Shown here: positions 1 through 64,000 of the stretch, one piece after another
Position numbering within the stretch: position 1 is the stretch's first letter
How the letters are laid out: every line of letters starts with the position of its first letter
Source: Streptococcus mitis
GTDB taxonomy: Bacteria; Bacillota; Bacilli; Lactobacillales; Streptococcaceae
Direction of reading: 5' to 3'
Assembly: GCF_016658865.1 (NCBI RefSeq)
Contig: NZ_CP067992.1
Location: forward strand, 1,321,001 to 1,385,000
DNA: 64,000 nt
Made by a program: the position numbers and the translations under genes
The notes under the pieces: generated by a model
What the model was told of the DNA's origin: nothing
What the model saw: only the letters and a program-made list of their open reading frames with translations
Database searches by the model: none

Positions 1-969
1 AGCAGAGGTCGTTGAGATGAAAATATCATAGTCTTCAAAGGCATGAACAATGACTTCACCGCGAACACCCTTGATTCCAAAAGTCAGGATATGAGGTGCG
101 AAGTCTTCCTCATCCGAAAAGACAAAAATATCTGGATAGTCCAGAAGGGCTTGACGAATTACTGACTTCATCTGCCCAATCTTGCTCCTAAAGATATCTA
201 GCTTTTCCATAGACAAGCGGAGAGCCTTGGCAGTCGCTGCAATTCCTGCCACATTTTCAGTTGTCGAACGGTAATCACGTTCCTGACCACCACCAGTCAA
301 CAGAGGCGTAATCTTCTTGCCAGACTTGATATAGACAAAACCAACACCACGAACTCCGTGGAACTTGTGACTAGAGAAGGTCGCGAAATCCACTCGATCA
401 GTCAAATATTTTTCAGTCGGAATCTTGGCAAGCGCCTGAACCGCATCAACGTGGAAGGAAATAGTCGGCTTGTCTGCTAACAGTACTGAAATAGCTTGAA
501 TAGGTTGAATCGAACCGATTTCATTGTTCACAGCCATGACGGAAACGAGGGTCGTATCAGGTCTTATCAAATCTGATAACGCTTCAACATCTACAAATCC
601 TTTGTTATCAACTGGAGCAAAATCTACTTCAAATCCTTGACTTTTCAACCAGAGGGCTGACTCTTTGACTGCCGGATGTTCAATGGCTGATACAATGATG
701 TGTTTTCCAAACTGAGCCTTTTCAAAGGTCACACCCTTGATGACCCAGTTATCTCCTTCTGTCCCACCAGAAGTAAAGAAGATTTCATCGCTTTTCTTAC
801 CGATTAAATCTGCAATCTGTTGGCGAGAAGCATCTAAGATTCGTGTTGCCTGGTCTCCCAAACGATGGAGACTAGATGGATTTCCTAAAATTTTTGAAGC
901 GACCTGCATATAAGTTTCAAGGGCTTCAGGATAGGGCTTGGTCGTCGCCGAATTATCAAAGTAAATCAT
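1..969 (-). CDS. Cysteine desulfurase (NifS/IscS-like), C-terminus cut by window edge
   Basis: A PLP enzyme that takes sulfur from cysteine for Fe-S clusters or tRNA thiolation. Reading leftwards from an ATG at 969, the protein begins MIYFDNSATT, the class V aminotransferase opening, and has the PLP-binding lysine in SSHKFHG and the downstream GGGQE element. 323 codons are visible and the frame is still open at base 1, so about 50-60 residues are missing. The next gene upstream is divergent. Family assignment is secure; which of the streptococcal desulfurases it is cannot be told without the neighbour to the left. Confidence 0.9.
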   Translation of the reverse strand, partial: MIYFDNSATTKPYPEALETYMQVASKILGNPSSLHRLGDQATRILDASRQQIADLIGKKSDEIFFTSGGTEGDNWVIKGVTFEKAQFGKHIIVSAIEHPAVKESALWLKSQGFEVDFAPVDNKGFVDVEALSDLIRPDTTLVSVMAVNNEIGSIQPIQAISVLLADKPTISFHVDAVQALAKIPTEKYLTDRVDFATFSSHKFHGVRGVGFVYIKSGKKITPLLTGGGQERDYRSTTENVAGIAATAKALRLSMEKLDIFRSKIGQMKSVIRQALLDYPDIFVFSDEEDFAPHILTFGIKGVRGEVIVHAFEDYDIFISTTSA

Positions 970-1107
970 GTTTTCTCACGCTTTCTAAAATCACTCCTTC
1001 TATTGTATCATGAAACGGAGCTTGCGACAAGAAAGGGCAATTCCTCTTTTTTTAAGATTTTTTTAAAGAAATGCGGTATAATAAATTTTAATCAAAGGAG
1101 AGAATGT

Positions 1108-1536
1108 ATGTCTAATTATCGTAGAACTTCAAAACCAAAAACAGAACACATCAAAAAAGGCTTTACAGTCTTTCAAAAAACCGTTGCTACTATCGGTAGT
1201 ATCCTCGGCTTGATTACTGCTAGTATCACGATTATGAACGCCTTGGATAATAACAAAAATACTAAAAAAGAACCTACGACAAGCCAGACGACAACAATTG
1301 TCAAAGAAATTCAAAAGGAATCCCCTCAGGAAAACACTAGTCCCAATAAGGAAACTAACACTATCCAAGAAAAAACACAGCAAGAGGAAACACCAAAATC
1401 TAGCGTCAAGGAAGAGAAAAAAGAAGAGCAGAAAGCAGCAACTCAGGATTCTTCTACTCCTACTCCAAGTAAACCTGCTACTGAAAATGAAAAACAGTCC
1501 AATACCCCAACTTCGGAAAATAAAACTAATCAATAA
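1108..1536 (+). CDS. Small membrane-anchored protein with Lys/Glu/Thr/Pro-rich tail (DUF6556-like)
   Basis: 142 residues. The start at 1108 is chosen because an AAAGGAG site lies just before it; an upstream in-frame ATG has no such site. One membrane segment (about residues 25-45, with GSILGLITAS) follows a basic N-terminus, so the long low-complexity tail rich in K, E, Q, T, S and P should be outside the membrane. No catalytic motif is visible. Similar proteins occur next to ftsK in streptococci; the DUF number is from memory. Function unknown. Confidence 0.7.
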   Translation: MSNYRRTSKPKTEHIKKGFTVFQKTVATIGSILGLITASITIMNALDNNKNTKKEPTTSQTTTIVKEIQKESPQENTSPNKETNTIQEKTQQEETPKSSVKEEKKEEQKAATQDSSTPTPSKPATENEKQSNTPTSENKTNQ

Positions 1537-1541
1537 TCACT

Positions 1542-1582
1542 AAAATAGCCTCCTTCCAAACTTGGAAAGAAGCTATTTTTTT
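1542..1582. terminator. Bidirectional terminator between the small membrane protein and ftsK
   Basis: An inverted repeat with outer arms AAAATAGC and GCTATTTT, inner CTTCC/GGAAAG pairing, A-run before and T-run after. It can serve both converging genes and its T-run overlaps the ftsK stop codon. Confidence 0.8.
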
Positions 1583-3884
1583 ATTGTTGTAAAACTTTTC
1601 TTGGTTTGGTACCTTCAGCTGGACCAATGACACCTGCCATCTCAAGCTCTTCCATGAGACGGGTCGCACGGTTAAATCCAACTGACAAACGACGCTGAAT
1701 CATAGATGCGCTGGCTTTCTGGGTTTCGATTACCAAAGCCTTGGCTTCTTCAAAGAGCGGATCACCACCAGATTCACCATCTGAAAATTCTCCGTCATTT
1801 TCAGAAACCTCACCTGGATCAAAACTCTCATCGTAGTCCGCATCAGCCTGAGCCTTAATGAAGTTTACGATACGTTCGACATCATCATCCGAGATAAAGG
1901 AGCCTTGGAGACGAACTGGATGATTTTCATCAATTGGTTTAAAGAGCATATCTCCACGTCCAAGCAGTTTCTCAGCTCCATTTTCATCTAAAATAGTACG
2001 GGAGTCTGTTCCTGATGAAACTGCGAAAGCGACACGAGATGGGACATTGGCCTTGATCAGACCAGAAATGACGTCAACGGATGGACGCTGGGTTGCAAGA
2101 ATCATGTGGATACCTGCAGCACGCGCCTTCTGTCCGAGACGAATGATAGCATCTTCCACTTCCTTGCTGGCTACCATCATAAGGTCAGCCAACTCATCCA
2201 CAATTACAACAATGAGTGGTAGCGGAACCTGCTTGTACTCAGACTGAGCATTAAACTCTTCTACCTTGGCATTAAAACCTGCAATATTCCGAACTCCCAC
2301 CTTGGCAAAGAGTTCATAACGATTTTCCATTTCATCCACGACCTTTTGCAAAGCCTTGCTGGCCTTACGTGGATTGGTCACGACTGGAATCAAGAGGTGG
2401 GGAATATCATTGTAAACAGACAACTCAACCATCTTAGGATCGACCATCATAAATTTAACTTGGTCAGGTCTCGCCTTCATGAGGATGCTAGCGATAATGC
2501 CGTTAACAGCTACTGACTTCCCTGAACCCGTTGAACCTGCAACTAGCAAGTGGGGCATCTTGGAAAGGTCAAAAGCTCTTGCGGTGCCATTAACTGCCTT
2601 TCCTAGAGGAATTTCTAAGAGATTTTCTGCTTTCGTTTGAGATTGTTCCCATAGTTCGCGGAAGGATACCGTCGCAATCTCAGAGTTAGGAACCTCAATC
2701 CCGACTAAGGATTTACCAGGTATTGGAGCCTCAATCCGGACATCCTTGGCTGCCAAGGCTAGAGCGAGGTCATCTGCTAGATTGGAAATGCGGTTAACCC
2801 GTACACCGACTGCTGGCTTGACTTCATACTTGGTCACTGACGGCCCAATTTCAGCCCGTTCAACCGTTACCTTAATACCAAAACTAGCAAAAGTTTCTTC
2901 TAGGATTTTGATGTTTTCACGAACGATTTTCTTCTCTTTCGACTGGTCTTTTGGTTTATCTGGGGCAAAGAGTTGTAAGCTTGGAAGTTTGTATTCAAGG
3001 GCTTCCTTTGCTGAAAAATCGACCTGAACATCTTCGTCATCAGAGCCATCTCCCTGTTCAGTGAATTCAAGTTCAGCTTGAGGCAAGATGATCTCTGGTT
3101 CTACCCACTCTTCTTCTGGAACAGGTGGAACGTCAAGCACAACATCTTCTGTAAGAATTTCACCCGTTTCCATATCAACAGGAGGCATATCGAGTAAGGC
3201 TTTTTCAGCCTCTTCTTTTTCTAATCTAGCCTCTTCCTCAGCCTTTTGACGAGCTTTTTCTTCTTGTTTGACAAAGCGTTCCTCTTTTCGACGCTCATGC
3301 CCTTCTCGCCATTTGGCAAAGCCTCTACTGAAAAATTCAGCAATATCGTAAACAGACCAAGGACTGACTAGGAGAGCACCCACTAAAATCAAGATAGAAC
3401 CAATAAAGTAAGTACCGATATTTGAGAAGAGAAAGGCTGTTGGCACATAGAGTCCAACACCAATCAAGCCACCTCCAGCAAAACTGGTCGTTCGAAAACC
3501 AGTCAAATCCGTCACAACCTGAGCCATGGTTCCTTTTAGAACGGACTTGTCCAAACCATATTTCCAAACTAAGTAGGCCTCAAAAATCAAGAGCAAACCT
3601 GCAAATATGGTGAAAAAGCCAGATAGGAGCCCTTCCTGTTTTCGTATCCACTTGAAAAAGAAGAGGTAGAGCAGGATACCAAATATTGCCAGATAAGCTA
3701 GGCTACCCACTAGCAAGCGAATTAAATTGTAAAGGGTTATACCTGCAGCCCCTAATTTGAAGGCTGCGAAAATCAATAAAAGGGCGATTCCTAACGAAAT
3801 CAACATTCGTTGAATCGCTTCTTTTCTTTCGAGTTCTGCTTTAGACGGTCTCCGTCTTGTTTTACTTGTATTCTTGTTTGCCAT
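1581..3884 (-). CDS. ftsK: DNA translocase FtsK/SpoIIIE
   Basis: 767 residues, the normal length for streptococcal FtsK. It pumps chromosome ends through the closing septum and activates dimer resolution. Visible order: four to five membrane segments in residues 25-180; an acidic, charged linker (about 190-310); the RecA-like motor with Walker A GSTGSGKS near 455 and Walker [11 protein letters not shown] near 575; the C-terminal winged-helix gamma domain ([14 protein letters not shown]). Start ATG at 3884 lies only six bases from a TATAAT box (see the promoter entry). Confidence 0.97.
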
Positions 3885-3915
3885 TCTTCTATTATACCAT
3901 ATTTCACAGGCATTT
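3885..3915 (-). promoter_or_regulatory. ftsK promoter, likely leaderless
   Basis: On the minus strand an extended -10 box TGGTATAAT is followed by AGAAGA and then the ftsK ATG. Transcription would start at or within a base or two of the ATG, leaving no room for a ribosome binding site. No good -35 is seen, as expected for an extended -10 promoter. Confidence 0.6.
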
Positions 3916-3924
3916 CGGAAAGAG

Positions 3925-3956
3925 AAAAAGACTGCACCAAACGGTCCAATCTTTTT
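3925..3956 (-). terminator. fruA terminator
   Basis: On the minus strand, arms AAAGATTGGACC and GGTGCAGTCTTT around a GTTT loop, followed by T5. It closes the fru operon just before the ftsK promoter. Confidence 0.75.
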
Positions 3957-3972
3957 ATTTTCTATCTAATTT

Positions 3973-5925
3973 TTATGCTTGTGGTTTGCGTAGGTAACCA
4001 TAGACCACACCACTTACAATTGCTCCTACCAAGACAGAAACGAGGTAAAGGAGAGCATTTGAAGTAAGGGCGATAACGAAGATTCCTCCGTGTGGCGCCA
4101 TGAGTTTGATACCAGTAAGACCAACGAGGCCACCTGCTACTGCTGAACCAAGGATGAAGCTTGGGATCGCACGAGCTGGGTCAGCGGCACCAAATGGAAT
4201 TGCTCCCTCAGTGATAAATGACAAGCCCATGATAATATTTGTCAAACCAGAGTTGCGTTCTTCTTTAGTAAATTTGTCTTTAAAGAGAAGAGTTGCGACA
4301 AAGATTGCAAGTGGTGGTACCATTCCTCCAGCCATAACTGCTGCCATAGCCACAGAACCACCTGAAGAAACAGTTGCTGCAAGCGTACCTGTACCAAAGA
4401 CATAAGCCGCTTTGTTGACTGGTCCCCCCATGTCAACAGCCATCATTCCACCAAGGACGATACCAAGAAGGACAGCTGAACCTCCTCCAAGACCGCCTAG
4501 GAAGTCATTCATAGCAGTATTGATTGCTGCCATTGGGATATTCACAGCTAGCATGACAAATCCAGTCAAGATTGTTCCAAGAAGTGGCAAGAGAAGAATT
4601 GATTTAGCACCTTCGAGTGAACGAGGAACTTTAACGTATTTCTTGATAGCAAGAACCAAAGCACCTGCGATAAATCCACCAACAAGGGCACCTAGGAAAC
4701 CAGATGAGACACCTGCAAGAGTTGAAGTTGCTTCACCACCTGCGGCATAAGGAATTTTACCAAAGGCAAAACCTTCTTTGGCAATAGCACCAGCCACGAA
4801 ACCTGCTACCAAACCTGGTTTTTCAGCGATAGAGTAGGCAACATAACCTGCAAAGACTGGGAGCATCAAACCAAAGGCAGCTCCACCAATTTTCATAAAC
4901 ATAGAAGCTAGCTCATGGTAGGAACCAAGATTACCAAGATTTTCATTTGGAACACCCAAAGCACCGTCAATCAAGAAGGCAAGGGCAATCATGATACCAC
5001 CACCTATAACGAATGGCAACATTTGAGATACACCACTCATCAAGTGTTTGTAGAAGGCACCACCAAGGCTTTGTTTTTCGTTGCTTGCTGTCGAAGCTTT
5101 TGCTCCATTAGCAGCACGGTAGACTTCAGCATCTCCTGAAAGAGCCAAGTTAATCAATTCTTCTGTTTTACGGATACCGTCAGCAACTGGACGATTGATC
5201 AATGGTTTGCCATCGAAACGATCCATCTCAACCGCCTTGTCTGCAGCGATGATAACAGCTTTAGCCTTGCGGATGTCCTCAGCAGTTAGTTGGTTTCCAA
5301 CACCGCTAGCACCGTTGGTTTCAACCTTGATTCCAACACCCATTTCAGCAGCCACTTTTTGAAGGGCTTCTTGAGCCATGTAAGTGTGAGCAATACCTGT
5401 TGTACAAGCTGTAACAGCAACGATAAACTCATCAGAGTCATTAGTAGGTGCTTGAACAGGCTCTTCAGTTTTTTCGGAAGCTTTGTCAAAAAGTTCGATA
5501 ACTTGGTCAGCTGATGTTACTTGGCGAAGTTTGTCAGCAAAACCGTCTTTCATCAAGTATTGAGACAATTCTGCCAAGGCTGCCAAGTGAGTATCATTGG
5601 CACCTTCTGGAGCTGCAATCATAAAGAAGAGGTCAGTTGATTGTCCATCCAAGCTCTCGTAGTCAACACCCTTGTTTGACTTGGCAAAGAGAACTGTCGC
5701 TTCTTTGACAGCAGCATTTTTGCTGTGAGGCATTGCGATACCATCACCCAAACCTGTAGAAGTGAGAGCTTCACGCGCCAAAATTCCTTCTTTAAAGGTT
5801 TCAAAATCTGTCACATAACCGTGGTCTGTCAAACTTTTAATCATCTCGTCGATGACAGCTGTTTTTTCAGTTGCTTGCAAATCCAGCAACATAACATCTT
5901 TTCTCAATAGGTCTTGAATTTTCAT
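3973..5925 (-). CDS. fruA: PTS fructose transporter IIABC
   Basis: 650 residues. Imports fructose as fructose-1-phosphate. IIA domain at residues 1-145 with the phospho-histidine in GIAMPHSKN; IIB domain at about 168-265 with the phospho-cysteine in VTACTTGIAHTYMA; IIC membrane domain from about 290 with many hydrophobic segments and the GGPVNKAAY signature. Overlaps fruB by four bases (ATGA), so translation is coupled. Last gene of the fruR-fruB-fruA operon. Confidence 0.97.
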   Translation of the reverse strand: MKIQDLLRKDVMLLDLQATEKTAVIDEMIKSLTDHGYVTDFETFKEGILAREALTSTGLGDGIAMPHSKNAAVKEATVLFAKSNKGVDYESLDGQSTDLFFMIAAPEGANDTHLAALAELSQYLMKDGFADKLRQVTSADQVIELFDKASEKTEEPVQAPTNDSDEFIVAVTACTTGIAHTYMAQEALQKVAAEMGVGIKVETNGASGVGNQLTAEDIRKAKAVIIAADKAVEMDRFDGKPLINRPVADGIRKTEELINLALSGDAEVYRAANGAKASTASNEKQSLGGAFYKHLMSGVSQMLPFVIGGGIMIALAFLIDGALGVPNENLGNLGSYHELASMFMKIGGAAFGLMLPVFAGYVAYSIAEKPGLVAGFVAGAIAKEGFAFGKIPYAAGGEATSTLAGVSSGFLGALVGGFIAGALVLAIKKYVKVPRSLEGAKSILLLPLLGTILTGFVMLAVNIPMAAINTAMNDFLGGLGGGSAVLLGIVLGGMMAVDMGGPVNKAAYVFGTGTLAATVSSGGSVAMAAVMAGGMVPPLAIFVATLLFKDKFTKEERNSGLTNIIMGLSFITEGAIPFGAADPARAIPSFILGSAVAGGLVGLTGIKLMAPHGGIFVIALTSNALLYLVSVLVGAIVSGVVYGYLRKPQA

Positions 5926-6833
5926 CGTTTTTCTACCTCAACTTTTTCATATGTTTCTTTAATAAATTCTGCTGTTGCCAAGTCATCCGAGAAGGTAGTT
6001 GCCGTTCCACAAGCAACTCCCCATTTGAAGGCTTCTACTGCGTCTTTTGATTTGACAAATTCACCTGTGAATCCGGCAACCATAGAATCACCAGCACCAA
6101 CTGAATTTTTGACTGTTCCCTTGATAGGTTTTGCGAAGTAAGCTCCCTCAGATGTGACAAGAAGGGCACCGTCACCAGCCATAGAGATAATGACGTTTTG
6201 AGCACCTTTAGCCAATAACTCACGAGCGTATTTCTCGATTTGATCCAAACTTTCGAGTTTCACTCCAAAGATAGCTCCAAGCTCGTGATTATTTGGTTTG
6301 ACCAAAAGTGGTTGATAGTCCAAACTATCAATCAAGGTCTGTCCTTCAAAGTCACAAACGACTTGCGCACCAGTCTGGCGTGTCAAGGCAATTAGATCCT
6401 TGTAGATGGCATTGCCTAGATTTTTAGTACTTGAACCTGCAAAGACAACTATATCTTCTGCTGTCAGACTAAATAAAATAGCTTTCAATTCTTCTAGCTG
6501 ATCCGGCTCAACAGTTGGACCAGTCCCATTGATTTCTGTCTCTTGGTCTGCTTTGATTTTAACATTGATACGAGTATCTTCTGCTACTTGGACAAAACGT
6601 GTCTCGATTTCTTCCTCTGCTAAAGTATCTGTGATAAATTTACCAGTAAAGCCTCCGATAAATCCAGTCGCTGTATTTTGAATACCCAAACGTTTCAAAA
6701 CACGACTGACATTGATTCCTTTCCCACCAGCAAACTTATCATCACTATCCATTCGATTGACACTACCGACTTGGACTTGGTCCAAACGAACGATATAGTC
6801 AATGGATGGATTGAGTGTGACTGTATAAATCAT
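5922..6833 (-). CDS. fruB: 1-phosphofructokinase
   Basis: 303 residues, PfkB family. Converts fructose-1-phosphate from FruA into fructose-1,6-bisphosphate. The PfkB signatures are present: GGKGINVSR near residue 37 and the C-terminal VGAGDSMVAGF with the catalytic Asp. Overlaps both neighbours by four bases. Some databases call this gene fruK or pfkB. Confidence 0.96.
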   Translation of the reverse strand: MIYTVTLNPSIDYIVRLDQVQVGSVNRMDSDDKFAGGKGINVSRVLKRLGIQNTATGFIGGFTGKFITDTLAEEEIETRFVQVAEDTRINVKIKADQETEINGTGPTVEPDQLEELKAILFSLTAEDIVVFAGSSTKNLGNAIYKDLIALTRQTGAQVVCDFEGQTLIDSLDYQPLLVKPNNHELGAIFGVKLESLDQIEKYARELLAKGAQNVIISMAGDGALLVTSEGAYFAKPIKGTVKNSVGAGDSMVAGFTGEFVKSKDAVEAFKWGVACGTATTFSDDLATAEFIKETYEKVEVEKR

Positions 6834-7570
6834 ACTTCTATTACCTCCGTTTTCTCCTTAATAGCCTGCAAGAGCTCATGCCCTTGACTTGTGATAACGA
6901 TAGCGCGTTTGAGTGGTGCTACCTTGGCAAAGCAAGTTTGTCCAATCTTAGACGAATCCACCAAGACATAGGTCTGTTTGGCATTCTCCAAAATAGCTCT
7001 CTTCACAGCTCCCTCCTCCATATCAGGAGTCGTATAATAACCATCGTCCACACCATTCATCCCGATAAAGGCACGGTCAAAGTGCAATTGGTTAATCTGG
7101 TTAAGAGCAACGCCCCCGATGCTCGCATCTGTCGCCATCTTGACACTTCCTCCAACCATGACAGTTGGAATCTGCTTTTCAACCAACTGAGCAGCATGGT
7201 GTATCGAGTTGGTCACGACTGTAACATTCTTATTGACCAATTCATGAATCAAAAAGGCAGTTGTTGTTCCAGCATCGATAAAGATGACATCTTGTTCCTT
7301 GATGAGAGAGGCTGCTTTCTGAGCCAACAACTTCTTCTCTTGAAGGTTTTTGACAGATTTTTCTTGAATGGTTTCTTCTTCCTGCAAGGAGTGGGGTAAT
7401 TCTGCTCCACCATGTACACGGCGAAGCTTATTTTCTGCTTCCAACTCATCCAGGTCTCTTCGAACCGTTGATTCTGACGTTTCTAGCAAACTAACTAATT
7501 TCTCTAGAGAAACTACATGATGTTGATTTAACTCCTCTAGAATCAGTTGCTTCCGCTCTGTTTTTAACAC
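6830..7570 (-). CDS. fruR: DeoR-family fructose operon repressor
   Basis: 246 residues, a typical DeoR-family length. N-terminal winged helix with the DeoR signature (SESTVRRDLDELE, residues 29-41) followed by the sugar-phosphate sensor domain (DAGTTT). The start is GTG at 7570 with a near-perfect AGGAGG seven bases before it. First gene of the fru operon, so it probably represses itself and responds to fructose-1-phosphate. Confidence 0.95.
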   Translation of the reverse strand: MLKTERKQLILEELNQHHVVSLEKLVSLLETSESTVRRDLDELEAENKLRRVHGGAELPHSLQEEETIQEKSVKNLQEKKLLAQKAASLIKEQDVIFIDAGTTTAFLIHELVNKNVTVVTNSIHHAAQLVEKQIPTVMVGGSVKMATDASIGGVALNQINQLHFDRAFIGMNGVDDGYYTTPDMEEGAVKRAILENAKQTYVLVDSSKIGQTCFAKVAPLKRAIVITSQGHELLQAIKEKTEVIEV

Positions 7571-7602
7571 TGAATCACCTCCTGTTATCGTTTACACTAT
7601 TC

Positions 7603-7690
7603 ATTCTATCATACTTTCTTTCAAAGTCAAGCATTTTTTATCATTTTCTTTCATAATCTATCATTTTTCTTATTTCTAGAATTTTTATTG
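7603..7690 (-). promoter_or_regulatory. fru operon promoter and probable FruR sites
   Basis: On the minus strand TTGACT (7625-7630) and TAGAAT (7603-7608) are 16 bases apart. Directly repeated TGAAAGAAA-TGAT-like units lie in and just upstream of the promoter (about 7609-7665), fitting DeoR-type operators; the assignment of operators is inference. Confidence 0.6.
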
Positions 7691-7711
7691 CAAGATGAGA
7701 GCCTTTATGGT
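7689..7711 (+). promoter_or_regulatory. tRNA-Ser promoter
   Basis: TTGCAA and TAGACT-like hexamers are separated by 17 bases, about 15 bases before the tRNA 5' end. Confidence 0.5.
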
Positions 7712-7731
7712 AGACTATTTGAGTAAGTATT

Positions 7732-7819
7732 GGAAGATTACTCAAGAGGCTTAAGAGGCCGTGTTGGAAACGCGGTAGGCGTGTAACAGCGTGCGTGGGT
7801 TCGAATCCCATGTCTTCCG
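7732..7819 (+). tRNA. tRNA-Ser (anticodon GGA)
   Basis: An 88-nt class II tRNA with a seven-pair acceptor stem (GGAAGAT with GTCTTCC), anticodon loop TTGGAAA, long variable arm and intact T-arm GGTTCGAATCC. CCA is not encoded. The original terminator downstream is split by the IS element. Confidence 0.97.
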
Positions 7820-7876
7820 TTTATTTTAAAAAAGATACCCAAGAATGTACTGACCCCAAAAAGTTAGACAATTAAT

Positions 7877-8733
7877 TTAAGCAAAGGATTTAGTTCTATA
7901 TTGTACAGGGCTAAGTCCTTTTAGTTTTACCTTAATTCGTTTGTTGTTGTAGTAATCAATATAGTCTACAATAGCTTGTTCCAAGTGTTCAAGTGACTGA
8001 AACGTATTCTCATAACCATAAAACATTTCAGACTTAAGAATGCCAAAGAAAGATTCCATCATACCGTTATCTGGGCTATTTCCCTTACGTGACATAGATG
8101 GTTGGATTCCCTTATTCTTTAAAAAATGATGATAGAAATCGTGTTGGTATTGCCATCCTTGGTCACTATGGAGAATTGTATTCTCGTAATGGTTCTCTGT
8201 AAAGGCTTGTTCTAGCATAGCTTTCATTTGTACTAAGTTCGGCGAAGTAGAAAGATTGTAGGAGATAATTTCGCTGTTAAAGCCATCTAAAACTGGTGAT
8301 AAATAAAGCTTTTGGCTGCTTGCTGGAATGGCAAATTCTGTCACATCCGTATAACACTTTTCCATTGGTTTGGTTGCTTCAAATTGACGTTGAATAAGAT
8401 TATCTGCTTTCTTGCCAACCTCTCCTTGGTATGAAGAATACTTCCTTTTACGGCGAATTCGAGCCGTTAAACCAAGTACTTTCATCAGACGCTGCACCTT
8501 CTTATGGTTCACTACGAAGCCACGATTTCGTAATTCTAGAGTCATGCGACGATAGCCGTAATTTCCTTTATGCTCAGTATAAATTGACTGAATTTCAGCT
8601 TTAATATCATAATCTTTATCGCTTTGATCCAGCTGTTTTAAGTGGTAATAATAAGTTGAACGGGCAAGCTTAATAATCTTTAGAAGGATATCTAAAGAAA
8701 ACTCTGTTACCAGTCCTTGAACAATTTCCGTTT
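7877..8733 (-). CDS. IS3-family transposase OrfB (made by -1 frameshift)
   Basis: Catalytic DDE/rve domain with the three acidic residues in context: [16 protein letters not shown] and MMESFFG. A 222-residue piece starts at an internal ATG (8545), but the same frame is open up to 8733, where it overlaps OrfA. In OrfA the codons GAA AAA CGG at the overlap allow the AAA-decoding tRNA to slip back one base onto AAA, giving the usual IS3 OrfAB fusion. Confidence 0.85.
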
Positions 8734-9225
8734 TTCTTCTTGCTCCTTTTCGTCCCTCAATCGGAGTTCTCTCAACTTTTTTAGAATGGCATTCTCCGCT
8801 CTCAAGTACTCATTCTCTGCTTGAAGACGTTCTAATTCTGTCATATCTTCAAATCTCTTCTTTGGCTTACGTCCCATTTTAGGTGGTCTCCCTCTTGTTT
8901 TCTCAACAATAGTATACCCGTTTTTCTTATATTGTGCCAGCCAATTCGAAAGTAATCCACTACTTAGAAGAGCATAATCCAGAGACGCCCTAATTTGTGA
9001 ATGCCCCTCAAGAAGAACTTTATCAATGATCTCTTGTTTTAGTTCAGGAGAATAGTAACAATTCTTTCCTTTTTTGACGAACTCTATTCCGTAACGATCA
9101 ATCAATTTAATCATGTACCTAAGATTAGAATTGTTTATCCCAAATTTATTTGAAAGCTTCTCTAAGCTATATCCTTGTTTTCTAAGTTCATAGATCTGAA
9201 CTTTATCATCATAACTCAATTTCAT
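8707..9225 (-). CDS. IS3-family transposase OrfA (helix-turn-helix)
   Basis: About 172 residues from the ATG at 9225. Two helix-turn-helix regions (residues 5-50 and 60-105), then a leucine-zipper-like coiled coil (about 130-155) typical of IS150-group OrfA, which binds the IS ends. Ends KLFKDW in the overlap with OrfB. Confidence 0.85.
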
Positions 9226-9335
9226 AATAAAACACCCCAAAAGTTAGATTTTTACTGTCTAACTTTTGGGGTGCAGTACAGAAATCTTGGGTATCTTTTT
9301 TCTTATATGCTTGTTTTATAACTCGGGTGAATTTC

Positions 9336-10670
9336 TTAGAAAATATCAAATAACAATTTCACATTGAGAATTGTTAAGATAATGGAAACGATATAGCCAA
9401 GGATGGTATTCCATTTGGCATTGGTAAATTCTCCCATCAGTGATTTCTTAGAAGTTAGATAAATCAGTGGGAAGATTGAAAATGGAAGAGCAATCGAAAG
9501 AAAGACTTGTGAATAAACCAATAACTGATCTAATGTTTTTTCCTGATGACCAAACAGAACCGCTACAATCATGACAGGCAACAAGGCAAAGAGACGAGTT
9601 GCCAAACGAATGAACCATTGAGGTAATCTCATATGCAAGAAACCTTCCATAACGATTTGTCCAGTCAAGGTACCCGTAATTGTCGAATTTTGACCACTGG
9701 CTAATAAAGCCAAGGCAAACAAGGTTGATAAGGTCGAGCTAGCTATAGCTCCTGCAATAGTAGAATCCTGCAAGGCATTATACATTTGAGAGAAGGCAGA
9801 AATCTCAGATGCATGGCCGAAAAAGAGAGCCGCCCCGAGAATTAATAGAAGGGAGTTAACCACAAAGGCCAAGGATAATTGGAGATTTGAATCCCAGGTC
9901 ATAAAGCGCACGGCTTTTCGAACATCATTCTTGTCCTTGTGATTGATTTTCCGAGTTTGAGACAAGGAAGAATGCAAATAGAGGTTATGGGGCATAACCG
10001 TTGCTCCCACGATCCCTAGTGCCAAGGTTAATTGACTTTCATGCCCTGGCAAGGGACTTTCAAATAAGGTTGCATTCGGTAGATAACCCTCAACGATTCC
10101 TTGGAAGCTTGGATGTGACAAAGCTACCAGATAGGTAAAAATTGCTAGAATGGTTAAAATCAGTGTTGTCACAATAGCTTCAATCTTCTTAAAGCCAAAT
10201 TTCATCAGAAGCAATAAGAGAAAAACATCCAACACGGTCAAGAGAATTGCTATCATAATCGGAATCTTAAAGAGAAGATTGAGAGCAATCGCTGAACCTA
10301 GAACTTCTGCCAGATCTGTCGCCATCAAGGCTAATTCTAAAATCACCCATAGACTATAACGAAGCCATTTAGGTGAATGATGAGCCGTTGCTTGAGCCAG
10401 GTCCATCTGGGTTACAATACCAAGCTTTCCTGCCATCTGCTGAAGTTGCATGGCAATGAGAGATGAAATCAAGATAACAAACAAGAGACTATACTTATAG
10501 GAAGCACCACCGACTACACTGGTAATCCAGTTTCCTGGATCCATATAACCAACTGCGACAAGAGCACCCGGACCTAAAAAGGCATTTAAATTTTGCCAGA
10601 AATGATTGTTATTTGGAGTATCGATAGATTGATTAATCTCAGAGAGTGACACTTTTTTATGAGAAGACAT
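9336..10670 (-). CDS. mntH: Nramp-family divalent metal (Mn2+/Fe2+) transporter
   Basis: 444 residues with about eleven membrane segments. The Nramp metal-site motif DPGN is in YMDPGNW (segment 1), and the partner segment 6 motif is MPHNLY. Proton-coupled manganese uptake is the known role. SD AGAAAGAGG precedes the ATG. Its promoter carries a metalloregulator-like palindrome. Confidence 0.95.
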   Translation of the reverse strand: MSSHKKVSLSEINQSIDTPNNNHFWQNLNAFLGPGALVAVGYMDPGNWITSVVGGASYKYSLLFVILISSLIAMQLQQMAGKLGIVTQMDLAQATAHHSPKWLRYSLWVILELALMATDLAEVLGSAIALNLLFKIPIMIAILLTVLDVFLLLLLMKFGFKKIEAIVTTLILTILAIFTYLVALSHPSFQGIVEGYLPNATLFESPLPGHESQLTLALGIVGATVMPHNLYLHSSLSQTRKINHKDKNDVRKAVRFMTWDSNLQLSLAFVVNSLLLILGAALFFGHASEISAFSQMYNALQDSTIAGAIASSTLSTLFALALLASGQNSTITGTLTGQIVMEGFLHMRLPQWFIRLATRLFALLPVMIVAVLFGHQEKTLDQLLVYSQVFLSIALPFSIFPLIYLTSKKSLMGEFTNAKWNTILGYIVSIILTILNVKLLFDIF

Positions 10671-10794
10671 AGATACTTACCTCTTTCTAAACCTACTTTT
10701 TCATTATTTTCTATTAGAGAAAAATAAGATTGACTTTAAACTATTAAAACAATGAAAACTATATGAAAAACATTTAGTTTTTTCATTATTTTTC

Positions 10795-10813
10795 TTAAGG
10801 CACCTTAATTATA
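10795..10813 (-). promoter_or_regulatory. mntH promoter with overlapping palindrome
   Basis: On the minus strand an extended -10 TGTTATAAT (core 10808-10813) is followed immediately by the palindrome TTAAGGCACCTTAA (10795-10808), which would cover the transcription start. This is where a manganese-dependent DtxR/MntR-type repressor would act. The regulator identity is inference. Confidence 0.55.
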
Positions 10814-10865
10814 ACAGAAAATATGATAAAAACTTAAGAAAATTCAGGACTTGATTTAATATTTA

Positions 10866-10895
10866 GGATACAACAAAATGTTGTATTCTTTTTTT
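10866..10895 (+). terminator. Terminator-like hairpin in the mntH-ssrA interval
   Basis: GGATACAAC, loop AAAAT, GTTGTATTC, then T7. No plus-strand gene ends here, so it may be a relic or stop readthrough toward the phage. Confidence 0.5.
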
Positions 10896-10922
10896 GCAAA
10901 AGAATACCAAAGAATAAAATAA

Positions 10923-10946
10923 AAAACGTTGTAAAAACAACGTTTT
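10923..10946. terminator. Original ssrA terminator, now cut off by the prophage
   Basis: Perfect palindrome AAAACGTTGT-AAAA-ACAACGTTTT. It would sit directly downstream of tmRNA if the prophage were removed. A close copy is inside the phage at 52907-52931, next to the present tmRNA. Confidence 0.6.
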
Positions 10947-10976
10947 AGAAAGATTTACAAAACAATGTAAATTATC

Positions 10977-10995
10977 AATGGAGCCGGTGGGAGTC
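10977..10995. repeat. Attachment site, left
   Basis: AATGGAGCCGGTGGGAGTC, identical to 52962-52980. It is the last part of ssrA (T-arm and acceptor stem) on the minus strand; to its right the match to tmRNA stops. Confidence 0.9.
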
Positions 10996-11027
10996 TCTGG
11001 TGCATTATTAAATCAAACTATATTTAA

Positions 11028-11051
11028 TTTTATAACTCCTTTTATAACTCT
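11028..11051 (+). repeat. Left pair of integrase arm-type sites
   Basis: Two tandem 12-mers, TTTTATAACTCC and TTTTATAACTCT, 33 bases inside the left attachment core. A matching tandem pair TTTTGTGACTCC lies on the other phage arm, giving the consensus TTTTRTRACTCY. Confidence 0.65.
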
Positions 11052-11191
11052 TTAACAAAAAACGCAATCGCTCACTGTTTTTATTTTTGATAAAACCGCT
11101 ACTCCCCCAAGCAGATGATTTTACACATTTGAAATGCGTTTATTCGATTTACATTGCATGGATTTTAAATCCAACCTTTTTCAGAGCAAAC

Positions 11192-11219
11192 AAAAAAACC
11201 GCAAGCCTGAGCCTGCGGT
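11192..11219 (-). terminator. End-of-late-operon terminator
   Basis: Minus strand ACCGCA - GGCTCAGGCT - TGCGGT then T7, about 45 bases after the lysin stop. The stretch from here to the attachment site (10996-11190) shows no gene. Confidence 0.85.
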
Positions 11220-11261
11220 GAAAGAACATTTTAGAAAGTTTCCTTTCTATTTATTTTAAGA

Positions 11262-12128
11262 TTATTTAGTGGTAATTAAGCCGTCTGGCTCAATAGCGAA
11301 CGCTTCCTTGTCAGCCAATCGTCCATCTTCAAGCATGAGGTAATAGCCACCGTTGTATGGCACGAAAGTATTCGATACCATATCGCCATTCTCTGAGTCG
11401 AGGTAATACCACTTCTCGTAGTATTTAACCCAGCCAGTCTGCATGGCACCGTCTGCATTGAAATAGTACCATTTGCCATTGATCTTCTTCCAACCGCTAT
11501 TGGCCATGTAGCCATCTTTGTCGAGCCAGTACCACTTACCATCTGTATGAAGTAGCCATTGACTCTCATACATATAGCCGTTGTCATTGAAATAGAACCA
11601 GTTTCCATCTACTGCTTCAAATTTAGATGTTGGATATGAACCGTCTTTGCGACGCCACCACCAGCCAGTGTCATCATGCTTCCAACCTGATTCATCTTCT
11701 TCAGGCGGAACGATATACCCCACAATAGAATCAACAGAGCGCTCGTTATAGCGACAAGGACCACCGACTTCCAAGAAATCAGCGTTACCGTCAATATTCT
11801 GTTCAATAGTCTTGATTGTAGAGCCATCTGAGTCCTCATAGACAAGACCAGTATGGCCATAATTCACTCCATCGCCTGCCACAAAGTTCTTAACGAAGAA
11901 CCAGCCAGCCTTAGGATATTGAGCGCCATATACCACTTGCAAGCCTGCTGATTCTGCGGACCGTAGTAAGTCGATAGCGTTACCCCATAGACGAGTACCG
12001 AAATACTCGTAGATTCCGTAGCACGTCACATCAGCACATTGATAGCCGTACATTTTATCATAGTCAACCCCAGTCCCTGCATCAGCGTGAGCCATGAGGT
12101 CGTTAATCATATCTTGTTTCTTAGACAT
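11262..12128 (-). CDS. Endolysin: CHAP domain plus choline-binding repeats
   Basis: 288 residues from the ATG at 12128, preceded by AAAGGAG nine bases away; an ATG six bases earlier is too close to that site. N-terminal CHAP peptidase/amidase (about residues 10-140) with the catalytic Cys in YQCADV and His in YGHTGLV. The C-terminal half (from GWKHDDTGWWW) is five to six choline-binding repeats (GKWYWLDKDGYM, GKWYYFN) that closely resemble phage Dp-1 Pal, ending DGRLADK...EPDGLIT. It cuts host peptidoglycan at lysis after holin release and needs choline on teichoic acid. Start overlaps the holin stop. Confidence 0.93.
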   Translation of the reverse strand: MSKKQDMINDLMAHADAGTGVDYDKMYGYQCADVTCYGIYEYFGTRLWGNAIDLLRSAESAGLQVVYGAQYPKAGWFFVKNFVAGDGVNYGHTGLVYEDSDGSTIKTIEQNIDGNADFLEVGGPCRYNERSVDSIVGYIVPPEEDESGWKHDDTGWWWRRKDGSYPTSKFEAVDGNWFYFNDNGYMYESQWLLHTDGKWYWLDKDGYMANSGWKKINGKWYYFNADGAMQTGWVKYYEKWYYLDSENGDMVSNTFVPYNGGYYLMLEDGRLADKEAFAIEPDGLITTK

Positions 12129-12465
12129 TGGCATCGTCTCCTTTCCAAGCGTCATTCATTTGCTTAACTGCTGACTCGACAAATGTATCGAGGTCACGAT
12201 CAGTCATGCTTATATTGTATTTTGTAAGCTCAGCTCGGACTTTATCACGAGCTTGCTCCAACTTTTCATCACCTTTGTAGCCTGTTTCAGCTGCTACCTG
12301 CTCAACGGCATTGACTGCGTTCTTAGCAAGGATTTCAGCGATTTTTACCGCTTTTTCTCCACCTTTGCGCAAAAGATACTCTTTTACTGCTTTTACAATA
12401 CTGCCTGTGGCTACTGCTAAAAAGCCTGTAGCAAAAGCGATAATGATTTCATTAAATTGTGACAT
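12121..12465 (-). CDS. Holin (LLH-type)
   Basis: 114 residues from the ATG at 12465 (SD AAAGGA). One clear membrane segment at the N-terminus (IIIAFATGFLAVATGSIV), then a long charged amphipathic region. Its place directly before the lysin and this layout fit the phi_LC3/LLH holin families, which open the membrane for the lysin. Confidence 0.85.
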   Translation of the reverse strand: MSQFNEIIIAFATGFLAVATGSIVKAVKEYLLRKGGEKAVKIAEILAKNAVNAVEQVAAETGYKGDEKLEQARDKVRAELTKYNISMTDRDLDTFVESAVKQMNDAWKGDDANV

Positions 12466-12482
12466 TGTTATTTTCCTTTCTA

Positions 12483-13211
12483 TTATGGCAATTTTGTTGG
12501 CCAAGGGTCGTCTGTCAAGTATGAGATGGCACTTACACGGATATCTCCGATGTCTCGGTCGGTCGGAATGTTCTCGTTAAAAGTGAATTGGATGAAATTT
12601 AAGTCAGATTTACCACCTAAATACCAAATTCCATAAGGTCTACCCTTATCGTCATAAGTTGGCCCTACAAGCGAATTCTCGCTTCTAAAACCTTCTGGAA
12701 TTCCGTTAGGATAAGTAACTTTGGCCCCTTTGTCTCCACTACTATTGTGTCTTACAAATCCAGGTCCATTTCTGCGAACAATCCCAAACCAGCCCCACTG
12801 AAGACCTCCGAATTGAAAGGTAACTAAATTGTTAACTCTTCGTATCTTAATGAACGATGTTTTACCATTTGCTACCAATTTAGAAACTGAGTTCAGGGTC
12901 CTCCAACCTGTATCACCAATTAAGACACGCCAGCCTGTGTTGTCACTCCCTTTTTCTTTTATCCATTTCAGAGCGCCATTTGTCACGTTGACATCGACAT
13001 AGGTCGTCCCTATTTCGGCTGTTATACGCCCTTCTGGCGAACCTGTACCACGGATTTCATGGCCTACGTTCTCCGGTAGTGGCAGAGTGACATTATTACC
13101 CCCGATAATTCCGAGTGTATTTCCTGTCAAGGTCAGCATTGGTTCAGGCTTTTGGTTCAGCACCTTCACATCACGGCCAACCGCTTTAGCAAATTCCTCT
13201 AAATTGCTCAT
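12483..13211 (-). CDS. Phage minor tail/fibre-associated protein
   Basis: About 242 residues, starting MSNLEEFAKAVG at 13211 (a GTG at 13220 is the alternative). The N-terminus resembles that of the next gene upstream (TKLTAFAQAVGVDIK), pointing to a shared attachment element. The middle and C-terminus are beta-rich with many Gly, Trp and Asn. It lies between fibre genes and holin, so it is probably a virion tip part. No named family is certain. Confidence 0.6.
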   Translation of the reverse strand: MSNLEEFAKAVGRDVKVLNQKPEPMLTLTGNTLGIIGGNNVTLPLPENVGHEIRGTGSPEGRITAEIGTTYVDVNVTNGALKWIKEKGSDNTGWRVLIGDTGWRTLNSVSKLVANGKTSFIKIRRVNNLVTFQFGGLQWGWFGIVRRNGPGFVRHNSSGDKGAKVTYPNGIPEGFRSENSLVGPTYDDKGRPYGIWYLGGKSDLNFIQFTFNENIPTDRDIGDIRVSAISYLTDDPWPTKLP

Positions 13212-13216
13212 AGCAA

Positions 13217-13537
13217 TCACGCTTTCGCAGCGTTATAAGTTGCGACCAGGTCGAGATTGGCAAACTCGTCAATACGACGGCCGAGGTCAGCTAGTTTTTG
13301 CACAACTGCGCCTTCAGTATCACCGCTCATGCCTGCGATCATTGTAGCAATCTCTTTCAAGGTGTCGAGATTTTCAGGAACACCGTCACCTAAAATCTCG
13401 TTTTTGACTGCCGTTTTAGCCTGTTCAATCAGTTGTGTGACTGTCGCATTGTCAACTTTACCATTAAGCAGTTGTTTCAATTCCTTGATGTCAACCCCAA
13501 CTGCTTGCGCAAATGCCGTTAATTTCGTTGTGTCCAT
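13217..13537 (-). CDS. Small phage tail-tip protein, coiled-coil type
   Basis: 106 residues. Heptad-like helical text (VTQLIEQAKTAVKNEI, LKEIATMIAGM) and an N-terminus shared with the neighbour downstream. Overlaps it at the stop codon. Common in streptococcal phages after the fibre gene; exact role unknown. Confidence 0.6.
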   Translation of the reverse strand: MDTTKLTAFAQAVGVDIKELKQLLNGKVDNATVTQLIEQAKTAVKNEILGDGVPENLDTLKEIATMIAGMSGDTEGAVVQKLADLGRRIDEFANLDLVATYNAAKA

Positions 13538-13541
13538 ATTC

Positions 13542-14033
13542 CTACACCTTTCCTAAGTTGTAATAAAAGAGTAGGTCAGGAAATTCCTGACCCACTGTGC
13601 CATCGCTACCTACAGACCTACCTGCAAGTTGATTCTTAACTTCTTCAGCAATATCCAACTCTTTAAGAGCATGGATTTCTTCTGTGACCAGATTCTTATC
13701 TGATTTTGTGATTTGAATTTGAGTCGAGTCGTCGCTTGGGAATGTATATCCACCCACAGCTACCTCGATTCGATATAAGCCAGCAGGTAAAATCATGCCC
13801 AAATTAAAAGAAACTGCACCATTTGTCACGACTGCCGTTTTGCGTAATTGCTCCTGACTCTTCGTCAACATTCTCGTCAACGTAATAGATGACTCTTGTC
13901 CTTCAAGATGTGGAATAGGCTCATGATTTTCATCAAGCAAAGAAAAGGCAAATGTGGAAGCCACATCGCCTTGCTTGACTAGAAATCCACCGTCCACTTG
14001 TTCGAGATTGGTTGAATTAAGAACATAAGCCAT
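13542..14033 (-). CDS. Baseplate upper protein-like (BppU N-terminal domain)
   Basis: 163 residues. The layout (KQGDVASTFAFSLLDENHEPI... then a beta-sandwich ending with YRIEVAV) is like the N-terminal domain of lactococcal/streptococcal BppU, which docks receptor-binding parts on the baseplate. It lacks the longer C-terminus of full BppU. Assignment moderate. Confidence 0.6.
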   Translation of the reverse strand: MAYVLNSTNLEQVDGGFLVKQGDVASTFAFSLLDENHEPIPHLEGQESSITLTRMLTKSQEQLRKTAVVTNGAVSFNLGMILPAGLYRIEVAVGGYTFPSDDSTQIQITKSDKNLVTEEIHALKELDIAEEVKNQLAGRSVGSDGTVGQEFPDLLFYYNLGKV

Positions 14034-14047
14034 TCTGCGCTCCTTTC

Positions 14048-14332
14048 TTAATTGTTATTCTGTATCAATGCTTTCAACTCTCTAACATCTTCACCTAATG
14101 ATTTAACCTGCTCAGCCAGAACCAAGATAGCCTTGTTCTGTTCGTCGTGGTTATCCAGACGTTTATTGGCCGATGTTTTAAATTCGTGCAAGTTCTCGAT
14201 GTCCTTTTCCATAATTGTGATGCGATTCTCTTGTTTTGTCGCTCTGTCTTTCATCGAAAAATAAAGACCAATCACAGGGATAAGAGATATGAAGATTTGC
14301 AAAATTAAACGTTCATATTCTGGCATAGTCAC
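14048..14332 (-). CDS. Membrane-anchored coiled-coil phage protein
   Basis: 94 residues. An N-terminal membrane segment (ILQIFISLIPVIGLYFS) then a heptad coiled coil (KDIENLHEFKTSANKRLDNH). The shape is like XhlA-type lysis accessories, and it lies a few genes before the holin, but no motif proves that role. Confidence 0.6.
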   Translation of the reverse strand: MTMPEYERLILQIFISLIPVIGLYFSMKDRATKQENRITIMEKDIENLHEFKTSANKRLDNHDEQNKAILVLAEQVKSLGEDVRELKALIQNNN

Positions 14333-14334
14333 CT

Positions 14335-14961
14335 CTATTCTTTAGGCTCAAACTTCCATGCTGCGCCTGTTCCGTCCATTTCAAGACGACCGTTGCGAGC
14401 AAAATCGCTAACTGGTTCACCGTTGTATGTAAATTCACGGTTAAGCTGAACCAAAACACGCTTACCTTCGCCGTTTACTTCCACATGATTAGGGTCTTCG
14501 ATAGTAATCAAGTCATGTGCCATGTAATGCTTACCAACTTCAGCAAGCGGAATCAACTCAACCAATTCCTTGTAGTTGGTTCCATAAGCAATTGTCTTAC
14601 CTGCTACGGCATTTAAAACGACCGCATGGATAATCTTACCATAACGGTCTGTCTCTTCCTGATTGTGCTTAACTGCTTCATCTGTCGCAGTCTGTTTCGC
14701 TTTAGTTTCAGCAAGTTCATGAGTCGCTTCTTCCAATTTCGCTTGCGTCTGAACGATTGCACTAGCTGGGTCAAGTTCAGCCTTAACCACATCAAGAACT
14801 GCCTGGATAAGCACTTCCTGACTTTCATGCGTACGGTCACCAGACAAGCCTGCTTGCTCGTAGCTATAGCGTTGGCCATGTTCTTTCTTAATGGTCACGA
14901 TTGTGACATTTTCTGGTTGACGAAAATAAGGGGCATTTGCTAATTCGTATGTTTGTGTCAT
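14335..14961 (-). CDS. DUF1366-family phage protein
   Basis: 208 residues. Begins MTQTYELANAPYFR; a central coiled coil (ATHELAETKAKQTATDE). DUF1366 proteins are found in this place, after the tail fibre gene, in streptococcal and lactococcal phages. Function not known. Confidence 0.7.
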   Translation of the reverse strand: MTQTYELANAPYFRQPENVTIVTIKKEHGQRYSYEQAGLSGDRTHESQEVLIQAVLDVVKAELDPASAIVQTQAKLEEATHELAETKAKQTATDEAVKHNQEETDRYGKIIHAVVLNAVAGKTIAYGTNYKELVELIPLAEVGKHYMAHDLITIEDPNHVEVNGEGKRVLVQLNREFTYNGEPVSDFARNGRLEMDGTGAAWKFEPKE

Positions 14962-14964
14962 GTT

Positions 14965-15165
14965 CTATTCTCCTTTTTGCATTTTAGCTTTTGTTTCTTC
15001 GAAAAGTTCTTTGAGTGCTGGGTCATATTCCAGCACTTCGTTCATTGCTTTTAATTCGCTTGTTGCGAGTTGATAAAAGGCTTCGTTTTGAGCCGATTCC
15101 AACTCACTTTTAGCAAGTTTGGTCGCTAGTGATTGTAGCACTAGCTGATTGATTGCTTCATTCAT
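14965..15165 (-). CDS. Small phage protein between fibre and DUF1366 genes
   Basis: 66 residues, helical and acidic (MNEAINQLVLQSLATKLAKS). Its start overlaps the fibre gene stop by four bases, so it is translationally coupled. Function unknown. Confidence 0.6.
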   Translation of the reverse strand: MNEAINQLVLQSLATKLAKSELESAQNEAFYQLATSELKAMNEVLEYDPALKELFEETKAKMQKGE

Positions 15166-18100
15166 GCTATTTCCTCCAATTTCTCCAATCGTTGATTTAA
15201 TTCTTGAATTGCCTTAATCAAATAAGGTACAAGTTCAAATGTGCGATATGAGTACGCACCGTCTGGGTTTTCAAAGAACGCCTCAGGAGCGTACTTCTGG
15301 ACATCCTGCGCCATGATACCGCAAGCTATATCTTCTATTTTTCCATCGTACTCCTTGCGGTAGCTGTAAGTTTTCAAGCTGTTGACAATATCAAGGCCTG
15401 AGACTGTACTGTCTTCGATATTGTTCTTATATCGACGGTCTGAAATCTCTTTATTCATTGGGATCCAGTCGTAACCTGAACCGCTGTAATAAAGATATAA
15501 ATAACCGCTAGATGGATCAATTCTTGAGTATTTTGGTGATGAAATCCAGTAACCCTCTTTATTCTTATCGTACGTATATACAATATTTCCGGTTACTTCA
15601 AGGTTTCCGTGAACTATAGGTCGATTCCAAAAATTAGCTTGATTATAACAATACATTTCACCGTTATTTTTGACATACCAAGCGTAATTGCCTGGCTTCT
15701 CCCAGTTGTTTCCCCAGTTAACCCAAAGGGCAGTCTGGCCCCATCGCCCATTACCTGAACCCATTCCGACTGCGAATTGGTTCTGGCCAGTTAGCCAGTA
15801 AGAGTTCGGGTCTTTATCATGAGTACCAATCTGGAATCCACCGATTTTCCCCTTATACCCCTCAAGCAAGGTAGCAGTAACCACAACAGACCGAAGCTTG
15901 TTGATAAAGGCCTGTTTAGCTGCAAGCGTATCTGTGAAGATGTTACTTGCTACAAGCTTGTTCGCAAAAGCTTGGTCCATTCTCACTTTGTCAGCGGTCA
16001 CTGCTTCAGCATCCAAAACAACTGTAGTCACTGAACCAGCTTCAAAATTACCTGTAGTCAACTTATCAACCATGGCCGACTTGATAACTGCCTTATCAAT
16101 CAAAGTCTCGCCAGTTATGTGGGTCAACTTACCAGTAATACGATTGTGGCCATTTGCTCCAAGATTGATACCTGAAATCAAATCGCCTGCGCTGTTGATA
16201 TTCTGAACAGACCACGAGCCGGCTAACTGACTTTGAACCGAGCGAACAGCTTCGGACATATCATCAAATTGACTTGCTTTATATCCGTGCGTTTGAGTAG
16301 CACGAACGAGCATAATCTCTTTAATTTCAACCCAGCCATTTTTAGCTAAGTAAAAATAGAGTGGATATTTATCACTATTCCCAAATTCAAAATCTCTACT
16401 GATGGTATATGTTTCGTTGAACTCTTTCCAACTGCTTGAAACTGCAGTTGAGCTTGTGGCTACATCTGAAGAAATAGCCGTTTCATTCGTTCCGTGATTT
16501 TTGGCAACAACTACAAAATTATGGTCTAATCGTCCCATAATGCGATACTTAAAATTAAGAGTGTATGTCTCACCTCTGGCCATTCTATCGATGTAGAGTG
16601 GTAGCGTGAATCCTGCGAATGTATATCCTGAATTACCAGTACATCTAATGCTAAATATACCGTTATTCACGAATACTCGCTTAGTATTGCCTTCATTGAC
16701 TAGCGTATGCCTGTCCATCGCCTTAGAGCGGACAATTAAGTTATTATCACTTCCAATGTTTTTAGCGACTTCCACTTGAAATAGCTGATTAGTCAGTGCC
16801 ATGCGAGCAACTTTATTCGAGATAGCATTCTCGTTGCTACCAATAATCCGCTCATAGAGCTGACTAGTCTCTCTGACACGTTGGAAGTCTGTCTGATTGA
16901 CCTTACCAGCAATCTGCGATGTGATGCTTGCAAATTGACCGTCTACTGTCTGCTTGTACTGAGCGATTTTTGTAGCGATGTCGTTGTTCGTCTGCGTGCT
17001 TATCGCACTAAACCGACGTTCAAGACCTCTCACATCTTCTTGATAAGCTGATTTACCAACATAATCTCTGGATATCTGCTCACGAATTGCAGACGCTTGA
17101 CGAGCGCTCTCATCTCGAGCATAACGCTGCAAGCTCTCTTGTCGTTGACCGTCCTTGTTGATATAGGTCTCAATCGTACCAATCTTGGTCAAGATACCGT
17201 CTGCAGTGCTTTTAACCTCGTTCAGCTTCGTACCATACTCAGTTTTGAAAGCCTCAATCTGGCTGAGAGCATTTTGAGATGATACTTGTAGGTTAGTAAG
17301 GTCTGCTCTTGCTCGCTCGCTAATTCGTTTCGCTTCCTGAGCGAGTGAACTGCTTGCACCAGCACTTCGTAGGGCCTCTTCGGCCTTACGCTTAGCTTCT
17401 TGGATTGAAGCGTTGTCGAACGACTGAAACTTCTTGTCGATTTCGCTTGAGATTTGACGTTTGATTTCTTCGGCTCTTGCTTTAGCGAGTTCGAATTGAT
17501 CATTAAAATCTTTTTTGATTTTTGCGACCTTTTGGTCAAAATCGTTATCTGCTTCTTCGATTTGGTTTTGGATTTGAGCTTCAAACTCGTTGAATTGCAC
17601 AATCTTCTTCGTGATGGTTCCTGCGTATGAATACTGCGCATCATTACCAGCTTTACTGTCTGCACTAATACGACCACGCAAACCGCCCTTAAATGTGAAT
17701 AATTGACTCAATACAGGCGATTTGAAGGTTTCGCCAGTGTTTGTCTTGATGGTCACCCATTCACCCACGTTAAGCAAGAGATGGCCTTGATAATTCAAAT
17801 TGAAAGGGTAATAGCGAATATTCTTAATCTTGTGGTAAAGGTTATCTAAAACCGTTTGAGACATGAACAGATTATCCAGTTCCAATGAACGACCAGTACG
17901 CATGCCGACTGTAAGAGTCTCTTTGTCTTTCTTACAACTTATCCCAGCAATCTGATACTCAATTTCACTCTTGGTCAATCCGTGCATAAAGTAGCTATCT
18001 GCTGTAATTGTGATACCTGAGTCAGTCAATTCCTTGATTTCGAGTTTACCCTCTCGATTGAAAAAACAAGACATCCCGAGCATTTGAGAAGCAAGGCTCA

Positions 18101-18629
18101 AAACATCTCTGAATGTCATTTTTTTATTTTTGGGAATCTGCTCAATTCTGTAATTCATGGATGTAATATCCATGTATTCATTTGCTAATGTGATACCTGT
18201 TTTTAGGCAAACCTCTTTGATGACGTGCCTGATTTCAGCTGGATAAGTCAAGTCCGTTACATATTCACGGTTAAGCTTGAACATTCCATCCATAAGGTCA
18301 AGCTTGGTCGTTTTACGATTGCGGTCAATCTCAATATCATTGATGAAATATTCACCCATTTTGACCCATTCGTAGGTTCCGTCGACCAAAAGGCCGATTT
18401 CAGGGTAAATCTTATCTAATTTATTGAAAGTAGTGATGATTCTTGTGAATGTGATTTTAGCACTACCAGCGCAGGTTCCGCCTGGCTTGTAAGTGTCACC
18501 CTTGATATAGCCATAATCAAAATGAGCCTCTTTAATATCGCTTGACTGATATTGCCCTACTCTGATAGCAAGAGTACGGTTCTTAGCAAACATAGCTTCA
18601 TCAAATTTCTTTCGTCTGAATATATCCAT
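15162..18629 (-). CDS. Large tail fibre/tip protein with C-terminal S74 intramolecular chaperone
   Basis: 1155 residues. N-terminal 330 residues look like a tail-associated tip domain (about 1-330), followed by a long coiled coil (about 345-600: FEAQIQNQIEEADNDFDQKV onward), a jelly-roll-like carbohydrate-binding region near 640-760, a beta-helical or stalk region, and the peptidase S74 self-cleaving chaperone at the end (SDRRYKNNIEDS..., IMAQDVQ). S74 domains trimerise fibres and then cut themselves off. Probably the host receptor binder. No separate distal-tail gene is present, so the N-terminus may do that job. Confidence 0.85.
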   Translation of the reverse strand: MDIFRRKKFDEAMFAKNRTLAIRVGQYQSSDIKEAHFDYGYIKGDTYKPGGTCAGSAKITFTRIITTFNKLDKIYPEIGLLVDGTYEWVKMGEYFINDIEIDRNRKTTKLDLMDGMFKLNREYVTDLTYPAEIRHVIKEVCLKTGITLANEYMDITSMNYRIEQIPKNKKMTFRDVLSLASQMLGMSCFFNREGKLEIKELTDSGITITADSYFMHGLTKSEIEYQIAGISCKKDKETLTVGMRTGRSLELDNLFMSQTVLDNLYHKIKNIRYYPFNLNYQGHLLLNVGEWVTIKTNTGETFKSPVLSQLFTFKGGLRGRISADSKAGNDAQYSYAGTITKKIVQFNEFEAQIQNQIEEADNDFDQKVAKIKKDFNDQFELAKARAEEIKRQISSEIDKKFQSFDNASIQEAKRKAEEALRSAGASSSLAQEAKRISERARADLTNLQVSSQNALSQIEAFKTEYGTKLNEVKSTADGILTKIGTIETYINKDGQRQESLQRYARDESARQASAIREQISRDYVGKSAYQEDVRGLERRFSAISTQTNNDIATKIAQYKQTVDGQFASITSQIAGKVNQTDFQRVRETSQLYERIIGSNENAISNKVARMALTNQLFQVEVAKNIGSDNNLIVRSKAMDRHTLVNEGNTKRVFVNNGIFSIRCTGNSGYTFAGFTLPLYIDRMARGETYTLNFKYRIMGRLDHNFVVVAKNHGTNETAISSDVATSSTAVSSSWKEFNETYTISRDFEFGNSDKYPLYFYLAKNGWVEIKEIMLVRATQTHGYKASQFDDMSEAVRSVQSQLAGSWSVQNINSAGDLISGINLGANGHNRITGKLTHITGETLIDKAVIKSAMVDKLTTGNFEAGSVTTVVLDAEAVTADKVRMDQAFANKLVASNIFTDTLAAKQAFINKLRSVVVTATLLEGYKGKIGGFQIGTHDKDPNSYWLTGQNQFAVGMGSGNGRWGQTALWVNWGNNWEKPGNYAWYVKNNGEMYCYNQANFWNRPIVHGNLEVTGNIVYTYDKNKEGYWISSPKYSRIDPSSGYLYLYYSGSGYDWIPMNKEISDRRYKNNIEDSTVSGLDIVNSLKTYSYRKEYDGKIEDIACGIMAQDVQKYAPEAFFENPDGAYSYRTFELVPYLIKAIQELNQRLEKLEEIA

Positions 18630-18637
18630 GTTCTAAC

Positions 18638-18988
18638 CTACCTTTCTACCAAATTAAATTTTGCGCCCGACCACGGCTTGAACTTCTCAGTAAATGAATA
18701 ACTCGGAGCCGTCCTATCACCGACATAAAAAGTCCCTGTTGTTTGACCTCTTACTGGATCAGGATATGAAACTTCAAAAAAAACTGCTGAAACGGCATTT
18801 AAAAGCTGACTCATTTCATCTTGAGTCAGCATACCCCATTCACAGTCTAGCTTGCGTTTAGTCGTGATACGGTCACGCATCATGTCTCCGTTCGCATTGC
18901 GACCCGTTTCTCCGTCGATGTCTTGGATACCCACTTGAAATTTTTGAGGAGGTTTAACAGCCACCCCATTGATAATTAAGCGTGCCAT
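18638..18988 (-). CDS. DUF6711-family tail protein
   Basis: 116 residues, starting MARLIINGVAVKPP with GGGAGG-type SD. It lies between tape measure and fibre, where a distal-tail or tail-hub part is expected. Beta-rich, no membrane segment. Family number from memory. Confidence 0.65.
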   Translation of the reverse strand: MARLIINGVAVKPPQKFQVGIQDIDGETGRNANGDMMRDRITTKRKLDCEWGMLTQDEMSQLLNAVSAVFFEVSYPDPVRGQTTGTFYVGDRTAPSYSFTEKFKPWSGAKFNLVER

Positions 18989-18999
18989 TTTACCTCCCT

Positions 19000-21900
19000 T
19001 TAGATGTTAAGCAAGACTTGTCCTGCACGTTCTTGTTCTCGATTTATTTCTTGAATAGCCACACGTCCGAATTCGTGTCCGCCGATTTGAATAACGATGT
19101 CGCCGTCGCCAGAAAATCCACCTTGTGGACTTACACCAGCCATGGCATTTACTACCGCACTGCTGACAACTCGCCCAAGTGTTTGGATGAATCCTGTATT
19201 TTCAAGTGGTACGACTGCTTCTTTACCAGCTTCACCAATCATGGCTACAGTCGGACTATCAACAATACCACCACGGGCAAGACGAGGAAGACTAACGTAT
19301 CCAACGCTACCGACCCATCCTAATCCTGGAAGACCTCTGACAGTATCCAAAACTCCGTTAATCATGCCAATAAAACCATTGACTACGTTCTCGATAGTTC
19401 CAAGAACCGCATTGACTGCACTTCTGAAAGCTCCACCCACTGCGCTACCAACCATTTGACCAGCGTTAACAAAGATACTTTTAACCGTATCCCAAACTCC
19501 ACTGAAGAAGCTACCAATTGAACTAAACGCGTTCTTAACTGCATTATAAGCACTAGTAAACATATTCCCAAACCAAGAAGATACATTCGCAAGAGCATTT
19601 GTGACATCGTTCCATCTCTCGCCAAACCAAGAACCTAGTTTGCTAAAGATATTGGTTAGACCAGTCCATGCTTTTTCGAACATGTCAGTAAACCATGCTC
19701 CGATATTAGCCAAAGCACTAGTCACATCAGCCCAACGTTCTCCGAACCATGATCCAATTGGTGTGAAGATATTAACGATAGCGTCCCATGCGCCTTGGAA
19801 TACACCAGAGAACCAATCTCCGATACCAGAGAAGATGTTTACAATGGCATCCCATGCTTGCTGGAATTTCTCACTAAACCATTGGCCTATTGGCTCAAAG
19901 ATTTCTTGTAGCTTTGTCCATAGATCACTGAAGAATTCGCCAATCGCTTGACAAATACCACTAATAAAATCACATAGTCCTTGCCATGCATTTTTAGCAA
20001 ACTCAACAACAGTATCCCAGTTTTGGTAGAGCAAAACACCGATAGCAATTAAGGCTGCAATAGCAGCAATAACTAAAGTTATCGGACTGGTCAATACCGC
20101 AATAGCTCCATTGAGTGCCCATGTTGCCGCTGCTGCGACTCCTGCAGCAATCGATTGAGCGATTTCCGCTGCTGCTGCAAGCCCCATCTGCGCTGCATGA
20201 ACACCCCAAGCTAGTGCTGATTTACCAAGTTCTAAAGCAGTTTTTCCTAATTGAACTATCAATTTACCTGAATTGACCACAAAGTCTTTTGCATATAACG
20301 CATTCAAATAGATGGTTTCTCCGAAGCTAACCAATTTATCGAATGTCAAAGCTTTCAAAGCTAGTCCAAGATTTTTAATTCCGCTAACAATAAGGGAAAC
20401 CTTGCCACTTAATGATTCGAATGCCCCTGCAAGTCCTCCAGCTTGTTCAGCCCAAGACAAGAACTTGATTCCTTGCCATACGGTTGCAAGCGTACCAATC
20501 ACACTAGCGATTGTGGAGATAATCTCTTTATTTTCTTTACACCAATCAGAAAAAGCAGTAAAACCATCAGCTACTAGCTTGATTGTATCAGCTAATAACT
20601 TCAATGCCTCTAGTATGATACCGCCTAGTAAATCAGCGACGGTTTCAATACTTATGCCGAATGTGTTAGACAAGAACTCTGCAAAAGGTTTCCAACTTCC
20701 TTCCCAAAGTATTTGAATAATATCAATTAGTCCGTTAAAAGCATTCGCAATAGAGTCAATAGCAGGGGCTACGTGTTCATCGTAGACACTACTTAATCCA
20801 TCGCCAAACTTATCAACAACGCTCTCGATTGTTTCAAATATTGGAGCTACAATGTCTAACAGACTTTGGAGCATTGAAGAAATTTTAGGAGCGCTTGTCA
20901 CAACGATTTTTTCAAATCCGTTAAACAAACCTCCTGCTAATTTACTACCAACTTCAACAATGGTAGATGTCAAGCTTAATAGAGTCGACACAATAGCGCT
21001 ACCGATACGAACCGCACCGGTTGAGGTAATGGCATCGTAGAAAGCACTAGAAAAAGCCTGAGCAATGTTCCCTACCGCCTCTGCAATGTTGCCAACATTA
21101 TCAAACAAAGCGACTAGCGCCCTGATAATGCGTTCTTTCTGCCTTTCAAGGCCGTTTGCAATACTTTCAGTAAGGAGTACACCAATACCAACGCCGATAG
21201 TAGCTATTGATCCTATCACTTGCCCTAAAGCATAAGCGATTTTCTCCGCCATTCGGTTAAAGGCATTCACAACCCTTTGGTCAGTAGCGATTTCTTCAAG
21301 AGTTTTCTTGATTCGTTCTAAAGCAGCTTTAATACGCTCTAAACCTTCTGGTCTAAATGCTGCATCAAAACCTTTTTTGAAGAGGTCAAACAACCCTTTC
21401 AGCTTATCTCCAAGACCATCGAAAATGCTCTTAAATTTATTGTCCATGTCGGTCAACTCGACTTCTGGCAAGATGTCTTTGAAAGGTCTGCCACCGCCTC
21501 CCTTTCCTTTACCACCTTTGCCTCCGCCTCCGCCTCCACCGCCAGAACCGCCTGCATCGTCGTCTTTTGGCTTTTGTAAGATATTAATCTCATCAAATCC
21601 TATAAGACCAAGCAATTCTTTAGCAGCTTTCTTAGCGTTTTTGGCTGAGTCTCCAAGATTGTCAGCAAGTCCTCCTGCTGAGTCTCCTGCATCTCCGATT
21701 GCGTTTCCTAAATCATCTGCACCTCCTGCAGCGTCTTGCATGGCGTTTCCTACGTTGCTGATTGCTCCTGCAGCGCCGTCTTTTACCGTAGCTTTCTTGT
21801 TGAACATCAAAGCAATAAACTCAGCGAGTTTAGCCGTTACATTCTTCAAAACCATAGCAAAAGAGTTCAAGACAGGCATAATTGCATTGATAATCGGTAA

Positions 21901-22686
21901 CATAGAGTTACCAAGGTTCAATGCACTATCTTTCATCAGAGATTTAAACAGACTGATACTACCATTGACCGAGTTGGATAAGGTGTCACCGTACTTGGCT
22001 GTGGCCTGTTCCAAGATTGCCATAAGGCGGATTTGTTGCTGTGTTTGATAGTCCAACTGTTGCCAACTTTGTCCGTTTGCGAACTTCTTAAAGGCTTCAG
22101 TGGACTCAATCATAGCCACATTGACGTTGATTCCTAGGTCCTCAATTGCTTCCGTGTTCCCTAGTAAACCTGAGCGAATCCGCTCCATAACGTCTGTAAT
22201 GCTACGCCCTGACCCCTCTGCGACCACTGCCGATGTCTGCAACATCTTAGCAGTATAAGCACTTAGCTTGTTGGTATCTTTGATAAATCCAGAAAATAGG
22301 TTTGAGTAGACCGCACCGTAGTTGGTCGCCTCACCCACACCCATATTCATGGCGTTGGCGTTATCGTTAACCCATTTTAAGAAAGATTGCGAACTCTCGC
22401 CCATCTGTCGCTTGATTTGGTTCATAGACGCTGATACTTCAAGAGCTGTCTGCGCTGAATACATCCCAACATCAAGCAATTTCTTACCAAGGATTGCAAA
22501 GCCAGCGAACTTGGCTAGCTTACCAAACGCACTACCGATTGAGTTCGACTGTTCACGAACTTTGGCAGTGGCATTTTTCACTTGGTCAGATGTTCCCTTG
22601 ACCTGATTCTCGACTTCTTTCATCTTCTTTCTGAAAGGCGCTATCTCAGCGTCAATCATGACTTTTAATTCGTCAAGAGTTGCCAT
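19000..22686 (-). CDS. Tail tape measure protein
   Basis: 1228 residues, sets tail length. Helical N-terminus (about 1-290), a Gly-rich linker near 385-400 (GGSGGGGGGGGKGG), hydrophobic segments around 860-930, then tandem Trp/Phe-rich units with a repeated G-x-WF spacing (IGQWFSEKF, IGDWFSGVF, IGSWFGERW, IGAWFTDMF, LGSWFGERW, VSSWFGNMF) near 945-1100. Preceded by the two small chaperone genes and a good SD (GAAAGGAG). Identification secure from size, position and composition. Confidence 0.95.
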   Translation of the reverse strand: MATLDELKVMIDAEIAPFRKKMKEVENQVKGTSDQVKNATAKVREQSNSIGSAFGKLAKFAGFAILGKKLLDVGMYSAQTALEVSASMNQIKRQMGESSQSFLKWVNDNANAMNMGVGEATNYGAVYSNLFSGFIKDTNKLSAYTAKMLQTSAVVAEGSGRSITDVMERIRSGLLGNTEAIEDLGINVNVAMIESTEAFKKFANGQSWQQLDYQTQQQIRLMAILEQATAKYGDTLSNSVNGSISLFKSLMKDSALNLGNSMLPIINAIMPVLNSFAMVLKNVTAKLAEFIALMFNKKATVKDGAAGAISNVGNAMQDAAGGADDLGNAIGDAGDSAGGLADNLGDSAKNAKKAAKELLGLIGFDEINILQKPKDDDAGGSGGGGGGGGKGGKGKGGGGRPFKDILPEVELTDMDNKFKSIFDGLGDKLKGLFDLFKKGFDAAFRPEGLERIKAALERIKKTLEEIATDQRVVNAFNRMAEKIAYALGQVIGSIATIGVGIGVLLTESIANGLERQKERIIRALVALFDNVGNIAEAVGNIAQAFSSAFYDAITSTGAVRIGSAIVSTLLSLTSTIVEVGSKLAGGLFNGFEKIVVTSAPKISSMLQSLLDIVAPIFETIESVVDKFGDGLSSVYDEHVAPAIDSIANAFNGLIDIIQILWEGSWKPFAEFLSNTFGISIETVADLLGGIILEALKLLADTIKLVADGFTAFSDWCKENKEIISTIASVIGTLATVWQGIKFLSWAEQAGGLAGAFESLSGKVSLIVSGIKNLGLALKALTFDKLVSFGETIYLNALYAKDFVVNSGKLIVQLGKTALELGKSALAWGVHAAQMGLAAAAEIAQSIAAGVAAAATWALNGAIAVLTSPITLVIAAIAALIAIGVLLYQNWDTVVEFAKNAWQGLCDFISGICQAIGEFFSDLWTKLQEIFEPIGQWFSEKFQQAWDAIVNIFSGIGDWFSGVFQGAWDAIVNIFTPIGSWFGERWADVTSALANIGAWFTDMFEKAWTGLTNIFSKLGSWFGERWNDVTNALANVSSWFGNMFTSAYNAVKNAFSSIGSFFSGVWDTVKSIFVNAGQMVGSAVGGAFRSAVNAVLGTIENVVNGFIGMINGVLDTVRGLPGLGWVGSVGYVSLPRLARGGIVDSPTVAMIGEAGKEAVVPLENTGFIQTLGRVVSSAVVNAMAGVSPQGGFSGDGDIVIQIGGHEFGRVAIQEINREQERAGQVLLNI

Positions 22687-23023
22687 TCATTTTCTCCTTT
22701 CTTTTGCGATTGTGTCTCTCTGCAAAATCACGCATCCGTTCCTTATGCAACAAAAGCGCTTGTCTCTGTCGTTCCTGTTCTACCGCTTGTTGTTCTTCTG
22801 CAAACAACTCAGGCGCATATTCCCAGAACTCAAAGACCTTGGCGTCTTTAGATAACAATAAGGAAACTTGGTTGGATATCATCTGCGAAAGTCTATAAGA
22901 GTCAATAATCTTTTCTTTACGCTCTTGGGTTTTGACACGGTTGTAGCTTTCTATCATTTCCCTGATTTCAAGCACCGTCAAATCCCAAAAATCAAGAGGC
23001 TTACCTCCGATGTCCAAAAACAT
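22673..23023 (-). CDS. Tail assembly chaperone, second frame (GpGT-like)
   Basis: 116 residues with C-terminal basic coiled coil (QERQRQALLLHKERMRDF). Starts ATG at 23023 with AGAGG nine bases upstream. The same frame is open a further stretch upstream and overlaps the end of the previous gene in the -1 frame, so it might also be made as a frameshift fusion. Confidence 0.75.
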   Translation of the reverse strand: MFLDIGGKPLDFWDLTVLEIREMIESYNRVKTQERKEKIIDSYRLSQMISNQVSLLLSKDAKVFEFWEYAPELFAEEQQAVEQERQRQALLLHKERMRDFAERHNRKRKEKMNGNS

Positions 23024-23061
23024 AGGGTAAAGCCTCTCAATAATCTGCGTTACCGTTAAGA

Positions 23062-23442
23062 TTACTCGACTACTGTCATTTTCTTCTTGGAAGTTTTCTT
23101 GTCCTTGCTTCCTCGTGGAGTAAAACCCGATACTTCAAATAGTGGCATTAAAACCTCTGTCATGAAGGTTGTTTGGTCTCCGCCGTTATCGACGTACTCA
23201 TCGTATAGATCATAGACATCCTCGAGAGAATACCCATTTTCATACTTCTGCAAGGCTCCATGAATCAAGAGCAATACAACTTTCAAAGGAGGCAAAGAAA
23301 ACTCTTCGCCAGCCTCAAGCATGAAGATTTTCAGTAAGTTCATACCGATTTTTTCTTCAACTTTTGCTGCTTGATGAGATGAAAGTCGTAGTTTCAACTC
23401 TTTCTCATCGCTAATCTTCCAAATTGAGTAAGGTAACGCCAT
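23062..23442 (-). CDS. Tail assembly chaperone, first frame (DUF6096-like)
   Basis: 126 residues, MALPYSIWKISDEKEL; ends in a Lys-rich tail (SKDKKTSKKK). It precedes the tape measure, the place of lambda gpG-like chaperones that coat the tape measure during tail assembly. Confidence 0.75.
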   Translation of the reverse strand: MALPYSIWKISDEKELKLRLSSHQAAKVEEKIGMNLLKIFMLEAGEEFSLPPLKVVLLLIHGALQKYENGYSLEDVYDLYDEYVDNGGDQTTFMTEVLMPLFEVSGFTPRGSKDKKTSKKKMTVVE

Positions 23443-23446
23443 TTAA

Positions 23447-23860
23447 TTAACCTCCAAGACCGTCTGTAAATTCCAAATCTGACTGCAAGGCAATCTTAAG
23501 TGTGAACTCGATAACGGCATTAACACCGCCACCGCCTAGTTTTACAGATACTTGACCTTCAAAACGAACTTTAGTACCGTCTGGGTAAGCTTGTTCAAAG
23601 AAGAGTTTTTTCTTATTGTCTGCCGCTTTACGTAATACACGATAAGGTGCAGTTTCGCTATCGTTCTTGTAAGAGAATTTGTATTCCAATTCCCCTGCGT
23701 CCCCGATACCGAACTCATACATTTTCACTTTATCTTCAAGAGTAGTGTTCTCTACTTTTTCAGGTTCAATACCAAACTCTGGTACTTCTTTCAATCCAAC
23801 AAGTTTAGTATAAGTTCCTTTAGCTTCGCCATAAGATAGCGTAATTCCATTTGCTAACAT
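23447..23860 (-). CDS. Major tail tube protein
   Basis: 137 residues. Beta-rich with Gly/Lys/Glu balance (GITLSYGEAKGTYTKLVGLKE, split by turns) typical of short siphovirus tail tube proteins. Sits between the tail terminator and tail chaperone genes, as in the standard order. Polymerises into the tail tube. Confidence 0.85.
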   Translation of the reverse strand: MLANGITLSYGEAKGTYTKLVGLKEVPEFGIEPEKVENTTLEDKVKMYEFGIGDAGELEYKFSYKNDSETAPYRVLRKAADNKKKLFFEQAYPDGTKVRFEGQVSVKLGGGGVNAVIEFTLKIALQSDLEFTDGLGG

Positions 23861-23862
23861 GT

Positions 23863-24231
23863 TTAATTCTCCATTCTAAATTGAAAAACAAGCTCTGAAT
23901 CTAAGTCAACAACACCTTCAAAACGCATGACCTTGTGTCTCAAATGAGACGGGTCTGGCACGTCTTGGCAGTCGGTTCTTCGCAAACCTAAAGACTCAAA
24001 GATCTGATTGATTTTAACAGCTAACTCACTAGTGCTGGTATCATCAAAGATATCTACCTTATAGCGGATAGATGATTTTTGTTCCTTGTCGTCAAACCAA
24101 TCACCCGGCTTGTTTTGTTCTTCCAAAAAAATAACGACTGGGAAAGTCTCCCAATCGCTAGGATAAGTATCAGTCACATTATCTGCGACCTTTTGCAATT
24201 CTTTATAAATAACAGGCTTGATATTGATCAT
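23863..24231 (-). CDS. Tail terminator/completion protein
   Basis: 122 residues (MINIKPVIYKELQKVADN). Position between the gp10-like gene and the tail tube gene, size, and the VDIFDDTSTSELAVKINQ helix fit minor tail terminators of SPP1/HK97-like phages. Confidence 0.7.
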   Translation of the reverse strand: MINIKPVIYKELQKVADNVTDTYPSDWETFPVVIFLEEQNKPGDWFDDKEQKSSIRYKVDIFDDTSTSELAVKINQIFESLGLRRTDCQDVPDPSHLRHKVMRFEGVVDLDSELVFQFRMEN

Positions 24232-24740
24232 TTTATTTGTTCTCTTATCTTTCTACTCACATAATTCGAAATATTCTTAGACACACGCTCTTGATTGTCT
24301 CTCAAAGCTGGATAAAGATAAGGCTGGGCAGGTTGACCATACATCTTGTAGAACTCCCCAATCTTTTGAAAGTGGTAAGGTCCTACATTGATTTGGTCTT
24401 CGTGCACATACCACGGGCTAGACCGATAAGACACGCTGATCTCTGGCGATATACCCGAATGGCTAGCTTGTCCTTTTGGCCCTGTTCCAAACTCAACATA
24501 AGGAGCATAGTGTAGATTTATGTAAACCTCGCCTATAACCTTATCTCCGTCCATTTTAACCCTAGTCTTAATACTATTTCTAAGTTCTCCATTGTTCCCT
24601 GGTGCAAGCCTTTTAGCATCAGCTTGGACAATGGTTTTGGCTGCATGATGAACCGCCTTTGAAACAATATCCCGTCGCGCAACATCTGACAACTTTCTGA
24701 GCTTAGCTATAAGTCTATCTGCCCCTAGTAGCTCTGACAC
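24228..24740 (-). CDS. HK97 gp10-like head-tail joining protein
   Basis: 170 residues. Helical N-terminus (IAKLRKLSDVARRDIVSKAV) followed by KTIVQADAKRLAP and YAPYVEFGTGPKG, the hallmark of the HK97-gp10_like family. Overlaps the next gene by ATGA. Confidence 0.85.
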   Translation of the reverse strand: MSELLGADRLIAKLRKLSDVARRDIVSKAVHHAAKTIVQADAKRLAPGNNGELRNSIKTRVKMDGDKVIGEVYINLHYAPYVEFGTGPKGQASHSGISPEISVSYRSSPWYVHEDQINVGPYHFQKIGEFYKMYGQPAQPYLYPALRDNQERVSKNISNYVSRKIREQIK

Positions 24741-25053
24741 GTTCCAACTCCAAAACTTGATGATATGTGTAGACCTTTTTAGAAATAACCTTGTGAGTTA
24801 CTTCCGTCTGGCTATCGATACACACGCCATCTTTCACTTTGATAGTAGCTGACTTGTTGGCGTTTGCGTTCAAAATGTCGTTGACACGCTCTCCATACAA
24901 TTCAGATTGTAGTTTGCTACTAGCTGGCCACAATTCAAGGCGGACTGTCTCGGCTTCTTTGGCATATCCTTCTTTTACGACGCCTTCTTCTGTGACAGTC
25001 TTTTCAAACCGTCGTATCGGATAGGGTTTCAGTCTACTCTGCTTCAAAAACAT
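24715..25053 (-). CDS. Head closure/minor capsid protein
   Basis: 112 residues. Place and size fit SPP1 gp16-like head-closure proteins that seal the portal after packaging. Overlaps both neighbours. No unmistakable motif. Confidence 0.65.
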   Translation of the reverse strand: MFLKQSRLKPYPIRRFEKTVTEEGVVKEGYAKEAETVRLELWPASSKLQSELYGERVNDILNANANKSATIKVKDGVCIDSQTEVTHKVISKKVYTYHQVLELERVRATRGR

Positions 25054-25345
25054 GGCCTGCCACCCTTGCTAGTCTGTGCATGCGGATACGCTGTAAAAGA
25101 CCCATAGACAGGCCGTTTTCTCCGTAGACTACTGCTATACCACCTTCGGTTCTAGAATGCTCTCCTTCCGCTCCTGAGCGGTTGTGGAGCTCAATAGCAA
25201 CCTCAGGTATTAAGAGACTTAAAGCAGGTGTCAAAGATGTGCGATTAGTCTCTGATAAGATAAGATTTGTAGCCCTCGTTTGGAGCAACATGAGAAGCTG
25301 AGTATCTTCTTCGCCTGTTAATTTCTTCAGCAACTCTATAGACAT
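25034..25345 (-). CDS. Head-tail connector (gp6/gp15-like)
   Basis: 103 residues, helical (MSIELLKKLTGEEDTQLL; LSLLIPEVAIELHNRSG), the usual shape of the first connector ring under the portal. Confidence 0.75.
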   Translation of the reverse strand: MSIELLKKLTGEEDTQLLMLLQTRATNLILSETNRTSLTPALSLLIPEVAIELHNRSGAEGEHSRTEGGIAVVYGENGLSMGLLQRIRMHRLARVAGHVFEAE

Positions 25346-25346
25346 A

Positions 25347-25535
25347 TCAATCCTCTTCTAAAAACTCGGGGTCAGGGAGGATTTCCTCAAGAACATCTGA
25401 GATGGCGACACCATTGCTGGCAAAATTGTCTGCCAGCTCAGCATAGCGATCCTCAGTAATCTCAAGTTCCTCCCCTGCCAGTCGTTTCACATTTGATTTC
25501 CAATCATAGAAATCTTGTTTGATTTTAAATTTCAC
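25347..25535 (-). CDS. Small acidic phage protein near the capsid gene
   Basis: 62 residues (MKFKIKQDFYDWKSNVKR), acidic C-terminus. Overlaps the upstream gene. Common small gene in this position; function unknown. Confidence 0.6.
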   Translation of the reverse strand: MKFKIKQDFYDWKSNVKRLAGEELEITEDRYAELADNFASNGVAISDVLEEILPDPEFLEED

Positions 25536-25707
25536 TTTTTAAATCCTCCAACACCTCTACAATTTCGGCTTTTGATAACTTATAGGCCCCAGCTAAGCCA
25601 GCTTCTTTAGCTAGATTCTTCAACTCTTCTAGAGTCTTATTCTCTAAATCAGAATACTGGCTAGCTTGTTCCTCTTGGATATAATGACGTCGTAGCAATA
25701 AGCTCAT
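25525..25707 (-). CDS. Small protein with Rho N-terminal/SAP-like helix-extended-loop-helix
   Basis: 60 residues. The text KTLEELKNLAKEAGL...YKLSKAEIVEVLEDL has the Rho_N/SAP spacing, a nucleic-acid-binding fold. It follows the major capsid gene, where head completion or decoration proteins often occur. Role is inference. Confidence 0.65.
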   Translation of the reverse strand: MSLLLRRHYIQEEQASQYSDLENKTLEELKNLAKEAGLAGAYKLSKAEIVEVLEDLKSEI

Positions 25708-25718
25708 ATCATCACCTC

Positions 25719-26561
25719 TTACTCACCGAATTTTACAACTCGTGTAGGGTCGTATAGGTAAACACCATAGTGTTCATCACCAGTGATAACCGTTGTCTTT
25801 TTAATGATGTCACGGTCTGTTTCGATAGCTACGTCACGTTTCATCATGATAACAAACGCACCGTATTTATTAGCGTCGTCTGTCTGAGTTTGGCTAGGAG
25901 AGACTTTGACGATAAATCCTTTACCTTCATCAACTTTTTTAGAACGGACGATTTGCACACCGGCAACTTCACCAAAGGTTCCAGAAACGACCATATCTGC
26001 GCCAATCTCTGACCCCTTAGTCCATTCTTTCGCTACTGCAGTTTTTAGCTTAATAGCATCTTTAGGGTTGATGATAGCAACATATCGCGCATCTTCTTCA
26101 TCCTCAAAAATATCAAGAGCTTTATCGATTGCCTCAATAGTTGTAGGAGCGTCTGCAACGTGTTGTGTTGCTGTTTTCGCTACTGCCACCAAATCGTTAT
26201 CAATTTTATTAGCGATAGCCAACCCAAGCTGATAAGTAGCTTGACCTAGTGGGTCACCAAGACCTGACAAAAGAGCTTCATCGGTAATTTCATAACCTTT
26301 AGCAGCCTTTTTAATAGTCATTTCTTTTTCTTTTGTTGATAGTTGGTCTAGAGTAATAGCTTGACCTTCTCCAACCTCTGCAGCATCTCCTGCATACTCC
26401 CATGCTGGAACTTTTAGAGTATTCCCTGGTCGGCCTTGGAGTGCTGTTTCCACATAAGCGAGTGAAGTGAATTTAATCAATTTAGGTAGTTTAGCGGAAA
26501 CCATATCCGCCATTACCTCTGGATTAACCATAGCGGCTAATTTAGTTTGTCCTGCTGTCAT
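25719..26561 (-). CDS. Major capsid protein
   Basis: 280 residues, HK97 fold expected. Preceded by a scaffold gene and followed by connectors. Typical text: AWEYAGDAAEVGEGQAI (N-arm and E-loop), GDPLGQATYQLGLAIANKIDND (spine helix), and a C-terminal VAIETDRDIIKKTTVI. No cleaved delta domain at the N-terminus, consistent with a separate scaffold. Confidence 0.92.
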   Translation of the reverse strand: MTAGQTKLAAMVNPEVMADMVSAKLPKLIKFTSLAYVETALQGRPGNTLKVPAWEYAGDAAEVGEGQAITLDQLSTKEKEMTIKKAAKGYEITDEALLSGLGDPLGQATYQLGLAIANKIDNDLVAVAKTATQHVADAPTTIEAIDKALDIFEDEEDARYVAIINPKDAIKLKTAVAKEWTKGSEIGADMVVSGTFGEVAGVQIVRSKKVDEGKGFIVKVSPSQTQTDDANKYGAFVIMMKRDVAIETDRDIIKKTTVITGDEHYGVYLYDPTRVVKFGE

Positions 26562-26565
26562 TTAT

Positions 26566-27135
26566 TTAACCTTTCAATTTCTTATAGAGTTCTGGGTTCT
26601 TTTGATAGAGTTCATTTCGACTCTGATAACCCATACGAGCAAATTCTTCTTTTGTGATACCGTCGCTGTCAACTGGTGCTTGCTTCATTGGAGCTCCGCC
26701 TTTTAGCTTTTCTTGTACGCCTTTCTGTACAGCTTGCTCCCATGATTTCTGTAATAATGCGACAGACTGCGATACCGTCTCTGCGCTTGTCAGATTAACT
26801 ACATTCACTAACTCAACAGGTAAGTCACGTTCACTTAACATTTCTTTAGCTTCTGCGGTCAATTCCTTGCGAGCAATAGCCTTTTCACGGTCAGCTAGTT
26901 CTTGTTCACGCTGATCTAACTGATATTTCTGTTTCTCATCAGCGTTCATCTTGGCGAGTTTCTTAGCTTCGTTTTCCTTGGCCTCTTGCTCTGATTTCCA
27001 CTTGGCAAACTTCTTATCGATGATAGCATCGACGTCTGCGTCCGTGTACTTCTTCTCGTCTTGCGGTTGTTGTGCAGGTTCTGCAGGTACCTTTTGTTCT
27101 TCAACCGTTTCGACTGTTTGTGTTTCTTCGTTCAT
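26566..27135 (-). CDS. Scaffolding protein (DUF4355-like)
   Basis: 189 residues from the ATG at 27135, which has AGGAGG in front. Gln/Glu/Lys-rich coiled coil (DADVDAIIDKKFAKWKSEQE) of the DUF4355 scaffold family. It guides capsid assembly and is lost before packaging. Confidence 0.88.
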   Translation of the reverse strand: MNEETQTVETVEEQKVPAEPAQQPQDEKKYTDADVDAIIDKKFAKWKSEQEAKENEAKKLAKMNADEKQKYQLDQREQELADREKAIARKELTAEAKEMLSERDLPVELVNVVNLTSAETVSQSVALLQKSWEQAVQKGVQEKLKGGAPMKQAPVDSDGITKEEFARMGYQSRNELYQKNPELYKKLKG

Positions 27136-27244
27136 TGCGAACCTCCTATTTTTAAAGTCGTCCCCGACTGTAATTTCCATAGCTTTTATAGTCTTCAATG
27201 CTTGGACAATATAAAAACCGTACGGGATTCCATACGGTTAAGTT

Positions 27245-27457
27245 TTATAATTCGATTCCTTCGATTTCTGATCGAACTTCCATCCAGTATAAATACTGAC
27301 CCATGGCGCACTTTTGATTTTTTAAAACTTCAATTGAGCATTTTGGCTCAAAATTGAGCGTACCAGCTTCGTATTTGATAACCATTTTATGTAATTTTGT
27401 ATATTTATCCTTAAGCGCATTGTATTCATCGATAAAACGTCTTTGCCAATCTTCCAT
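27245..27457 (-). CDS. Small phage protein (crAss001_48-related family)
   Basis: 70 residues starting MEDWQRRFIDEYNALKDKY; SD AAGGA nine bases before the ATG at 27457. This short helical family occurs in many phages and has no assigned function; the family name is from memory. Confidence 0.65.
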   Translation of the reverse strand: MEDWQRRFIDEYNALKDKYTKLHKMVIKYEAGTLNFEPKCSIEVLKNQKCAMGQYLYWMEVRSEIEGIEL

Positions 27458-27483
27458 TTTTTCTATTCCTTTCTTCAATTCAC

Positions 27484-27513
27484 TAATTTATAGCAATTTA
27501 TAGTAATTTATAA
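27484..27513. repeat. Three tandem 10-mers TAATTTATAG
   Basis: TAATTTATAG, CAATTTATAG and TAATTTATAA are adjacent, with no gap, just upstream of the 70-residue gene. Read on the minus strand each contains CTATAAATT. Could be a binding or promoter site; no proof. Confidence 0.6.
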
Positions 27514-27547
27514 CAGTCTATTCCTGCCAGTCAAGATGTCGAATCAC

Positions 27548-27664
27548 CTACTTTCTATTTCTGAAACCTGTTAAAATCGCAAGAATAGTTCCTACAATTA
27601 AAACAAATAGCCAAAAGAATACCAACCACCCAAAGGCGATTGATACCCAATCCCAAATGAACAT
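27548..27664 (-). CDS. 38-residue membrane microprotein
   Basis: ATG at 27664 after a near-perfect AAAGGAGG. The protein starts MFIWDWVSIAFGW and is one long hydrophobic helix (VFFWLFVLIVGTILAIL) with a basic end (GFRNRK), so it should insert with the C-terminus inside. It lies in the late operon between the minor head gene and scaffold. Function unknown; small late membrane proteins may act in lysis timing or exclusion. Confidence 0.7.
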   Translation of the reverse strand: MFIWDWVSIAFGWLVFFWLFVLIVGTILAILTGFRNRK

Positions 27665-27686
27665 AAGCTCCTCCTTTCTGGGCACG

Positions 27687-27714
27687 AAAAAAGCACTTAG
27701 ATTTCTCTAGGTGC
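27687..27714 (-). terminator. Terminator-like hairpin inside the late operon
   Basis: Minus strand GCACCTAGA, GAAA tetraloop, TCTAAGTGC, then T6; nine pairs with one mismatch. It lies between the 59-residue and 38-residue genes, before scaffold and capsid. Confidence 0.7.
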
Positions 27715-27723
27715 TTTTTATTG

Positions 27724-27903
27724 TTAATAAGCAAATTCAAGTTTTGGTTTTATATCTTGATAAAGTTTTAAGATTTCAGCAGGAGTATCTTCACGGAAGA
27801 TAAATTGTTTCTTTCCTGAAATAGTTTTATCTCCAACAATCCAGTGGCGGATTTGTTTTGTAAAAATCAAAACTTCTTTGCTAGGCATAGCCATTACTTC
27901 CAT
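27724..27903 (-). CDS. Small phage protein, 59 residues
   Basis: ATG at 27903 with GAGG seven bases upstream. MEVMAMPSKEVLIFTKQ..., containing RHWIVGDKTISGKKQFIFRED. A compact beta-rich charged protein. Overlap with no neighbour; next to the 80-residue gene upstream. No family recognised. Confidence 0.7.
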   Translation of the reverse strand: MEVMAMPSKEVLIFTKQIRHWIVGDKTISGKKQFIFREDTPAEILKLYQDIKPKLEFAY

Positions 27904-27920
27904 GATGGAACCTCAACACT

Positions 27921-28163
27921 TTATCCAAAACCGTAAGAAAATTTATCTGGCAACTCTTTACCCATTTTAATACTTTTAGTTAAAGTATCTTTTACAAACG
28001 AAGCGAATTGTCCTAAATCATCTCCTGTATAGCTATATTTTAAAGTGGTTTTATCAACTGTTGCAATACCTTGACATTCTCCACTAACGGCAGAATATTG
28101 TCTCATAGCAGTACCATCTTCTATTTTACGCATAGTAATAATTTGTTTATCAATCTTCGCCAT
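27921..28163 (-). CDS. Small phage protein, 80 residues
   Basis: MAKIDKQIITMRKIEDG..., ending PDKFSYGFG. Overlaps the minor head gene stop by 14 bases, so coupled to it. Beta-rich, not recognised. Confidence 0.6.
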   Translation of the reverse strand: MAKIDKQIITMRKIEDGTAMRQYSAVSGECQGIATVDKTTLKYSYTGDDLGQFASFVKDTLTKSIKMGKELPDKFSYGFG

Positions 28164-29667
28164 TTTCGCTTGCCTCCTGATAATTAAATTTTAGGTTAGC
28201 TCTTTTATGAGCTTCATCATAATCCATTTTTAACTGATTCATGTAATATGATTCAAGGCTTTCGTGCTGTAGCATCAATATATCGTATTTCTTTGGATTA
28301 CCCAAGTATAATCTTTGGAAACTTTGAGCCATGTCATAGTGCGGATAAAAGTTCATCATCCTTTCTTCAAAAGCTTCAAAATCCCACAACAAATACTGGT
28401 TATCCAAAATATGTTCTAATGCTTTCGATACTGTAGAATGAGGAAGGTTGCTACTTTTTACCATTTTTTCTACAACATCTGCACGATTCGAATTTTTCAG
28501 TTGCTCATAGTATTTTATCGCAAAATCACTTTTTTGCTTTTCTACATCTCCGCGAGCCTCACTTATTGAACCGCTAGAGACTAAAGAGTCCAACTTATCC
28601 ATACCCTGATTATACATCTTTTCCCCGTCTTTCGCAACATACTTGCTATACCACTCTTTATAAGTCATATCAGCAGGTACTAGCTCGGTCTTACCTGTCA
28701 CTGGATTCCTTGCTCTGCGCTTCAGCTTGCTGTAGTCTGCGTCCTCATCGTATGCGACAGTAGTAGACCTACACCACGGATGCATAGGCGGACAATTGAC
28801 GCCAGGGACAGCCTTATCCCTATCATAGATCTGATTATCATGCTCTTGGCAAATGCGTGATGTACGCTTGTCCAAGACGGCCACAAAGATATACTTCTCT
28901 ATGTCTGCTTCTTCATAACTAAGCAGCTCCATCTGGTTATGAAAAAAGGCTGATTCTGTCCGAACCAAACGCCTTGCATCGTTCTGACCTACATTGAACC
29001 GCTCAGCAATTGCTTGTGCAGTTTCTCGTGTTCCTCGTCCTGTCATGAGGCTCATAAGTAGTTCATCTTTTATGCTAGAAGTAAGCTTACCTGTATTCTT
29101 CCAGATGTTTGTTGAATACGTACTTCCGTCGCCTACCCAACTAAAAGACTGTAGATGTTTTATCTCGCTCTCAGGAAGCTCAGAAAAGCCATATGCCAGC
29201 CCTGTCTGCTGTTGCAGCTCAAAGGTAGCCTTGTAGTAGCTATCCTTCATCAGGTCGCTATAAAAAGCGTCTGAGCCTGTCTTCTCCGAATGATAGATAG
29301 ATTCACGCATACGGTCTAAATCGTCGCTCAATCGTTCTAGGCGCTTCATACGAAAAGAATAAGCCGGACTGTCTAAGTCAGCCAGTAGTTTTTGGATGTT
29401 CGGGTCATTCGGTCTCGCTTCAAGCACCTTACGAAGTTCATTCAAGTCCTTCTTGTCTTTCATATTCTTCAAGACTTGTCTAGCATCTACCTGACTTAAG
29501 CCATAATCCCGTTGGAACTTATCAAAAATCTTGTTGATTTCCTTATCCAAGTATGTCTTAGCTTCCTGATAGACTTTATCGAACTTGTCTGCCTGCTCTT
29601 CGGCCTTGTCCATCTGCTGGTAAATCAGATTGGCTTTCCTCTTCGCCCAGTACTCCTGATTCTTCAT
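28150..29667 (-). CDS. Minor head protein, SPP1 gp7-like
   Basis: 505 residues. The SPP1 gp7 domain is near 215-315: LMTGRGTRETAQAIAERFNV, ARRLVRTESAFFHNQ, then RTSRICQEHDNQIYDRD and the Cys/His end CPPMHPWCRS. It binds the portal and affects DNA release. A 170-residue C-terminal extension has no known motif. Overlaps the end of the portal gene by 92 bases. Confidence 0.9.
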   Translation of the reverse strand: MKNQEYWAKRKANLIYQQMDKAEEQADKFDKVYQEAKTYLDKEINKIFDKFQRDYGLSQVDARQVLKNMKDKKDLNELRKVLEARPNDPNIQKLLADLDSPAYSFRMKRLERLSDDLDRMRESIYHSEKTGSDAFYSDLMKDSYYKATFELQQQTGLAYGFSELPESEIKHLQSFSWVGDGSTYSTNIWKNTGKLTSSIKDELLMSLMTGRGTRETAQAIAERFNVGQNDARRLVRTESAFFHNQMELLSYEEADIEKYIFVAVLDKRTSRICQEHDNQIYDRDKAVPGVNCPPMHPWCRSTTVAYDEDADYSKLKRRARNPVTGKTELVPADMTYKEWYSKYVAKDGEKMYNQGMDKLDSLVSSGSISEARGDVEKQKSDFAIKYYEQLKNSNRADVVEKMVKSSNLPHSTVSKALEHILDNQYLLWDFEAFEERMMNFYPHYDMAQSFQRLYLGNPKKYDILMLQHESLESYYMNQLKMDYDEAHKRANLKFNYQEASENGED

Positions 29668-31045
29668 CTGCTACCTCATCTTCGGGTTTCGTATTGTCTT
29701 GGTTGAACATCGGCATTCTTTCCATGTTCTTCTCTTTCTCTTCTTCCAAGGCTTCCAATTCAGCATCAGGGTCTTCCACAAACGGCAAGAGAGAAATAAG
29801 CTGCCTATTGGTCACTTTGCCTTCCAAGTTGTTCACAATCTGAGAGATTTCCAGTAAGTTCTTAGGTAAACCACGGCTGAACTGTGGAACGATTGAATGA
29901 GACTCTAAACCAATCTGTTTCATACCCAAGTAATGAGCGAAAATTGCAATCCGTTGACGTAGTCCACGTTTGTAATTGGCCTCTTTGGTTTTGGTAATCA
30001 TCTCAAGTCCCATCAGCTTGAATTCCATAGCTACGCCTGATGTATTCCCTGCGAAGTTCTCATCAGTCAGGTTAGGCACATGGCTGAATGTGTAGATATC
30101 CTCTTTCAATGCTGTACGCAAGATTTCAGTAGCACTTTCGTCCAGCGTATTCTTCAAGAACTCAGCCCTTGCACTATCGCCCGGCAATTCCAAAAGACCT
30201 TCTTCAGAAAGAATCTTCATCGCTACCTTAGCGTCTTCTGGCGTGTCTGCTAACTGCGTGCCATACAAGACAAGGATAGACTCTACCGCCTGTTCCTTGT
30301 CATTGACACGGTTACCCATCAAAGAATTATAAGCGTCTATCAAGCTAATCTGTTGCTCGTAGTCGCCAATCGCAAAGTGATTGTTGCGATATTCTATAAT
30401 TGGAATTTGACCAAGGTTATGAGGTGTTGCCTCTTCAATCTGAGATGTTCCTGAATCTGTACTTCTCAGCACCATGTGATAGTGCAGATTCTCGGTAAAG
30501 ACTTCTGCTTGATACTTAGTAGTATCTTTCGTATCATCCTTGACTTGATAGTAATAAACCGCAAACAAAGGCTTCCGCTCAATGCTATCATCATAGACCA
30601 TGAAGGTATTTTCTGGATCAATACTAGTAGAGTCCAACTCAGTCAATCCCTCTTTGGCATAGATGTACTCATAAGCACGACCATAGATAGCCATGTTCAA
30701 AGCATTCTGTGCATCCACTTGGTCAATCTCAGCACCGTCAAAGGCTGTAAGTAGTTCATCGATATCACCGTCAGCAGTGTTATTGTACTTGATAGGATTG
30801 CCCATGAAATAGCCCGTAGCCGTGTCTGCGATATCCTTGGCATGATTGGCTACCGTTTTGTAATTGGGTGCGTTCTCGTTGCGTCTTTTGTGTTTTAAGA
30901 TAGCATGCTCACCCAAGTAGTAGCTTTTAAGTTTCTTCAAACGTGAGCCTTCAGTGCTATGCTTCGTTATCAATTTGTAAATCAGGTCTTTCTTCAAAGA
31001 ACCCTCATCATATCCATCCCGTGGATAGGTTAAATATTGGTACAT
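29576..31045 (-). CDS. Portal protein, SPP1 gp6-like
   Basis: 489 residues. Typical phage_prot_Gp6 text: KLKSYYLGEHAILKHKRR, VANHAKDIADTATGYFMGNPI, and the helical stem and crown. C-terminus acidic and overlapping the minor head gene in another frame. Forms the twelve-fold DNA entry ring and works with terminase. Confidence 0.93.
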   Translation of the reverse strand: MYQYLTYPRDGYDEGSLKKDLIYKLITKHSTEGSRLKKLKSYYLGEHAILKHKRRNENAPNYKTVANHAKDIADTATGYFMGNPIKYNNTADGDIDELLTAFDGAEIDQVDAQNALNMAIYGRAYEYIYAKEGLTELDSTSIDPENTFMVYDDSIERKPLFAVYYYQVKDDTKDTTKYQAEVFTENLHYHMVLRSTDSGTSQIEEATPHNLGQIPIIEYRNNHFAIGDYEQQISLIDAYNSLMGNRVNDKEQAVESILVLYGTQLADTPEDAKVAMKILSEEGLLELPGDSARAEFLKNTLDESATEILRTALKEDIYTFSHVPNLTDENFAGNTSGVAMEFKLMGLEMITKTKEANYKRGLRQRIAIFAHYLGMKQIGLESHSIVPQFSRGLPKNLLEISQIVNNLEGKVTNRQLISLLPFVEDPDAELEALEEEKEKNMERMPMFNQDNTKPEDEVADEESGVLGEEESQSDLPADGQGRRAGRQVR

Positions 31046-31056
31046 ACCTTTCCTCT

Positions 31057-32355
31057 CTATAAACCATAATCAGAACGTCTGCGGACGGTTGCTTTCCCAC
31101 CTTCGATACATTGAAGGCTGTAACGCAAAGCATCCATCAAGTGGTTGTTTTTATCTTCTGGTTTGTTCAACCAGTTGCCTTCTTTATCTCGTTGGTAGCA
31201 GTAACTATAAAATTCATCCATGATATGTTCACAACTCGGATGTACATAAATAGCGTATCCTTGTAACTTGGACACGCCTGCCATAATACTATCCTTACCT
31301 TTACGACTCTCTTTAATTCGAGTTATACCATGTTCTGACCTTAATTCCTCAATCAGTCGTAATTCAGCGCTATCAGCGATAATCCGTGAGCGATGATAAC
31401 CTTTGTCTTTTATCATCTTCGCAACTTCTTTGGTTATCAATCCAACTTTATACGCCTCGTCAAAGACATAAATCTCTTTCGTCGTATCATTTATCAACGA
31501 ACAACACAAAGCGGTTGGATCATGAGTGAAACCAAAGTCAAGACCGATACATAACTTATAAGCTGAATCTTGTAGTAATTCATCTTTATTGAATTCTTTG
31601 ATAGTTACGTTCTCATAGATTAAACCTTCAGCAACTCCCCACTCACCATCACAAACGATTCTCGCACGTCTTGGGTTCGTATGATACAAATCCTCATAAC
31701 GCTTGATATCGACTTCATCCAGCCACTCATTGCATTTATAAGTGGTAGTAATAGCGAATGTATCAGCTCGTCTCGTATCTTCATCAAAGAAGACACGCTT
31801 GAGCCAGTGCCTTTCATTCCACGGGTTAAACGTAATTGTAATCTGTTTAAAGAAATCAGGTACGTCTAAGCTACCACGGATTGACTCAACTACTGTACTG
31901 AACTTATCTTCAGTTTCGATTTGATACGCTTCCTCAAACCATGCCCAGCATAGACTACCGACATCGACCGTAATAGATGTGATTTTAAGTTCATCATCTA
32001 AACCACGGAATAGGATTTTTTGGCCAGTTGCTTTTACAGTTATTTCGGGTAAGGACTCGTTAAATTTAAATAAATGAGTCACACCCAACACATTACACGC
32101 CCATTTAAAATCCGTATAGGTCGATTGCTTGTTCGTATTCGAATATCTACGAATAACAAGCAAGTTAGCCCAGGGATATTTTAAAAGACGGATAACATAA
32201 TTCAATGCAGTTGTCTTGGACTTCTTCGAACCACGGGACCCTTTGACTACACGATAAAGACTTCTTGAGCGCCAAAACTGGCCGTATCCACTGCCTACTA
32301 CCTTAGGTAGGTCAATAACAATATCATTCTGTTTAATCTGGTATTTCTGACTCAT
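31057..32355 (-). CDS. Terminase large subunit, PBSX family
   Basis: 432 residues from ATG 32355, inside the end of the small subunit gene. ATPase: Walker A variant GSRGSKKSKT (about 40), Walker B-like SLCWAWFEEAYQ near 140. RNase H-like nuclease: IGLDFGFTHDPTA, IIADSAE, and NHLMDALRY at the end. Cuts and pumps DNA into the head. Confidence 0.95.
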   Translation of the reverse strand: MSQKYQIKQNDIVIDLPKVVGSGYGQFWRSRSLYRVVKGSRGSKKSKTTALNYVIRLLKYPWANLLVIRRYSNTNKQSTYTDFKWACNVLGVTHLFKFNESLPEITVKATGQKILFRGLDDELKITSITVDVGSLCWAWFEEAYQIETEDKFSTVVESIRGSLDVPDFFKQITITFNPWNERHWLKRVFFDEDTRRADTFAITTTYKCNEWLDEVDIKRYEDLYHTNPRRARIVCDGEWGVAEGLIYENVTIKEFNKDELLQDSAYKLCIGLDFGFTHDPTALCCSLINDTTKEIYVFDEAYKVGLITKEVAKMIKDKGYHRSRIIADSAELRLIEELRSEHGITRIKESRKGKDSIMAGVSKLQGYAIYVHPSCEHIMDEFYSYCYQRDKEGNWLNKPEDKNNHLMDALRYSLQCIEGGKATVRRRSDYGL

Positions 32356-32773
32356 TTGCAAACACCACCGTTCCAGAAACGTCAGCCTCTACCTTGTCAG
32401 TCCAGAGTCTATGACGTTTTCCTAATAGTTCGGCTGCCTTGATTCTGTCTTTTGCTCCAACATCTATATCCGTAATCGTTTGACCCAATTCTCCGATGCT
32501 TATCAAAGTCTGTTCTTGCGTCTCCCCTCGCATTACTGAGGTTAGATAACTAAGGACTTCTTGCTGGCCTGCGATTTTCTCAGAATCAAGTTGTTTCAGT
32601 CGTTCATCTATATAGCTTTTAATCTTAGGATTCTTTAGTAATTTATGCCCTTCGACACCTGCCACTCTATCGCTAGAAGCACGATAACCTGCTTTCTTAT
32701 AGGCTTCCGTCGCATTACCTGAGATGATGTACTCATCTGCAAATCTCTTTTGTTTTATTCTCAATCCACTCAA
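32333..32773 (-). CDS. Terminase small subunit
   Basis: 146 residues if translation starts at the TTG at 32773 (SD GGTGG); no ATG gives a sensible start. Begins SGLRIKQKRFADEYI, the Terminase_2 opening, with a helix-turn-helix (NATEAYKKAGY). It recognises the packaging site and loads the large subunit. The gene lies immediately after the tRNA-like and structured-RNA segment. Confidence 0.88.
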   Translation of the reverse strand: MSGLRIKQKRFADEYIISGNATEAYKKAGYRASSDRVAGVEGHKLLKNPKIKSYIDERLKQLDSEKIAGQQEVLSYLTSVMRGETQEQTLISIGELGQTITDIDVGAKDRIKAAELLGKRHRLWTDKVEADVSGTVVFANESEIPD

Positions 32774-32865
32774 TTTTCCATCACCACCTTTCGACAAAAT
32801 AAAAAGCCACACAATGTGCGACCTTTTTAAGACCTCTCTCTGCGAATTAAAATCGCAATTGGAAC

Positions 32866-32939
32866 GACAGGATGCGAACCTGTGACGTCTCAATTCCCTA
32901 AACAGGATTTAATCCGTCTACCATATATCCATTAATCAG
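32866..32939 (-). other. tRNA-like element 2 (degenerate)
   Basis: On the minus strand a perfect T-arm (ACAGG-TTCGCAT-CCTGT) is followed by GTTCCA, and 72 bases upstream is TGGATA, which pairs only partly. A TGGTAGAC segment resembles a Leu-type D-loop, but the acceptor stem has at least three mismatches and no acceptable anticodon loop is seen. Remnant or tRNA mimic rather than a working tRNA. Confidence 0.5.
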
Positions 32940-32944
32940 CATGA

Positions 32945-33700
32945 GACTACTGCTTTAAGCGAGTGACTTTCGATAACTTATAGTTTATTATCTTGTCCAC
33001 AAATATTCCTACTTGTATCACTCATGCACGATTGGTTAGACCAATCACTCCTTACATCACAAACTACTAAGCCATTTTTCAATTAACGAAGACCCCGCTA
33101 AAAGTCTAAGCTGCTTTACTCTTTGACTTTACTCTTATCCTTGCGAGACTTGAGCAGGCAATCTAATTGCCGAAGTACACTTTCGTTTGTGACGGGCGAT
33201 GACTTTTGCTTTTTTGAGTTTTTTCTATCTTGAATAGCCTTAAAATATAAAAATCATCTTTTATCTATCACAGACACGCATCGCCATGTGTTTCATTCTC
33301 TTTTGAAGAACCAAATCCACAGCGCCTGCTTGTTATCGATTGTTTTGCGGACAATCAACTCACCTTACATACTTTTGGGAGGCGCCCAATTTTTGTAAGA
33401 TATGGTATTAAGCTCTTGTTGCACCTCGAACCAAATACCTCTTTCCTCTTATAGACTCGTCTCACAGCCAAACTGCCACGTTTGCATTTCCTCAACACCC
33501 TTGCCGTTGGAATCTTTTCTGCTTTAACTTCGCCTACCTATTCCAAAACTGAAATAGTTAAGATTAAATTGCTTAGATTGACCATTGCTGGCAGGATGTT
33601 TGATAGATTTAAAAACATCCTTTTCCTGAGTTACCACAGATTATCTAGGCTAAGCCCTAAAAATGCAAGGCGACTACAACCTTGCGAGTTAATTACGTTA
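32945..33700 (-). ncRNA. Candidate large structured RNA (GOLLD/ROOL-like class)
   Basis: About 750 bases with no credible gene on either strand but dense inverted repeats: GCAAGG/CCTTGC (33665-33685), a nine-pair helix 33593-33601 with 33613-33621, CAAC/GTTG (33492-33509), CTTACA/TGTAAG with inner TTGGG/CCCAA (33364-33399), GATTGT/ACAATC (33338-33356), a distant helix GGCGATG 33195-33201 with CATCGCC 33279-33285, GGCAAT/ATTGCC (33157-33171), GATTGGT/ACCAATC (33030-33046). The loop at 33380-33384 (AGGCG) is complementary to 33322-33327. Minus strand is preferred because the neighbours and the late promoter run that way and a C(UUCG)G hairpin lies upstream. Class assignment is inference from place and architecture. 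Confidence 0.6.
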
Positions 33701-33702
33701 GA

Positions 33703-33831
33703 TTATTTATAAACAACAATATATGTCGGTTTATTCTTAATCATTACAGGTTCTTTGATACACAACAATTCTTTTACAGTTTTCGCAAATTGTTTTGCAT
33801 CTTCCAATTTATTAAACATTGCTTGCTTCAT
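33703..33831 (-). CDS. Small phage protein, 42 residues
   Basis: ATG at 33831 with GAGG-T seven bases upstream. MKQAMFNKLEDAKQFAK, ending IKNKPTYIVVYK. Basic, helix then strand. It lies between tRNA-like element 1 and the structured segment. A longer reading from 33912 would run through the tRNA-like element and lacks an SD, so it is rejected. Confidence 0.55.
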   Translation of the reverse strand: MKQAMFNKLEDAKQFAKTVKELLCIKEPVMIKNKPTYIVVYK

Positions 33832-33863
33832 TTTAAATACCTCGTTGCAAAATACAATATTAA

Positions 33864-33927
33864 CGGCGATGTCCGGAATCGAACCGAAAAAAATACATAG
33901 GAGATAAACCACTTACCTGTCACCGCC
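33864..33927 (-). other. tRNA-like element 1 (shortened anticodon arm)
   Basis: Minus strand: acceptor GGCGGTG pairs fully with CATCGCC; D-arm AGGT-AAGTGGTTT-ATCT; T-arm TTCGG-TTCGATT-CCGGA. Only 13 bases lie between D- and T-arms instead of about 23, so no normal anticodon stem-loop can form. 64 nt in all. It could fold as a tRNA mimic but cannot decode. Confidence 0.65.
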
Positions 33928-33930
33928 ATG

Positions 33931-33946
33931 TGAGGCCGAAGCCTCA
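33931..33946 (-). other. C(UUCG)G hairpin before tRNA-like element 1
   Basis: On the minus strand TGAGGC-TTCG-GCCTCA, a stable UUCG tetraloop only in this orientation. No T-run follows, so it is not a terminator; more likely part of an RNA leader. Confidence 0.6.
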
Positions 33947-33949
33947 GAA

Positions 33950-34027
33950 ATAAAATGAAAAATATAAGGAGTCATCAGTGCGCTTACCGCTTTCAGCTGA
34001 TAATACTATTTTATCAGATTAGAATCA
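33950..34027 (-). promoter_or_regulatory. Probable late promoter region
   Basis: The only gap between the sigma-like late regulator and the packaging genes. It has an inverted repeat CTGATA-n9-TATCAG (34000-34020) and no consensus -35, as expected for an activator-dependent late promoter. Inference from position. Confidence 0.4.
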
Positions 34028-34453
34028 TCATTTACTATCGTTGGTATCAAACATTTTGGATAATTTAACTAAAGCTCTTGCCTGCGCCCTTTGAATAGTA
34101 GCAGGACTGCATTTCAATTTGCGTTCAATTTCATTCCACGTCAATCCATTGATGTAGATGAGTCTCATCACAAGACTCTCAACTGGGTCTTCCAGTGACT
34201 CAATCAATCGAACCAACTCATCGCGTTCACGATATATACCTTTGATTTCCTCGTATAACTGTTCTGACTTATCGATAATCAAAACATTTAATTCCTCAGT
34301 CTTGTTTTTATTATCCTTGGCTTTTGGCATACTATCGAAGGTCTGTCCTTTTAAAATTCCTGAACGCAAGCTAATCAATTCCTGATGCTTTGACATAGCC
34401 TTAATATCTATGTACTTCAAACCTTTTAATCTCTGTTTAATATCTACTGTCAA
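34028..34453 (-). CDS. Sigma-70 region 4-like late transcription regulator (DUF1492/ArpU-type)
   Basis: 141 residues. N-terminal coiled coil (RERDELVRLIESLEDP) then sigma region 4-like helix-turn-helix: LIYINGLTWNEIERKLKCSPATIQRA split over residues 98-123. Proteins of this kind (RinA/ArpU/DUF1492) sit just before the terminase and switch on late genes. Overlaps the preceding gene by ATGA. Confidence 0.85.
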   Translation of the reverse strand: MTVDIKQRLKGLKYIDIKAMSKHQELISLRSGILKGQTFDSMPKAKDNKNKTEELNVLIIDKSEQLYEEIKGIYRERDELVRLIESLEDPVESLVMRLIYINGLTWNEIERKLKCSPATIQRAQARALVKLSKMFDTNDSK

Positions 34454-34839
34454 TCATACACCTCGATTCCAAAAAATGTGCAGATATCTTCCGCTTCACA
34501 TTCGGAAATTTCCAAACCTCTCTCCCAACAACTTATGATTGTTGAGGGATATCCTAAATGCTTTGCTAGTTCTGTACGAGTAAGACCTTGCTCCAAACGT
34601 TTTTCTTTCAAGAGCGCATTAAGATTTCCAATCTCGCACTTCTTGAATAAAACATCTCTGTCCAATCCTAACTCTTTTGACAGACGTTCTTTCTGACGAT
34701 CACTTGGTATCAGACCTCGTTCCCAATTTAAAAATGTCCTTGGACTAATACCAAATCTCTTTGAAGCTTTTCTTAAAGATAGACCTTTACCAATTCGCCA
34801 TAATCTAATCTGTTCTGAGAAAAATATCCTATTCTTCAT
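34450..34839 (-). CDS. Double helix-turn-helix (XRE) regulator
   Basis: 129 residues from ATG 34839 (SD GGAGA). Two XRE-like domains: IGKGLSLRKASKRFGISP and EQGLTRTELAKHLGYPS, each followed by a similar xxWERGL segment, suggesting internal duplication. May act with the sigma-like gene downstream in late control. Confidence 0.75.
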   Translation of the reverse strand: MKNRIFFSEQIRLWRIGKGLSLRKASKRFGISPRTFLNWERGLIPSDRQKERLSKELGLDRDVLFKKCEIGNLNALLKEKRLEQGLTRTELAKHLGYPSTIISCWERGLEISECEAEDICTFFGIEVYD

Positions 34840-35056
34840 GCTCCATCTCCTCAACCAACCAGTCGATGTTTTTTCTAGCTTTCTTCAGGTCTTCAAGACC
34901 GTTCTTCTCTTTGTATCGAAGTAAATACTCGACAGCGCTGCACCAGCGATGTGCTTCCATTTCTGATTTACCTTTGATGAAATTAGCTGTAACATCCTTT
35001 GCTTCGAGACCATAAGTCCCGATATAATGGTTTGGTTTGTTTATGTTGTCTTCCAT
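34829..35056 (-). CDS. DUF3310 (SaV-like) phage protein
   Basis: 75 residues from ATG 35056 (GGAG nine bases before). NKPNHYIGTYGLEAKDV opens the DUF3310 family; ends LEDLKKARKNIDWLVEEM. Widespread in phages near nucleotide-metabolism genes; sometimes called nucleotide kinase-like, function unproven. Confidence 0.8.
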   Translation of the reverse strand: MEDNINKPNHYIGTYGLEAKDVTANFIKGKSEMEAHRWCSAVEYLLRYKEKNGLEDLKKARKNIDWLVEEMEHEE

Positions 35057-35397
35057 TTTAAATACTCCAAAAGTTCTAAGATTATTCGATTCCATTCTTC
35101 AGTTGTTGATTCTCTAAAATCAAACTGAGACATCATTTCAGCTCTTTTGAATAATGCCCTCTTAAAGAATGAAGTTTTTTTAGAAAAAACCATATCATCT
35201 GTTTTGAATTCGGTTTTGATTTTCTTTCCGTAACCCTCTATCTCTACATAGACTCTTGTTTTTCTATAGAGAGGGAGAGGTTCAGCACAAACACTTCCTT
35301 TCAAGTTTGATTCATCGACTTTTTTAAGCATTAACGATATCTTCTTAGTTTCACTCTCTTTTTTAGCACCGCTGAAAGGGTATCTTTTCGGTCTCAT
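35041..35397 (-). CDS. Hypothetical phage protein, 118 residues
   Basis: Basic protein (MRPKRYPFSGAKKESETKK) with mixed strands and a helical end. It overlaps both neighbours, so it is in the operon. No family recognised. Confidence 0.6.
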   Translation of the reverse strand: MRPKRYPFSGAKKESETKKISLMLKKVDESNLKGSVCAEPLPLYRKTRVYVEIEGYGKKIKTEFKTDDMVFSKKTSFFKRALFKRAEMMSQFDFRESTTEEWNRIILELLEYLKWKTT

Positions 35398-35711
35398 TTC
35401 AAATCCTCCTCTTTCACAAACGAACCATCTACCATCTTACCCTTACGGTCTTTAATCTCGTTCCAGGCCATTTGGAAGCACTCAGCGATAGACCAACCTT
35501 TCTGCTGGCAGTAGATGGTCAGCACTACCAAAATATCACCCACGGCATCCTTGCCCTCATCATCTCGCTTCTTGAGATGTGCCTGCGCTAGTTCGCCTGC
35601 TTCTTCAAACAGCTTCAATGCTTGGGCCGTGCTATTTTCGGGATTGTCTAACCCTCGTTCTTTCGCCCAATGCTCAACATGATGCGCTAATAGTTCCATG
35701 TTTGTTGTCAT
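35394..35711 (-). CDS. MazG-like nucleotide pyrophosphohydrolase
   Basis: 105 residues. All-alpha NTP pyrophosphatase with metal-binding EEAGELAQ and the DAVGDILVVL motif. Would hydrolyse (d)NTPs or alarmones. ATGA overlaps on both sides. Confidence 0.85.
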   Translation of the reverse strand: MTTNMELLAHHVEHWAKERGLDNPENSTAQALKLFEEAGELAQAHLKKRDDEGKDAVGDILVVLTIYCQQKGWSIAECFQMAWNEIKDRKGKMVDGSFVKEEDLK

Positions 35712-35968
35712 AACATCACCTCATCCCCAACTTTCACTTTCTCATACACGTCCTTCTTAACCACGAACACCCCGTAATCACGAATCGTAAGCGTGTATAG
35801 CTTGCCGTGTCGTCCTTTCTCGACGACTCTTCCTTTGATTTCTGCGCCTGCGTTATCAGCCTTGTAGATAACCATAGGGCGCTTTTCTTCTAATTTCTTA
35901 ATCTGGATACTCTGCCAAATGTTCAATCCAGCAGACAATAATATCCAAATTGCGATAAATCTTTTCAA
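35708..35968 (-). CDS. DUF1372-family phage protein
   Basis: 86 residues. N-terminal membrane segment or signal (FIAIWILLSAGLNIW) then a small beta domain (GRVVEKGRHGKLYTLTIRD). Common in streptococcal phages; function unknown. Confidence 0.7.
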   Translation of the reverse strand: MKRFIAIWILLSAGLNIWQSIQIKKLEEKRPMVIYKADNAGAEIKGRVVEKGRHGKLYTLTIRDYGVFVVKKDVYEKVKVGDEVML

Positions 35969-36483
35969 TCTGTGACCTCTCTAATCTTTTCTTCAATAGT
36001 TACGATTGTGTCATTATGATTTCCACCGTGTGGGACTAATAGAACACGAATTATTTCAAATCCATTCTTTTTACCTATCCCACCACTATTCCATCCAAAT
36101 GAAATAACTTTTCCACCTATTTTCACAATTCTCGCTATCTCTTTCTTCTGCTTTGTCCAGAATGTAGATTGAGTTGTTTCTTTGTTTACAGGCAGTCCAA
36201 CCCCTTTATAAACTTCTGAGATTTGTCTTGTCGAGTATGGAGGGTCATAAAGCACCCCATCGACAGTATTATCAGGAAACATTTTTAAAAAATCTAGGGC
36301 ATCAAGGTGATAATCTGTGTCAAAGTCAGTATTTAAGTCATTTGTCACCGTAGCGATTTTAGCATTATTTGCAAAAGGGTCAACCCAAAAGCCATCTGTG
36401 ACCTCTTCGCTTAAAATGTCTGCGATTGGTTTTATTGAAAATGTATTTTTAGATGGATATCCCCAAATTCGTTCAATCTTCAT
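35965..36483 (-). CDS. DNA adenine/cytosine-N4 methyltransferase-like protein
   Basis: 172 residues from ATG 36483. Catalytic motif DPPY is in GVLYDPPYSTRQ near residue 85; the SAM-site region is represented by the segment FWVDPFANNAKIA. Small for a methylase with its own target domain, so it may be an orphan or degenerate phage enzyme. Its start overlaps the previous gene. Confidence 0.75.
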   Translation of the reverse strand: MKIERIWGYPSKNTFSIKPIADILSEEVTDGFWVDPFANNAKIATVTNDLNTDFDTDYHLDALDFLKMFPDNTVDGVLYDPPYSTRQISEVYKGVGLPVNKETTQSTFWTKQKKEIARIVKIGGKVISFGWNSGGIGKKNGFEIIRVLLVPHGGNHNDTIVTIEEKIREVTD

Positions 36484-36719
36484 CACTCCACCTCCTGAAC
36501 TTTCACACCTGGGCAATCGAATACCCAGCCGAAACCAGAAGAAATTATTTCTGCTTTTGTAAGTTTAAGACTTCTTGGGTCAAATTGTGTTTTCTTAGTG
36601 AAGAAAATAATATTCTCTCCAAGAATCCTGACATTAACAAGATTCAAATGTCCATCGTTATAGTTTAATAGAACTACTTTGTATTTCTTCTCTTTCTCGA
36701 CTAATCGCTGTACTTTCAT
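36483..36719 (-). CDS. Hypothetical phage protein, 78 residues
   Basis: Starts MKVQRLVEKEKKYKVV, beta-rich. Overlaps both neighbours (61 bases with the upstream gene). No family recognised. Confidence 0.55.
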   Translation of the reverse strand: MKVQRLVEKEKKYKVVLLNYNDGHLNLVNVRILGENIIFFTKKTQFDPRSLKLTKAEIISSGFGWVFDCPGVKVQEVE

Positions 36720-36900
36720 CTTCCAACTCCTTTATTCTTTTCTTCCAGTTTTTCACTTTCTTTTTAAGCAAGTCTCTTTCCTCGGATCTGCTAAAAGCAA
36801 GCGATTTGACACACGGCTTAGATAGTTCCACTATCCTTGTCTCCGTCTGCTCGATTGTGCGTTTCAGTCCATCGATGACTGACTGTTTGCTGTATTCCAT
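36658..36900 (-). CDS. Coiled-coil phage protein, 80 residues
   Basis: Nearly all helix (GLKRTIEQTETRIVELSK; LLKKKVKNWKKRIKELED), a two-stranded coiled-coil pattern. Function unknown. Confidence 0.55.
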   Translation of the reverse strand: MEYSKQSVIDGLKRTIEQTETRIVELSKPCVKSLAFSRSEERDLLKKKVKNWKKRIKELEDESTAISREREEIQSSSIKL

Positions 36901-36903
36901 GTT

Positions 36904-37119
36904 TTATCCTGCTTGTTTTTCTAGCCAGCTAAAGAGCAGACCGAACTGCTCCGTCACTAGCTCATCATCATTGTATTGTTTGCAAATTTCACTAATTGAC
37001 GACGCTGCCCATAGCCAATAAGCATCTGAACCGAAACCGACTTCTTGGCTCTTCTGATTACTGAGCGCCATCCATTCCGGAATGACCCTGCTAAAGAAAT
37101 CAATATAATTGATTTTCAT
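36904..37119 (-). CDS. Small phage protein, 71 residues
   Basis: MKINYIDFFSRVIPEWM..., aromatic- and acid-rich, helical. ATGA overlap with the chimera gene before it. Not recognised. Confidence 0.6.
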   Translation of the reverse strand: MKINYIDFFSRVIPEWMALSNQKSQEVGFGSDAYWLWAASSISEICKQYNDDELVTEQFGLLFSWLEKQAG

Positions 37120-37586
37120 GGCAATTCCTCAATCTTGATATAAATTCCGACTGTGTCTGCCCAAAACTTTTCTACAATCTCGCTGGCCACTTGTGCATCA
37201 TCTTGCCAGTATCCAAGTTTCGTCATGCAATCCTTGAGCAACTTCTGTAAATTATCTGTATCCGGCTTTGTGGTCTTGTACTGGCCATTAACTTTATCCC
37301 AAACGATACGGCCAGAACCAAAAGAATAGTTGAAGTAGTTCACACCCCAAATGATTTGATTTTTTGAAACTCTAAATAACTCATCAAAATAATCTCTATT
37401 TGGAATTTTCCACTCTGGTGTTTTACCATAAAGTCTATTGACACCAATCGGACTGATTTTGTTCCCATAAAATTTTCTTTGTTCTGGACCAGAAAAATAT
37501 GGTGGATCTACAATAGCTAAATCAAAATAGTTATCAGGATATCTTTTCATGACATCCATACAATCTTCGTTGAGAAATAATTTCAA
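37116..37586 (-). CDS. Chimera: methyltransferase N-terminus joined to RusA C-terminus
   Basis: 156 residues from a TTG start (37586), with GAGGTGAG in front. Residues 1-100 are the front of a DNA methyltransferase (FLNEDCMDVMKRYPDNYFDL, then IVDPPYFSG with DPPY, and RVSKNQIIWGVNYF). From QYKTTKPDTDNL it is the back half of a RusA Holliday junction resolvase, keeping the three catalytic aspartates in KPDTDNL and YWQDDAQ. Both parent enzymes lack about half. Either activity is doubtful; see findings. Confidence 0.8.
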   Translation of the reverse strand: MKLFLNEDCMDVMKRYPDNYFDLAIVDPPYFSGPEQRKFYGNKISPIGVNRLYGKTPEWKIPNRDYFDELFRVSKNQIIWGVNYFNYSFGSGRIVWDKVNGQYKTTKPDTDNLQKLLKDCMTKLGYWQDDAQVASEIVEKFWADTVGIYIKIEELP

Positions 37587-37738
37587 GTTCTCACCTCATC
37601 CATCTTAACTTTATACATTCGATTCCCTCGATACTTGCTTTCTAGCTGAGCCTTGCATTTAGCAGCATCACCCACTTTCTTAAAGAAGTGAGTTTCATCT
37701 ACCATATTGTCAAAATATAGTGTTACTGTGTATGACAT
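37583..37738 (-). CDS. Small phage protein, 51 residues
   Basis: ATG at 37738 with AGAGG upstream. MSYTVTLYFDNMVDETHFF, then VGDAAKCKAQLESKYRGN. Stop overlaps the TTG start of the chimera, so it is translationally coupled. First gene after the probable origin. Confidence 0.7.
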   Translation of the reverse strand: MSYTVTLYFDNMVDETHFFKKVGDAAKCKAQLESKYRGNRMYKVKMDEVRT

Positions 37739-37760
37739 TTTTACCTCTTTTTTCTAAACT

Positions 37761-38039
37761 GCTACCGTGCTACCGATAAATTCTAAAAAGTAAAAAGTTT
37801 TTTTCAAGAATCCCTATTTTATAGGCTTTCTTTATTATTACTATTATTTTATATACTTTTTTTAAAAATATAGGTAGAAGAGTAGCATTATATATAAATA
37901 TTAAATAAAAGCCAGTAATATCAAGGGGTTAGACTGCTACCGATGTGCTACCGATGTCTCATTTTATCGGTAGAATGCTACCGATCTACCCCCTCAACTG
38001 CTACCGATGACTACCGATAATTTTTAAATTGCTACCGAT
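37761..38039. repeat. Iteron cluster and AT-rich segment: probable phage replication origin
   Basis: Copies of GCTACCGAT at 37769, 37936, 37947, 37977, 38000 and 38031, partial copies at 37761 and 38011, and one inverted copy at 37966-37973. Between the two groups lies a run of about 120 bases (37800-37920) that is nearly all A and T. The layout, next to the primase-polymerase and VirE-type helicase genes, fits an iteron origin with a melting region. Confidence 0.75.
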
Positions 38040-39382
38040 TAGTTTTTTTCCGAATTCTTCACTCTTACGAACCCTTTTGTACTTTTACCTCCTGCCCGGA
38101 AAACACTTTTTTTCCAATCAGGATGATTATCCATGATCATGTTAATCTTCGTTGACAGCTTCCTGTCATTCGAATTTCTCATAAATAAGTTGTACATCAT
38201 TTCACGAGTTGAGACCTTATCTAGTTTTTTGCTTCCAGGATCAAAATCGCTACTATTATCGAAATATTTACTTGTGTATTGATGTTGTTGCTGAATAGAC
38301 CAGTTTTGCCAATTTTCAGGGACGGGCATATCAAGATATTCAAGCACTTGTAATTCAACTTCATCACGATACATGAACTGTTCACGGTAGATATTCAATT
38401 CATCCTCTGTATTTTCATCAAACATCAAATCAGCACCAGCACGATAGATTGTAACGGCTTCGCCCCAAATTTGTTCGATTGTATCAGGTTCGATTTCCAT
38501 TGGATGTTTCTTTTGCTGCTTGCTATCTGCCATAATCGGGAGAAATCGACGTTCACCGGTTTTGTCCTTCAGGTATTCTGTTTGGTTAGTAGTTCTGGCT
38601 AAAATGAAGTTTTTGGCAAACTCTTCTGTGCGTTTCATGTAGGGCTTACGATACCGTAAGCTAGTTTTTGATATAAAGGCTTTCGTTTCAGCAAAGCTCA
38701 TACGATTACTGGCCACCATTTCGTCATCATTGACGATTAGACTTTTTAACATGATGTCGTAATTATCTTTATTAGAGAAATCTGTTACGGCATCCGTATA
38801 CCATTCGCCACCCAATTTTTGAAGGAGTGACGTTTTCCCAACTCCTTGTCCACCGACCAGGTCCAGAACATAGTCAAACTTAATGTATGGATCATAAACT
38901 TTAGCAACTGCACCAACTAGCCACATTTGAGCAATTTTAGAAATTAAAGGGATATCTTCAGCGCCGAGATATACTTGAAGCATGCGGTCAATCCGATTTC
39001 TGCCATCCCACTTTTCAGCTGCTCTCTCCATATACTCAATAACTGGATTGTATGATCTTTCTGAAAAGAAAGTCTCCATGCCATCCAGCATCGCTTGATT
39101 CGAGAAAGCAACACCTAATACACTTTCAAAGTAAACTTTTACAACTGAATCAAAATTGGAAGGGAGTTCTCCTTTTTTGAAAAGAGTATTACCAATTTTG
39201 ATGTCTTTAAGGAGTTCATGTTCCTGAGAGAAATCATTGTGTTTTAAATAAATACTTAGTTGATCATCAGCTTTAAACGCCACAAGTACATTCATCGGGC
39301 TATTTGCTTTGATGTCACCTTTTGCATTTGTAATCATTTTATCTTGTGAATTTATACTTACTACATCACCGATTACTCTCAC
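38039..39382 (-). CDS. VirE-family replicative helicase-like ATPase
   Basis: 447 residues. SF3-like ATPase: Walker A GGQGVGKTSLL near 180, followed by VNDDEMVASN, RTEEFAKNFILARTTN and TGERRFLPI, the VirE signature. Works with the primase-polymerase just upstream (ATGA overlap) to start phage replication. The stop codon touches the last iteron. Confidence 0.9.
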   Translation of the reverse strand: MRVIGDVVSINSQDKMITNAKGDIKANSPMNVLVAFKADDQLSIYLKHNDFSQEHELLKDIKIGNTLFKKGELPSNFDSVVKVYFESVLGVAFSNQAMLDGMETFFSERSYNPVIEYMERAAEKWDGRNRIDRMLQVYLGAEDIPLISKIAQMWLVGAVAKVYDPYIKFDYVLDLVGGQGVGKTSLLQKLGGEWYTDAVTDFSNKDNYDIMLKSLIVNDDEMVASNRMSFAETKAFISKTSLRYRKPYMKRTEEFAKNFILARTTNQTEYLKDKTGERRFLPIMADSKQQKKHPMEIEPDTIEQIWGEAVTIYRAGADLMFDENTEDELNIYREQFMYRDEVELQVLEYLDMPVPENWQNWSIQQQHQYTSKYFDNSSDFDPGSKKLDKVSTREMMYNLFMRNSNDRKLSTKINMIMDNHPDWKKSVFRAGGKSTKGFVRVKNSEKN

Positions 39383-40200
39383 CTCCTATCTTTTTTAATC
39401 ATACTTTCAACAGTACGCATCACTTCCTTTTCAGTTAAAGGGTTTGGGCTATTTGCATTTGCCAATCTTGCAAGTTGAACAACTACACCATCGTCGACAG
39501 CCCGATATAAGAGACCACCTACAAACTTGGCTAATTTGTCATTTCGTCCACCCTCATCACCAAAACCAAGGGCAATTGTTTCAAAGAGATCTGTTGTTTG
39601 GGTTCGGTCTCTAGTATGCGAACGTCTAGCTAAGTCCCTAAGACCGTCCTTACCATCATACTTATAGCCGTGAGTTTCGCCATACTGTTTTTTAATAGCA
39701 TGTATTAATTCTTTGGAAGGAGTAACCATCGTACCACCTTCCTTGGATTTTTCCAGATCCCACTCATACTGTCCTTTTTCTGTTGCTGATGGAGCAACCA
39801 AAACATAATTGTTTTCATGGGCCTTGATGTCCACACCAGGTAAAAAACCAATCATCTGCGTTATGGGGGTGTCATCCCTTTTGAAGTAGAAAAGGTGTTT
39901 TCCGCCGCTGGCCGTTTTGGCTTGCAACGTTGGTTCAATCAATCCCAGATATTTCCATTTTTTCAAGGACTCAAAACCGTTTGACTTGCCGTGTTTATCA
40001 ATATCGATGACAAAGAAGTTGGTAGTTTTTAGGGCAATGTTTGCATTAGGGTAGCCATCCCAAAAGTTTTCAATCTCAGCAGGAGTCATGGCAGGCTTAT
40101 CAGCAAATTCAATCAAAGGCATCTTGTTTTTAGGATTGATTGGAATGACTGAGAATCCTAACTTTTGATACTGTAATGCGTATTCTTTCATTGACGGCAT
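39379..40200 (-). CDS. Bifunctional primase-polymerase (AEP, prim-pol)
   Basis: 273 residues, SD AAGGAG. Prim-pol fold: GFSVIPINPKNKMPL, the metal motif VIDIDKHG, then SGGKHLFYF and PGVDIKAHENNYVLVAPS. A C-terminal linker (primase-C type) ends RTVESMIKKDRR. Lays primers for the phage origin. Confidence 0.92.
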   Translation of the reverse strand: MPSMKEYALQYQKLGFSVIPINPKNKMPLIEFADKPAMTPAEIENFWDGYPNANIALKTTNFFVIDIDKHGKSNGFESLKKWKYLGLIEPTLQAKTASGGKHLFYFKRDDTPITQMIGFLPGVDIKAHENNYVLVAPSATEKGQYEWDLEKSKEGGTMVTPSKELIHAIKKQYGETHGYKYDGKDGLRDLARRSHTRDRTQTTDLFETIALGFGDEGGRNDKLAKFVGGLLYRAVDDGVVVQLARLANANSPNPLTEKEVMRTVESMIKKDRR

Positions 40201-40218
40201 ATCTTAACTCCTTATTTC

Positions 40219-40749
40219 TTAAGATGAAAAAATATCATATCCTTCAATCTTCTTTCCTTGTTTTAATCGGTTACTTATATAACCTGAACAAAAACCGAGA
40301 TATTCACTAGCTTTGGACAAACTACGAAAATACTGTTTTTCTCCTGTTTCTTGATTAACTAAAGTTACTGCATGGGAAGTCGAAATTAGTTTATTGTCAA
40401 AAGCATGATTATTGTTTTCGTAGTATGTCGCCCATTCTAAATTATCAATATGGTTATTTCTTGGATTACCGTCAATATGGTTAATCGTCGGTTTGTTATC
40501 AGGATTTTGAATAAAAGCCTCAGCTACTAAACGATGAACTAAGTAGTCTTTACGTCTACCATTTTTCCACAAACTTATTCTTACATCGCGATTAGTCCTA
40601 GATTTCTCTTTTAAGATTCGTTGTTTCCAATGACGAATACCATGCCTTTGAGTATATGTTATTTTATCTTTATGGGTTCGTACTCGACCATAGTTTGAAA
40701 CTTCATAAATTCCCTCATAACCTACAACATCTTTCCAAATTTCTACCAT
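40219..40749 (-). CDS. Free-standing HNH endonuclease (NUMOD4-HNH-NUMOD1)
   Basis: 176 residues. NUMOD4 start EIWKDVVGYEGIYEVSNYGRVR, then HNH_3 core with VHRLVAEAFI, TINHIDGNPRNNHIDNLEW, and a DNA-binding NUMOD1-like tail (FRSLSKASEYLG). A homing-type nuclease gene placed between operon genes, a typical selfish insertion in phages. Confidence 0.9.
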   Translation of the reverse strand: MVEIWKDVVGYEGIYEVSNYGRVRTHKDKITYTQRHGIRHWKQRILKEKSRTNRDVRISLWKNGRRKDYLVHRLVAEAFIQNPDNKPTINHIDGNPRNNHIDNLEWATYYENNNHAFDNKLISTSHAVTLVNQETGEKQYFRSLSKASEYLGFCSGYISNRLKQGKKIEGYDIFSS

Positions 40750-40753
40750 TCTT

Positions 40754-41002
40754 TCATCCTACTTTTATATTTTTTTTTATTATATCCCTATGCTCAATGG
40801 ACAAGCTATCTATTCTAAATCTAATCAGATTAAGCAAAGCAAAGTATTGACCGTGAAATGCTATTAAGTCGTGATAAGACCAATAATCTTCAAATTTGGG
40901 TTCAATTGATAACCATTCGTGTAATAGATCAAGGCTTTGTCCGATTTCCTCCACATAAGCTAATAATTCTTCGTAACTATCTAAAAGTTCATTTTTTGCC
41001 AT
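40754..41002 (-). CDS. Hypothetical helical phage protein, 82 residues
   Basis: ATG at 41002 (AAAGGAG ten bases before), MAKNELLDSYEELLAY. Acidic helical text; no known family. Downstream of the RHH gene and its hairpin leader. Confidence 0.6.
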   Translation of the reverse strand: MAKNELLDSYEELLAYVEEIGQSLDLLHEWLSIEPKFEDYWSYHDLIAFHGQYFALLNLIRFRIDSLSIEHRDIIKKNIKVG

Positions 41003-41035
41003 AATAAAAACACTCCTTTGTATATGTTGAAAAGA

Positions 41036-41080
41036 AGTGTCTCGCATGATATAATATTTCATGCGGAAACACTTTCTGCA
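41036..41080. other. Long imperfect hairpin in the leader before the 82-residue gene
   Basis: Perfect inner arms CGCATGA and TCATGCG (around TATAATATT) are extended by AGAAGTGT/ACACTTTCT outside. No T-run follows on the minus strand, so a protein site or RNA regulatory hairpin is likelier than a terminator. Confidence 0.55.
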
Positions 41081-41121
41081 GCGATAGGGTAAAGCTGATG
41101 TTTGGCGACAGGGGCTTTATC

Positions 41122-41298
41122 CTATTTTTTATGTTCAGACTGTAAAAGTTTTATACCTCTAATAATAACATCTGTCTTATTAGTGTTGAGTTTATCAGCT
41201 AACGCCTGTAACTCTTCTGCTTCAGATTTAGTTAATCTAATTTCAAGACGAACGTTTTTAGGATTGGAACTTTTAGGCCTTCCTGTTCGTGGGCTCAT
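41122..41298 (-). CDS. Ribbon-helix-helix (CopG/Arc-type) repressor
   Basis: 58 residues from ATG 41298 with AGAGGTG upstream. Basic N-terminus (MSPRTGRPKSSNPKN), strand VRLEIRLT, then two helices (KSEAEELQALADKLN; KTDVIIRGIKLL), the RHH layout. The gene directly follows a promoter wrapped in a palindrome and is probably autoregulated. Confidence 0.8.
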   Translation of the reverse strand: MSPRTGRPKSSNPKNVRLEIRLTKSEAEELQALADKLNTNKTDVIIRGIKLLQSEHKK

Positions 41299-41314
41299 TC
41301 AATCACCTCTTTTC

Positions 41315-41357
41315 TGCCCGTACAATAAATTATATAACTGTACGGGCAATTTGTCAA
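41315..41357 (-). promoter_or_regulatory. Consensus promoter with palindromic operator for the RHH gene
   Basis: Minus strand TTGACA (41352-41357), 17 bases, TATAAT (41329-41334), both perfect. Arms TGTACGGGCA (41339-41348) and TGCCCGTACA (41315-41324) form a 10-bp perfect inverted repeat on either side of the -10. Confidence 0.85.
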
Positions 41358-41400
41358 GTGTTTTTATTAAGTTTTCAAAGAACGAACATTTTTTTAGTTA

Positions 41401-41928
41401 TCAAAATGGTAAGTCTGAATCCTCAATTTCTTCTACATTTACAGGTTGCATGGTATATTCTTCAAGATCATAGTTGTAACCTGTCGATTTGTCACGTTTG
41501 GTGTATTCATCAATAACCAAGAGAAATTTTGTACCGACTGCCTTACGCTTCAAAGCCTCTTCCATAGACTTATTGTCCTCAAGGTCTGCACCACGCATTT
41601 TGTCATCTGCTAGTTCAAGAGTTTTTTGGAAAAATTTGACCGTTGTTTCAACCATATTTGTCAAGTCCATCTTCTTACCGTCTTTTACCCAATCAACAAG
41701 GGTTCCCATGCCAATGAATTGTGTACGACCGTTGAATGGACTTTCTGGATCACGGACTTCGAAGGCGTAATTGATAGATTCCCATTTGCTATCAGCAATA
41801 CGGGCCTCAACACTTGTTAACATAACCTGATACTTACCACCGGGAAGATGCTGGTTTCCGTTAACTTTGTCTTTCCGTGGATCATATCCGTTAGCCTTTA
41901 ATTGTTTTGCAATATCATATAAACTCAT
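41401..41928 (-). CDS. DUF669 protein, single-stranded DNA-binding-like
   Basis: 175 residues. OB-like strand pattern in the middle (GKYQVMLTSVEARIADSKWE; YAFEVRDPESPFNGRTQ) and an acidic tail ending IEDSDLPF, the same ending that SSB proteins use to recruit partners. Lies next to the ATPase and helicase genes. Probably the phage ssDNA-binding protein. Confidence 0.8.
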   Translation of the reverse strand: MSLYDIAKQLKANGYDPRKDKVNGNQHLPGGKYQVMLTSVEARIADSKWESINYAFEVRDPESPFNGRTQFIGMGTLVDWVKDGKKMDLTNMVETTVKFFQKTLELADDKMRGADLEDNKSMEEALKRKAVGTKFLLVIDEYTKRDKSTGYNYDLEEYTMQPVNVEEIEDSDLPF

Positions 41929-41947
41929 GTTTTTTCTCCTCTATTTC

Positions 41948-42721
41948 TTAAAAAATATCATCTTCGGCAGCTACTTCAACTTTTTCAGGTGCCTCTTTTT
42001 TTGTGCTCTTTGTTGATTTGGTAGTTGTCATAGCAACAGCACCGTCAATTGTCTGCAAAATCTTCAAAATTGCTTTATCATCAATCTGATCAGATTTGTA
42101 AGTTTTACGTTTGCGGATAACCTCTCGGTTGTAGTTGTTCCCAAGTTTTTCAGTCCGAATCATCAAGTCTGAGTTTCCATTGATGAGGTTGACATATTTT
42201 TCACGTAAACTTGGTAAAGTCTTAACTGCTTTTCCGTCGTCATTGTATTCAGTGATTTCACGGCTGATGTAGATAACATTCATTGGCAGAGCTTTAAGAT
42301 CAATAACCAATTCTGTCAAAGCTTGGTTGAAATAATCATAACCTTTACCGTAGCCGATTTCTGATAGTGACTTAACATCAAATTCACCACATACAGCAAT
42401 TTTGATCATGTCAATAACATCGTCAATAACATCAACTACTACTGTTTCATAAGTATGTTTCTGTGTTTGAAGAGCCAGTAAGATTTCACTAAGCTGCTCA
42501 ATCACTGATTTTATGATATGACCGTTCTTGTCCTTTTCGTTGACAAGTTGGATTGCTGGAACACTATTTGCACTAGCGTTTCCATCTGTGTTCAAAATAA
42601 TTGGGTTGGGAAATTCGTTAGCTAGGTAAGATTTCCCACTCATAGTTGCTCCATAGAAAAAGAAATTTCTTGGAGTATCCACTGGAACTCGTGGTTTATT
42701 TACTGGAAGTATAAATGCCAT
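41948..42721 (-). CDS. P-loop ATPase, phage nucleotide-binding (Sak4/AAA_24-like)
   Basis: 257 residues. Walker A GATMSGKSYLA near residue 25, Walker B-like TVVVDVIDDV near 93, sensor segment NVIYISREITEYND. RecA-core type linked with single-strand annealing or recombination in phages. C-terminal acidic-basic tail (EDDIF). Confidence 0.85.
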   Translation of the reverse strand: MAFILPVNKPRVPVDTPRNFFFYGATMSGKSYLANEFPNPIILNTDGNASANSVPAIQLVNEKDKNGHIIKSVIEQLSEILLALQTQKHTYETVVVDVIDDVIDMIKIAVCGEFDVKSLSEIGYGKGYDYFNQALTELVIDLKALPMNVIYISREITEYNDDGKAVKTLPSLREKYVNLINGNSDLMIRTEKLGNNYNREVIRKRKTYKSDQIDDKAILKILQTIDGAVAMTTTKSTKSTKKEAPEKVEVAAEDDIF

Positions 42722-43038
42722 TAGAGAAGCCCTCCAATAATATCCTTAATCATGTCCTCAATTGATGAACGGTCACGCTTGATAGATTCAACTTCTGAGC
42801 CATTTGGATAGGTCATTTTGTATTCCGCTTCAACTGCGACAATTTCACAGTCAAAAGCTGTAGCAAGAGCCTTGTAAGTCTTTTTGTTGTCTTCGTATTT
42901 TTTACGAGGAAGCTTCAAACAATGTTCCAAACAGCAAAAGTCAGCTGCAAATGCCAAAGAACTTCTGTCCTTGTAAGATTTAAGAAATTCTCCAGTTTTA
43001 CGGCTACGAAATACGATCATTTTAGTTGTTTTATTCAT
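42721..43038 (-). CDS. Hypothetical phage protein, 105 residues
   Basis: ATG at 43038 with GAGGAAAC upstream. MNKTTKMIVFRSRKTGEFLK, then CCLEHCLKLP. Overlaps the ATPase start. Not recognised. Confidence 0.6.
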   Translation of the reverse strand: MNKTTKMIVFRSRKTGEFLKSYKDRSSLAFAADFCCLEHCLKLPRKKYEDNKKTYKALATAFDCEIVAVEAEYKMTYPNGSEVESIKRDRSSIEDMIKDIIGGLL

Positions 43039-43054
43039 TTTGTTTCCTCTTTTT

Positions 43055-44248
43055 TTAACTTTCTTTATAATAAAATTCAATAATATTCACATCATGCTGC
43101 TGCCGTGAACCAGTCACGCGCCACAACAATTGACGATAGTCGTCATATTCACCAGAAGACTTATCCACCGGATCCAGCACGACAACCGTTTGATATTTAT
43201 GCTGCAGACCATCAACCCCCACTCCAAGAACTTGACTGGTAGCAACCACGATTTTCTTATCAAGTCCTTCTTGGATATCGCCCGTCCAGATTCCAATTTC
43301 AGGGTGGCGCTCGCGAATGACGTTGACAATCTGCTTAGACTTGCTGACAATCAGCATGTCATGAGGTGCTCTCTCAATCAAACCGTCTAGCTTTAGCATG
43401 AGAGGGGTATCAGCGTTAACTGGTTTCAACTTTGGAAAATCAACGGTTACACCAGTTTGATTTAGGTACTGTTCAAAGGTCTTGCGACCAAAGGACTGTT
43501 TGGCAATAGCCGTCTTGTCTCCAACAGTGACCAGGTTAAGCTGCCTAAACTCAGCTAATTTCTCAGGGTTTCCAGCTTTAACTGTGACTGGATAGAACTT
43601 GGTTTCAAAACCGTTATTTTCAGTGGCATTCTCAATCTTTTCAATGTCTTCCCAGCGGAAGAAGTTCGGCAAGTTTGAGATATAACTTTCATAATTCCTG
43701 AAATCTTCCCACTTCTCTTTTGAGTAGCTGAATGGATCATAGACCATTTTCCCATGAGTCTTTTGCCAGTCAAATTTATTATTTGGGGTTGCCCAACCAA
43801 ATACCGTTTTTTCAAGCGGATAGAAATTTTGTCCTTTTTTCCGGATTGGTGTCGCTGAAAGACCTATCGTGTATTTTCGCTTTATTTTGCGATATAAGGC
43901 CACTTGTTTGTCAGATGACATGTTCTGCCATTCGTCTACTATCAGCACATCACAATCTAATTTATGCCCCTTTTTGACTTTATTTTGAAGATATCTATCC
44001 GTTTGAATGATAATCTCAACATCTTTATCAAAATTCATAAACTTGACTGCATCAATCCAACCATTCAAGATTGACAATCTGTTGTTTGTGATGATGATTT
44101 TCTTAGCCTTTTTATGTTTTGAGATAGCTAGAGCACATATAGTTTTACCCCGACCCCCTAAAGCTTCAAGAAAAATTCCATTTGATAAGTGATCACTTCT
44201 TTTGACTGCTTCAGCTTGCCACTTTCTTAACGTTATTGTTATACTCAC
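43055..44248 (-). CDS. DEAD/DEAH-type SF2 helicase
   Basis: 397 residues. LRKWQAEAV (Q-like), motif I ALGGRGKTICA (Gly-rich, GKT), motif II VDEWQ, motif III GLSATPIR, then motif VI-like QLLWRVTGSRQQ. A compact phage replication or recombination helicase. Start overlaps the resolvase gene. Confidence 0.9.
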   Translation of the reverse strand: MSITITLRKWQAEAVKRSDHLSNGIFLEALGGRGKTICALAISKHKKAKKIIITNNRLSILNGWIDAVKFMNFDKDVEIIIQTDRYLQNKVKKGHKLDCDVLIVDEWQNMSSDKQVALYRKIKRKYTIGLSATPIRKKGQNFYPLEKTVFGWATPNNKFDWQKTHGKMVYDPFSYSKEKWEDFRNYESYISNLPNFFRWEDIEKIENATENNGFETKFYPVTVKAGNPEKLAEFRQLNLVTVGDKTAIAKQSFGRKTFEQYLNQTGVTVDFPKLKPVNADTPLMLKLDGLIERAPHDMLIVSKSKQIVNVIRERHPEIGIWTGDIQEGLDKKIVVATSQVLGVGVDGLQHKYQTVVVLDPVDKSSGEYDDYRQLLWRVTGSRQQHDVNIIEFYYKES

Positions 44249-44696
44249 TCACCACCTTTCCAATATCTTGAATTACTTCTTCAATATCATTTCTCATTGC
44301 CCAAAATAATCCAAGTCTTGCTGCCGCTCTGACATCCTGGTGATGGCTTTTCTCGAATTTCCAAAGGCCTAAAATTTTCAAAAGATCGTCTGGAATATCC
44401 GACTTATAACCTGCATTGTTTTGCAAGATTGCTTCCTGATAACAAAGCTGGATATAAGCAATGGTGTCAAGTACACTATTATCTTTTGACTTGTCGATAT
44501 CCCTTACTTTGTATTCCTCGATAATAACGACATCGCACTCAAGACTTTTTCCGATTTCGTGAAACCACTTAGCAAATCCCTTCATACCATAAGGGACCAC
44601 CCAATAATCAACCAGCTTTGCATTATCCAAGAGTACAATCCCTGTTGTACTGGTTTCAATTTTGTTGCTTGATGGATCAATTGCTAAAATTTTCAT
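44211..44696 (-). CDS. RuvC-like Holliday junction resolvase
   Basis: 161 residues. RNase H fold: first metal site ILAIDPSSNK, second VVIIEEYKVRD, and a C-terminal KSHHQDVRAAARLGL with the final acidic site. Resolves branched phage DNA before packaging. With this gene present, the RusA half at 37 kb may be dispensable. Confidence 0.85.
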   Translation of the reverse strand: MKILAIDPSSNKIETSTTGIVLLDNAKLVDYWVVPYGMKGFAKWFHEIGKSLECDVVIIEEYKVRDIDKSKDNSVLDTIAYIQLCYQEAILQNNAGYKSDIPDDLLKILGLWKFEKSHHQDVRAAARLGLFWAMRNDIEEVIQDIGKVVSEYNNNVKKVAS

Positions 44697-45055
44697 CAAA
44701 CACCAACTTTCTCAGTCAGCACTCCTGGATAAAGGGCAGTGTTAAACCAATTTTGTTTATTTACCTTTGCAAAGGCAAATAGCGCCTTAATTTCTTTTGC
44801 TTGTTTTTCGAATTTTCGAATATCTTCCTCTGATTCAAAAATAGGTTTTTCTTTGTATTTAGCGACTGTGACCAGCTTGTACTCCGGAGTAAACACCGGC
44901 TTTTCATTTCCCTGATCAAGATTCGTTTCGTCTACTTTCACAAAACGAATCGCAACATCGAATAGAAATCCTTCTGTAACAAGCACTTCGATCGATTCTG
45001 GTCCAATCACAACTGCTAGTGAATCCGTTACTCGTGTTTTATTCATCAATTCCAT
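44696..45055 (-). CDS. Hypothetical phage protein, 119 residues
   Basis: Start ATG 45055 overlaps the Gp157 stop (TAATG), with GGTGA seven bases before. MELMNKTRVTDSLAVV; two strands then helix (KFEKQAKEIKALFAFAKV). Unknown. Confidence 0.6.
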   Translation of the reverse strand: MELMNKTRVTDSLAVVIGPESIEVLVTEGFLFDVAIRFVKVDETNLDQGNEKPVFTPEYKLVTVAKYKEKPIFESEEDIRKFEKQAKEIKALFAFAKVNKQNWFNTALYPGVLTEKVGV

Positions 45056-45537
45056 TACTTAATCACCAACTTTTCTGTTCGAATGAGCTCAGCTCCTTTG
45101 ACTTTCTTGCCAGATTTAAGCAACTCTTTGAGTGTTTTTTTGTCCGGCGCAAGCGTCACTTTTTTTGTAAAATATTTTTTCGGAAGATCGTCTTCATTGA
45201 CCTTGATTGATTCTGGATTCTTAGTAACTTTTATAATCAGGGCACCACTCTTGACCTCAGTTTGACCTGTGACCTTCATCGCTGTCATAATGTTGTCTTT
45301 AACATAATCCAGCTTTTTTTGCGCTGCCTGTTTCTTTGCTTTGAAGCTATCTTCCTCAGCCTTGTACATGGCCACGTCTGCTTCTAGATTCTTGATAACA
45401 TGGGCATATCCTTCGGCTTTCTGTTCGAATTGCTCTTGCCAATCGATCGCCTCAAGCGTATCCGTTTTTGTTTCGTCATCAATATCCATTTGGTAAATTG
45501 CCAGAAACTGACCTGTCAATTCATATAAACTAGCCAT
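45055..45537 (-). CDS. Siphovirus Gp157 family protein
   Basis: 160 residues: MASLYELTGQFLAIYQM..., DWQEQFEQKAEGYAHVI, coiled coil and C-terminal beta part. Gp157 of S. thermophilus phages was linked to resistance to host nucleases. Placed at the head of the replication block. Confidence 0.88.
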   Translation of the reverse strand: MASLYELTGQFLAIYQMDIDDETKTDTLEAIDWQEQFEQKAEGYAHVIKNLEADVAMYKAEEDSFKAKKQAAQKKLDYVKDNIMTAMKVTGQTEVKSGALIIKVTKNPESIKVNEDDLPKKYFTKKVTLAPDKKTLKELLKSGKKVKGAELIRTEKLVIK

Positions 45538-46294
45538 TTTTTTCTACCTCTCTAATTTTGTTTGATAGTTTTGTTAGTCCAATACCTGATTTAGTTAAAT
45601 CAGCGTTGGACGTGAATAAATGATTTTGATTCATTCTAGCTATTTCGTTCTTAGATAAACATGCCAGATTTGAAATATCATAGTTTGTTTTATCGCCGTC
45701 CAGAAAAACGATTGAGTACCCTTTTGGTATCGGCCCGTGATGTTCTTCCCACACTTTACGATGTTTCAAAACCCATTGATTAGGTTCTCCAAACTTTTCT
45801 TTCGGATAGCCATCTGTTGTGTAGTTGATAGTGCCGACAGGTACATAATTGGGAGGTCTATTACCTTTTTTGAAGTAACCACTATTGGGTGGCCGATTCG
45901 GGTACTTCTTCCCCTTATTGTGAGGAGTCTGACCTTTCTCGAATCTTCCCGTCAAACCACTATGTAGATTATTATTTCTCCGATAACTCTTAATCTGTTT
46001 CTCAGTTAGTGATAAGCCAAATTTTTGGTTCATTTCATTTGCGACATCACGAGAAATCTTATTTTTTTGGATGGACACAAGGTAGTCGTGTTGCTCCTTA
46101 GTCAGCAATTTACCTTGATAAGCTTCACCAACAAGCAAGCCTAAACGTTTACGCACACCGCCTATTTGAGTCTTGTTGTAATTCGTACCAAATTTCTCAT
46201 TCAGTAACTTAGTTACTTCAGGAGTTAATCGACCAGGGCAAATTTCATGCATGTACTCCGTGTACTCATCCTTCCAGCAAAGCGATCGGGGCAT
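45530..46294 (-). CDS. HNH endonuclease with repeated N-terminal helix-turn-helix
   Basis: 254 residues from ATG 46294 (AGGTGA five bases before). Two similar N-terminal segments (LTPEVTKLLNEKFGTNYNKT and ISRDVANEMNQKFGLSLTEK) suggest duplicated DNA-binding units; then NKGKKYPN and HNH_3 core HRKVWEEHHGPIPKGYS...LDGDKTNYDISNL. In the core the usual His is replaced by Phe-Leu (IVFLDGDK), so cleavage may be altered. Confidence 0.85.
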   Translation of the reverse strand: MPRSLCWKDEYTEYMHEICPGRLTPEVTKLLNEKFGTNYNKTQIGGVRKRLGLLVGEAYQGKLLTKEQHDYLVSIQKNKISRDVANEMNQKFGLSLTEKQIKSYRRNNNLHSGLTGRFEKGQTPHNKGKKYPNRPPNSGYFKKGNRPPNYVPVGTINYTTDGYPKEKFGEPNQWVLKHRKVWEEHHGPIPKGYSIVFLDGDKTNYDISNLACLSKNEIARMNQNHLFTSNADLTKSGIGLTKLSNKIREVEKNG

Positions 46295-46496
46295 TGACTT
46301 CACCTACCTTGTCTTTGAATTTTTCAGCATCTAGCGCCAACTGGCCAGCTTGTAGGATTTGACCCGAGATTGCGACCATCTGTTTTGATCGTTGAAGCTC
46401 GGTCTTTAATTCATCAGCAGTAAGATCCCTATCGTCCAATGTTTCCAACTGAGCGAAAAGAGTATTGGTTAAATCTGATAATTTATTTCGAACCAT
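46266..46496 (-). CDS. Small helical phage protein, 76 residues
   Basis: MVRNKLSDLTNTLFAQLE...ELQRSKQMVAISGQIL. A very common small phage gene in Gram-positive siphoviruses; helical. Function unknown. Overlaps the HNH gene. Confidence 0.7.
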   Translation of the reverse strand: MVRNKLSDLTNTLFAQLETLDDRDLTADELKTELQRSKQMVAISGQILQAGQLALDAEKFKDKVGEVNAPIALLEG

Positions 46497-46838
46497 CTAC
46501 TTCGTCACCTCTTTCATCAATTTATTTGCTTCTTTGATTAGCAAACGCATAACGTTGCTATCAGTTTCTTTCTCTGCTGCTCTTGTCAGCATATCCACCC
46601 ACTCACGTCTGTTGTCATTCTTCCAATCAACCAACTCAGTGAGTGCCTGTGTATGGTTATAGTAAGGCGAGTAGTCGTATGACTTATCTTCCAAGCGAAC
46701 GCATCTGCCTGCCTTGATGTCTTTGGCCAGATTTGCACTTACGTTGCTTTTTGTTGTTCCGACAACCTCAGCCACTTCATCATATGAGGCAGCAGGGTGC
46801 TCTCTATAATATTCCCTGATTTGTTCAGCTTGAGTCAT
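46497..46838 (-). CDS. Helix-turn-helix phage protein, 113 residues
   Basis: N-terminal winged-helix-like part (EHPAASYDEVAEVVGTTKSN) then helices. Probable DNA-binding early protein. Confidence 0.7.
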   Translation of the reverse strand: MTQAEQIREYYREHPAASYDEVAEVVGTTKSNVSANLAKDIKAGRCVRLEDKSYDYSPYYNHTQALTELVDWKNDNRREWVDMLTRAAEKETDSNVMRLLIKEANKLMKEVTK

Positions 46839-46848
46839 GTTCTTCTCC

Positions 46849-47040
46849 TTATTTCAACCCTACAGGTGGCTCTACATCATAAGTAAATTGCTTGTCTGAA
46901 TTTCTCGGGTTCATCCGTGCGACATTGTTAGCTATTCGCTGGCGCTCTTTCTGCTTCATTTCAGCGTGGTCATCCAGTGTATTCACTAGCGACCACAACC
47001 CGATTCCTATGATTATTACAAAGTAAATGTATTCCATCAT
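46849..47040 (-). CDS. Small membrane protein, 63 residues
   Basis: One N-terminal membrane segment (MMEYIYFVIIIGIGLWSLV) then a charged tail. Overlaps the next gene. Function unknown. Confidence 0.6.
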   Translation of the reverse strand: MMEYIYFVIIIGIGLWSLVNTLDDHAEMKQKERQRIANNVARMNPRNSDKQFTYDVEPPVGLK

Positions 47041-47222
47041 TTTGCATTTTCCTTTTCTTTATAAATTGCTACAATTTCCTTCAAATCTGCAATTTCTTGA
47101 TTCGCTTTTTGAAGTTTTTCTTGTGATTCAATTAACGCCTGGTTTAAGTCTAATGCTACGATTCTCCAGTCAGTGTTGATTTCTTTGGATAACCAGTTTT
47201 TTAATCTTACTAATAGATTCAT
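47037..47222 (-). CDS. Coiled-coil phage protein, 61 residues
   Basis: MNLLVRLKNWLSKEINTD, then heptads ALIESQEKLQKANQEIADLK. Function unknown. Confidence 0.6.
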   Translation of the reverse strand: MNLLVRLKNWLSKEINTDWRIVALDLNQALIESQEKLQKANQEIADLKEIVAIYKEKENAK

Positions 47223-47229
47223 TCTTCCC

Positions 47230-47508
47230 TCACTTTGCTAACTGACTTTGAAAACGTAGTACGTCGTTCATGTCATATAAATATTTACCGCCTTTAGCAT
47301 TTTGCTGATAGCGGAATTTCCCTGCATCTCTGAAATCTTCAATTTTCTTACGACCCCAACCGGTCTTCTCTTGGACGTCTTTAATTGAAGCCCAGTTCGT
47401 TCCTCTTGCCACTCGTAATTTAGCCTCAGTCATAGCTTTCACATTTAACTGGACAAGTTCTTCTAGCAGTTCATTTTTGAAATCTTCCCCAAACAATTCT
47501 AAAGCCAT
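47230..47508 (-). CDS. Excisionase/MerR-like DNA-binding protein
   Basis: 92 residues from ATG 47508 (GGAGG nine bases before). C-terminal winged helix NWASIKDVQEKTGWGRKKIEDF then GGKYLYDMNDVLRF split by turns, as in phage excisionase-like helix-turn-helix proteins. Could be excisionase or early regulator. Confidence 0.65.
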   Translation of the reverse strand: MALELFGEDFKNELLEELVQLNVKAMTEAKLRVARGTNWASIKDVQEKTGWGRKKIEDFRDAGKFRYQQNAKGGKYLYDMNDVLRFQSQLAK

Positions 47509-47556
47509 TGGCAATTTCCTCCCTTTCGTGATATAATTTGATTAGTTATTTTGATA

Positions 47557-47586
47557 AGCGCCTGACTTCTGTTAGGTGCTTTTTTA
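47557..47586 (+). terminator. Hairpin with T-run before the excisionase-like gene
   Basis: Plus strand GCGCCTGAC-TTCT-GTTAGGTGC then T6. No plus-strand gene ends here, so it may act against antisense transcription or as a leader hairpin on the other strand. Confidence 0.45.
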
Positions 47587-47588
47587 TG

Positions 47589-47780
47589 CTACTCAATTCC
47601 ATAATCTTCAATAACCTGAAGAATAAAGCTATTCGCTCGTGGTCCTTTTGTTGTCCCACTCAGAATATTTGTTACTTCCTGTCGCTTAAAGCCGTAAGCA
47701 ACCGCTAAAGTTGTTTTTTTGATTCCTTTCTCTTTCAAGAAAGTATTAATCTTTTCACGACCGTTTGTGATATCTGGCAT
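47589..47780 (-). CDS. Small XRE/Cro-like regulator
   Basis: 63 residues from ATG 47780, with GGAGGG upstream. TTLAVAYGFKRQEVTNIL is a helix-turn-helix with a short wing. Divergent from the DUF4145 gene. Probably the Cro-side or early regulator. Confidence 0.75.
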   Translation of the reverse strand: MPDITNGREKINTFLKEKGIKKTTLAVAYGFKRQEVTNILSGTTKGPRANSFILQVIEDYGIE

Positions 47781-47855
47781 ATACTTCCCTCCTCTCTTTT
47801 TTGTACTATTGAAATATTGCGTTACTCTCCTTATCCCCTTTTTTTCTAAATATGG

Positions 47856-47865
47856 TATAATCAAG
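47856..47865 (+). promoter_or_regulatory. Extended -10 promoter of the DUF4145 gene
   Basis: TATGGTATAAT lies about 25 bases before the ATG at 47887, with GGAG between. No good -35. Confidence 0.55.
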
Positions 47866-47886
47866 AAAAATGATTGGAGAAGTTTT

Positions 47887-48546
47887 ATGGAGTTATCCAC
47901 TGTTGATCATTACTTCGGCATAATTGGAAGAACTGTAACTATTCAAATTCCTCAAACTTGCCCTTGGTGCGGAATTGGAAATAATCCCACTAACAACGAG
48001 GCAGGACATTTAGAAATTCAAGAAGGTCGCATTTTCACTATGCACCATCGTTGTCCATCCTGTAAAAAATACCACATGACAAACCAAGAATGTTTGCATC
48101 AAGCTGATAAAACGACCATGGTTCTTGTTTACCCTAACAAAGTCGCTATCAACATAGACCCTCTTTTTATTGAGCACGCTCCTAGATTTGTAGAGTTTTA
48201 CAGTGAAGCGGTCGAGGCAGAAAAAATGGGACTAGAGAATATCGCAGGAACCGGTTATCGTTCTGCCATTGAATGCTTAATTAAAGATTATGCTTTAGAC
48301 TTTAAATTAGATAACAAAGAGTATCTATCTAATCCAAAACTATCATTTAATAATGCCATTGACCGGTACATAAAAGATGACGAACTCCTAAAAGGTGCAT
48401 TGCACTTTATAAGAGAAGTGGGCAATGACTACACCCACTGGGATAAAAGCTCCAGCATCTCTCTTCCTACAATGAAACATTATGTTGAAATTATTATTCA
48501 AATCTTTAAGTCTAAATTTATGATGAAGTATCTTCCGGATGCTTGA
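47887..48546 (+). CDS. DUF4145 protein with zinc ribbon; single-gene cargo
   Basis: 219 residues from ATG 47887 (GGAGA eight bases before). N-terminal zinc ribbon: CPWCGIGNN and CPSCKKYH; C-terminal DUF4145 (HEPN-like) part: EAEKMGLENIAGTGYRSAIE, LKGALHFIREVGNDYTH. It has its own promoter and runs against the surrounding early operon. DUF4145 is common in restriction and defence proteins, so anti-phage or accessory action is plausible; this is inference. Confidence 0.8.
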   Translation: MELSTVDHYFGIIGRTVTIQIPQTCPWCGIGNNPTNNEAGHLEIQEGRIFTMHHRCPSCKKYHMTNQECLHQADKTTMVLVYPNKVAINIDPLFIEHAPRFVEFYSEAVEAEKMGLENIAGTGYRSAIECLIKDYALDFKLDNKEYLSNPKLSFNNAIDRYIKDDELLKGALHFIREVGNDYTHWDKSSSISLPTMKHYVEIIIQIFKSKFMMKYLPDA

Positions 48547-48640
48547 TTCCCAAACGCATTTCAATTTCTGAGATGCGTTTTTCTTGTTCTGCAACCTTCT
48601 CGTATAACTCTTCGACAGAGTAAGCGATGATTTTTTCCAT
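48518..48640 (-). CDS. Small phage protein, 40 residues
   Basis: ATG at 48640 with GGAGGTG upstream. MEKIIAYSVEELYEKVAEQE, helical. First gene after the rightward-facing switch promoter on the minus strand, and its end overlaps the DUF4145 gene tail to tail by 29 bases. Confidence 0.7.
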   Translation of the reverse strand: MEKIIAYSVEELYEKVAEQEKRISEIEMRLGIKHPEDTSS

Positions 48641-48677
48641 AGTTACACCTCCCTCTTCACTTATTTGTAAATAAGAA

Positions 48678-48876
48678 ACAACTAAAAATTTAACTATTTT
48701 TTGTGTTATTGCTTGACTTTTTACAATCTATTGTTTAGAATAAAAGCATAAGAAAAAGCACTAATAAAACTATAAATACCGTTCGCCAAAACTTTTTATA
48801 ATTTATTTCTTAGTTGTTTTTTTAGTTGTAACTTACTTACAAAAACTATTGTAAACTATTGATTGTGTTTTGTCAA
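48678..48876. promoter_or_regulatory. Lysogeny switch: divergent promoters and repeated operators
   Basis: Plus promoter TTGACT (48713-48718), 17 bases, TAGAAT (48736-48741) faces the CI-like gene. Minus promoter TTGACA (48871-48876), 17 bases, TACAAT (48848-48853) faces the early genes. TTAGTTGT occurs at 48810-48817 and 48822-48829 and inverted at 48678-48685; probable operators. Confidence 0.7.
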
Positions 48877-48936
48877 CAACTTTACACACAAAAGTTTAAA
48901 TATTTTTTGTCATGTCTTAGAAAGGCTGATAAATCA

Positions 48937-49296
48937 ATGTTTTCTTTGTTTGAAAAAATTAAAGAACTCTGCCAAAAACGAGGAATTTCTATAAATTCCC
49001 TCGAAGAAACACTTGGATATAGCAGAAATACAATCTATAGCATGAAAAGTAAAAAACCAAATGCTGAAAGATTACAAGAAATCGCAGACTACTTCAACGT
49101 ATCTACAGACTACTTACTTGGTCGTACAGATAACCCAAATATTGCCAACTCAAAAGAGCAATTCTTTTTTGAAGGCAAAGAGGTAAATATTGAAGAACTC
49201 GCTTCGACTGCTATGCGCTTCAATGGTAAGCCATTATCAGACGAAGATAAAAAAGCAATCCAGAATATTATCGAAATTTATCTACGAAAAGGATAG
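48937..49296 (+). CDS. CI-like phage repressor (XRE helix-turn-helix)
   Basis: 119 residues from ATG 48937. Helix-turn-helix INSLEETLGYSRNTIYSMK, then YFNVSTDYLLGRTDNP, usual in streptococcal phage repressors. It lacks a LexA-type peptidase domain and is followed by an ImmA-type metallopeptidase gene, so induction probably uses that partner. Confidence 0.88.
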   Translation: MFSLFEKIKELCQKRGISINSLEETLGYSRNTIYSMKSKKPNAERLQEIADYFNVSTDYLLGRTDNPNIANSKEQFFFEGKEVNIEELASTAMRFNGKPLSDEDKKAIQNIIEIYLRKG

Positions 49297-49301
49297 TCTA
49301 T

Positions 49302-49682
49302 ATGACTGAAAAAGAACTTGCCTCTAATTTAGGTATCAAAATAGAGGTCTTTGAAGATGTCTTATTTCCTGATGAAGCATTTTATATTCCTGCTTTAAAA
49401 ACAATGTTCCTTAGCGACGCAATCTCTGAAGATAAGAGGGTACAGGTCGCTCTGCACGAAATAGGACATCGCAACCACTCGACAGATATTTACGAAAATT
49501 TCCGTGAGAGATGTGAGTTGGAAGCAAATCGCAACATGATTCATCATCTCATGAAAGCTGAATTGGATATCGCTGAAGATAAGACCGTATTTAATTACTT
49601 GGTCTTTATGGAAAAATATAACCTAAAAACCATTGCTGATGAAACGATGGTCAAGGAAGAATATAAGTCGCTAATTGGATAA
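49302..49682 (+). CDS. ImmA/IrrE-family metallopeptidase
   Basis: 126 residues. HExxH zinc motif in VALHEIGHRNH (about residue 50) and downstream ELEANRNMIHHL. In ICEBs1 the homolog ImmA cuts the repressor to trigger induction; same arrangement here. Confidence 0.9.
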   Translation: MTEKELASNLGIKIEVFEDVLFPDEAFYIPALKTMFLSDAISEDKRVQVALHEIGHRNHSTDIYENFRERCELEANRNMIHHLMKAELDIAEDKTVFNYLVFMEKYNLKTIADETMVKEEYKSLIG

Positions 49683-49695
49683 AGGAGAAAATATC

Positions 49696-50589
49696 ATGGG
49701 AAGCAACAGAACTAACCAAGAAATAGCTATATATACTGCAACGATAATACAAGAACTAGAGGATTATATCCACCATCTTCAGAGAATGAACGACGAAGAG
49801 AATAAACGAGCCGAAAAAATAGCTCAGTGGGTAGAGAACTGGACAAAATATTTAAAAATAGAACAAACTTTTAATCCAAAGAGTATTCAGGCTTTGAAAA
49901 GAGGAAGCATTGTTTATGCAGATTTTGGCTTTAATGTTGGAATGGAGTATGGCGGACTACATTATGCAATAGTTTTGAACAAAGAAGATGCACGTTCAAA
50001 CCATCTTCTTCATGTACTGCCTTTAACCTCTGTGAAAGAAAAAACTGATATGAGTAATTTGAAATATTTTCAATTCCCAATTGGTAACGAAGTATTTCAA
50101 TTACTATCAAATAAAGCTTTGCAAAAAGTTAGAGAATTATCTGAAATGTACGACCGTTATTCTAACAAAAACTATGAATTAACGACAAGAGCAAAAGCAA
50201 TTGATTCTTTAATCAATGAGAATAAAAAACTAATCGAAAACCTTGAGAATTCCTTGCTTTCGAATTCGGATGAATTTTTTGTTAATCAAACACCTACTAT
50301 TAGAAAGAACATAGAATTTGGACTTTCCGAGGCACTACAAATCAAACAAGAACTCAAAGAAAATGAGAAGTTACTTACAGAACTTAATAAAAAGTTGACA
50401 TACGCTAAAAAAACCATTACAAAAACACAAAATATGAACAAAGATAGCATTGTTTTATTGAATCAGGTTACAACAATTAGTAAAATGAGACTTTACGATC
50501 CCAAAAATAATAATTCAATTTTGAATGGTATTGTACTTTCCGATGATACTATGGAAAAAATTGAAGAAGCACTTAAAAATATTTTTTAA
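49696..50589 (+). CDS. PemK/MazF-like protein with long coiled-coil extension
   Basis: 297 residues from ATG 49696 (AAAGGAG upstream). MazF/PemK-type beta core near residues 60-115: IQALKRGSIVYADFGFNVG, GLHYAIVLNKE, HVLPLTSVKE. A 150-residue coiled coil follows. No separate antitoxin gene is next to it, so the extension may restrain it or the role may be different. Carried in the lysogeny module. Confidence 0.8.
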   Translation: MGSNRTNQEIAIYTATIIQELEDYIHHLQRMNDEENKRAEKIAQWVENWTKYLKIEQTFNPKSIQALKRGSIVYADFGFNVGMEYGGLHYAIVLNKEDARSNHLLHVLPLTSVKEKTDMSNLKYFQFPIGNEVFQLLSNKALQKVRELSEMYDRYSNKNYELTTRAKAIDSLINENKKLIENLENSLLSNSDEFFVNQTPTIRKNIEFGLSEALQIKQELKENEKLLTELNKKLTYAKKTITKTQNMNKDSIVLLNQVTTISKMRLYDPKNNNSILNGIVLSDDTMEKIEEALKNIF

Positions 50590-50605
50590 AATTTGAATAT
50601 TTTTC

Positions 50606-50634
50606 TTGACTTTTATCATAATTAGGGTTAGAAT
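50606..50634 (+). promoter_or_regulatory. Promoter of small RNA 1
   Basis: TTGACT and TAGAAT with exact 17-base spacing; no coding frame follows before a terminator. Confidence 0.65.
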
Positions 50635-50640
50635 AGAATC

Positions 50641-50721
50641 ATAAAGTCGCTTGACGACAAAATATATGATACTGTCCCAAGAGGACAATTCTAGCCCTGC
50701 TCTTATGAGTAGGGCTTTTAG
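50641..50721 (+). ncRNA. Candidate small RNA 1, about 80 nt
   Basis: Bounded by the promoter before and a terminator hairpin AGCCCTGCTC-TTAT-GAGTAGGGCT then TTTTA (50693-50721). Inside is another hairpin TGTCC-CAAGA-GGACA. No start codon with SD. Confidence 0.55.
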
Positions 50722-50783
50722 TTTATTAAAAAGCCCCCATATTCGCCAATAGCAACCATCTTTTTATGGTCTATTGTGCAAGA

Positions 50784-50812
50784 TTGATATTTTTAGAAAA
50801 TTATATTACAAT
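50784..50812 (+). promoter_or_regulatory. Promoter of small RNA 2
   Basis: TTGATA and TACAAT with 17-base spacing. Confidence 0.6.
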
Positions 50813-50818
50813 ACAGCT

Positions 50819-50905
50819 ATCAGGAGTTTAGCTCCATAAAGTTTAGGTTTGGATTTTAGATCCATAACGTGATGGTAGCCGTATTTGATACGGCTACTTT
50901 TCTTT
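50819..50905 (+). ncRNA. Candidate small RNA 2, about 87 nt, two repeated hairpins
   Basis: Two 28-base units begin GGAGTTTAGCTCC and GGATTTTAGATCC, each a 4-pair hairpin with a TTTAG loop followed by ATAA. It ends in a strong terminator GTAGCCGTA-TTTGA-TACGGCTAC plus T-run (50875-50907). No coding frame. Confidence 0.6.
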
Positions 50906-51011
50906 TTATCTAGCAACTGTTTCCATTTTGGAAATAGTTGGCATGTAAAAAACGGAAATAAAAAATGTGCAACAACTGATTCACACTAAAAGCTGATAGA
51001 GAGGTTTCATT

Positions 51012-51608
51012 ATGAAACAAGAACGCAAAGTTTTAGGTATTTTAGCTATTATTTTCGGAGCACTTGCTCTACTTGGCTCATGGATGCCTATTATCAACAA
51101 TTTTTCATTCATTTTGGCTATTTTGGCTCTTATCTTTGGTTTAATTGGTTTTGCAGTAAACAGAAAAAGACCAAAAACACTAGCTATTATCGGAACTGTT
51201 TTATCTGTTGTTTCGATTGCTATCGTGCTTGCAACTCAAGCTATGTATGCTAAATCGCTTGATAAACTTGGTAAAGATGTGGAACAAGCAGTTAGTTCAG
51301 CAAGTTCTTCAATCGAATCTTCACAAAAAGAAGAAGATGCTAAATTTAACTGGACAAAAGAGCAGTTTGATGCGCTTGTGACTGGTGATATCGCTAATAG
51401 AGGTGCAGGCGGTTCTAAATATGATGATATCGTTAAAGAACACGGTGAGCCGAGCGATACTAACACAAGTACAGTTAATGACCACGAAAACAAAACAATC
51501 TCTTACACTTCGATTGGTACTAAATATAAAGCTGTTATCTTGTCATTCGCAAAACAAGATGATGGAACTTTCTTATTGATTACCAAAGTTGGTAACGGTT
51601 TGGAATAA
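51012..51608 (+). CDS. Membrane protein with DUF4190-like N-terminus; possible exclusion factor
   Basis: 198 residues, GAGAGG upstream. Two or three membrane segments in residues 5-80 (ILAIIFGALALLGSW; FILAILALIFGLIGFAV), then a soluble part after a Ser-rich linker (ASSSIESS), of the small beta-lactamase-inhibitor-like repeat kind (FDALVTGD...YDDIVKEHGEPS). Between repressor and integrase, the usual place for superinfection exclusion genes; that role is inference. Confidence 0.7.
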   Translation: MKQERKVLGILAIIFGALALLGSWMPIINNFSFILAILALIFGLIGFAVNRKRPKTLAIIGTVLSVVSIAIVLATQAMYAKSLDKLGKDVEQAVSSASSSIESSQKEEDAKFNWTKEQFDALVTGDIANRGAGGSKYDDIVKEHGEPSDTNTSTVNDHENKTISYTSIGTKYKAVILSFAKQDDGTFLLITKVGNGLE

Positions 51609-51669
51609 AAAAGACAACAAAAAAAATCCCCACGCTCTCAAACTTTGGCGAGTCTGAGCATGAGGATTA

Positions 51670-51713
51670 GCAGTATAGTAAAAGGCATTAAAAAGCCCTC
51701 TTTACTATACCCA
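51670..51713 (+). other. Long hairpin leader before the integrase
   Basis: Arms GTATAGTAAA-GGC and GCC-TTTACTATAC. Followed closely by AAATGAGGT and the ATG, so it may control access to the integrase start or end the upstream transcript. Confidence 0.5.
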
Positions 51714-51740
51714 TTTTATCAAGAAATGAGGTAAAAATCA

Positions 51741-52823
51741 ATGGAAATCAAGTCTTATAAAAAGAAAAACGGAGAGACAGCTTACATGTTCCGTGCCTAT
51801 ATCGGGAAAATTAACGGATATAGTCAATACGCTACTCGCCGTGGTTTTGAAACAAAAGCAAAAGCAAGAGCAGCACTACTTCAGCTTCAGGACGATATTG
51901 AGAGTGGTGAGCAAAGCAGGAAAGAAATCACGGTTGAGGAGATTGCGAAAAAATGGCTTAAAGATTATTCTGAAACCGTACAAGACAGCACCTACATCAA
52001 GACATCTAGGAACTTCAAGAATCACATCTATCCAGCTTTTGGTAATAGAAAAATAGCTAGTATCACTCCCCTTCAAATGCAAGATCAAGTCAATGAATGG
52101 TCTAGAAAATTAGTTTATGGTCGTAAATTGAAGGGATTGATGAATAATATTTTTAAATACGCAATTAGGCATGGATATATTGATACAAATCCAGTTGATA
52201 GCGTGATTACTTCGACAAGAAAGAAATCAGATGGCAAAAGCGACTTTTACAACAAAGATGAACTTCAAAAATTCTTAAAACTTGTCTCCAAAACAAAGGA
52301 TCTAGAGAAAATAACTCTATTCCGTCTTCTGGCCTTCACAGGGGCACGGAAAGGGGAAATTTTAGCTCTTGAATGGAACGACTGGACAGATAATACTCTG
52401 GACATAAACAAGGCTATTACAAGAGGTTTTGCAGGCGAAGAGATAGGAAACACCAAAACGGTCAGCAGTAATCGACTAATAAGCTTAGATAAGAAAACAA
52501 AAAGCATTTTAAAAAAATGGAAAAAGCAAAATCCAAATACCAAATACATTTTTGAAAATGAATTTAAAAAGCCAATTCCAAGTACATTGCCCAGAAAGTG
52601 GCTTATCAAGATTGTGGAAGGTAGCGACCTGCGTCCGATTAAAATCCACGGCTTCAGACATACACATGCCAGCCTTTGTTTTGACGCTGGTATGACTTTG
52701 AAGCAAGTCCAACATCGGTTAGGACATTCTGACTTGAAAACAACCATGAACGTTTATACTCACATAACTAAGCAAGCAAAAGATGACATCGGAGAACGCT
52801 TTGCGAGTTATATTGATTTTTAA
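51741..52823 (+). CDS. int: Tyrosine recombinase integrase
   Basis: 360 residues. Arm-binding N-terminus (MEIKSYKKKNGETAYMFRAY), SAM-like core-binding domain (about 60-160), catalytic part with R in FTGARKGEIL, H-x-x-R in HGFRHTHAS, H in QHRLGHSDLKTT and the nucleophile Tyr in MNVYTHITK. Directs insertion into ssrA; lies next to the attachment site. Confidence 0.96.
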   Translation: MEIKSYKKKNGETAYMFRAYIGKINGYSQYATRRGFETKAKARAALLQLQDDIESGEQSRKEITVEEIAKKWLKDYSETVQDSTYIKTSRNFKNHIYPAFGNRKIASITPLQMQDQVNEWSRKLVYGRKLKGLMNNIFKYAIRHGYIDTNPVDSVITSTRKKSDGKSDFYNKDELQKFLKLVSKTKDLEKITLFRLLAFTGARKGEILALEWNDWTDNTLDINKAITRGFAGEEIGNTKTVSSNRLISLDKKTKSILKKWKKQNPNTKYIFENEFKKPIPSTLPRKWLIKIVEGSDLRPIKIHGFRHTHASLCFDAGMTLKQVQHRLGHSDLKTTMNVYTHITKQAKDDIGERFASYIDF

Positions 52824-52842
52824 GGAGGTTCGCCTCCTTTTT
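52824..52842 (+). terminator. Integrase terminator
   Basis: GGAGG-TTCG-CCTCC then T5 directly after the stop codon. Confidence 0.85.
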
Positions 52843-52862
52843 GTGACTCCTTTTGTGACTCC
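52839..52862 (+). repeat. Right pair of integrase arm-type sites
   Basis: Two identical tandem 12-mers TTTTGTGACTCC. They match the left pair at 11028-11051 at 10 of 12 positions, same orientation. Confidence 0.65.
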
Positions 52863-52906
52863 CTTTTTCGCAAAAGAATGCCAAGGAATACCAAAGACAA
52901 AAATAA

Positions 52907-52931
52907 AAAACGTTGATTTAACAACGTTTTA
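52907..52931. terminator. Phage-borne copy of the ssrA terminator
   Basis: AAAACGTTG - loop - CAACGTTTT. On the minus strand it stops tmRNA transcription in the lysogen. Related GAATRCCAA-type short repeats flank it here and the host copy at 10923. Confidence 0.7.
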
Positions 52932-52961
52932 CCAAGGAATGCAAAAGAATGCAAAGGAATA

Positions 52962-52980
52962 ATGGAGCCGGTGGGAGTCG
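52962..52980. repeat. Attachment site, right, inside ssrA
   Basis: Same 19 bases as 10977-10995. Here the sequence continues as an unbroken tmRNA. Confidence 0.9.
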
Positions 52981-53307
52981 AACCCACGTCCAAACATCTG
53001 CTAACATATTTGTCTACAACCATAGGTTATGTATTCGTTTAACAGTCCCTCGACACATAACTCAAGCCTAGAAACCGCGAGTCTATCAATCTCTTATCAA
53101 GCCGCTAGACAAGACTTAATCGTATCTCGCTAATAATAAGACCTGTCATTGAACACGAGCAATCCAAATCGGGTCACGCCTGCTGGTTTTTAGGCAGCTA
53201 GAGCGTAAGAAGTGTTATTTTTTGCAGTTATATTTAACTGAGCGTTTACGTCGCCACACGAGTCGCAAAATATGCCTCATAATGCCTGTCGAATCCGTAA
53301 CGACCCC
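52964..53307 (-). ncRNA. ssrA: tmRNA
   Basis: 344 nt, starting GGGGTCGTTACGG and ending in GGTTCGACTCCCACC with encoded CCA. The tag frame (53190-53225) reads AKNNTSYALAA then stop, the streptococcal proteolysis tag. Frees stalled ribosomes. The gene is still whole because the phage brings or regenerates the same 3' end. Confidence 0.97.
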
Positions 53308-53323
53308 AAAAGACAATAAAACC

Positions 53324-53352
53324 ATTATACCTTATCTAACACAAAAATGCAA
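53324..53352 (-). promoter_or_regulatory. ssrA promoter
   Basis: TTGCAT, 17 bases, TATAAT preceded by G-G (extended -10), about 17 bases before the mature 5' end. Confidence 0.7.
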
Positions 53353-53368
53353 AAAGGAAAGCAATTAA

Positions 53369-54004
53369 CTACAAAAGATAGTCTTTCAAAGATTTTGTCA
53401 AAACCTGATAACCAGCAACACTAAGGTGCAACCCATCAGTTGTATAATCTTTTTTGAGTTGACCTGCCTGGTCTGTCAAACTATCAAAAACTGGCACAAA
53501 TTCTACCTGCATATAGGCAGAAGCAAGCTCTTGATAGGCTTGATTCCATTTCTGAATTTTTTCATTCGTGCGGATATAGACTGTCTGCTTGTACTCCTCT
53601 CCCTCATCGACTGGCAAAATAGAAAGCAATTTTATCTCTGTCAGTGGGTAATCGCGAGCAATAGACTGTATGATAGCTTCGAGATTATTGAGAGTCTCAT
53701 TCACAGGCACATCTTTTCCGATATCATTTGTCCCAATCAGAAGGACAATTTTATCTACCGCTCCACCGTAAAGATGCGCATCTAGATTCTCTAGTAACAG
53801 CCCTGTCTGATAACCTCGAATGCCTCGATTGACAATCGTCTTTGCAGTCCCAAATAGTTCCTGTAGAGGATAATATTCGACAATGGAATCCCCAATAAAG
53901 AGAATATCGGGCTCTAGAACAGAAACTTGATTTAGGTGACGATACTTGGTTTGGATTTTTTCTTGTTCCTTTAGTAACCAATTTTCTAATAACTGTACTG
54001 CCAC
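53369..54004 (-). CDS. SGNH/GDSL hydrolase (PAF-acetylhydrolase-like)
   Basis: 211 residues, cytosolic. Four blocks present: FIGDSIVEYY (Ser), NRGIRGYQ (Gly), LIGTNDIG (Asn) and TDGLHLSVAGY (Asp-His). Esterase or lipase-like action on an unknown ester. Two bases from the HAD gene. Confidence 0.92.
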   Translation of the reverse strand: MAVQLLENWLLKEQEKIQTKYRHLNQVSVLEPDILFIGDSIVEYYPLQELFGTAKTIVNRGIRGYQTGLLLENLDAHLYGGAVDKIVLLIGTNDIGKDVPVNETLNNLEAIIQSIARDYPLTEIKLLSILPVDEGEEYKQTVYIRTNEKIQKWNQAYQELASAYMQVEFVPVFDSLTDQAGQLKKDYTTDGLHLSVAGYQVLTKSLKDYLL

Positions 54005-54005
54005 T

Positions 54006-54833
54006 TCATTCTCCTTTTTCTAACCAGTTTTCCAAGATTTGATAAACTCCTCCTTGGCTATTGGCTGGCGCTAGAGCAGTAGCCACAGCTTTGGCTTTAT
54101 CATCAGCATTTTCCATCGCATAGGCAATTCCAGCCATTTCAAGCATTTCAACATCATTTTCACTGTCACCAAAAGCCATGATTTGTTGGGAGGTCAAGTC
54201 CCAGCGCTTGAGTAATTCTTCCAAGCCCCATGCTTTATGAATTCCAGCTTGAAGGATATCAATGCAACCATAGCCACTCGATACAGCACGAACACGGCCA
54301 TCAAAGAGGTCATTGATTTCTTCCAAGACCGAACTCAAACGTTCCTCACCAACAACCATACTCATCTTGAGCACACCACCAAAGAGGTCAGAGGTTAATT
54401 CGTCCACAAATTGCATCCGTTGGTAGAATTTTTCAATCATTTCTGAAGTCATAAAACTTTCAAGGTCTGTAAAAATCGTACCTTCCTTGACGAAACCACC
54501 CTTCATAGCCGTCACAACAAACTGGTCCTGACACGCTCGACCCTTGAAATGAGCCAAAGCCTTATCGACAATGGCATCATCCCAAGTCTGTGCCTGAATC
54601 AATTCATTGTTTTCAAAAATACGAGCACCGTTTGCAACAACCAGAACCACTCGATCGACCAAGTGCTCCAGTAGTTGCCTCATGCGGTGAATTTCATTCC
54701 CAGTCGCGATGACAAAACGAATACCCCTTTGATCCAACTGATCTAAAATCTTTTCCAAGCGTGGGAGATCAAGCTGGCCTCTAGCATCCAGCAAGGTCCC
54801 ATCCATATCTGTCGCAATTACTTTAATCGTCAT
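54006..54833 (-). CDS. HAD-superfamily Cof-type sugar phosphatase
   Basis: 275 residues. Motif I DMDGTLLDARG, motif II VIATGNE, motif IV FGDSENDVEML, and the IIB cap between. Acts on phosphorylated sugars or cofactors; substrate not predictable. Confidence 0.93.
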   Translation of the reverse strand: MTIKVIATDMDGTLLDARGQLDLPRLEKILDQLDQRGIRFVIATGNEIHRMRQLLEHLVDRVVLVVANGARIFENNELIQAQTWDDAIVDKALAHFKGRACQDQFVVTAMKGGFVKEGTIFTDLESFMTSEMIEKFYQRMQFVDELTSDLFGGVLKMSMVVGEERLSSVLEEINDLFDGRVRAVSSGYGCIDILQAGIHKAWGLEELLKRWDLTSQQIMAFGDSENDVEMLEMAGIAYAMENADDKAKAVATALAPANSQGGVYQILENWLEKGE

Positions 54834-54854
54834 TTACTTTCCTCTGGATTTAAG

Positions 54855-56186
54855 CTAGTCCCACTTCAATCCCACATGTTCGTTCATTTCTTTATAGGCT
54901 GTATCAATTCGCTCCTTAGTCGCTTCATCTAACTGGTCACGATGGCTACCACCCTCGATAAAGTCTTCTAAGATATAGGTTTGGTAATGATATAGGGGAT
55001 ATCCTTCTGGTGAAAAAGTTCCTTTTGGTGTTCGATTGACCCAAGTAGGATGAGCTTTAGCTGTTTCAATAGTTGTTTGTCCATCTTTTTTCTTGACAGT
55101 TACATCCATAAGAACACCACGCTCTGTCCACTTAGCATTGTCTACACCAGTCATTGTTTCAATACGTTGGTTAGAAATGAAGTTCCCCATTGAATAGATA
55201 ATGAGTTTCTTGTCTCCATCTTTTTCAACAATCTCAGATGGTTCAACTACGTGTGGATGGCCTCCAAAGATAATATCCGCTCCCCAATCAATCATCTTGT
55301 GGTACAAAGCCTTTTGCTCTTCAGTCGGTTCTATTCGATACTCAACACCCATCTGAGGCATGATAACAGTAATATCCGCTTCCTTCTCTGCACGCTCAAT
55401 TTCAGCCTTCATCTTATCTTCGTTTAGGTCTGAAAGATAGCGGTTATAATCTTCTTGAGAAATACTTTGCTCAATTCCATTAAATCCATAAGAATAAGCC
55501 AAAAGTGCAACCTTGATACCGTTCACTTCCTTGATAACGAGCGGAGCTTGATCACGTGACTCGTGCGTATAAACTCCAATAGGTGTCATTCCTGCCTTTT
55601 CAATTGCATCTGCCGTTGAAATGACTCCTTCAATTTGCGAATCTAAAACATGATTATGGGCTAAATCTAAAACATGATACCCAGCATCTTTAATAGCATC
55701 CATTACTTGACCAGGAGCATTAAATAAAGGATAGCCAGCTAGATAATGATCTTTATTAATGGTCCCTTCAAAATCACCTATTGCCAAATCTGCCTGCTTA
55801 AGCCAAGGAGTTACGTATTCAAAATTCTCATGAAAATCATAGCTGCCATCTTCCTTTTTAGCTGACATATAGATAATATCATGGTAAAGTAAATCTCCAT
55901 GGGCCATAATACGAGCACTTGTTTCTTCTTCCTGATCTTTAGATTTTTGATTTGTCTTATTTGCTTCTTTAGAAATGGCATCCTTTTTTTGACTGGTCAA
56001 GGGGATTCCTTGGAAACTTTCAAACAGCAAGACCAAGCCCATTGATAAAGCAACTGCTAGCAAGAGTATCGCCACAAACCCCTTATTACTCCACTTACGA
56101 TAACGTCTAAAAAAGTTGACCAAACCTTTCACAAAGCGAAAAACTGGTCCACGTTTATGTCTATCTTGTCTTCTTTGCATCTCCAT
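54855..56186 (-). CDS. CapA-family membrane-anchored metallophosphatase-like protein
   Basis: 443 residues. Basic N-terminus, one membrane segment (about 38-58), then a calcineurin-like PGA_cap fold: MAHGDLLYHD, IGDFEGTIN, DLAHNHVLDS, and GGHPHVVEPSEIV with metal ligands. Outside the cell. Related proteins work in polyglutamate or capsule anchoring, but no cap operon is here. Confidence 0.9.
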   Translation of the reverse strand: MEMQRRQDRHKRGPVFRFVKGLVNFFRRYRKWSNKGFVAILLLAVALSMGLVLLFESFQGIPLTSQKKDAISKEANKTNQKSKDQEEETSARIMAHGDLLYHDIIYMSAKKEDGSYDFHENFEYVTPWLKQADLAIGDFEGTINKDHYLAGYPLFNAPGQVMDAIKDAGYHVLDLAHNHVLDSQIEGVISTADAIEKAGMTPIGVYTHESRDQAPLVIKEVNGIKVALLAYSYGFNGIEQSISQEDYNRYLSDLNEDKMKAEIERAEKEADITVIMPQMGVEYRIEPTEEQKALYHKMIDWGADIIFGGHPHVVEPSEIVEKDGDKKLIIYSMGNFISNQRIETMTGVDNAKWTERGVLMDVTVKKKDGQTTIETAKAHPTWVNRTPKGTFSPEGYPLYHYQTYILEDFIEGGSHRDQLDEATKERIDTAYKEMNEHVGLKWD

Positions 56187-56254
56187 TCTCCCTACTTTCT
56201 AATGCAAGCCTTTTCTTTTTATTATATCACAGATAAGTAATTCTTTCACAATTG

Positions 56255-56359
56255 ATACTCTTCGAAAATCAAATTCAAACCACGTCAGCGTCGCCTTACC
56301 GTACTCAAGTACAGCCTGCGGCTAGCTTCCTAGTTTGCTCTTTGATTTTCATTGAGTAT
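56255..56359. repeat. RUP-like dispersed repeat, 105 bp
   Basis: Ends form an imperfect inverted repeat (ATACTCTTCGAAAATC and GATTTTCATTGAGTAT), with ACCACGTCAGCGTCGCC and GCCTGCGGCTAGCTTCC inside, as in pneumococcal RUP units. Non-autonomous. Between CapA and def. Confidence 0.8.
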
Positions 56360-56459
56360 GAATTGAACTTCTATCTATTTTCTATAAATCCTAAAGGCTG
56401 TAATGCTTTCATTCCTTGTCATTTTGTGATATCATGTAGAGGTAATGAAAGGAGAGAAA

Positions 56460-57071
56460 ATGTCTGCAATAGAACGTATTACAAAAGCTGCTCACTTAAT
56501 TGATATGAACGATATTATCCGCGAAGGGAATCCTACTCTACGCGCAGTTGCTGAGGAAGTCACTTTCCCCTTGTCTGACCAGGAAATCATCCTAGGCGAA
56601 AAGATGATGCAATTCCTGAAACATTCCCAAGATCCTGTCATGGCTGAAAAGATGGGACTCCGCGGTGGGGTTGGACTTGCTGCTCCTCAATTAGATATCT
56701 CAAAACGTATTATCGCTGTTTTGGTGCCAAACATTGTCGAAGAAGGCGAAACTCCACAGGAAGCCTACGACTTGCAAGCCATTATGTACAATCCAAAAAT
56801 CGTCTCTCACTCTGTTCAAGACGCTGCTCTTGGTGAAGGAGAAGGCTGCCTCTCTGTTGACCGCAACGTGCCTGGCTATGTAGTTCGCCATGCCCGCGTT
56901 ACTGTTGACTACTTTGACAAGGATGGAGAAAAACACCGTATCAAGCTCAAAGGCTACAACTCCATCGTTGTTCAGCATGAAATTGACCACATCAACGGTA
57001 TCATGTTTTACGATCGCATCAATGAAAAAGACCCATTTGCAGTTAAAGATGGTTTACTGATTCTGGAATAA
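56460..57071 (+). CDS. def: Peptide deformylase
   Basis: 203 residues from ATG 56460 (AAAGGAG upstream). Removes the formyl group from new proteins. Motif 1 GVGLAAPQL, motif 2 EGCLSV (metal Cys), motif 3 [10 protein letters not shown] (HExxH). Type 2 enzyme of Gram-positives. Confidence 0.97.
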
Positions 57072-57073
57072 AG

Positions 57074-57099
57074 AAAATCCCGTTGCAAGACGGGGTTTT
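57074..57099 (+). terminator. def terminator, overlapping the rlmB promoter
   Basis: AAAATCCCG - TTGCAAGA - CGGGGTTTT. The loop contains the TTGCAA that can serve as -35 for the next gene. Confidence 0.75.
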
Positions 57100-57109
57100 G
57101 TGTTATAAT
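57084..57109 (+). promoter_or_regulatory. rlmB promoter, likely leaderless
   Basis: TGTTATAAT (core 57104-57109), an extended -10, ends six bases before the ATG at 57116; start of transcription should fall on the ATG. Confidence 0.55.
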
Positions 57110-57115
57110 AGAGGC

Positions 57116-57844
57116 ATGAAAACAAATGATATTGTCTATGGCGTCCACGCCGTTACCGAAGCTCTCCTTGCAAACACAGGAAACAAACTTTACCTCCAAG
57201 AAGATCTCCGAGGTAAGAATGTTGAGAAAGTCAAGGAACTAGCTACAGAAAAGAAGGTCTCCATTTCTTGGACCTCAAAAAAATCCCTCTCTGAGATGAC
57301 TGAAGGTGCTGTCCACCAAGGTTTTGTTCTACGAGTGTCCGAATTTGCCTATAGTGAGCTGGACCAAATCCTTGCCAAAACACGCCAAGAAGAAAATCCT
57401 TTGCTATTAATTCTGGATGGCTTAACCGACCCTCACAACTTAGGCTCCATCTTAAGAACAGCCGATGCGACCAATGTTTCAGGAGTCATCATTCCCAAGC
57501 ACCGTGCTGTCGGAGTTACTCCTGTCGTTGCCAAAACAGCCACAGGTGCTATTGAGCACGTTCCAATTGCTCGAGTGACCAATCTGAGCCAAACTCTAGA
57601 CAAACTCAAGGATGAAGGATTCTGGACCTTTGGAACAGATATGAATGGGACTCCTTGCCACAAGTGGAATACAAAAGGGAAAATTGCCCTCATCATCGGA
57701 AATGAAGGAAAAGGCATCTCTAGCAACATCAAAAAACAGGTTGATGAGATGATTACCATTCCGATGAATGGACATGTTCAAAGTCTCAATGCCAGTGTTG
57801 CTGCAGCCATTCTCATGTACGAAGTTTTTCGAAATAGACTATAA
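57116..57844 (+). CDS. rlmB: 23S rRNA 2'-O-methyltransferase (TrmH/SpoU family)
   Basis: 242 residues from ATG 57116. N-terminal substrate-binding domain (YGVHAVTEAL), then the SPOUT knot: DPHNLGSILRTADA, IIGNEGKGIS and PMNGHVQSLNASVAAA. Modifies G in 23S rRNA; could also be a YacO-type tRNA/rRNA relative. Confidence 0.88.
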   Translation: MKTNDIVYGVHAVTEALLANTGNKLYLQEDLRGKNVEKVKELATEKKVSISWTSKKSLSEMTEGAVHQGFVLRVSEFAYSELDQILAKTRQEENPLLLILDGLTDPHNLGSILRTADATNVSGVIIPKHRAVGVTPVVAKTATGAIEHVPIARVTNLSQTLDKLKDEGFWTFGTDMNGTPCHKWNTKGKIALIIGNEGKGISSNIKKQVDEMITIPMNGHVQSLNASVAAAILMYEVFRNRL

Positions 57845-57878
57845 AAAAGTTTCCAGTCATCTGATTGGAAACTTTTTT
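57843..57878. terminator. Bidirectional terminator, rlmB and trxB
   Basis: AAAAAAGTTTCCA and TGGAAACTTTTTT, perfect 13-base arms. Confidence 0.9.
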
Positions 57879-57882
57879 ATGA

Positions 57883-58794
57883 TTAACTATGTTCGGTGAT
57901 AAACTTATAAGCTTCTTGACCAGCGATAGCTCCATCTCCAACTGCTGTTGTTACTTGGCGAAGGTCTTTCAAGCGAACATCTCCAACGGCAAAGATACCA
58001 TCAACCGCAGTTTTCATGTGGTTATCTGTCACAATCCAGCCAGCCTGATTTTGGATATTCAATCCTTTAACAAAATCGCTAAGAGGGTCCAAACCAACAT
58101 AGATAAAGACGCCACCGAAGGCTTGTTCTGTCACTTGACCTGTTTTCACATTTTCAAAAACGACAGATTCTACTCGGTTTTCGCCCTTGATTTCCTTCAC
58201 TACAGAATCCCAGATAAAGCTGATTTTCTCATTCGCAAAGGCGCGGTCTTGTAAAACTTTTTGAGCACGAAGTTGGTCACGACGATGAACAATGGTAACA
58301 GTCTTAGCAAAACGAGTCAAGAAGAGGGCTTCTTCAACAGCTGAATCTCCGCCACCAACTACCAACAAATCTTGGTCACGGAAGAAAGCACCATCACACA
58401 CGGCACAGTAAGAAACACCACGACTGTTCAGTTCTTCTTCTCCAGGTACTCCCAAAGGACGGTGTTTTGAACCAGTCGCTACGATAACTGTACGTGTTTC
58501 GTATGTTTGGTCATCAGTCATCACTTTCTTAAAATCACCATGGTCTTCGACATTTTCAACATAACCATAAATATGCTCAACACCAAGATTTTCAAGTGGT
58601 TCAAACATCTTTTCAGCCAATTCAGGTCCACTAATATTAGCGTATCCTGGGTAATTTTCGATATCCGATGTATTATTCATCTGACCACCTGGCAGACCAC
58701 CTTCAATCAAGGCTACTTTGAGATTGCTTCGAGCAGCATACAAGGCTGCAGTCATTCCTGCAGGACCAGCACCGATAATAATAGTATCGTACAT
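57883..58794 (-). CDS. trxB: Thioredoxin reductase
   Basis: 303 residues. FAD GAGPAGMTAALYAA, redox CAVC in SYCAVCDGAFF, NADPH GGGDSAVEEA, and C-terminal FAD GIFAVGDVR. Keeps thioredoxin reduced. Confidence 0.97.
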   Translation of the reverse strand: MYDTIIIGAGPAGMTAALYAARSNLKVALIEGGLPGGQMNNTSDIENYPGYANISGPELAEKMFEPLENLGVEHIYGYVENVEDHGDFKKVMTDDQTYETRTVIVATGSKHRPLGVPGEEELNSRGVSYCAVCDGAFFRDQDLLVVGGGDSAVEEALFLTRFAKTVTIVHRRDQLRAQKVLQDRAFANEKISFIWDSVVKEIKGENRVESVVFENVKTGQVTEQAFGGVFIYVGLDPLSDFVKGLNIQNQAGWIVTDNHMKTAVDGIFAVGDVRLKDLRQVTTAVGDGAIAGQEAYKFITEHS

Positions 58795-58859
58795 ATAGAT
58801 TCCTTCTTTCTTGTTGTAACTATCTTTATTCTAACTCTTTCTTGTCAATGAAGCAAGGA

Positions 58860-59084
58860 TTATGCCTTGAAAACAAGAATTAAACTCATAACCGCAAAGG
58901 ATAATACTGGAACAACCAAGACCCCAATCATAATCATATCATAGAGATGGGCTTGGCGAGCCTTAGCAGTCTTATCAACTCCCGACATGGCTCTCAGTCC
59001 AATCCAAATCCCTAAAAAAATCAGGACGAGGATGGTGGTCAAGATCAAACTCTCGAAATATAAAGAAAATAGTTGCAGTAGCAT
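58860..59084 (-). CDS. DUF4059 small membrane protein
   Basis: 74 residues from the ATG at 59084 (GAGAG five bases before); the ATG 12 bases earlier has no SD. Two membrane segments (LILTTILVLIFLGIWIGL; IMIGVLVVPVLSFAVM). Conserved beside trxB in streptococci; function unknown. Confidence 0.8.
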   Translation of the reverse strand: MLLQLFSLYFESLILTTILVLIFLGIWIGLRAMSGVDKTAKARQAHLYDMIMIGVLVVPVLSFAVMSLILVFKA

Positions 59085-59161
59085 GATTTCTCTCATTTCT
59101 ATCTTTTTTAAAGAGTAAACTCAGCTAGTCCAGCTAACTGAGTTTTCCTTTATCTATTATA

Positions 59162-59905
59162 TCAAATATAAGTCCGTTTGTAACTAGCGAAGAATTCTTT
59201 TGTCCGTTCTTCTTTAGGATGGTGGATAATCTCATCCGGTGTTCCAGACTCGATGATTTTCCCCTTATCTAAGAAAAGAATCTTATCAGCCACTTGGGCT
59301 ACAAAGGACATGTCATGACTGACCAAAATCATGGTTTGACCTGACTTAGCAGCATCTGCAATAGACTTCTCTACTTCACCGACCAATTCTGGGTCAAGAG
59401 CTGAAGTTGGTTCGTCTAAGAGCAAGACATCTGGTTTCATAGCAAGAGCACGCGCCAAGGCAACCCGTTGCTTCTGTCCACCTGATAAATGGCGAGGGTA
59501 ATGGTTTTCACGGTCCGAAAGCCCAACCTTAGCCAACTCTTCCTTGGCAATCTTAGTCGCTTCTTGGTCAGACAATTTCTTGACAACAACCAAGCCTTCT
59601 TTTACATTATCAAGTGCTGTTCGGCGTTCAAACAAATTAAACTGTTGGAAAACCATAGACAACTTACGGCGTAGGGCCAGGATTTCTTCTTGAGTGATTT
59701 TAGAAAAATCAACTGAGAAATCATCAATCTGAATAGAGCCACTGTCAGGAGTTTCAAGATAATTGAGACTGCGTAAAAAGGTTGATTTTCCAGCTCCTGA
59801 AGAACCAATCAAGGCTACGACTTCCCCTTTTTGGATATCCAAGTCCAGATGATCCAAGACAGTCTGTCCTGAAAAGGATTTACTTAAATTCGAAATCTTA
59901 ATCAT
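59162..59905 (-). CDS. Amino-acid ABC transporter ATPase
   Basis: 247 residues. Walker A GSSGAGKST, Q-loop VFQQFNLF, signature HLSGGQKQR, Walker B VLLLDEPTSAL, H-loop VSHDM. Polar amino acid uptake type; works with the permease just upstream. Possible cystine or related substrate. Confidence 0.96.
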   Translation of the reverse strand: MIKISNLSKSFSGQTVLDHLDLDIQKGEVVALIGSSGAGKSTFLRSLNYLETPDSGSIQIDDFSVDFSKITQEEILALRRKLSMVFQQFNLFERRTALDNVKEGLVVVKKLSDQEATKIAKEELAKVGLSDRENHYPRHLSGGQKQRVALARALAMKPDVLLLDEPTSALDPELVGEVEKSIADAAKSGQTMILVSHDMSFVAQVADKILFLDKGKIIESGTPDEIIHHPKEERTKEFFASYKRTYI

Positions 59906-60705
59906 TAACGAAGGTCTCCTTTCACATCTGCTTGCACTGTATCGGGTGCAGAAATAGCCATTTTTCTCTCGATGAAACGACCGAGGCTCTCAATACCGAT
60001 ATTTACTACCCAATAAACAAGGGCGACGGATATGAAGCGTTCAAAATAGCGGTAATCAGCACCACCCAAAATCTGAGCTTGGGCAAAGACTTCCACAACA
60101 CCCGCACTAAAGGCTAGAGATGTTCCTTTGGTCAAGCCGATTAGGGAATTAATCAAGGTTGGAGTCGCCACAACGGCCGCATTTGGAATAATCACGCGAC
60201 GATAAACTTGTGCTCGGGTCATTCCCAGACTGCGTGCCGCCTCAATTTCACCAGGATTAACTGAGAGAATCGCTGCACGAATGGTTTCACTCGCATAAGC
60301 TGCCTCATTAAAAGCAAAGGCAACAATCGCAAAAGCAGCAGCTGGAATCGCATTGATATTAAGACCTGTTCCCCATTGCTGATTGAGGGCTTTCAAAGCC
60401 AAAGGAATCCCGTAGTAGGTCAACATGAGTTGCACCAAAATCGGTGTCCCTTTGAGGAAACTAACAAAGAAGGCCTGCAAGGGGTATAAAATCTTGACAC
60501 GATTGATTTTCACAATAGCAAAAAGAAGCGCCAAAACCAAGCCAAAAAGGGCACCACCAATGGTCAACATAATCGTTGTTGGAAGCTGTTGAACAATTCT
60601 TGGAATTCCATCAAAGACCGAACGCAGGCTAAACAGCTTGCCATCTGGAATCAATTGCATCAAGTTTTGGTACCAATCTGATGCTAAAATCGTTGTAACA
60701 TTCAT
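59905..60705 (-). CDS. Amino-acid ABC transporter permease (HisM type)
   Basis: 266 residues with five to six membrane segments and the EAA loop (EIEAARSLGMTRAQVYRRVI). No binding-protein domain is fused and none lies adjacent, so the solute-binding protein is coded elsewhere. Overlaps the ATPase start. Confidence 0.94.
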   Translation of the reverse strand: MNVTTILASDWYQNLMQLIPDGKLFSLRSVFDGIPRIVQQLPTTIMLTIGGALFGLVLALLFAIVKINRVKILYPLQAFFVSFLKGTPILVQLMLTYYGIPLALKALNQQWGTGLNINAIPAAAFAIVAFAFNEAAYASETIRAAILSVNPGEIEAARSLGMTRAQVYRRVIIPNAAVVATPTLINSLIGLTKGTSLAFSAGVVEVFAQAQILGGADYRYFERFISVALVYWVVNIGIESLGRFIERKMAISAPDTVQADVKGDLR

Positions 60706-60862
60706 AAAAACATCCTCTCCTGATAATGATTCATTCTACCATACTTCTGCCGTCAATGAAATTATTTGCTACGGTCAGATACAGACTTTGTCTACCTACT
60801 AGTTTATCATACTTTGAAACAGGGAGGTTATATATTTTATCTATCAAAGAGATAAGTAAAAA

Positions 60863-61219
60863 CTATTTCAGTCCCAATTCTTCGTAAGCTTTTCGATAAC
60901 CGATTTGCTTAACAGTTCCATTCTCCACTAAAATGGGACGTTTTAACAACATACCGTCGCTTGCTAGCAATTTAGCTGCTTCTTGGTTTGACAGACTTCC
61001 TACCTTATCTTTTAGTCCTAATTCCCGGTATTTGATTCCACTGGTATTGAAAAATTGCTTCAATTCAAATCCTGAGGTTTCTAGCCAGTTTAAAATGACT
61101 TCTTGGCTTGGTGTTTCTTCGACGATGTGAACAGCTTTGTAGTCCACACCGAGTTGGTTTAATTCTTGTTTTGCTTTTTTACAAGTTGAACATTTTGGGT
61201 ATTCGATAAATTCTAACAT
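60863..61219 (-). CDS. ArsC/Spx-family thioredoxin-like protein
   Basis: 118 residues from ATG 61219. CSTCKKAKQEL at the N-terminus (CxxC), and ArsC-like end (LKRPILVENG). Could be an Spx-like regulator or a reductase; lacks arsenate operon context. Confidence 0.85.
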   Translation of the reverse strand: MLEFIEYPKCSTCKKAKQELNQLGVDYKAVHIVEETPSQEVILNWLETSGFELKQFFNTSGIKYRELGLKDKVGSLSNQEAAKLLASDGMLLKRPILVENGTVKQIGYRKAYEELGLK

Positions 61220-61231
61220 GTGTTTCACTTT

Positions 61232-61741
61232 CTATTTTATATCTTTAAAATCTGCGCCTTCATGCTCTAAAAGCCAGACTTTCTTTTCCACTCCTGCAGC
61301 ATAACCAGTCAGACACTTGCCTGCTCCAAGAACACGATGACAAGGTACTAGGATAGACCAAGGATTGCGTCCCACTGCTCCACCAATTGCTTGAGCAGAA
61401 GGCACTTGCAGGTCTTGCGCTATTTGTCCATAGGTCACTGTCTGACCATAAGGAATTCCTTGTAAATAGGACCAAACTCGCTTTTCAAAATCCGTTCCAA
61501 TTGGAGCCAAGGGTAAGTTGAATAAATCCTGAGACTTGCCTTTAAAGTAATCATCTAAGCAAGCAATAACTGGAGCTAAAACAGGATGACTAACAACTTC
61601 TTCTATGGTTTTGTCTCCTATTCCTCTCTCAAAATGCTTCTGATCCTGTACCCAAATGCCATACAGATAGTGGTCATCAGCTACGAGAGAAAGAGAGCCA
61701 ATTGGCGAAGAGTAGAGCCTTTTTGCGTACTTCTTTTGCAT
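61232..61741 (-). CDS. ogt: Methylated-DNA-protein cysteine methyltransferase
   Basis: 169 residues. Active site PCHRVLG with the acceptor Cys, and helix-turn-helix arginine finger region IGGAVGRNPW. Repairs O6-methylguanine. Overlaps the GNAT gene by one base. Confidence 0.95.
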   Translation of the reverse strand: MQKKYAKRLYSSPIGSLSLVADDHYLYGIWVQDQKHFERGIGDKTIEEVVSHPVLAPVIACLDDYFKGKSQDLFNLPLAPIGTDFEKRVWSYLQGIPYGQTVTYGQIAQDLQVPSAQAIGGAVGRNPWSILVPCHRVLGAGKCLTGYAAGVEKKVWLLEHEGADFKDIK

Positions 61742-62235
61742 TATTTCTTTAATTTTTGATAGGCCAAGCGTTCGCCATCAACCGGCACTTTACCAACCTG
61801 TTTAAAACCGAGTTTTTCAAAAATATGTTGCATGGCCTTGTTTGCAACGTGCGTATCTGAGCGAAAATCTAGATAGTCAAAACCTTCAATCAAGCCCTCT
61901 AAAAAAGTTTGAGCAACTCCCTGTCCCTGGACATCTGCTGCCACAGCAATACGGTGAAAGACTAGGTACTCTGACTCTCCAGCTTGCCATTTTCCTTCAT
62001 AAATGGCTTCATAGGCTGCCTCTGGACTCTTGGTCACAGCAGCATAGGCTAGCAGTTCTCCCTCTCCCAAGGCAACATAAGCTTGACCTGAGATAATATC
62101 ATCGATAATAATGTCCGCATTTGGATAGCCATTTTGCCACTGGTCACTACCAGCATCTGCTAAACATTTTTTAGCATCCTCAATTACCTGCATAATGGCA
62201 TCTACTTCATTTGGAAAAGCTAAACGAATCTCCAT
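61741..62235 (-). CDS. GNAT-family N-acetyltransferase
   Basis: 164 residues. Acetyl-CoA loop VAADVQGQGVAQTFLE, C-terminal IFEKLGFKQVG. Substrate unknown. Cotranscribed with ogt. Confidence 0.9.
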   Translation of the reverse strand: MEIRLAFPNEVDAIMQVIEDAKKCLADAGSDQWQNGYPNADIIIDDIISGQAYVALGEGELLAYAAVTKSPEAAYEAIYEGKWQAGESEYLVFHRIAVAADVQGQGVAQTFLEGLIEGFDYLDFRSDTHVANKAMQHIFEKLGFKQVGKVPVDGERLAYQKLKK

Positions 62236-62306
62236 CTTTTCTCCTCATTTCTGACTAGTTTCTCCCATCATAGCATAATTTAAGCCTTTTCACAAGCAGT
62301 TAAAAC

Positions 62307-62354
62307 TTGACTGTTTGTTTTTATTATTTTATAATCTAGTTATTAAAACTAGAT
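62307..62354 (+). promoter_or_regulatory. Consensus promoter with inverted repeat for the DUF1836 gene
   Basis: TTGACT (62307-62312), 17 bases, TATAAT (62330-62335). Directly after the -10 is ATCTAGTT-n5-AACTAGAT (62334-62354), an 8-bp perfect inverted repeat over the expected transcription start. Confidence 0.75.
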
Positions 62355-62369
62355 AAAAAGGAGTTTAAA

Positions 62370-62816
62370 ATGAAAACTGCTTTTTCTTACCCAAGATGGG
62401 AAGAAATTCCAAACATTGACCTCTATCTGGACCAGGTTTTGCTTTATGTCAATCAAGTCTGCGCTCCTGTATCTCCAGATAAAGACAAGGGCCTAACAGC
62501 ATCTATGGTCAACAATTATGTCAAACATGGTTACCTGACAAAGCCTGACAAGAAAAAATACCAACGCCAACAGATTGCCCGTTTGATTGCTATCACAACC
62601 CTCAAGTCTGTATTTTCTATTCAAGAAATAGCTCAGACACTGAATACTCTACAAAGTCAAGCAAGTTCAGAGCAACTCTACGATGCTTTTGTAAACTACA
62701 TGAACCAAGGAATTGACCCAGCTAACCCTATTATCCAAAGTAGCTGTCAAACCGTTAAACTCTATCATCAAACTCTAGCCTTAATCGATCATACTCAAGA
62801 AGAGGTAATCCAATGA
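62370..62816 (+). CDS. DUF1836 protein, putative helix-turn-helix regulator
   Basis: 148 residues, AAGGAG upstream. MVNNYVKHGYLTKPDKKKY and QIARLIAITTLKSVFSIQEI form a MerR/XRE-like DNA-binding part. Coupled to the hemolysin III gene by a 4-base overlap, so it likely controls this pair. Confidence 0.85.
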   Translation: MKTAFSYPRWEEIPNIDLYLDQVLLYVNQVCAPVSPDKDKGLTASMVNNYVKHGYLTKPDKKKYQRQQIARLIAITTLKSVFSIQEIAQTLNTLQSQASSEQLYDAFVNYMNQGIDPANPIIQSSCQTVKLYHQTLALIDHTQEEVIQ

Positions 62817-63460
62817 ACACTAGTCTTAAACTCAGCAAACAACTCAGTTTTGGAGAGGAGATTGCTAATAGCGTGACCCATGCCGTAGGAGCAGTCATCA
62901 TGCTCATCTTGCTACCTATTTCATCCACCTATAGTTATGAGACACACGGATTTTTATCATCTATAGGTGTATCCATTTTTGTCATCAGTCTTTTTCTCAT
63001 GTTCCTCTCATCCACCATTTACCACTCTATGGCCTATGGTTCAACCCACAAATATGTCTTGAGAATTATTGACCATTCTATGATTTATGTGGCTATCGCA
63101 GGCTCTTATACGCCAGTCGTATTGACCTTGATGAATAACTGGTTTGGCTATCTGATTATTGCTATTCAATGGGGAACGACCATCTTTGGTATCCTCTATA
63201 AAATCTTTGCTAAAAAGGTCAATGAGAAATTCAGCCTTGCTCTTTACCTGATTATGGGCTGGTTGGTTCTGGCTATCATTCCTGCCATTATCAGTCAAAC
63301 AACACCAATCTTTTGGAGTCTCATGGTAAGCGGTGGACTCTCTTATACAGTTGGAGCTGGATTTTATGCCAAGAAAAAACCTTATTTCCACATGATTTGG
63401 CATCTCTTTATCCTAGCAGCATCTGCCCTCCAATACATTGCCATTGTTTATTACATGTAA
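62813..63460 (+). CDS. Hemolysin III family membrane protein (PAQR-like)
   Basis: 215 residues, seven membrane segments. Family motifs: SFGEEIANSVTHAVGA, SSTIYHS, DHSMIYVAIAGSYTP, and the C-terminal HMIWHLFIL with metal histidines. True role uncertain; the hemolysin name is historical. Confidence 0.92.
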   Translation: MNTSLKLSKQLSFGEEIANSVTHAVGAVIMLILLPISSTYSYETHGFLSSIGVSIFVISLFLMFLSSTIYHSMAYGSTHKYVLRIIDHSMIYVAIAGSYTPVVLTLMNNWFGYLIIAIQWGTTIFGILYKIFAKKVNEKFSLALYLIMGWLVLAIIPAIISQTTPIFWSLMVSGGLSYTVGAGFYAKKKPYFHMIWHLFILAASALQYIAIVYYM

Positions 63461-63491
63461 AAAAGTTGAGAAATTCAATCTCAACTTTTTT
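63459..63491. terminator. Bidirectional terminator, hemolysin III and pdxT
   Basis: AAAAAAGTTGAGA and TCTCAACTTTTTT, perfect 13-base arms around a 7-base loop. Confidence 0.9.
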
Positions 63492-64000
63492 CTTTACACA
63501 TATTGATAAAGTACTGGTGCAAGCGCACATCATCAGTCAATTCTGGATGAAAAGAAGTTACTAACATATTTTTTTCTTGGGCTGCAACGATTTGATTATC
63601 AACTGTTGCTAGAATTTCTACATCTTCTCCAACACTACTAATAATCGGACCACGGATAAAGGTCATTGGAATCTGACCGACTCCCTTACATTCTGCTTCC
63701 GTGTAGAAACTTCCTAATTGGCGCCCATAGGCATTGCGCTCGACCACCATATCCATAGTTCCTAGATGACTCTCTTCCTGAGAAGTAATTTCCTTAGCCA
63801 GCAAAATTAAACCCGCACAGGTCCCAAACACCGGTAAGCCAGATAGAATTGCTTCTCGAATGGGAATCAGCATGTTCTGCTCACGTAAGAGCTTGCCCAT
63901 GGTTGTAGATTCCCCACCAGGTAAGATCAAACCCGACAAGTCACTCTGATTTTGCTGAAAATCCTCTAAATTTCTGATTTCAACACTCTCGACACCTAAT
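63481..64000 (-). CDS. pdxT: Pyridoxal 5'-phosphate synthase glutaminase subunit, N-terminus cut by window edge
   Basis: Class I glutaminase that feeds ammonia to PdxS for PLP. Oxyanion LPGGEST, nucleophile Cys in [11 protein letters not shown], and His-Glu in FHPELTDD. The frame is open through base 64000 ([14 protein letters not shown] visible), so about 15-20 N-terminal residues are missing. A pdxS gene is expected just beyond. Confidence 0.95.

What the first reader, a model, noticed from the sequence alone, without database searches (positions are those of the whole stretch)
32945..33950. Large structured non-coding RNA candidate beside the terminase, framed by two tRNA-like elements
Seen: about 750 bases without a credible gene, yet with at least eight helices of 6-11 pairs (listed in the feature), a distant helix 33195-33201/33279-33285, and a 6-base loop complement (33380-33385 with 33322-33327) that would make a pseudoknot. 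Two other hairpins have complementary loops (TTAGA at 33157-33171 and TCTAA at 33030-33046 on the minus strand). Known: giant ornate RNAs GOLLD and ROOL occur in phages of Firmicutes, are 500-900 nt and often lie beside tRNAs; some form RNA multimers. Inferred: this segment is such an RNA, first product of the late operon. It may be a divergent or new class.
Basis: partly seen in the sequence, partly recalled or inferred. Interest (0 to 1): 0.88.

Follow-up and report, generated by a model that had tools for sequence, protein, structure and literature searches.

The report
GOLLD giant RNA between tRNA-like elements
The stretch encodes GOLLD, an already known giant phage RNA that can assemble into hollow cages; the newer point is that in streptococcal phages its ends often lie against tRNAs or stripped-down tRNA remnants, which suggests that tRNA-trimming enzymes cut it out.

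Summary
Minus strand 32938-33330 matches Rfam GOLLD (RF02032) over the whole model, 273.6 bits. With its 5' domain the RNA spans about 32938-33662. Close copies (94-96% identical) in pneumococcal phages are already annotated GOLLD, so it is no new class.

The flanks are the newer part. In Streptococcus phages 13 of 15 non-redundant 3' flanks carry an acceptor stem plus T-arm starting 3-17 nt after GOLLD (0.085 expected by shuffling); 9 of 21 5' flanks (10 at a slightly lower score) carry one ending 4-5 nt before GOLLD (0.025 expected). Several have no anticodon arm; the smallest is a 32-nt minihelix. I infer that RNase Z and RNase P cut GOLLD out.

Against: such elements also occur in phages without GOLLD; 63 of 75 non-redundant 3' flanks outside this Streptococcus set lack one; and the window's copy is the weakest case: 4 of 7 acceptor pairs in its 3' element, and its intact 5' element lies 202 nt away.

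The parts
32938..33330 (-). GOLLD RNA, 3' domain
   Evidence: Rfam RF02032, 273.6 bits, full model; covariation in 34 copies of its last 125 nt
33331..33662 (-). GOLLD RNA, 5' domain; 5' end inferred to within a few bases from where conservation starts in Streptococcus relatives
   Evidence: alignments; consensus fold with double changes
32860..32931 (-). degenerate tRNA-like element, starts 7 nt after GOLLD's 3' end; T-stem 5 pairs, acceptor only 4 of 7 pairs
   Evidence: sequence, fold; not called by ARAGORN
33665..33685 (-). hairpin GCAAGG/CCTTGC just before GOLLD's 5' end; in GOLLD-less phages EJ-1, Javan308, Javan326 it lies directly before a tRNA-like element
33703..33831 (-). possible 42-aa reading frame between the hairpin and the 5' tRNA-like element
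   Evidence: frame seen; no Pfam or PHROG match
33865..33927 (-). tRNA-like element, 63 nt: acceptor 7 of 7, T-stem 5 of 5, T-loop TTCGATT, no recognisable D or anticodon arm
   Evidence: found on L001, the window's own genome; also in EJ-1 and IPP24
34028..34453 (-). late regulator, DUF1492 / sigma-70 region 4 type
   Evidence: PF07374 34.3 bits, phrog_36
32333..32893 (-). terminase small subunit (longest frame; the true start is probably internal)
   Evidence: PF03592
31057..32361 (-). terminase large subunit
   Evidence: PF04466, PF17288

Best explanation
The segment is a GOLLD RNA of a streptococcal prophage (shown). It is probably transcribed in the late operon ahead of the terminase genes (inferred from gene order) and would assemble into an RNA-only cage as another GOLLD does in published cryo-EM work (inferred from membership). 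In this phage group its ends are probably made by tRNA-processing enzymes (inferred): RNase Z cutting after an upstream tRNA or tRNA-like element frees the 5' end, and RNase P cutting before a downstream one frees the 3' end. Elements that lost the anticodon arm but keep the acceptor/T-arm helix, which I recall as the minimal substrate of these enzymes, would be kept for processing rather than decoding. Separate odds: it is GOLLD 0.97; such processing in the streptococcal group 0.55; in the window's own copy, whose flanks are degenerate or distant, 0.35.
For: GOLLD identity. Covariation. 3' flanks: 13 of 15 non-redundant streptococcal flanks score 16 or more of 17 for acceptor plus T-arm starting 3-17 nt after GOLLD, shuffles expect 0.085; 5' flanks: 9 of 21 score 16 or more and L293 scores 15, all ending 4 or 5 nt before the same GOLLD position, shuffles expect 0.025; random places in the same loci pass in 7 (5' type) and 21 (3' type) of 1440. 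ARAGORN does not call the 5' elements of L018 (45 nt), L331, L019, L350 (32 nt) and L293, nor the 3' elements of L007, L009, L311, L264, L298, L307, L308. The 5'-type element takes 24 distinct forms of 31-78 nt; 21 keep 7 of 7 and 3 keep 6 of 7 acceptor pairs. No CCA is encoded after the 13 streptococcal 3' elements.
Against: The minihelices also occur in GOLLD-less phages: only 12 of 97 places have a GOLLD end within 900 nt, plus 2 that begin with the GOLLD 5' sequence on cut contigs. 11 of 21 streptococcal 5' flanks have no abutting element. Outside this set 63 of 75 non-redundant 3' flanks lack one, and 45 of 75 have TTTT in the first 9 nt, which suggests other end formation. The window's 3' element has 4 of 7 acceptor pairs and a T-loop unlike its relatives'; it does not reach the score used. 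Four of the ten 5' elements (L018, L331, L019, L338) are related forms. The 3' element of L007 that ARAGORN misses is called tRNA by Rfam at 48 bits. No transcript or cleavage data.
Confidence: 0.5

Rival explanations
1. The flanking elements are decaying tRNAs of a phage tRNA island. Their T-arms persist because they serve as short homology for module exchange at DNA level; GOLLD is one module exchanged at these joints, and no processing depends on them.
For: The window's 3' element shares only its T-arm and acceptor half with a tRNA-like element of EJ-1, Javan308, Javan326 and Javan336, and L480, L327 and L350 carry two halves of different T-stems joined at the loop: recombination within the T-arm. 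Real tRNAs stand in the same slot in phiARI0399 and Javan316. GOLLD near tRNA islands, with a pseudo-tRNA inside it, is reported in mycobacteria (PMC6582537, passages).
Against: Free recombination does not explain the fixed 4-5 nt spacing at the 5' end or why the 5' acceptor strand still pairs in forms of 31 to 78 nt.
Confidence: 0.28
2. GOLLD's ends are set by its own promoter and terminator; the tRNA-like neighbours do not matter.
For: 45 of 75 non-redundant 3' flanks outside the streptococcal set have TTTT within 9 nt of the last hairpin, as do 7 of the 15 streptococcal ones.
Against: In 13 of 15 streptococcal 3' flanks an element follows within 17 nt. I did not test promoters.
Confidence: 0.2
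3. The mini-tRNAs have a function of their own, such as decoys for tRNA-acting enzymes, and their contact with GOLLD is a by-product of sharing a slot.
For: They are common in GOLLD-less phages and occur two or three per leader.
Against: No direct evidence; exact spacing at GOLLD's 5' end.
Confidence: 0.15
4. The segment is a divergent or new class of giant RNA.
For: Its 5' half lies outside the Rfam model.
Against: Full-length model match at 273.6 bits; GOLLD annotation in close relatives.
Confidence: 0.01

Closest known systems
GOLLD RNA (Rfam RF02032)
   Same: Full match of the 3' domain model, covarying structure, phage location, total length near that of published members (744 and 833 nt listed in PMC12248019, passages).
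   Different: Only in the flanks: a degenerate tRNA-like element directly after the 3' end, and in relatives anticodon-less mini-tRNAs at either end.
GOLLD in mycobacterial tRNA arrays (PMC6582537, PMC9569102; passages)
   Same: GOLLD among tRNA genes, with a pseudo-tRNA.
   Different: There the pseudo-tRNA is reported within the GOLLD gene; here elements abut the ends. I did not examine the mycobacterial loci.
tRNA punctuation and tRNA-like 3' ends (mitochondrial transcripts; MALAT1 with mascRNA) - recalled, not from any call
   Same: A tRNA or tRNA-like structure marks the end of a long RNA and is cut by RNase P and RNase Z.
   Different: Cleavage is only inferred here; phage setting; elements as small as 32 nt.

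Membership tests
GOLLD (RF02032) | Match to the curated covariance model above the gathering score | tested here: met
   273.6 bits against 150, positions 1-416 of 416
GOLLD (RF02032) | Covarying conserved structure | tested here: met
   23 of 29 pairs with double changes in the 3' end over 34 copies; 86 of 183 pairs over 15 full-length copies
GOLLD (RF02032) | Encoded in a phage or prophage | tested here: met
   Terminase, portal and capsid genes beside it; relatives in phage records
GOLLD (RF02032) | Assembles into an RNA-only 14-mer cage (shown for one member, PMC12286853, section 7 read) | not testable with these tools
   Needs cryo-EM or mass photometry
GOLLD (RF02032) | Expression rises during lysis | not testable with these tools
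   No transcript data; reported for GOLLD in PMC12286853
ROOL, HEARO, OLE | Match to their Rfam models | tested here: not met
   None listed in 32400-34600 up to E = 5
tRNA-punctuated RNA (works like) | Acceptor/T-arm element directly at the RNA's ends | tested here: inconclusive
   Met in 13 of 15 3' flanks and 10 of 21 5' flanks of relatives; the window's own 3' element keeps 4 of 7 acceptor pairs and its intact 5' element is 202 nt away
tRNA-punctuated RNA (works like) | Cleavage by RNase P and RNase Z at these sites | not testable with these tools
   No cleavage or end-mapping data

The most novel reading that the evidence does not exclude
Streptococcal phages keep a non-coding slot, usually between the late regulator and the terminase, in which structured RNA modules (GOLLD in some, shorter unnamed ones in others) are punctuated by anticodon-less mini-tRNAs, down to a 32-nt acceptor/T-arm minihelix. 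Host RNase Z and RNase P read these as cut sites, so that the late transcript is diced into defined RNAs, GOLLD cage monomers among them; exchange of modules at the T-arms makes this an interchangeable RNA cassette.
Probability: 0.35. Interest if true: 0.75.

Novelty: new member of a known kind. Interest (0 to 1): 0.42.

Why it matters
GOLLD forms one of the largest known RNA-only assemblies and its function is unknown. If its monomers are cut out by tRNA-processing enzymes, its true ends can be defined, its maturation becomes testable with two well-studied enzymes, and the long-noted tRNA neighbourhood gets a cause. The series of shrinking tRNA-like elements is also a natural experiment on how little of a tRNA is kept when decoding is given up.

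Tried and rejected
New RNA class: rejected. Pseudoknot 33380-33385/33322-33327 and TTAGA/TCTAA pairing: not conserved. Coding: the 42-aa frame 33703-33831 has no Pfam or PHROG match and lies outside GOLLD.

Wider sampling: GOLLD in 10 of 295 genomes of the family sample, all the same genus, in 1 of 398 of the phylum sample and 1 of 250 of the class sample, that one being the window's own genome both times; the order-level search never ran. ROOL as a comparison for the flank test was not examined (one search failed).

Limits of the flank counts: one search kept 90 of 216 places; 25 score 16 or more against 0.36 for shuffles and 2.3 per 90 for random places, but three of the 25 have a mis-assigned acceptor (L229, L264, L005). 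After looking at those flanks I narrowed the offset to 20 nt and widened the element to 135 nt; before that change 11 of the 15 streptococcal 3' flanks were correctly found, after it 13. The controls used the changed settings. One search used the 75 of 216 places that have the streptococcal 5' start (48 distinct, thinned by shared 8-mers to 21 and 15); thinning does not remove kinship. Its random places were taken on the stored strand of each locus, not always GOLLD's. A boundary-free 5' scan of 52 non-redundant upstream regions found elements in 10: 5 abut GOLLD (all streptococcal), one is the window genome's distant element, 4 are not streptococcal and do not abut. Of the 12 of 75 other flanks with an element, L136 is probably spurious. 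The loci were fetched with a pattern that fixes the acceptor's 3' strand, so only its 5' strand could vary; 97 of 99 matches had enough upstream sequence; L447 and L477 are probably unrelated to the streptococcal set. The gene order is not universal: in S. suis phage Javan565 GOLLD lies after the terminase, before the portal.

Papers: PMC12286853, sections 7-9, passages (19) and outline (12). PMC6582537, PMC5643018, PMC12515178, PMC6064168, PMC9569102, PMC12248019: passages only. The 2009 GOLLD paper, a 2017 RNA survey and the 2020 mycobacterial GOLLD paper are not held and were not seen. Searches listed no paper that I could recognise, from titles and abstract starts, as proposing this processing; most subscription papers are not in the library, so this is not proof of absence.

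Full report
What is there. A scan of the whole window against Rfam 15 gives GOLLD (RF02032) at 32938-33330, minus strand, 273.6 bits against a gathering score of 150, model positions 1-416 of 416. In 32400-34600 the only other matches up to E = 5 are three weak ones far below their cut-offs. The window's genome holds one copy; 10 of 295 genomes sampled from the family hold one, all of one genus. All 34 phage records that match the region (some only in its flanks) are Streptococcus phages, and 4 of the 34 carry the annotation GOLLD there. The object is a known RNA.

Extent. Rfam models only the 3' domain. In Streptococcus relatives conservation starts sharply at a GGGCTTAGCC-type sequence, which puts the window's 5' end near 33662 and the length near 725 nt. 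The consensus fold of 15 relatives has 183 pairs, 86 with double changes in at least one sequence. For the last 125 nt over 34 copies, including many environmental phage contigs, 23 of 29 pairs have double changes and 92.2% of cells pair, against 69.7% after shuffling.

The distant helix holds in relatives: its one position with double change is GC in 8, AU in 6 and GU in 1 of 15. The pseudoknot and the loop-loop pairing hold only in the window and L004 of 15. Published work describes GOLLD loops that make contacts between subunits of a 14-mer cage (PMC12286853).

Surroundings. Upstream is a DUF1492/sigma-region-4 regulator, downstream the terminase subunits and the portal. A similar order, GOLLD ahead of the terminase, is seen; in S. 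suis phage Javan565 GOLLD instead lies after the terminase and before the portal.

Flanks in relatives. I scored an element out of 17 for a 7-bp acceptor stem, a 5-bp T-stem and a TTCRA T-loop. Of 216 places with a GOLLD 3' end, 75 have the streptococcal 5' start (48 distinct). Of 15 non-redundant 3' flanks, 13 score 16 or more with the acceptor starting 3-17 nt after GOLLD; shuffles expect 0.085. The other two are of the window's type, with a degenerate element at that place. Of 21 non-redundant 5' flanks, nine score 16 or more and one (L293) 15, all ending 4 or 5 nt before the same GOLLD position; shuffles expect 0.025. Random places in the same loci pass in 7 and 21 of 1440. Settings were adjusted once after looking at the flanks; with the earlier ones 11 of 15 3' flanks were correctly found. 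No CCA is encoded after the 13 streptococcal 3' elements or after the ten 5' elements, the case in which RNase Z acts in Gram-positive bacteria (recalled).

Elements that cannot decode. ARAGORN does not call the 5' elements of L018 (45 nt), L331, L019 and L350 (32 nt) and L293, nor the 3' elements of L007 (58 nt), L009, L311, L264, L298, L307 and L308; several others are ordinary tRNAs for Ser, Tyr, Arg, Trp or Phe. Rfam does call the L007 element a tRNA, at 48 bits. In 97 places the 5'-type element takes 24 distinct forms of 31 to 78 nt; 21 keep 7 of 7 acceptor pairs and 3 keep 6; 21 keep 5 of 5 T-stem pairs and 3 keep 4. The fetching pattern fixes the 3' acceptor strand, so only the 5' strand was free; its changes mostly keep pairing through G-U. 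This fits selection on an RNA helix without decoding, though most of these forms are related.

Results against. Of those 97 places only 12 have a GOLLD end within 900 nt, and 2 more begin with the GOLLD 5' sequence on cut contigs. A 141-nt stretch that includes the element matches 68 phage records, 49 over at least 80% of it. In the six I opened the slot holds other non-coding sequence with further mini-tRNAs and hairpins; Rfam lists there only a tRNA in L420 and weak tmRNA-fragment matches in L418 and L419. So the elements are not peculiar to GOLLD; GOLLD is at most one of several RNAs set between them. Eleven of 21 streptococcal 5' flanks lack an abutting element. Outside this set 12 of 75 non-redundant 3' flanks have an element within 20 nt, one probably spurious, and 45 of 75 have TTTT in the first 9 nt. 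T-arms also serve as joints for recombination: L480, L327 and L350 combine halves of different T-stems.

The window's own copy. The element at 32860-32931 keeps its T-stem but 4 of 7 acceptor pairs, and its T-loop (TTCGCAT) differs from the TTCGAGT or TTCGAAT of its listed relatives. Its T-arm and acceptor half is shared with a tRNA-like element of GOLLD-less phages EJ-1, Javan308, Javan326 and Javan336, so it looks like a recombinant joined within the T-arm. Before GOLLD stands a hairpin, 33665-33685, that in those phages lies directly before the tRNA-like element: they show the slot without GOLLD. The well-formed element at 33865-33927 is separated from GOLLD by 202 nt and a 42-aa frame. The processing model is therefore weaker here than in the S. 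agalactiae or S. suis phages.

Conclusion. GOLLD is established. Release by RNase Z and RNase P best fits the fixed 5' spacing, the missing anticodon arms and the kept acceptor helices, at about 0.55 for the group and 0.35 for this copy. It remains inference: no transcript or cleavage data were available.

Noticed in passing
L417-L422 about 990-1560; many of L423-L499: GOLLD-less streptococcal phages carry, after the 5' mini-tRNA, a mosaic of short hairpin modules and further mini-tRNAs of about 41-43 nt ahead of the next gene. Rfam has no family for the modules (six loci scanned).
   Followed up: partly
L431 near 6838 (minus) against L460 and L438: A 43-nt mini-tRNA has acceptor arms GGGCTT/AAGCCT in L431 but AGACCT/AGGTCT in L460 and L438, changes on both sides that keep the stem.
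   Followed up: no
L012, L013, L015, L016, L420: A conserved tRNA-like element with an odd anticodon arm: ARAGORN calls it tRNA-??? in L013, L015, L016 and L420, Rfam calls it tRNA at 38-44 bits in all five.
   Followed up: partly
window 33703-33831, minus: A 42-aa frame with a plausible ribosome-binding site between the 5' tRNA-like element and GOLLD; no Pfam or PHROG match.
   Followed up: partly
environmental phage loci such as L130, L174, L201: After GOLLD's last hairpin comes a T-run, a short ATGGAGCCACCGGTAAA-like stretch and then a GGGAC...GTCCC hairpin followed by T's, which looks like an intrinsic terminator.
   Followed up: no
window 51622-51705 minus; 52960-53307 minus; 7731-7820 plus: Other RNAs: Spy779816 small RNA (70.5 bits, just over its cut-off of 67), tmRNA (tag AKNNTSYALAA) and tRNA-Ser(gga).
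   Followed up: no
L020 2900-2977: The 3' element after GOLLD in S. uberis phage Javan636 is called tRNA-Stop with anticodon tta, a possible suppressor-like tRNA.
   Followed up: no
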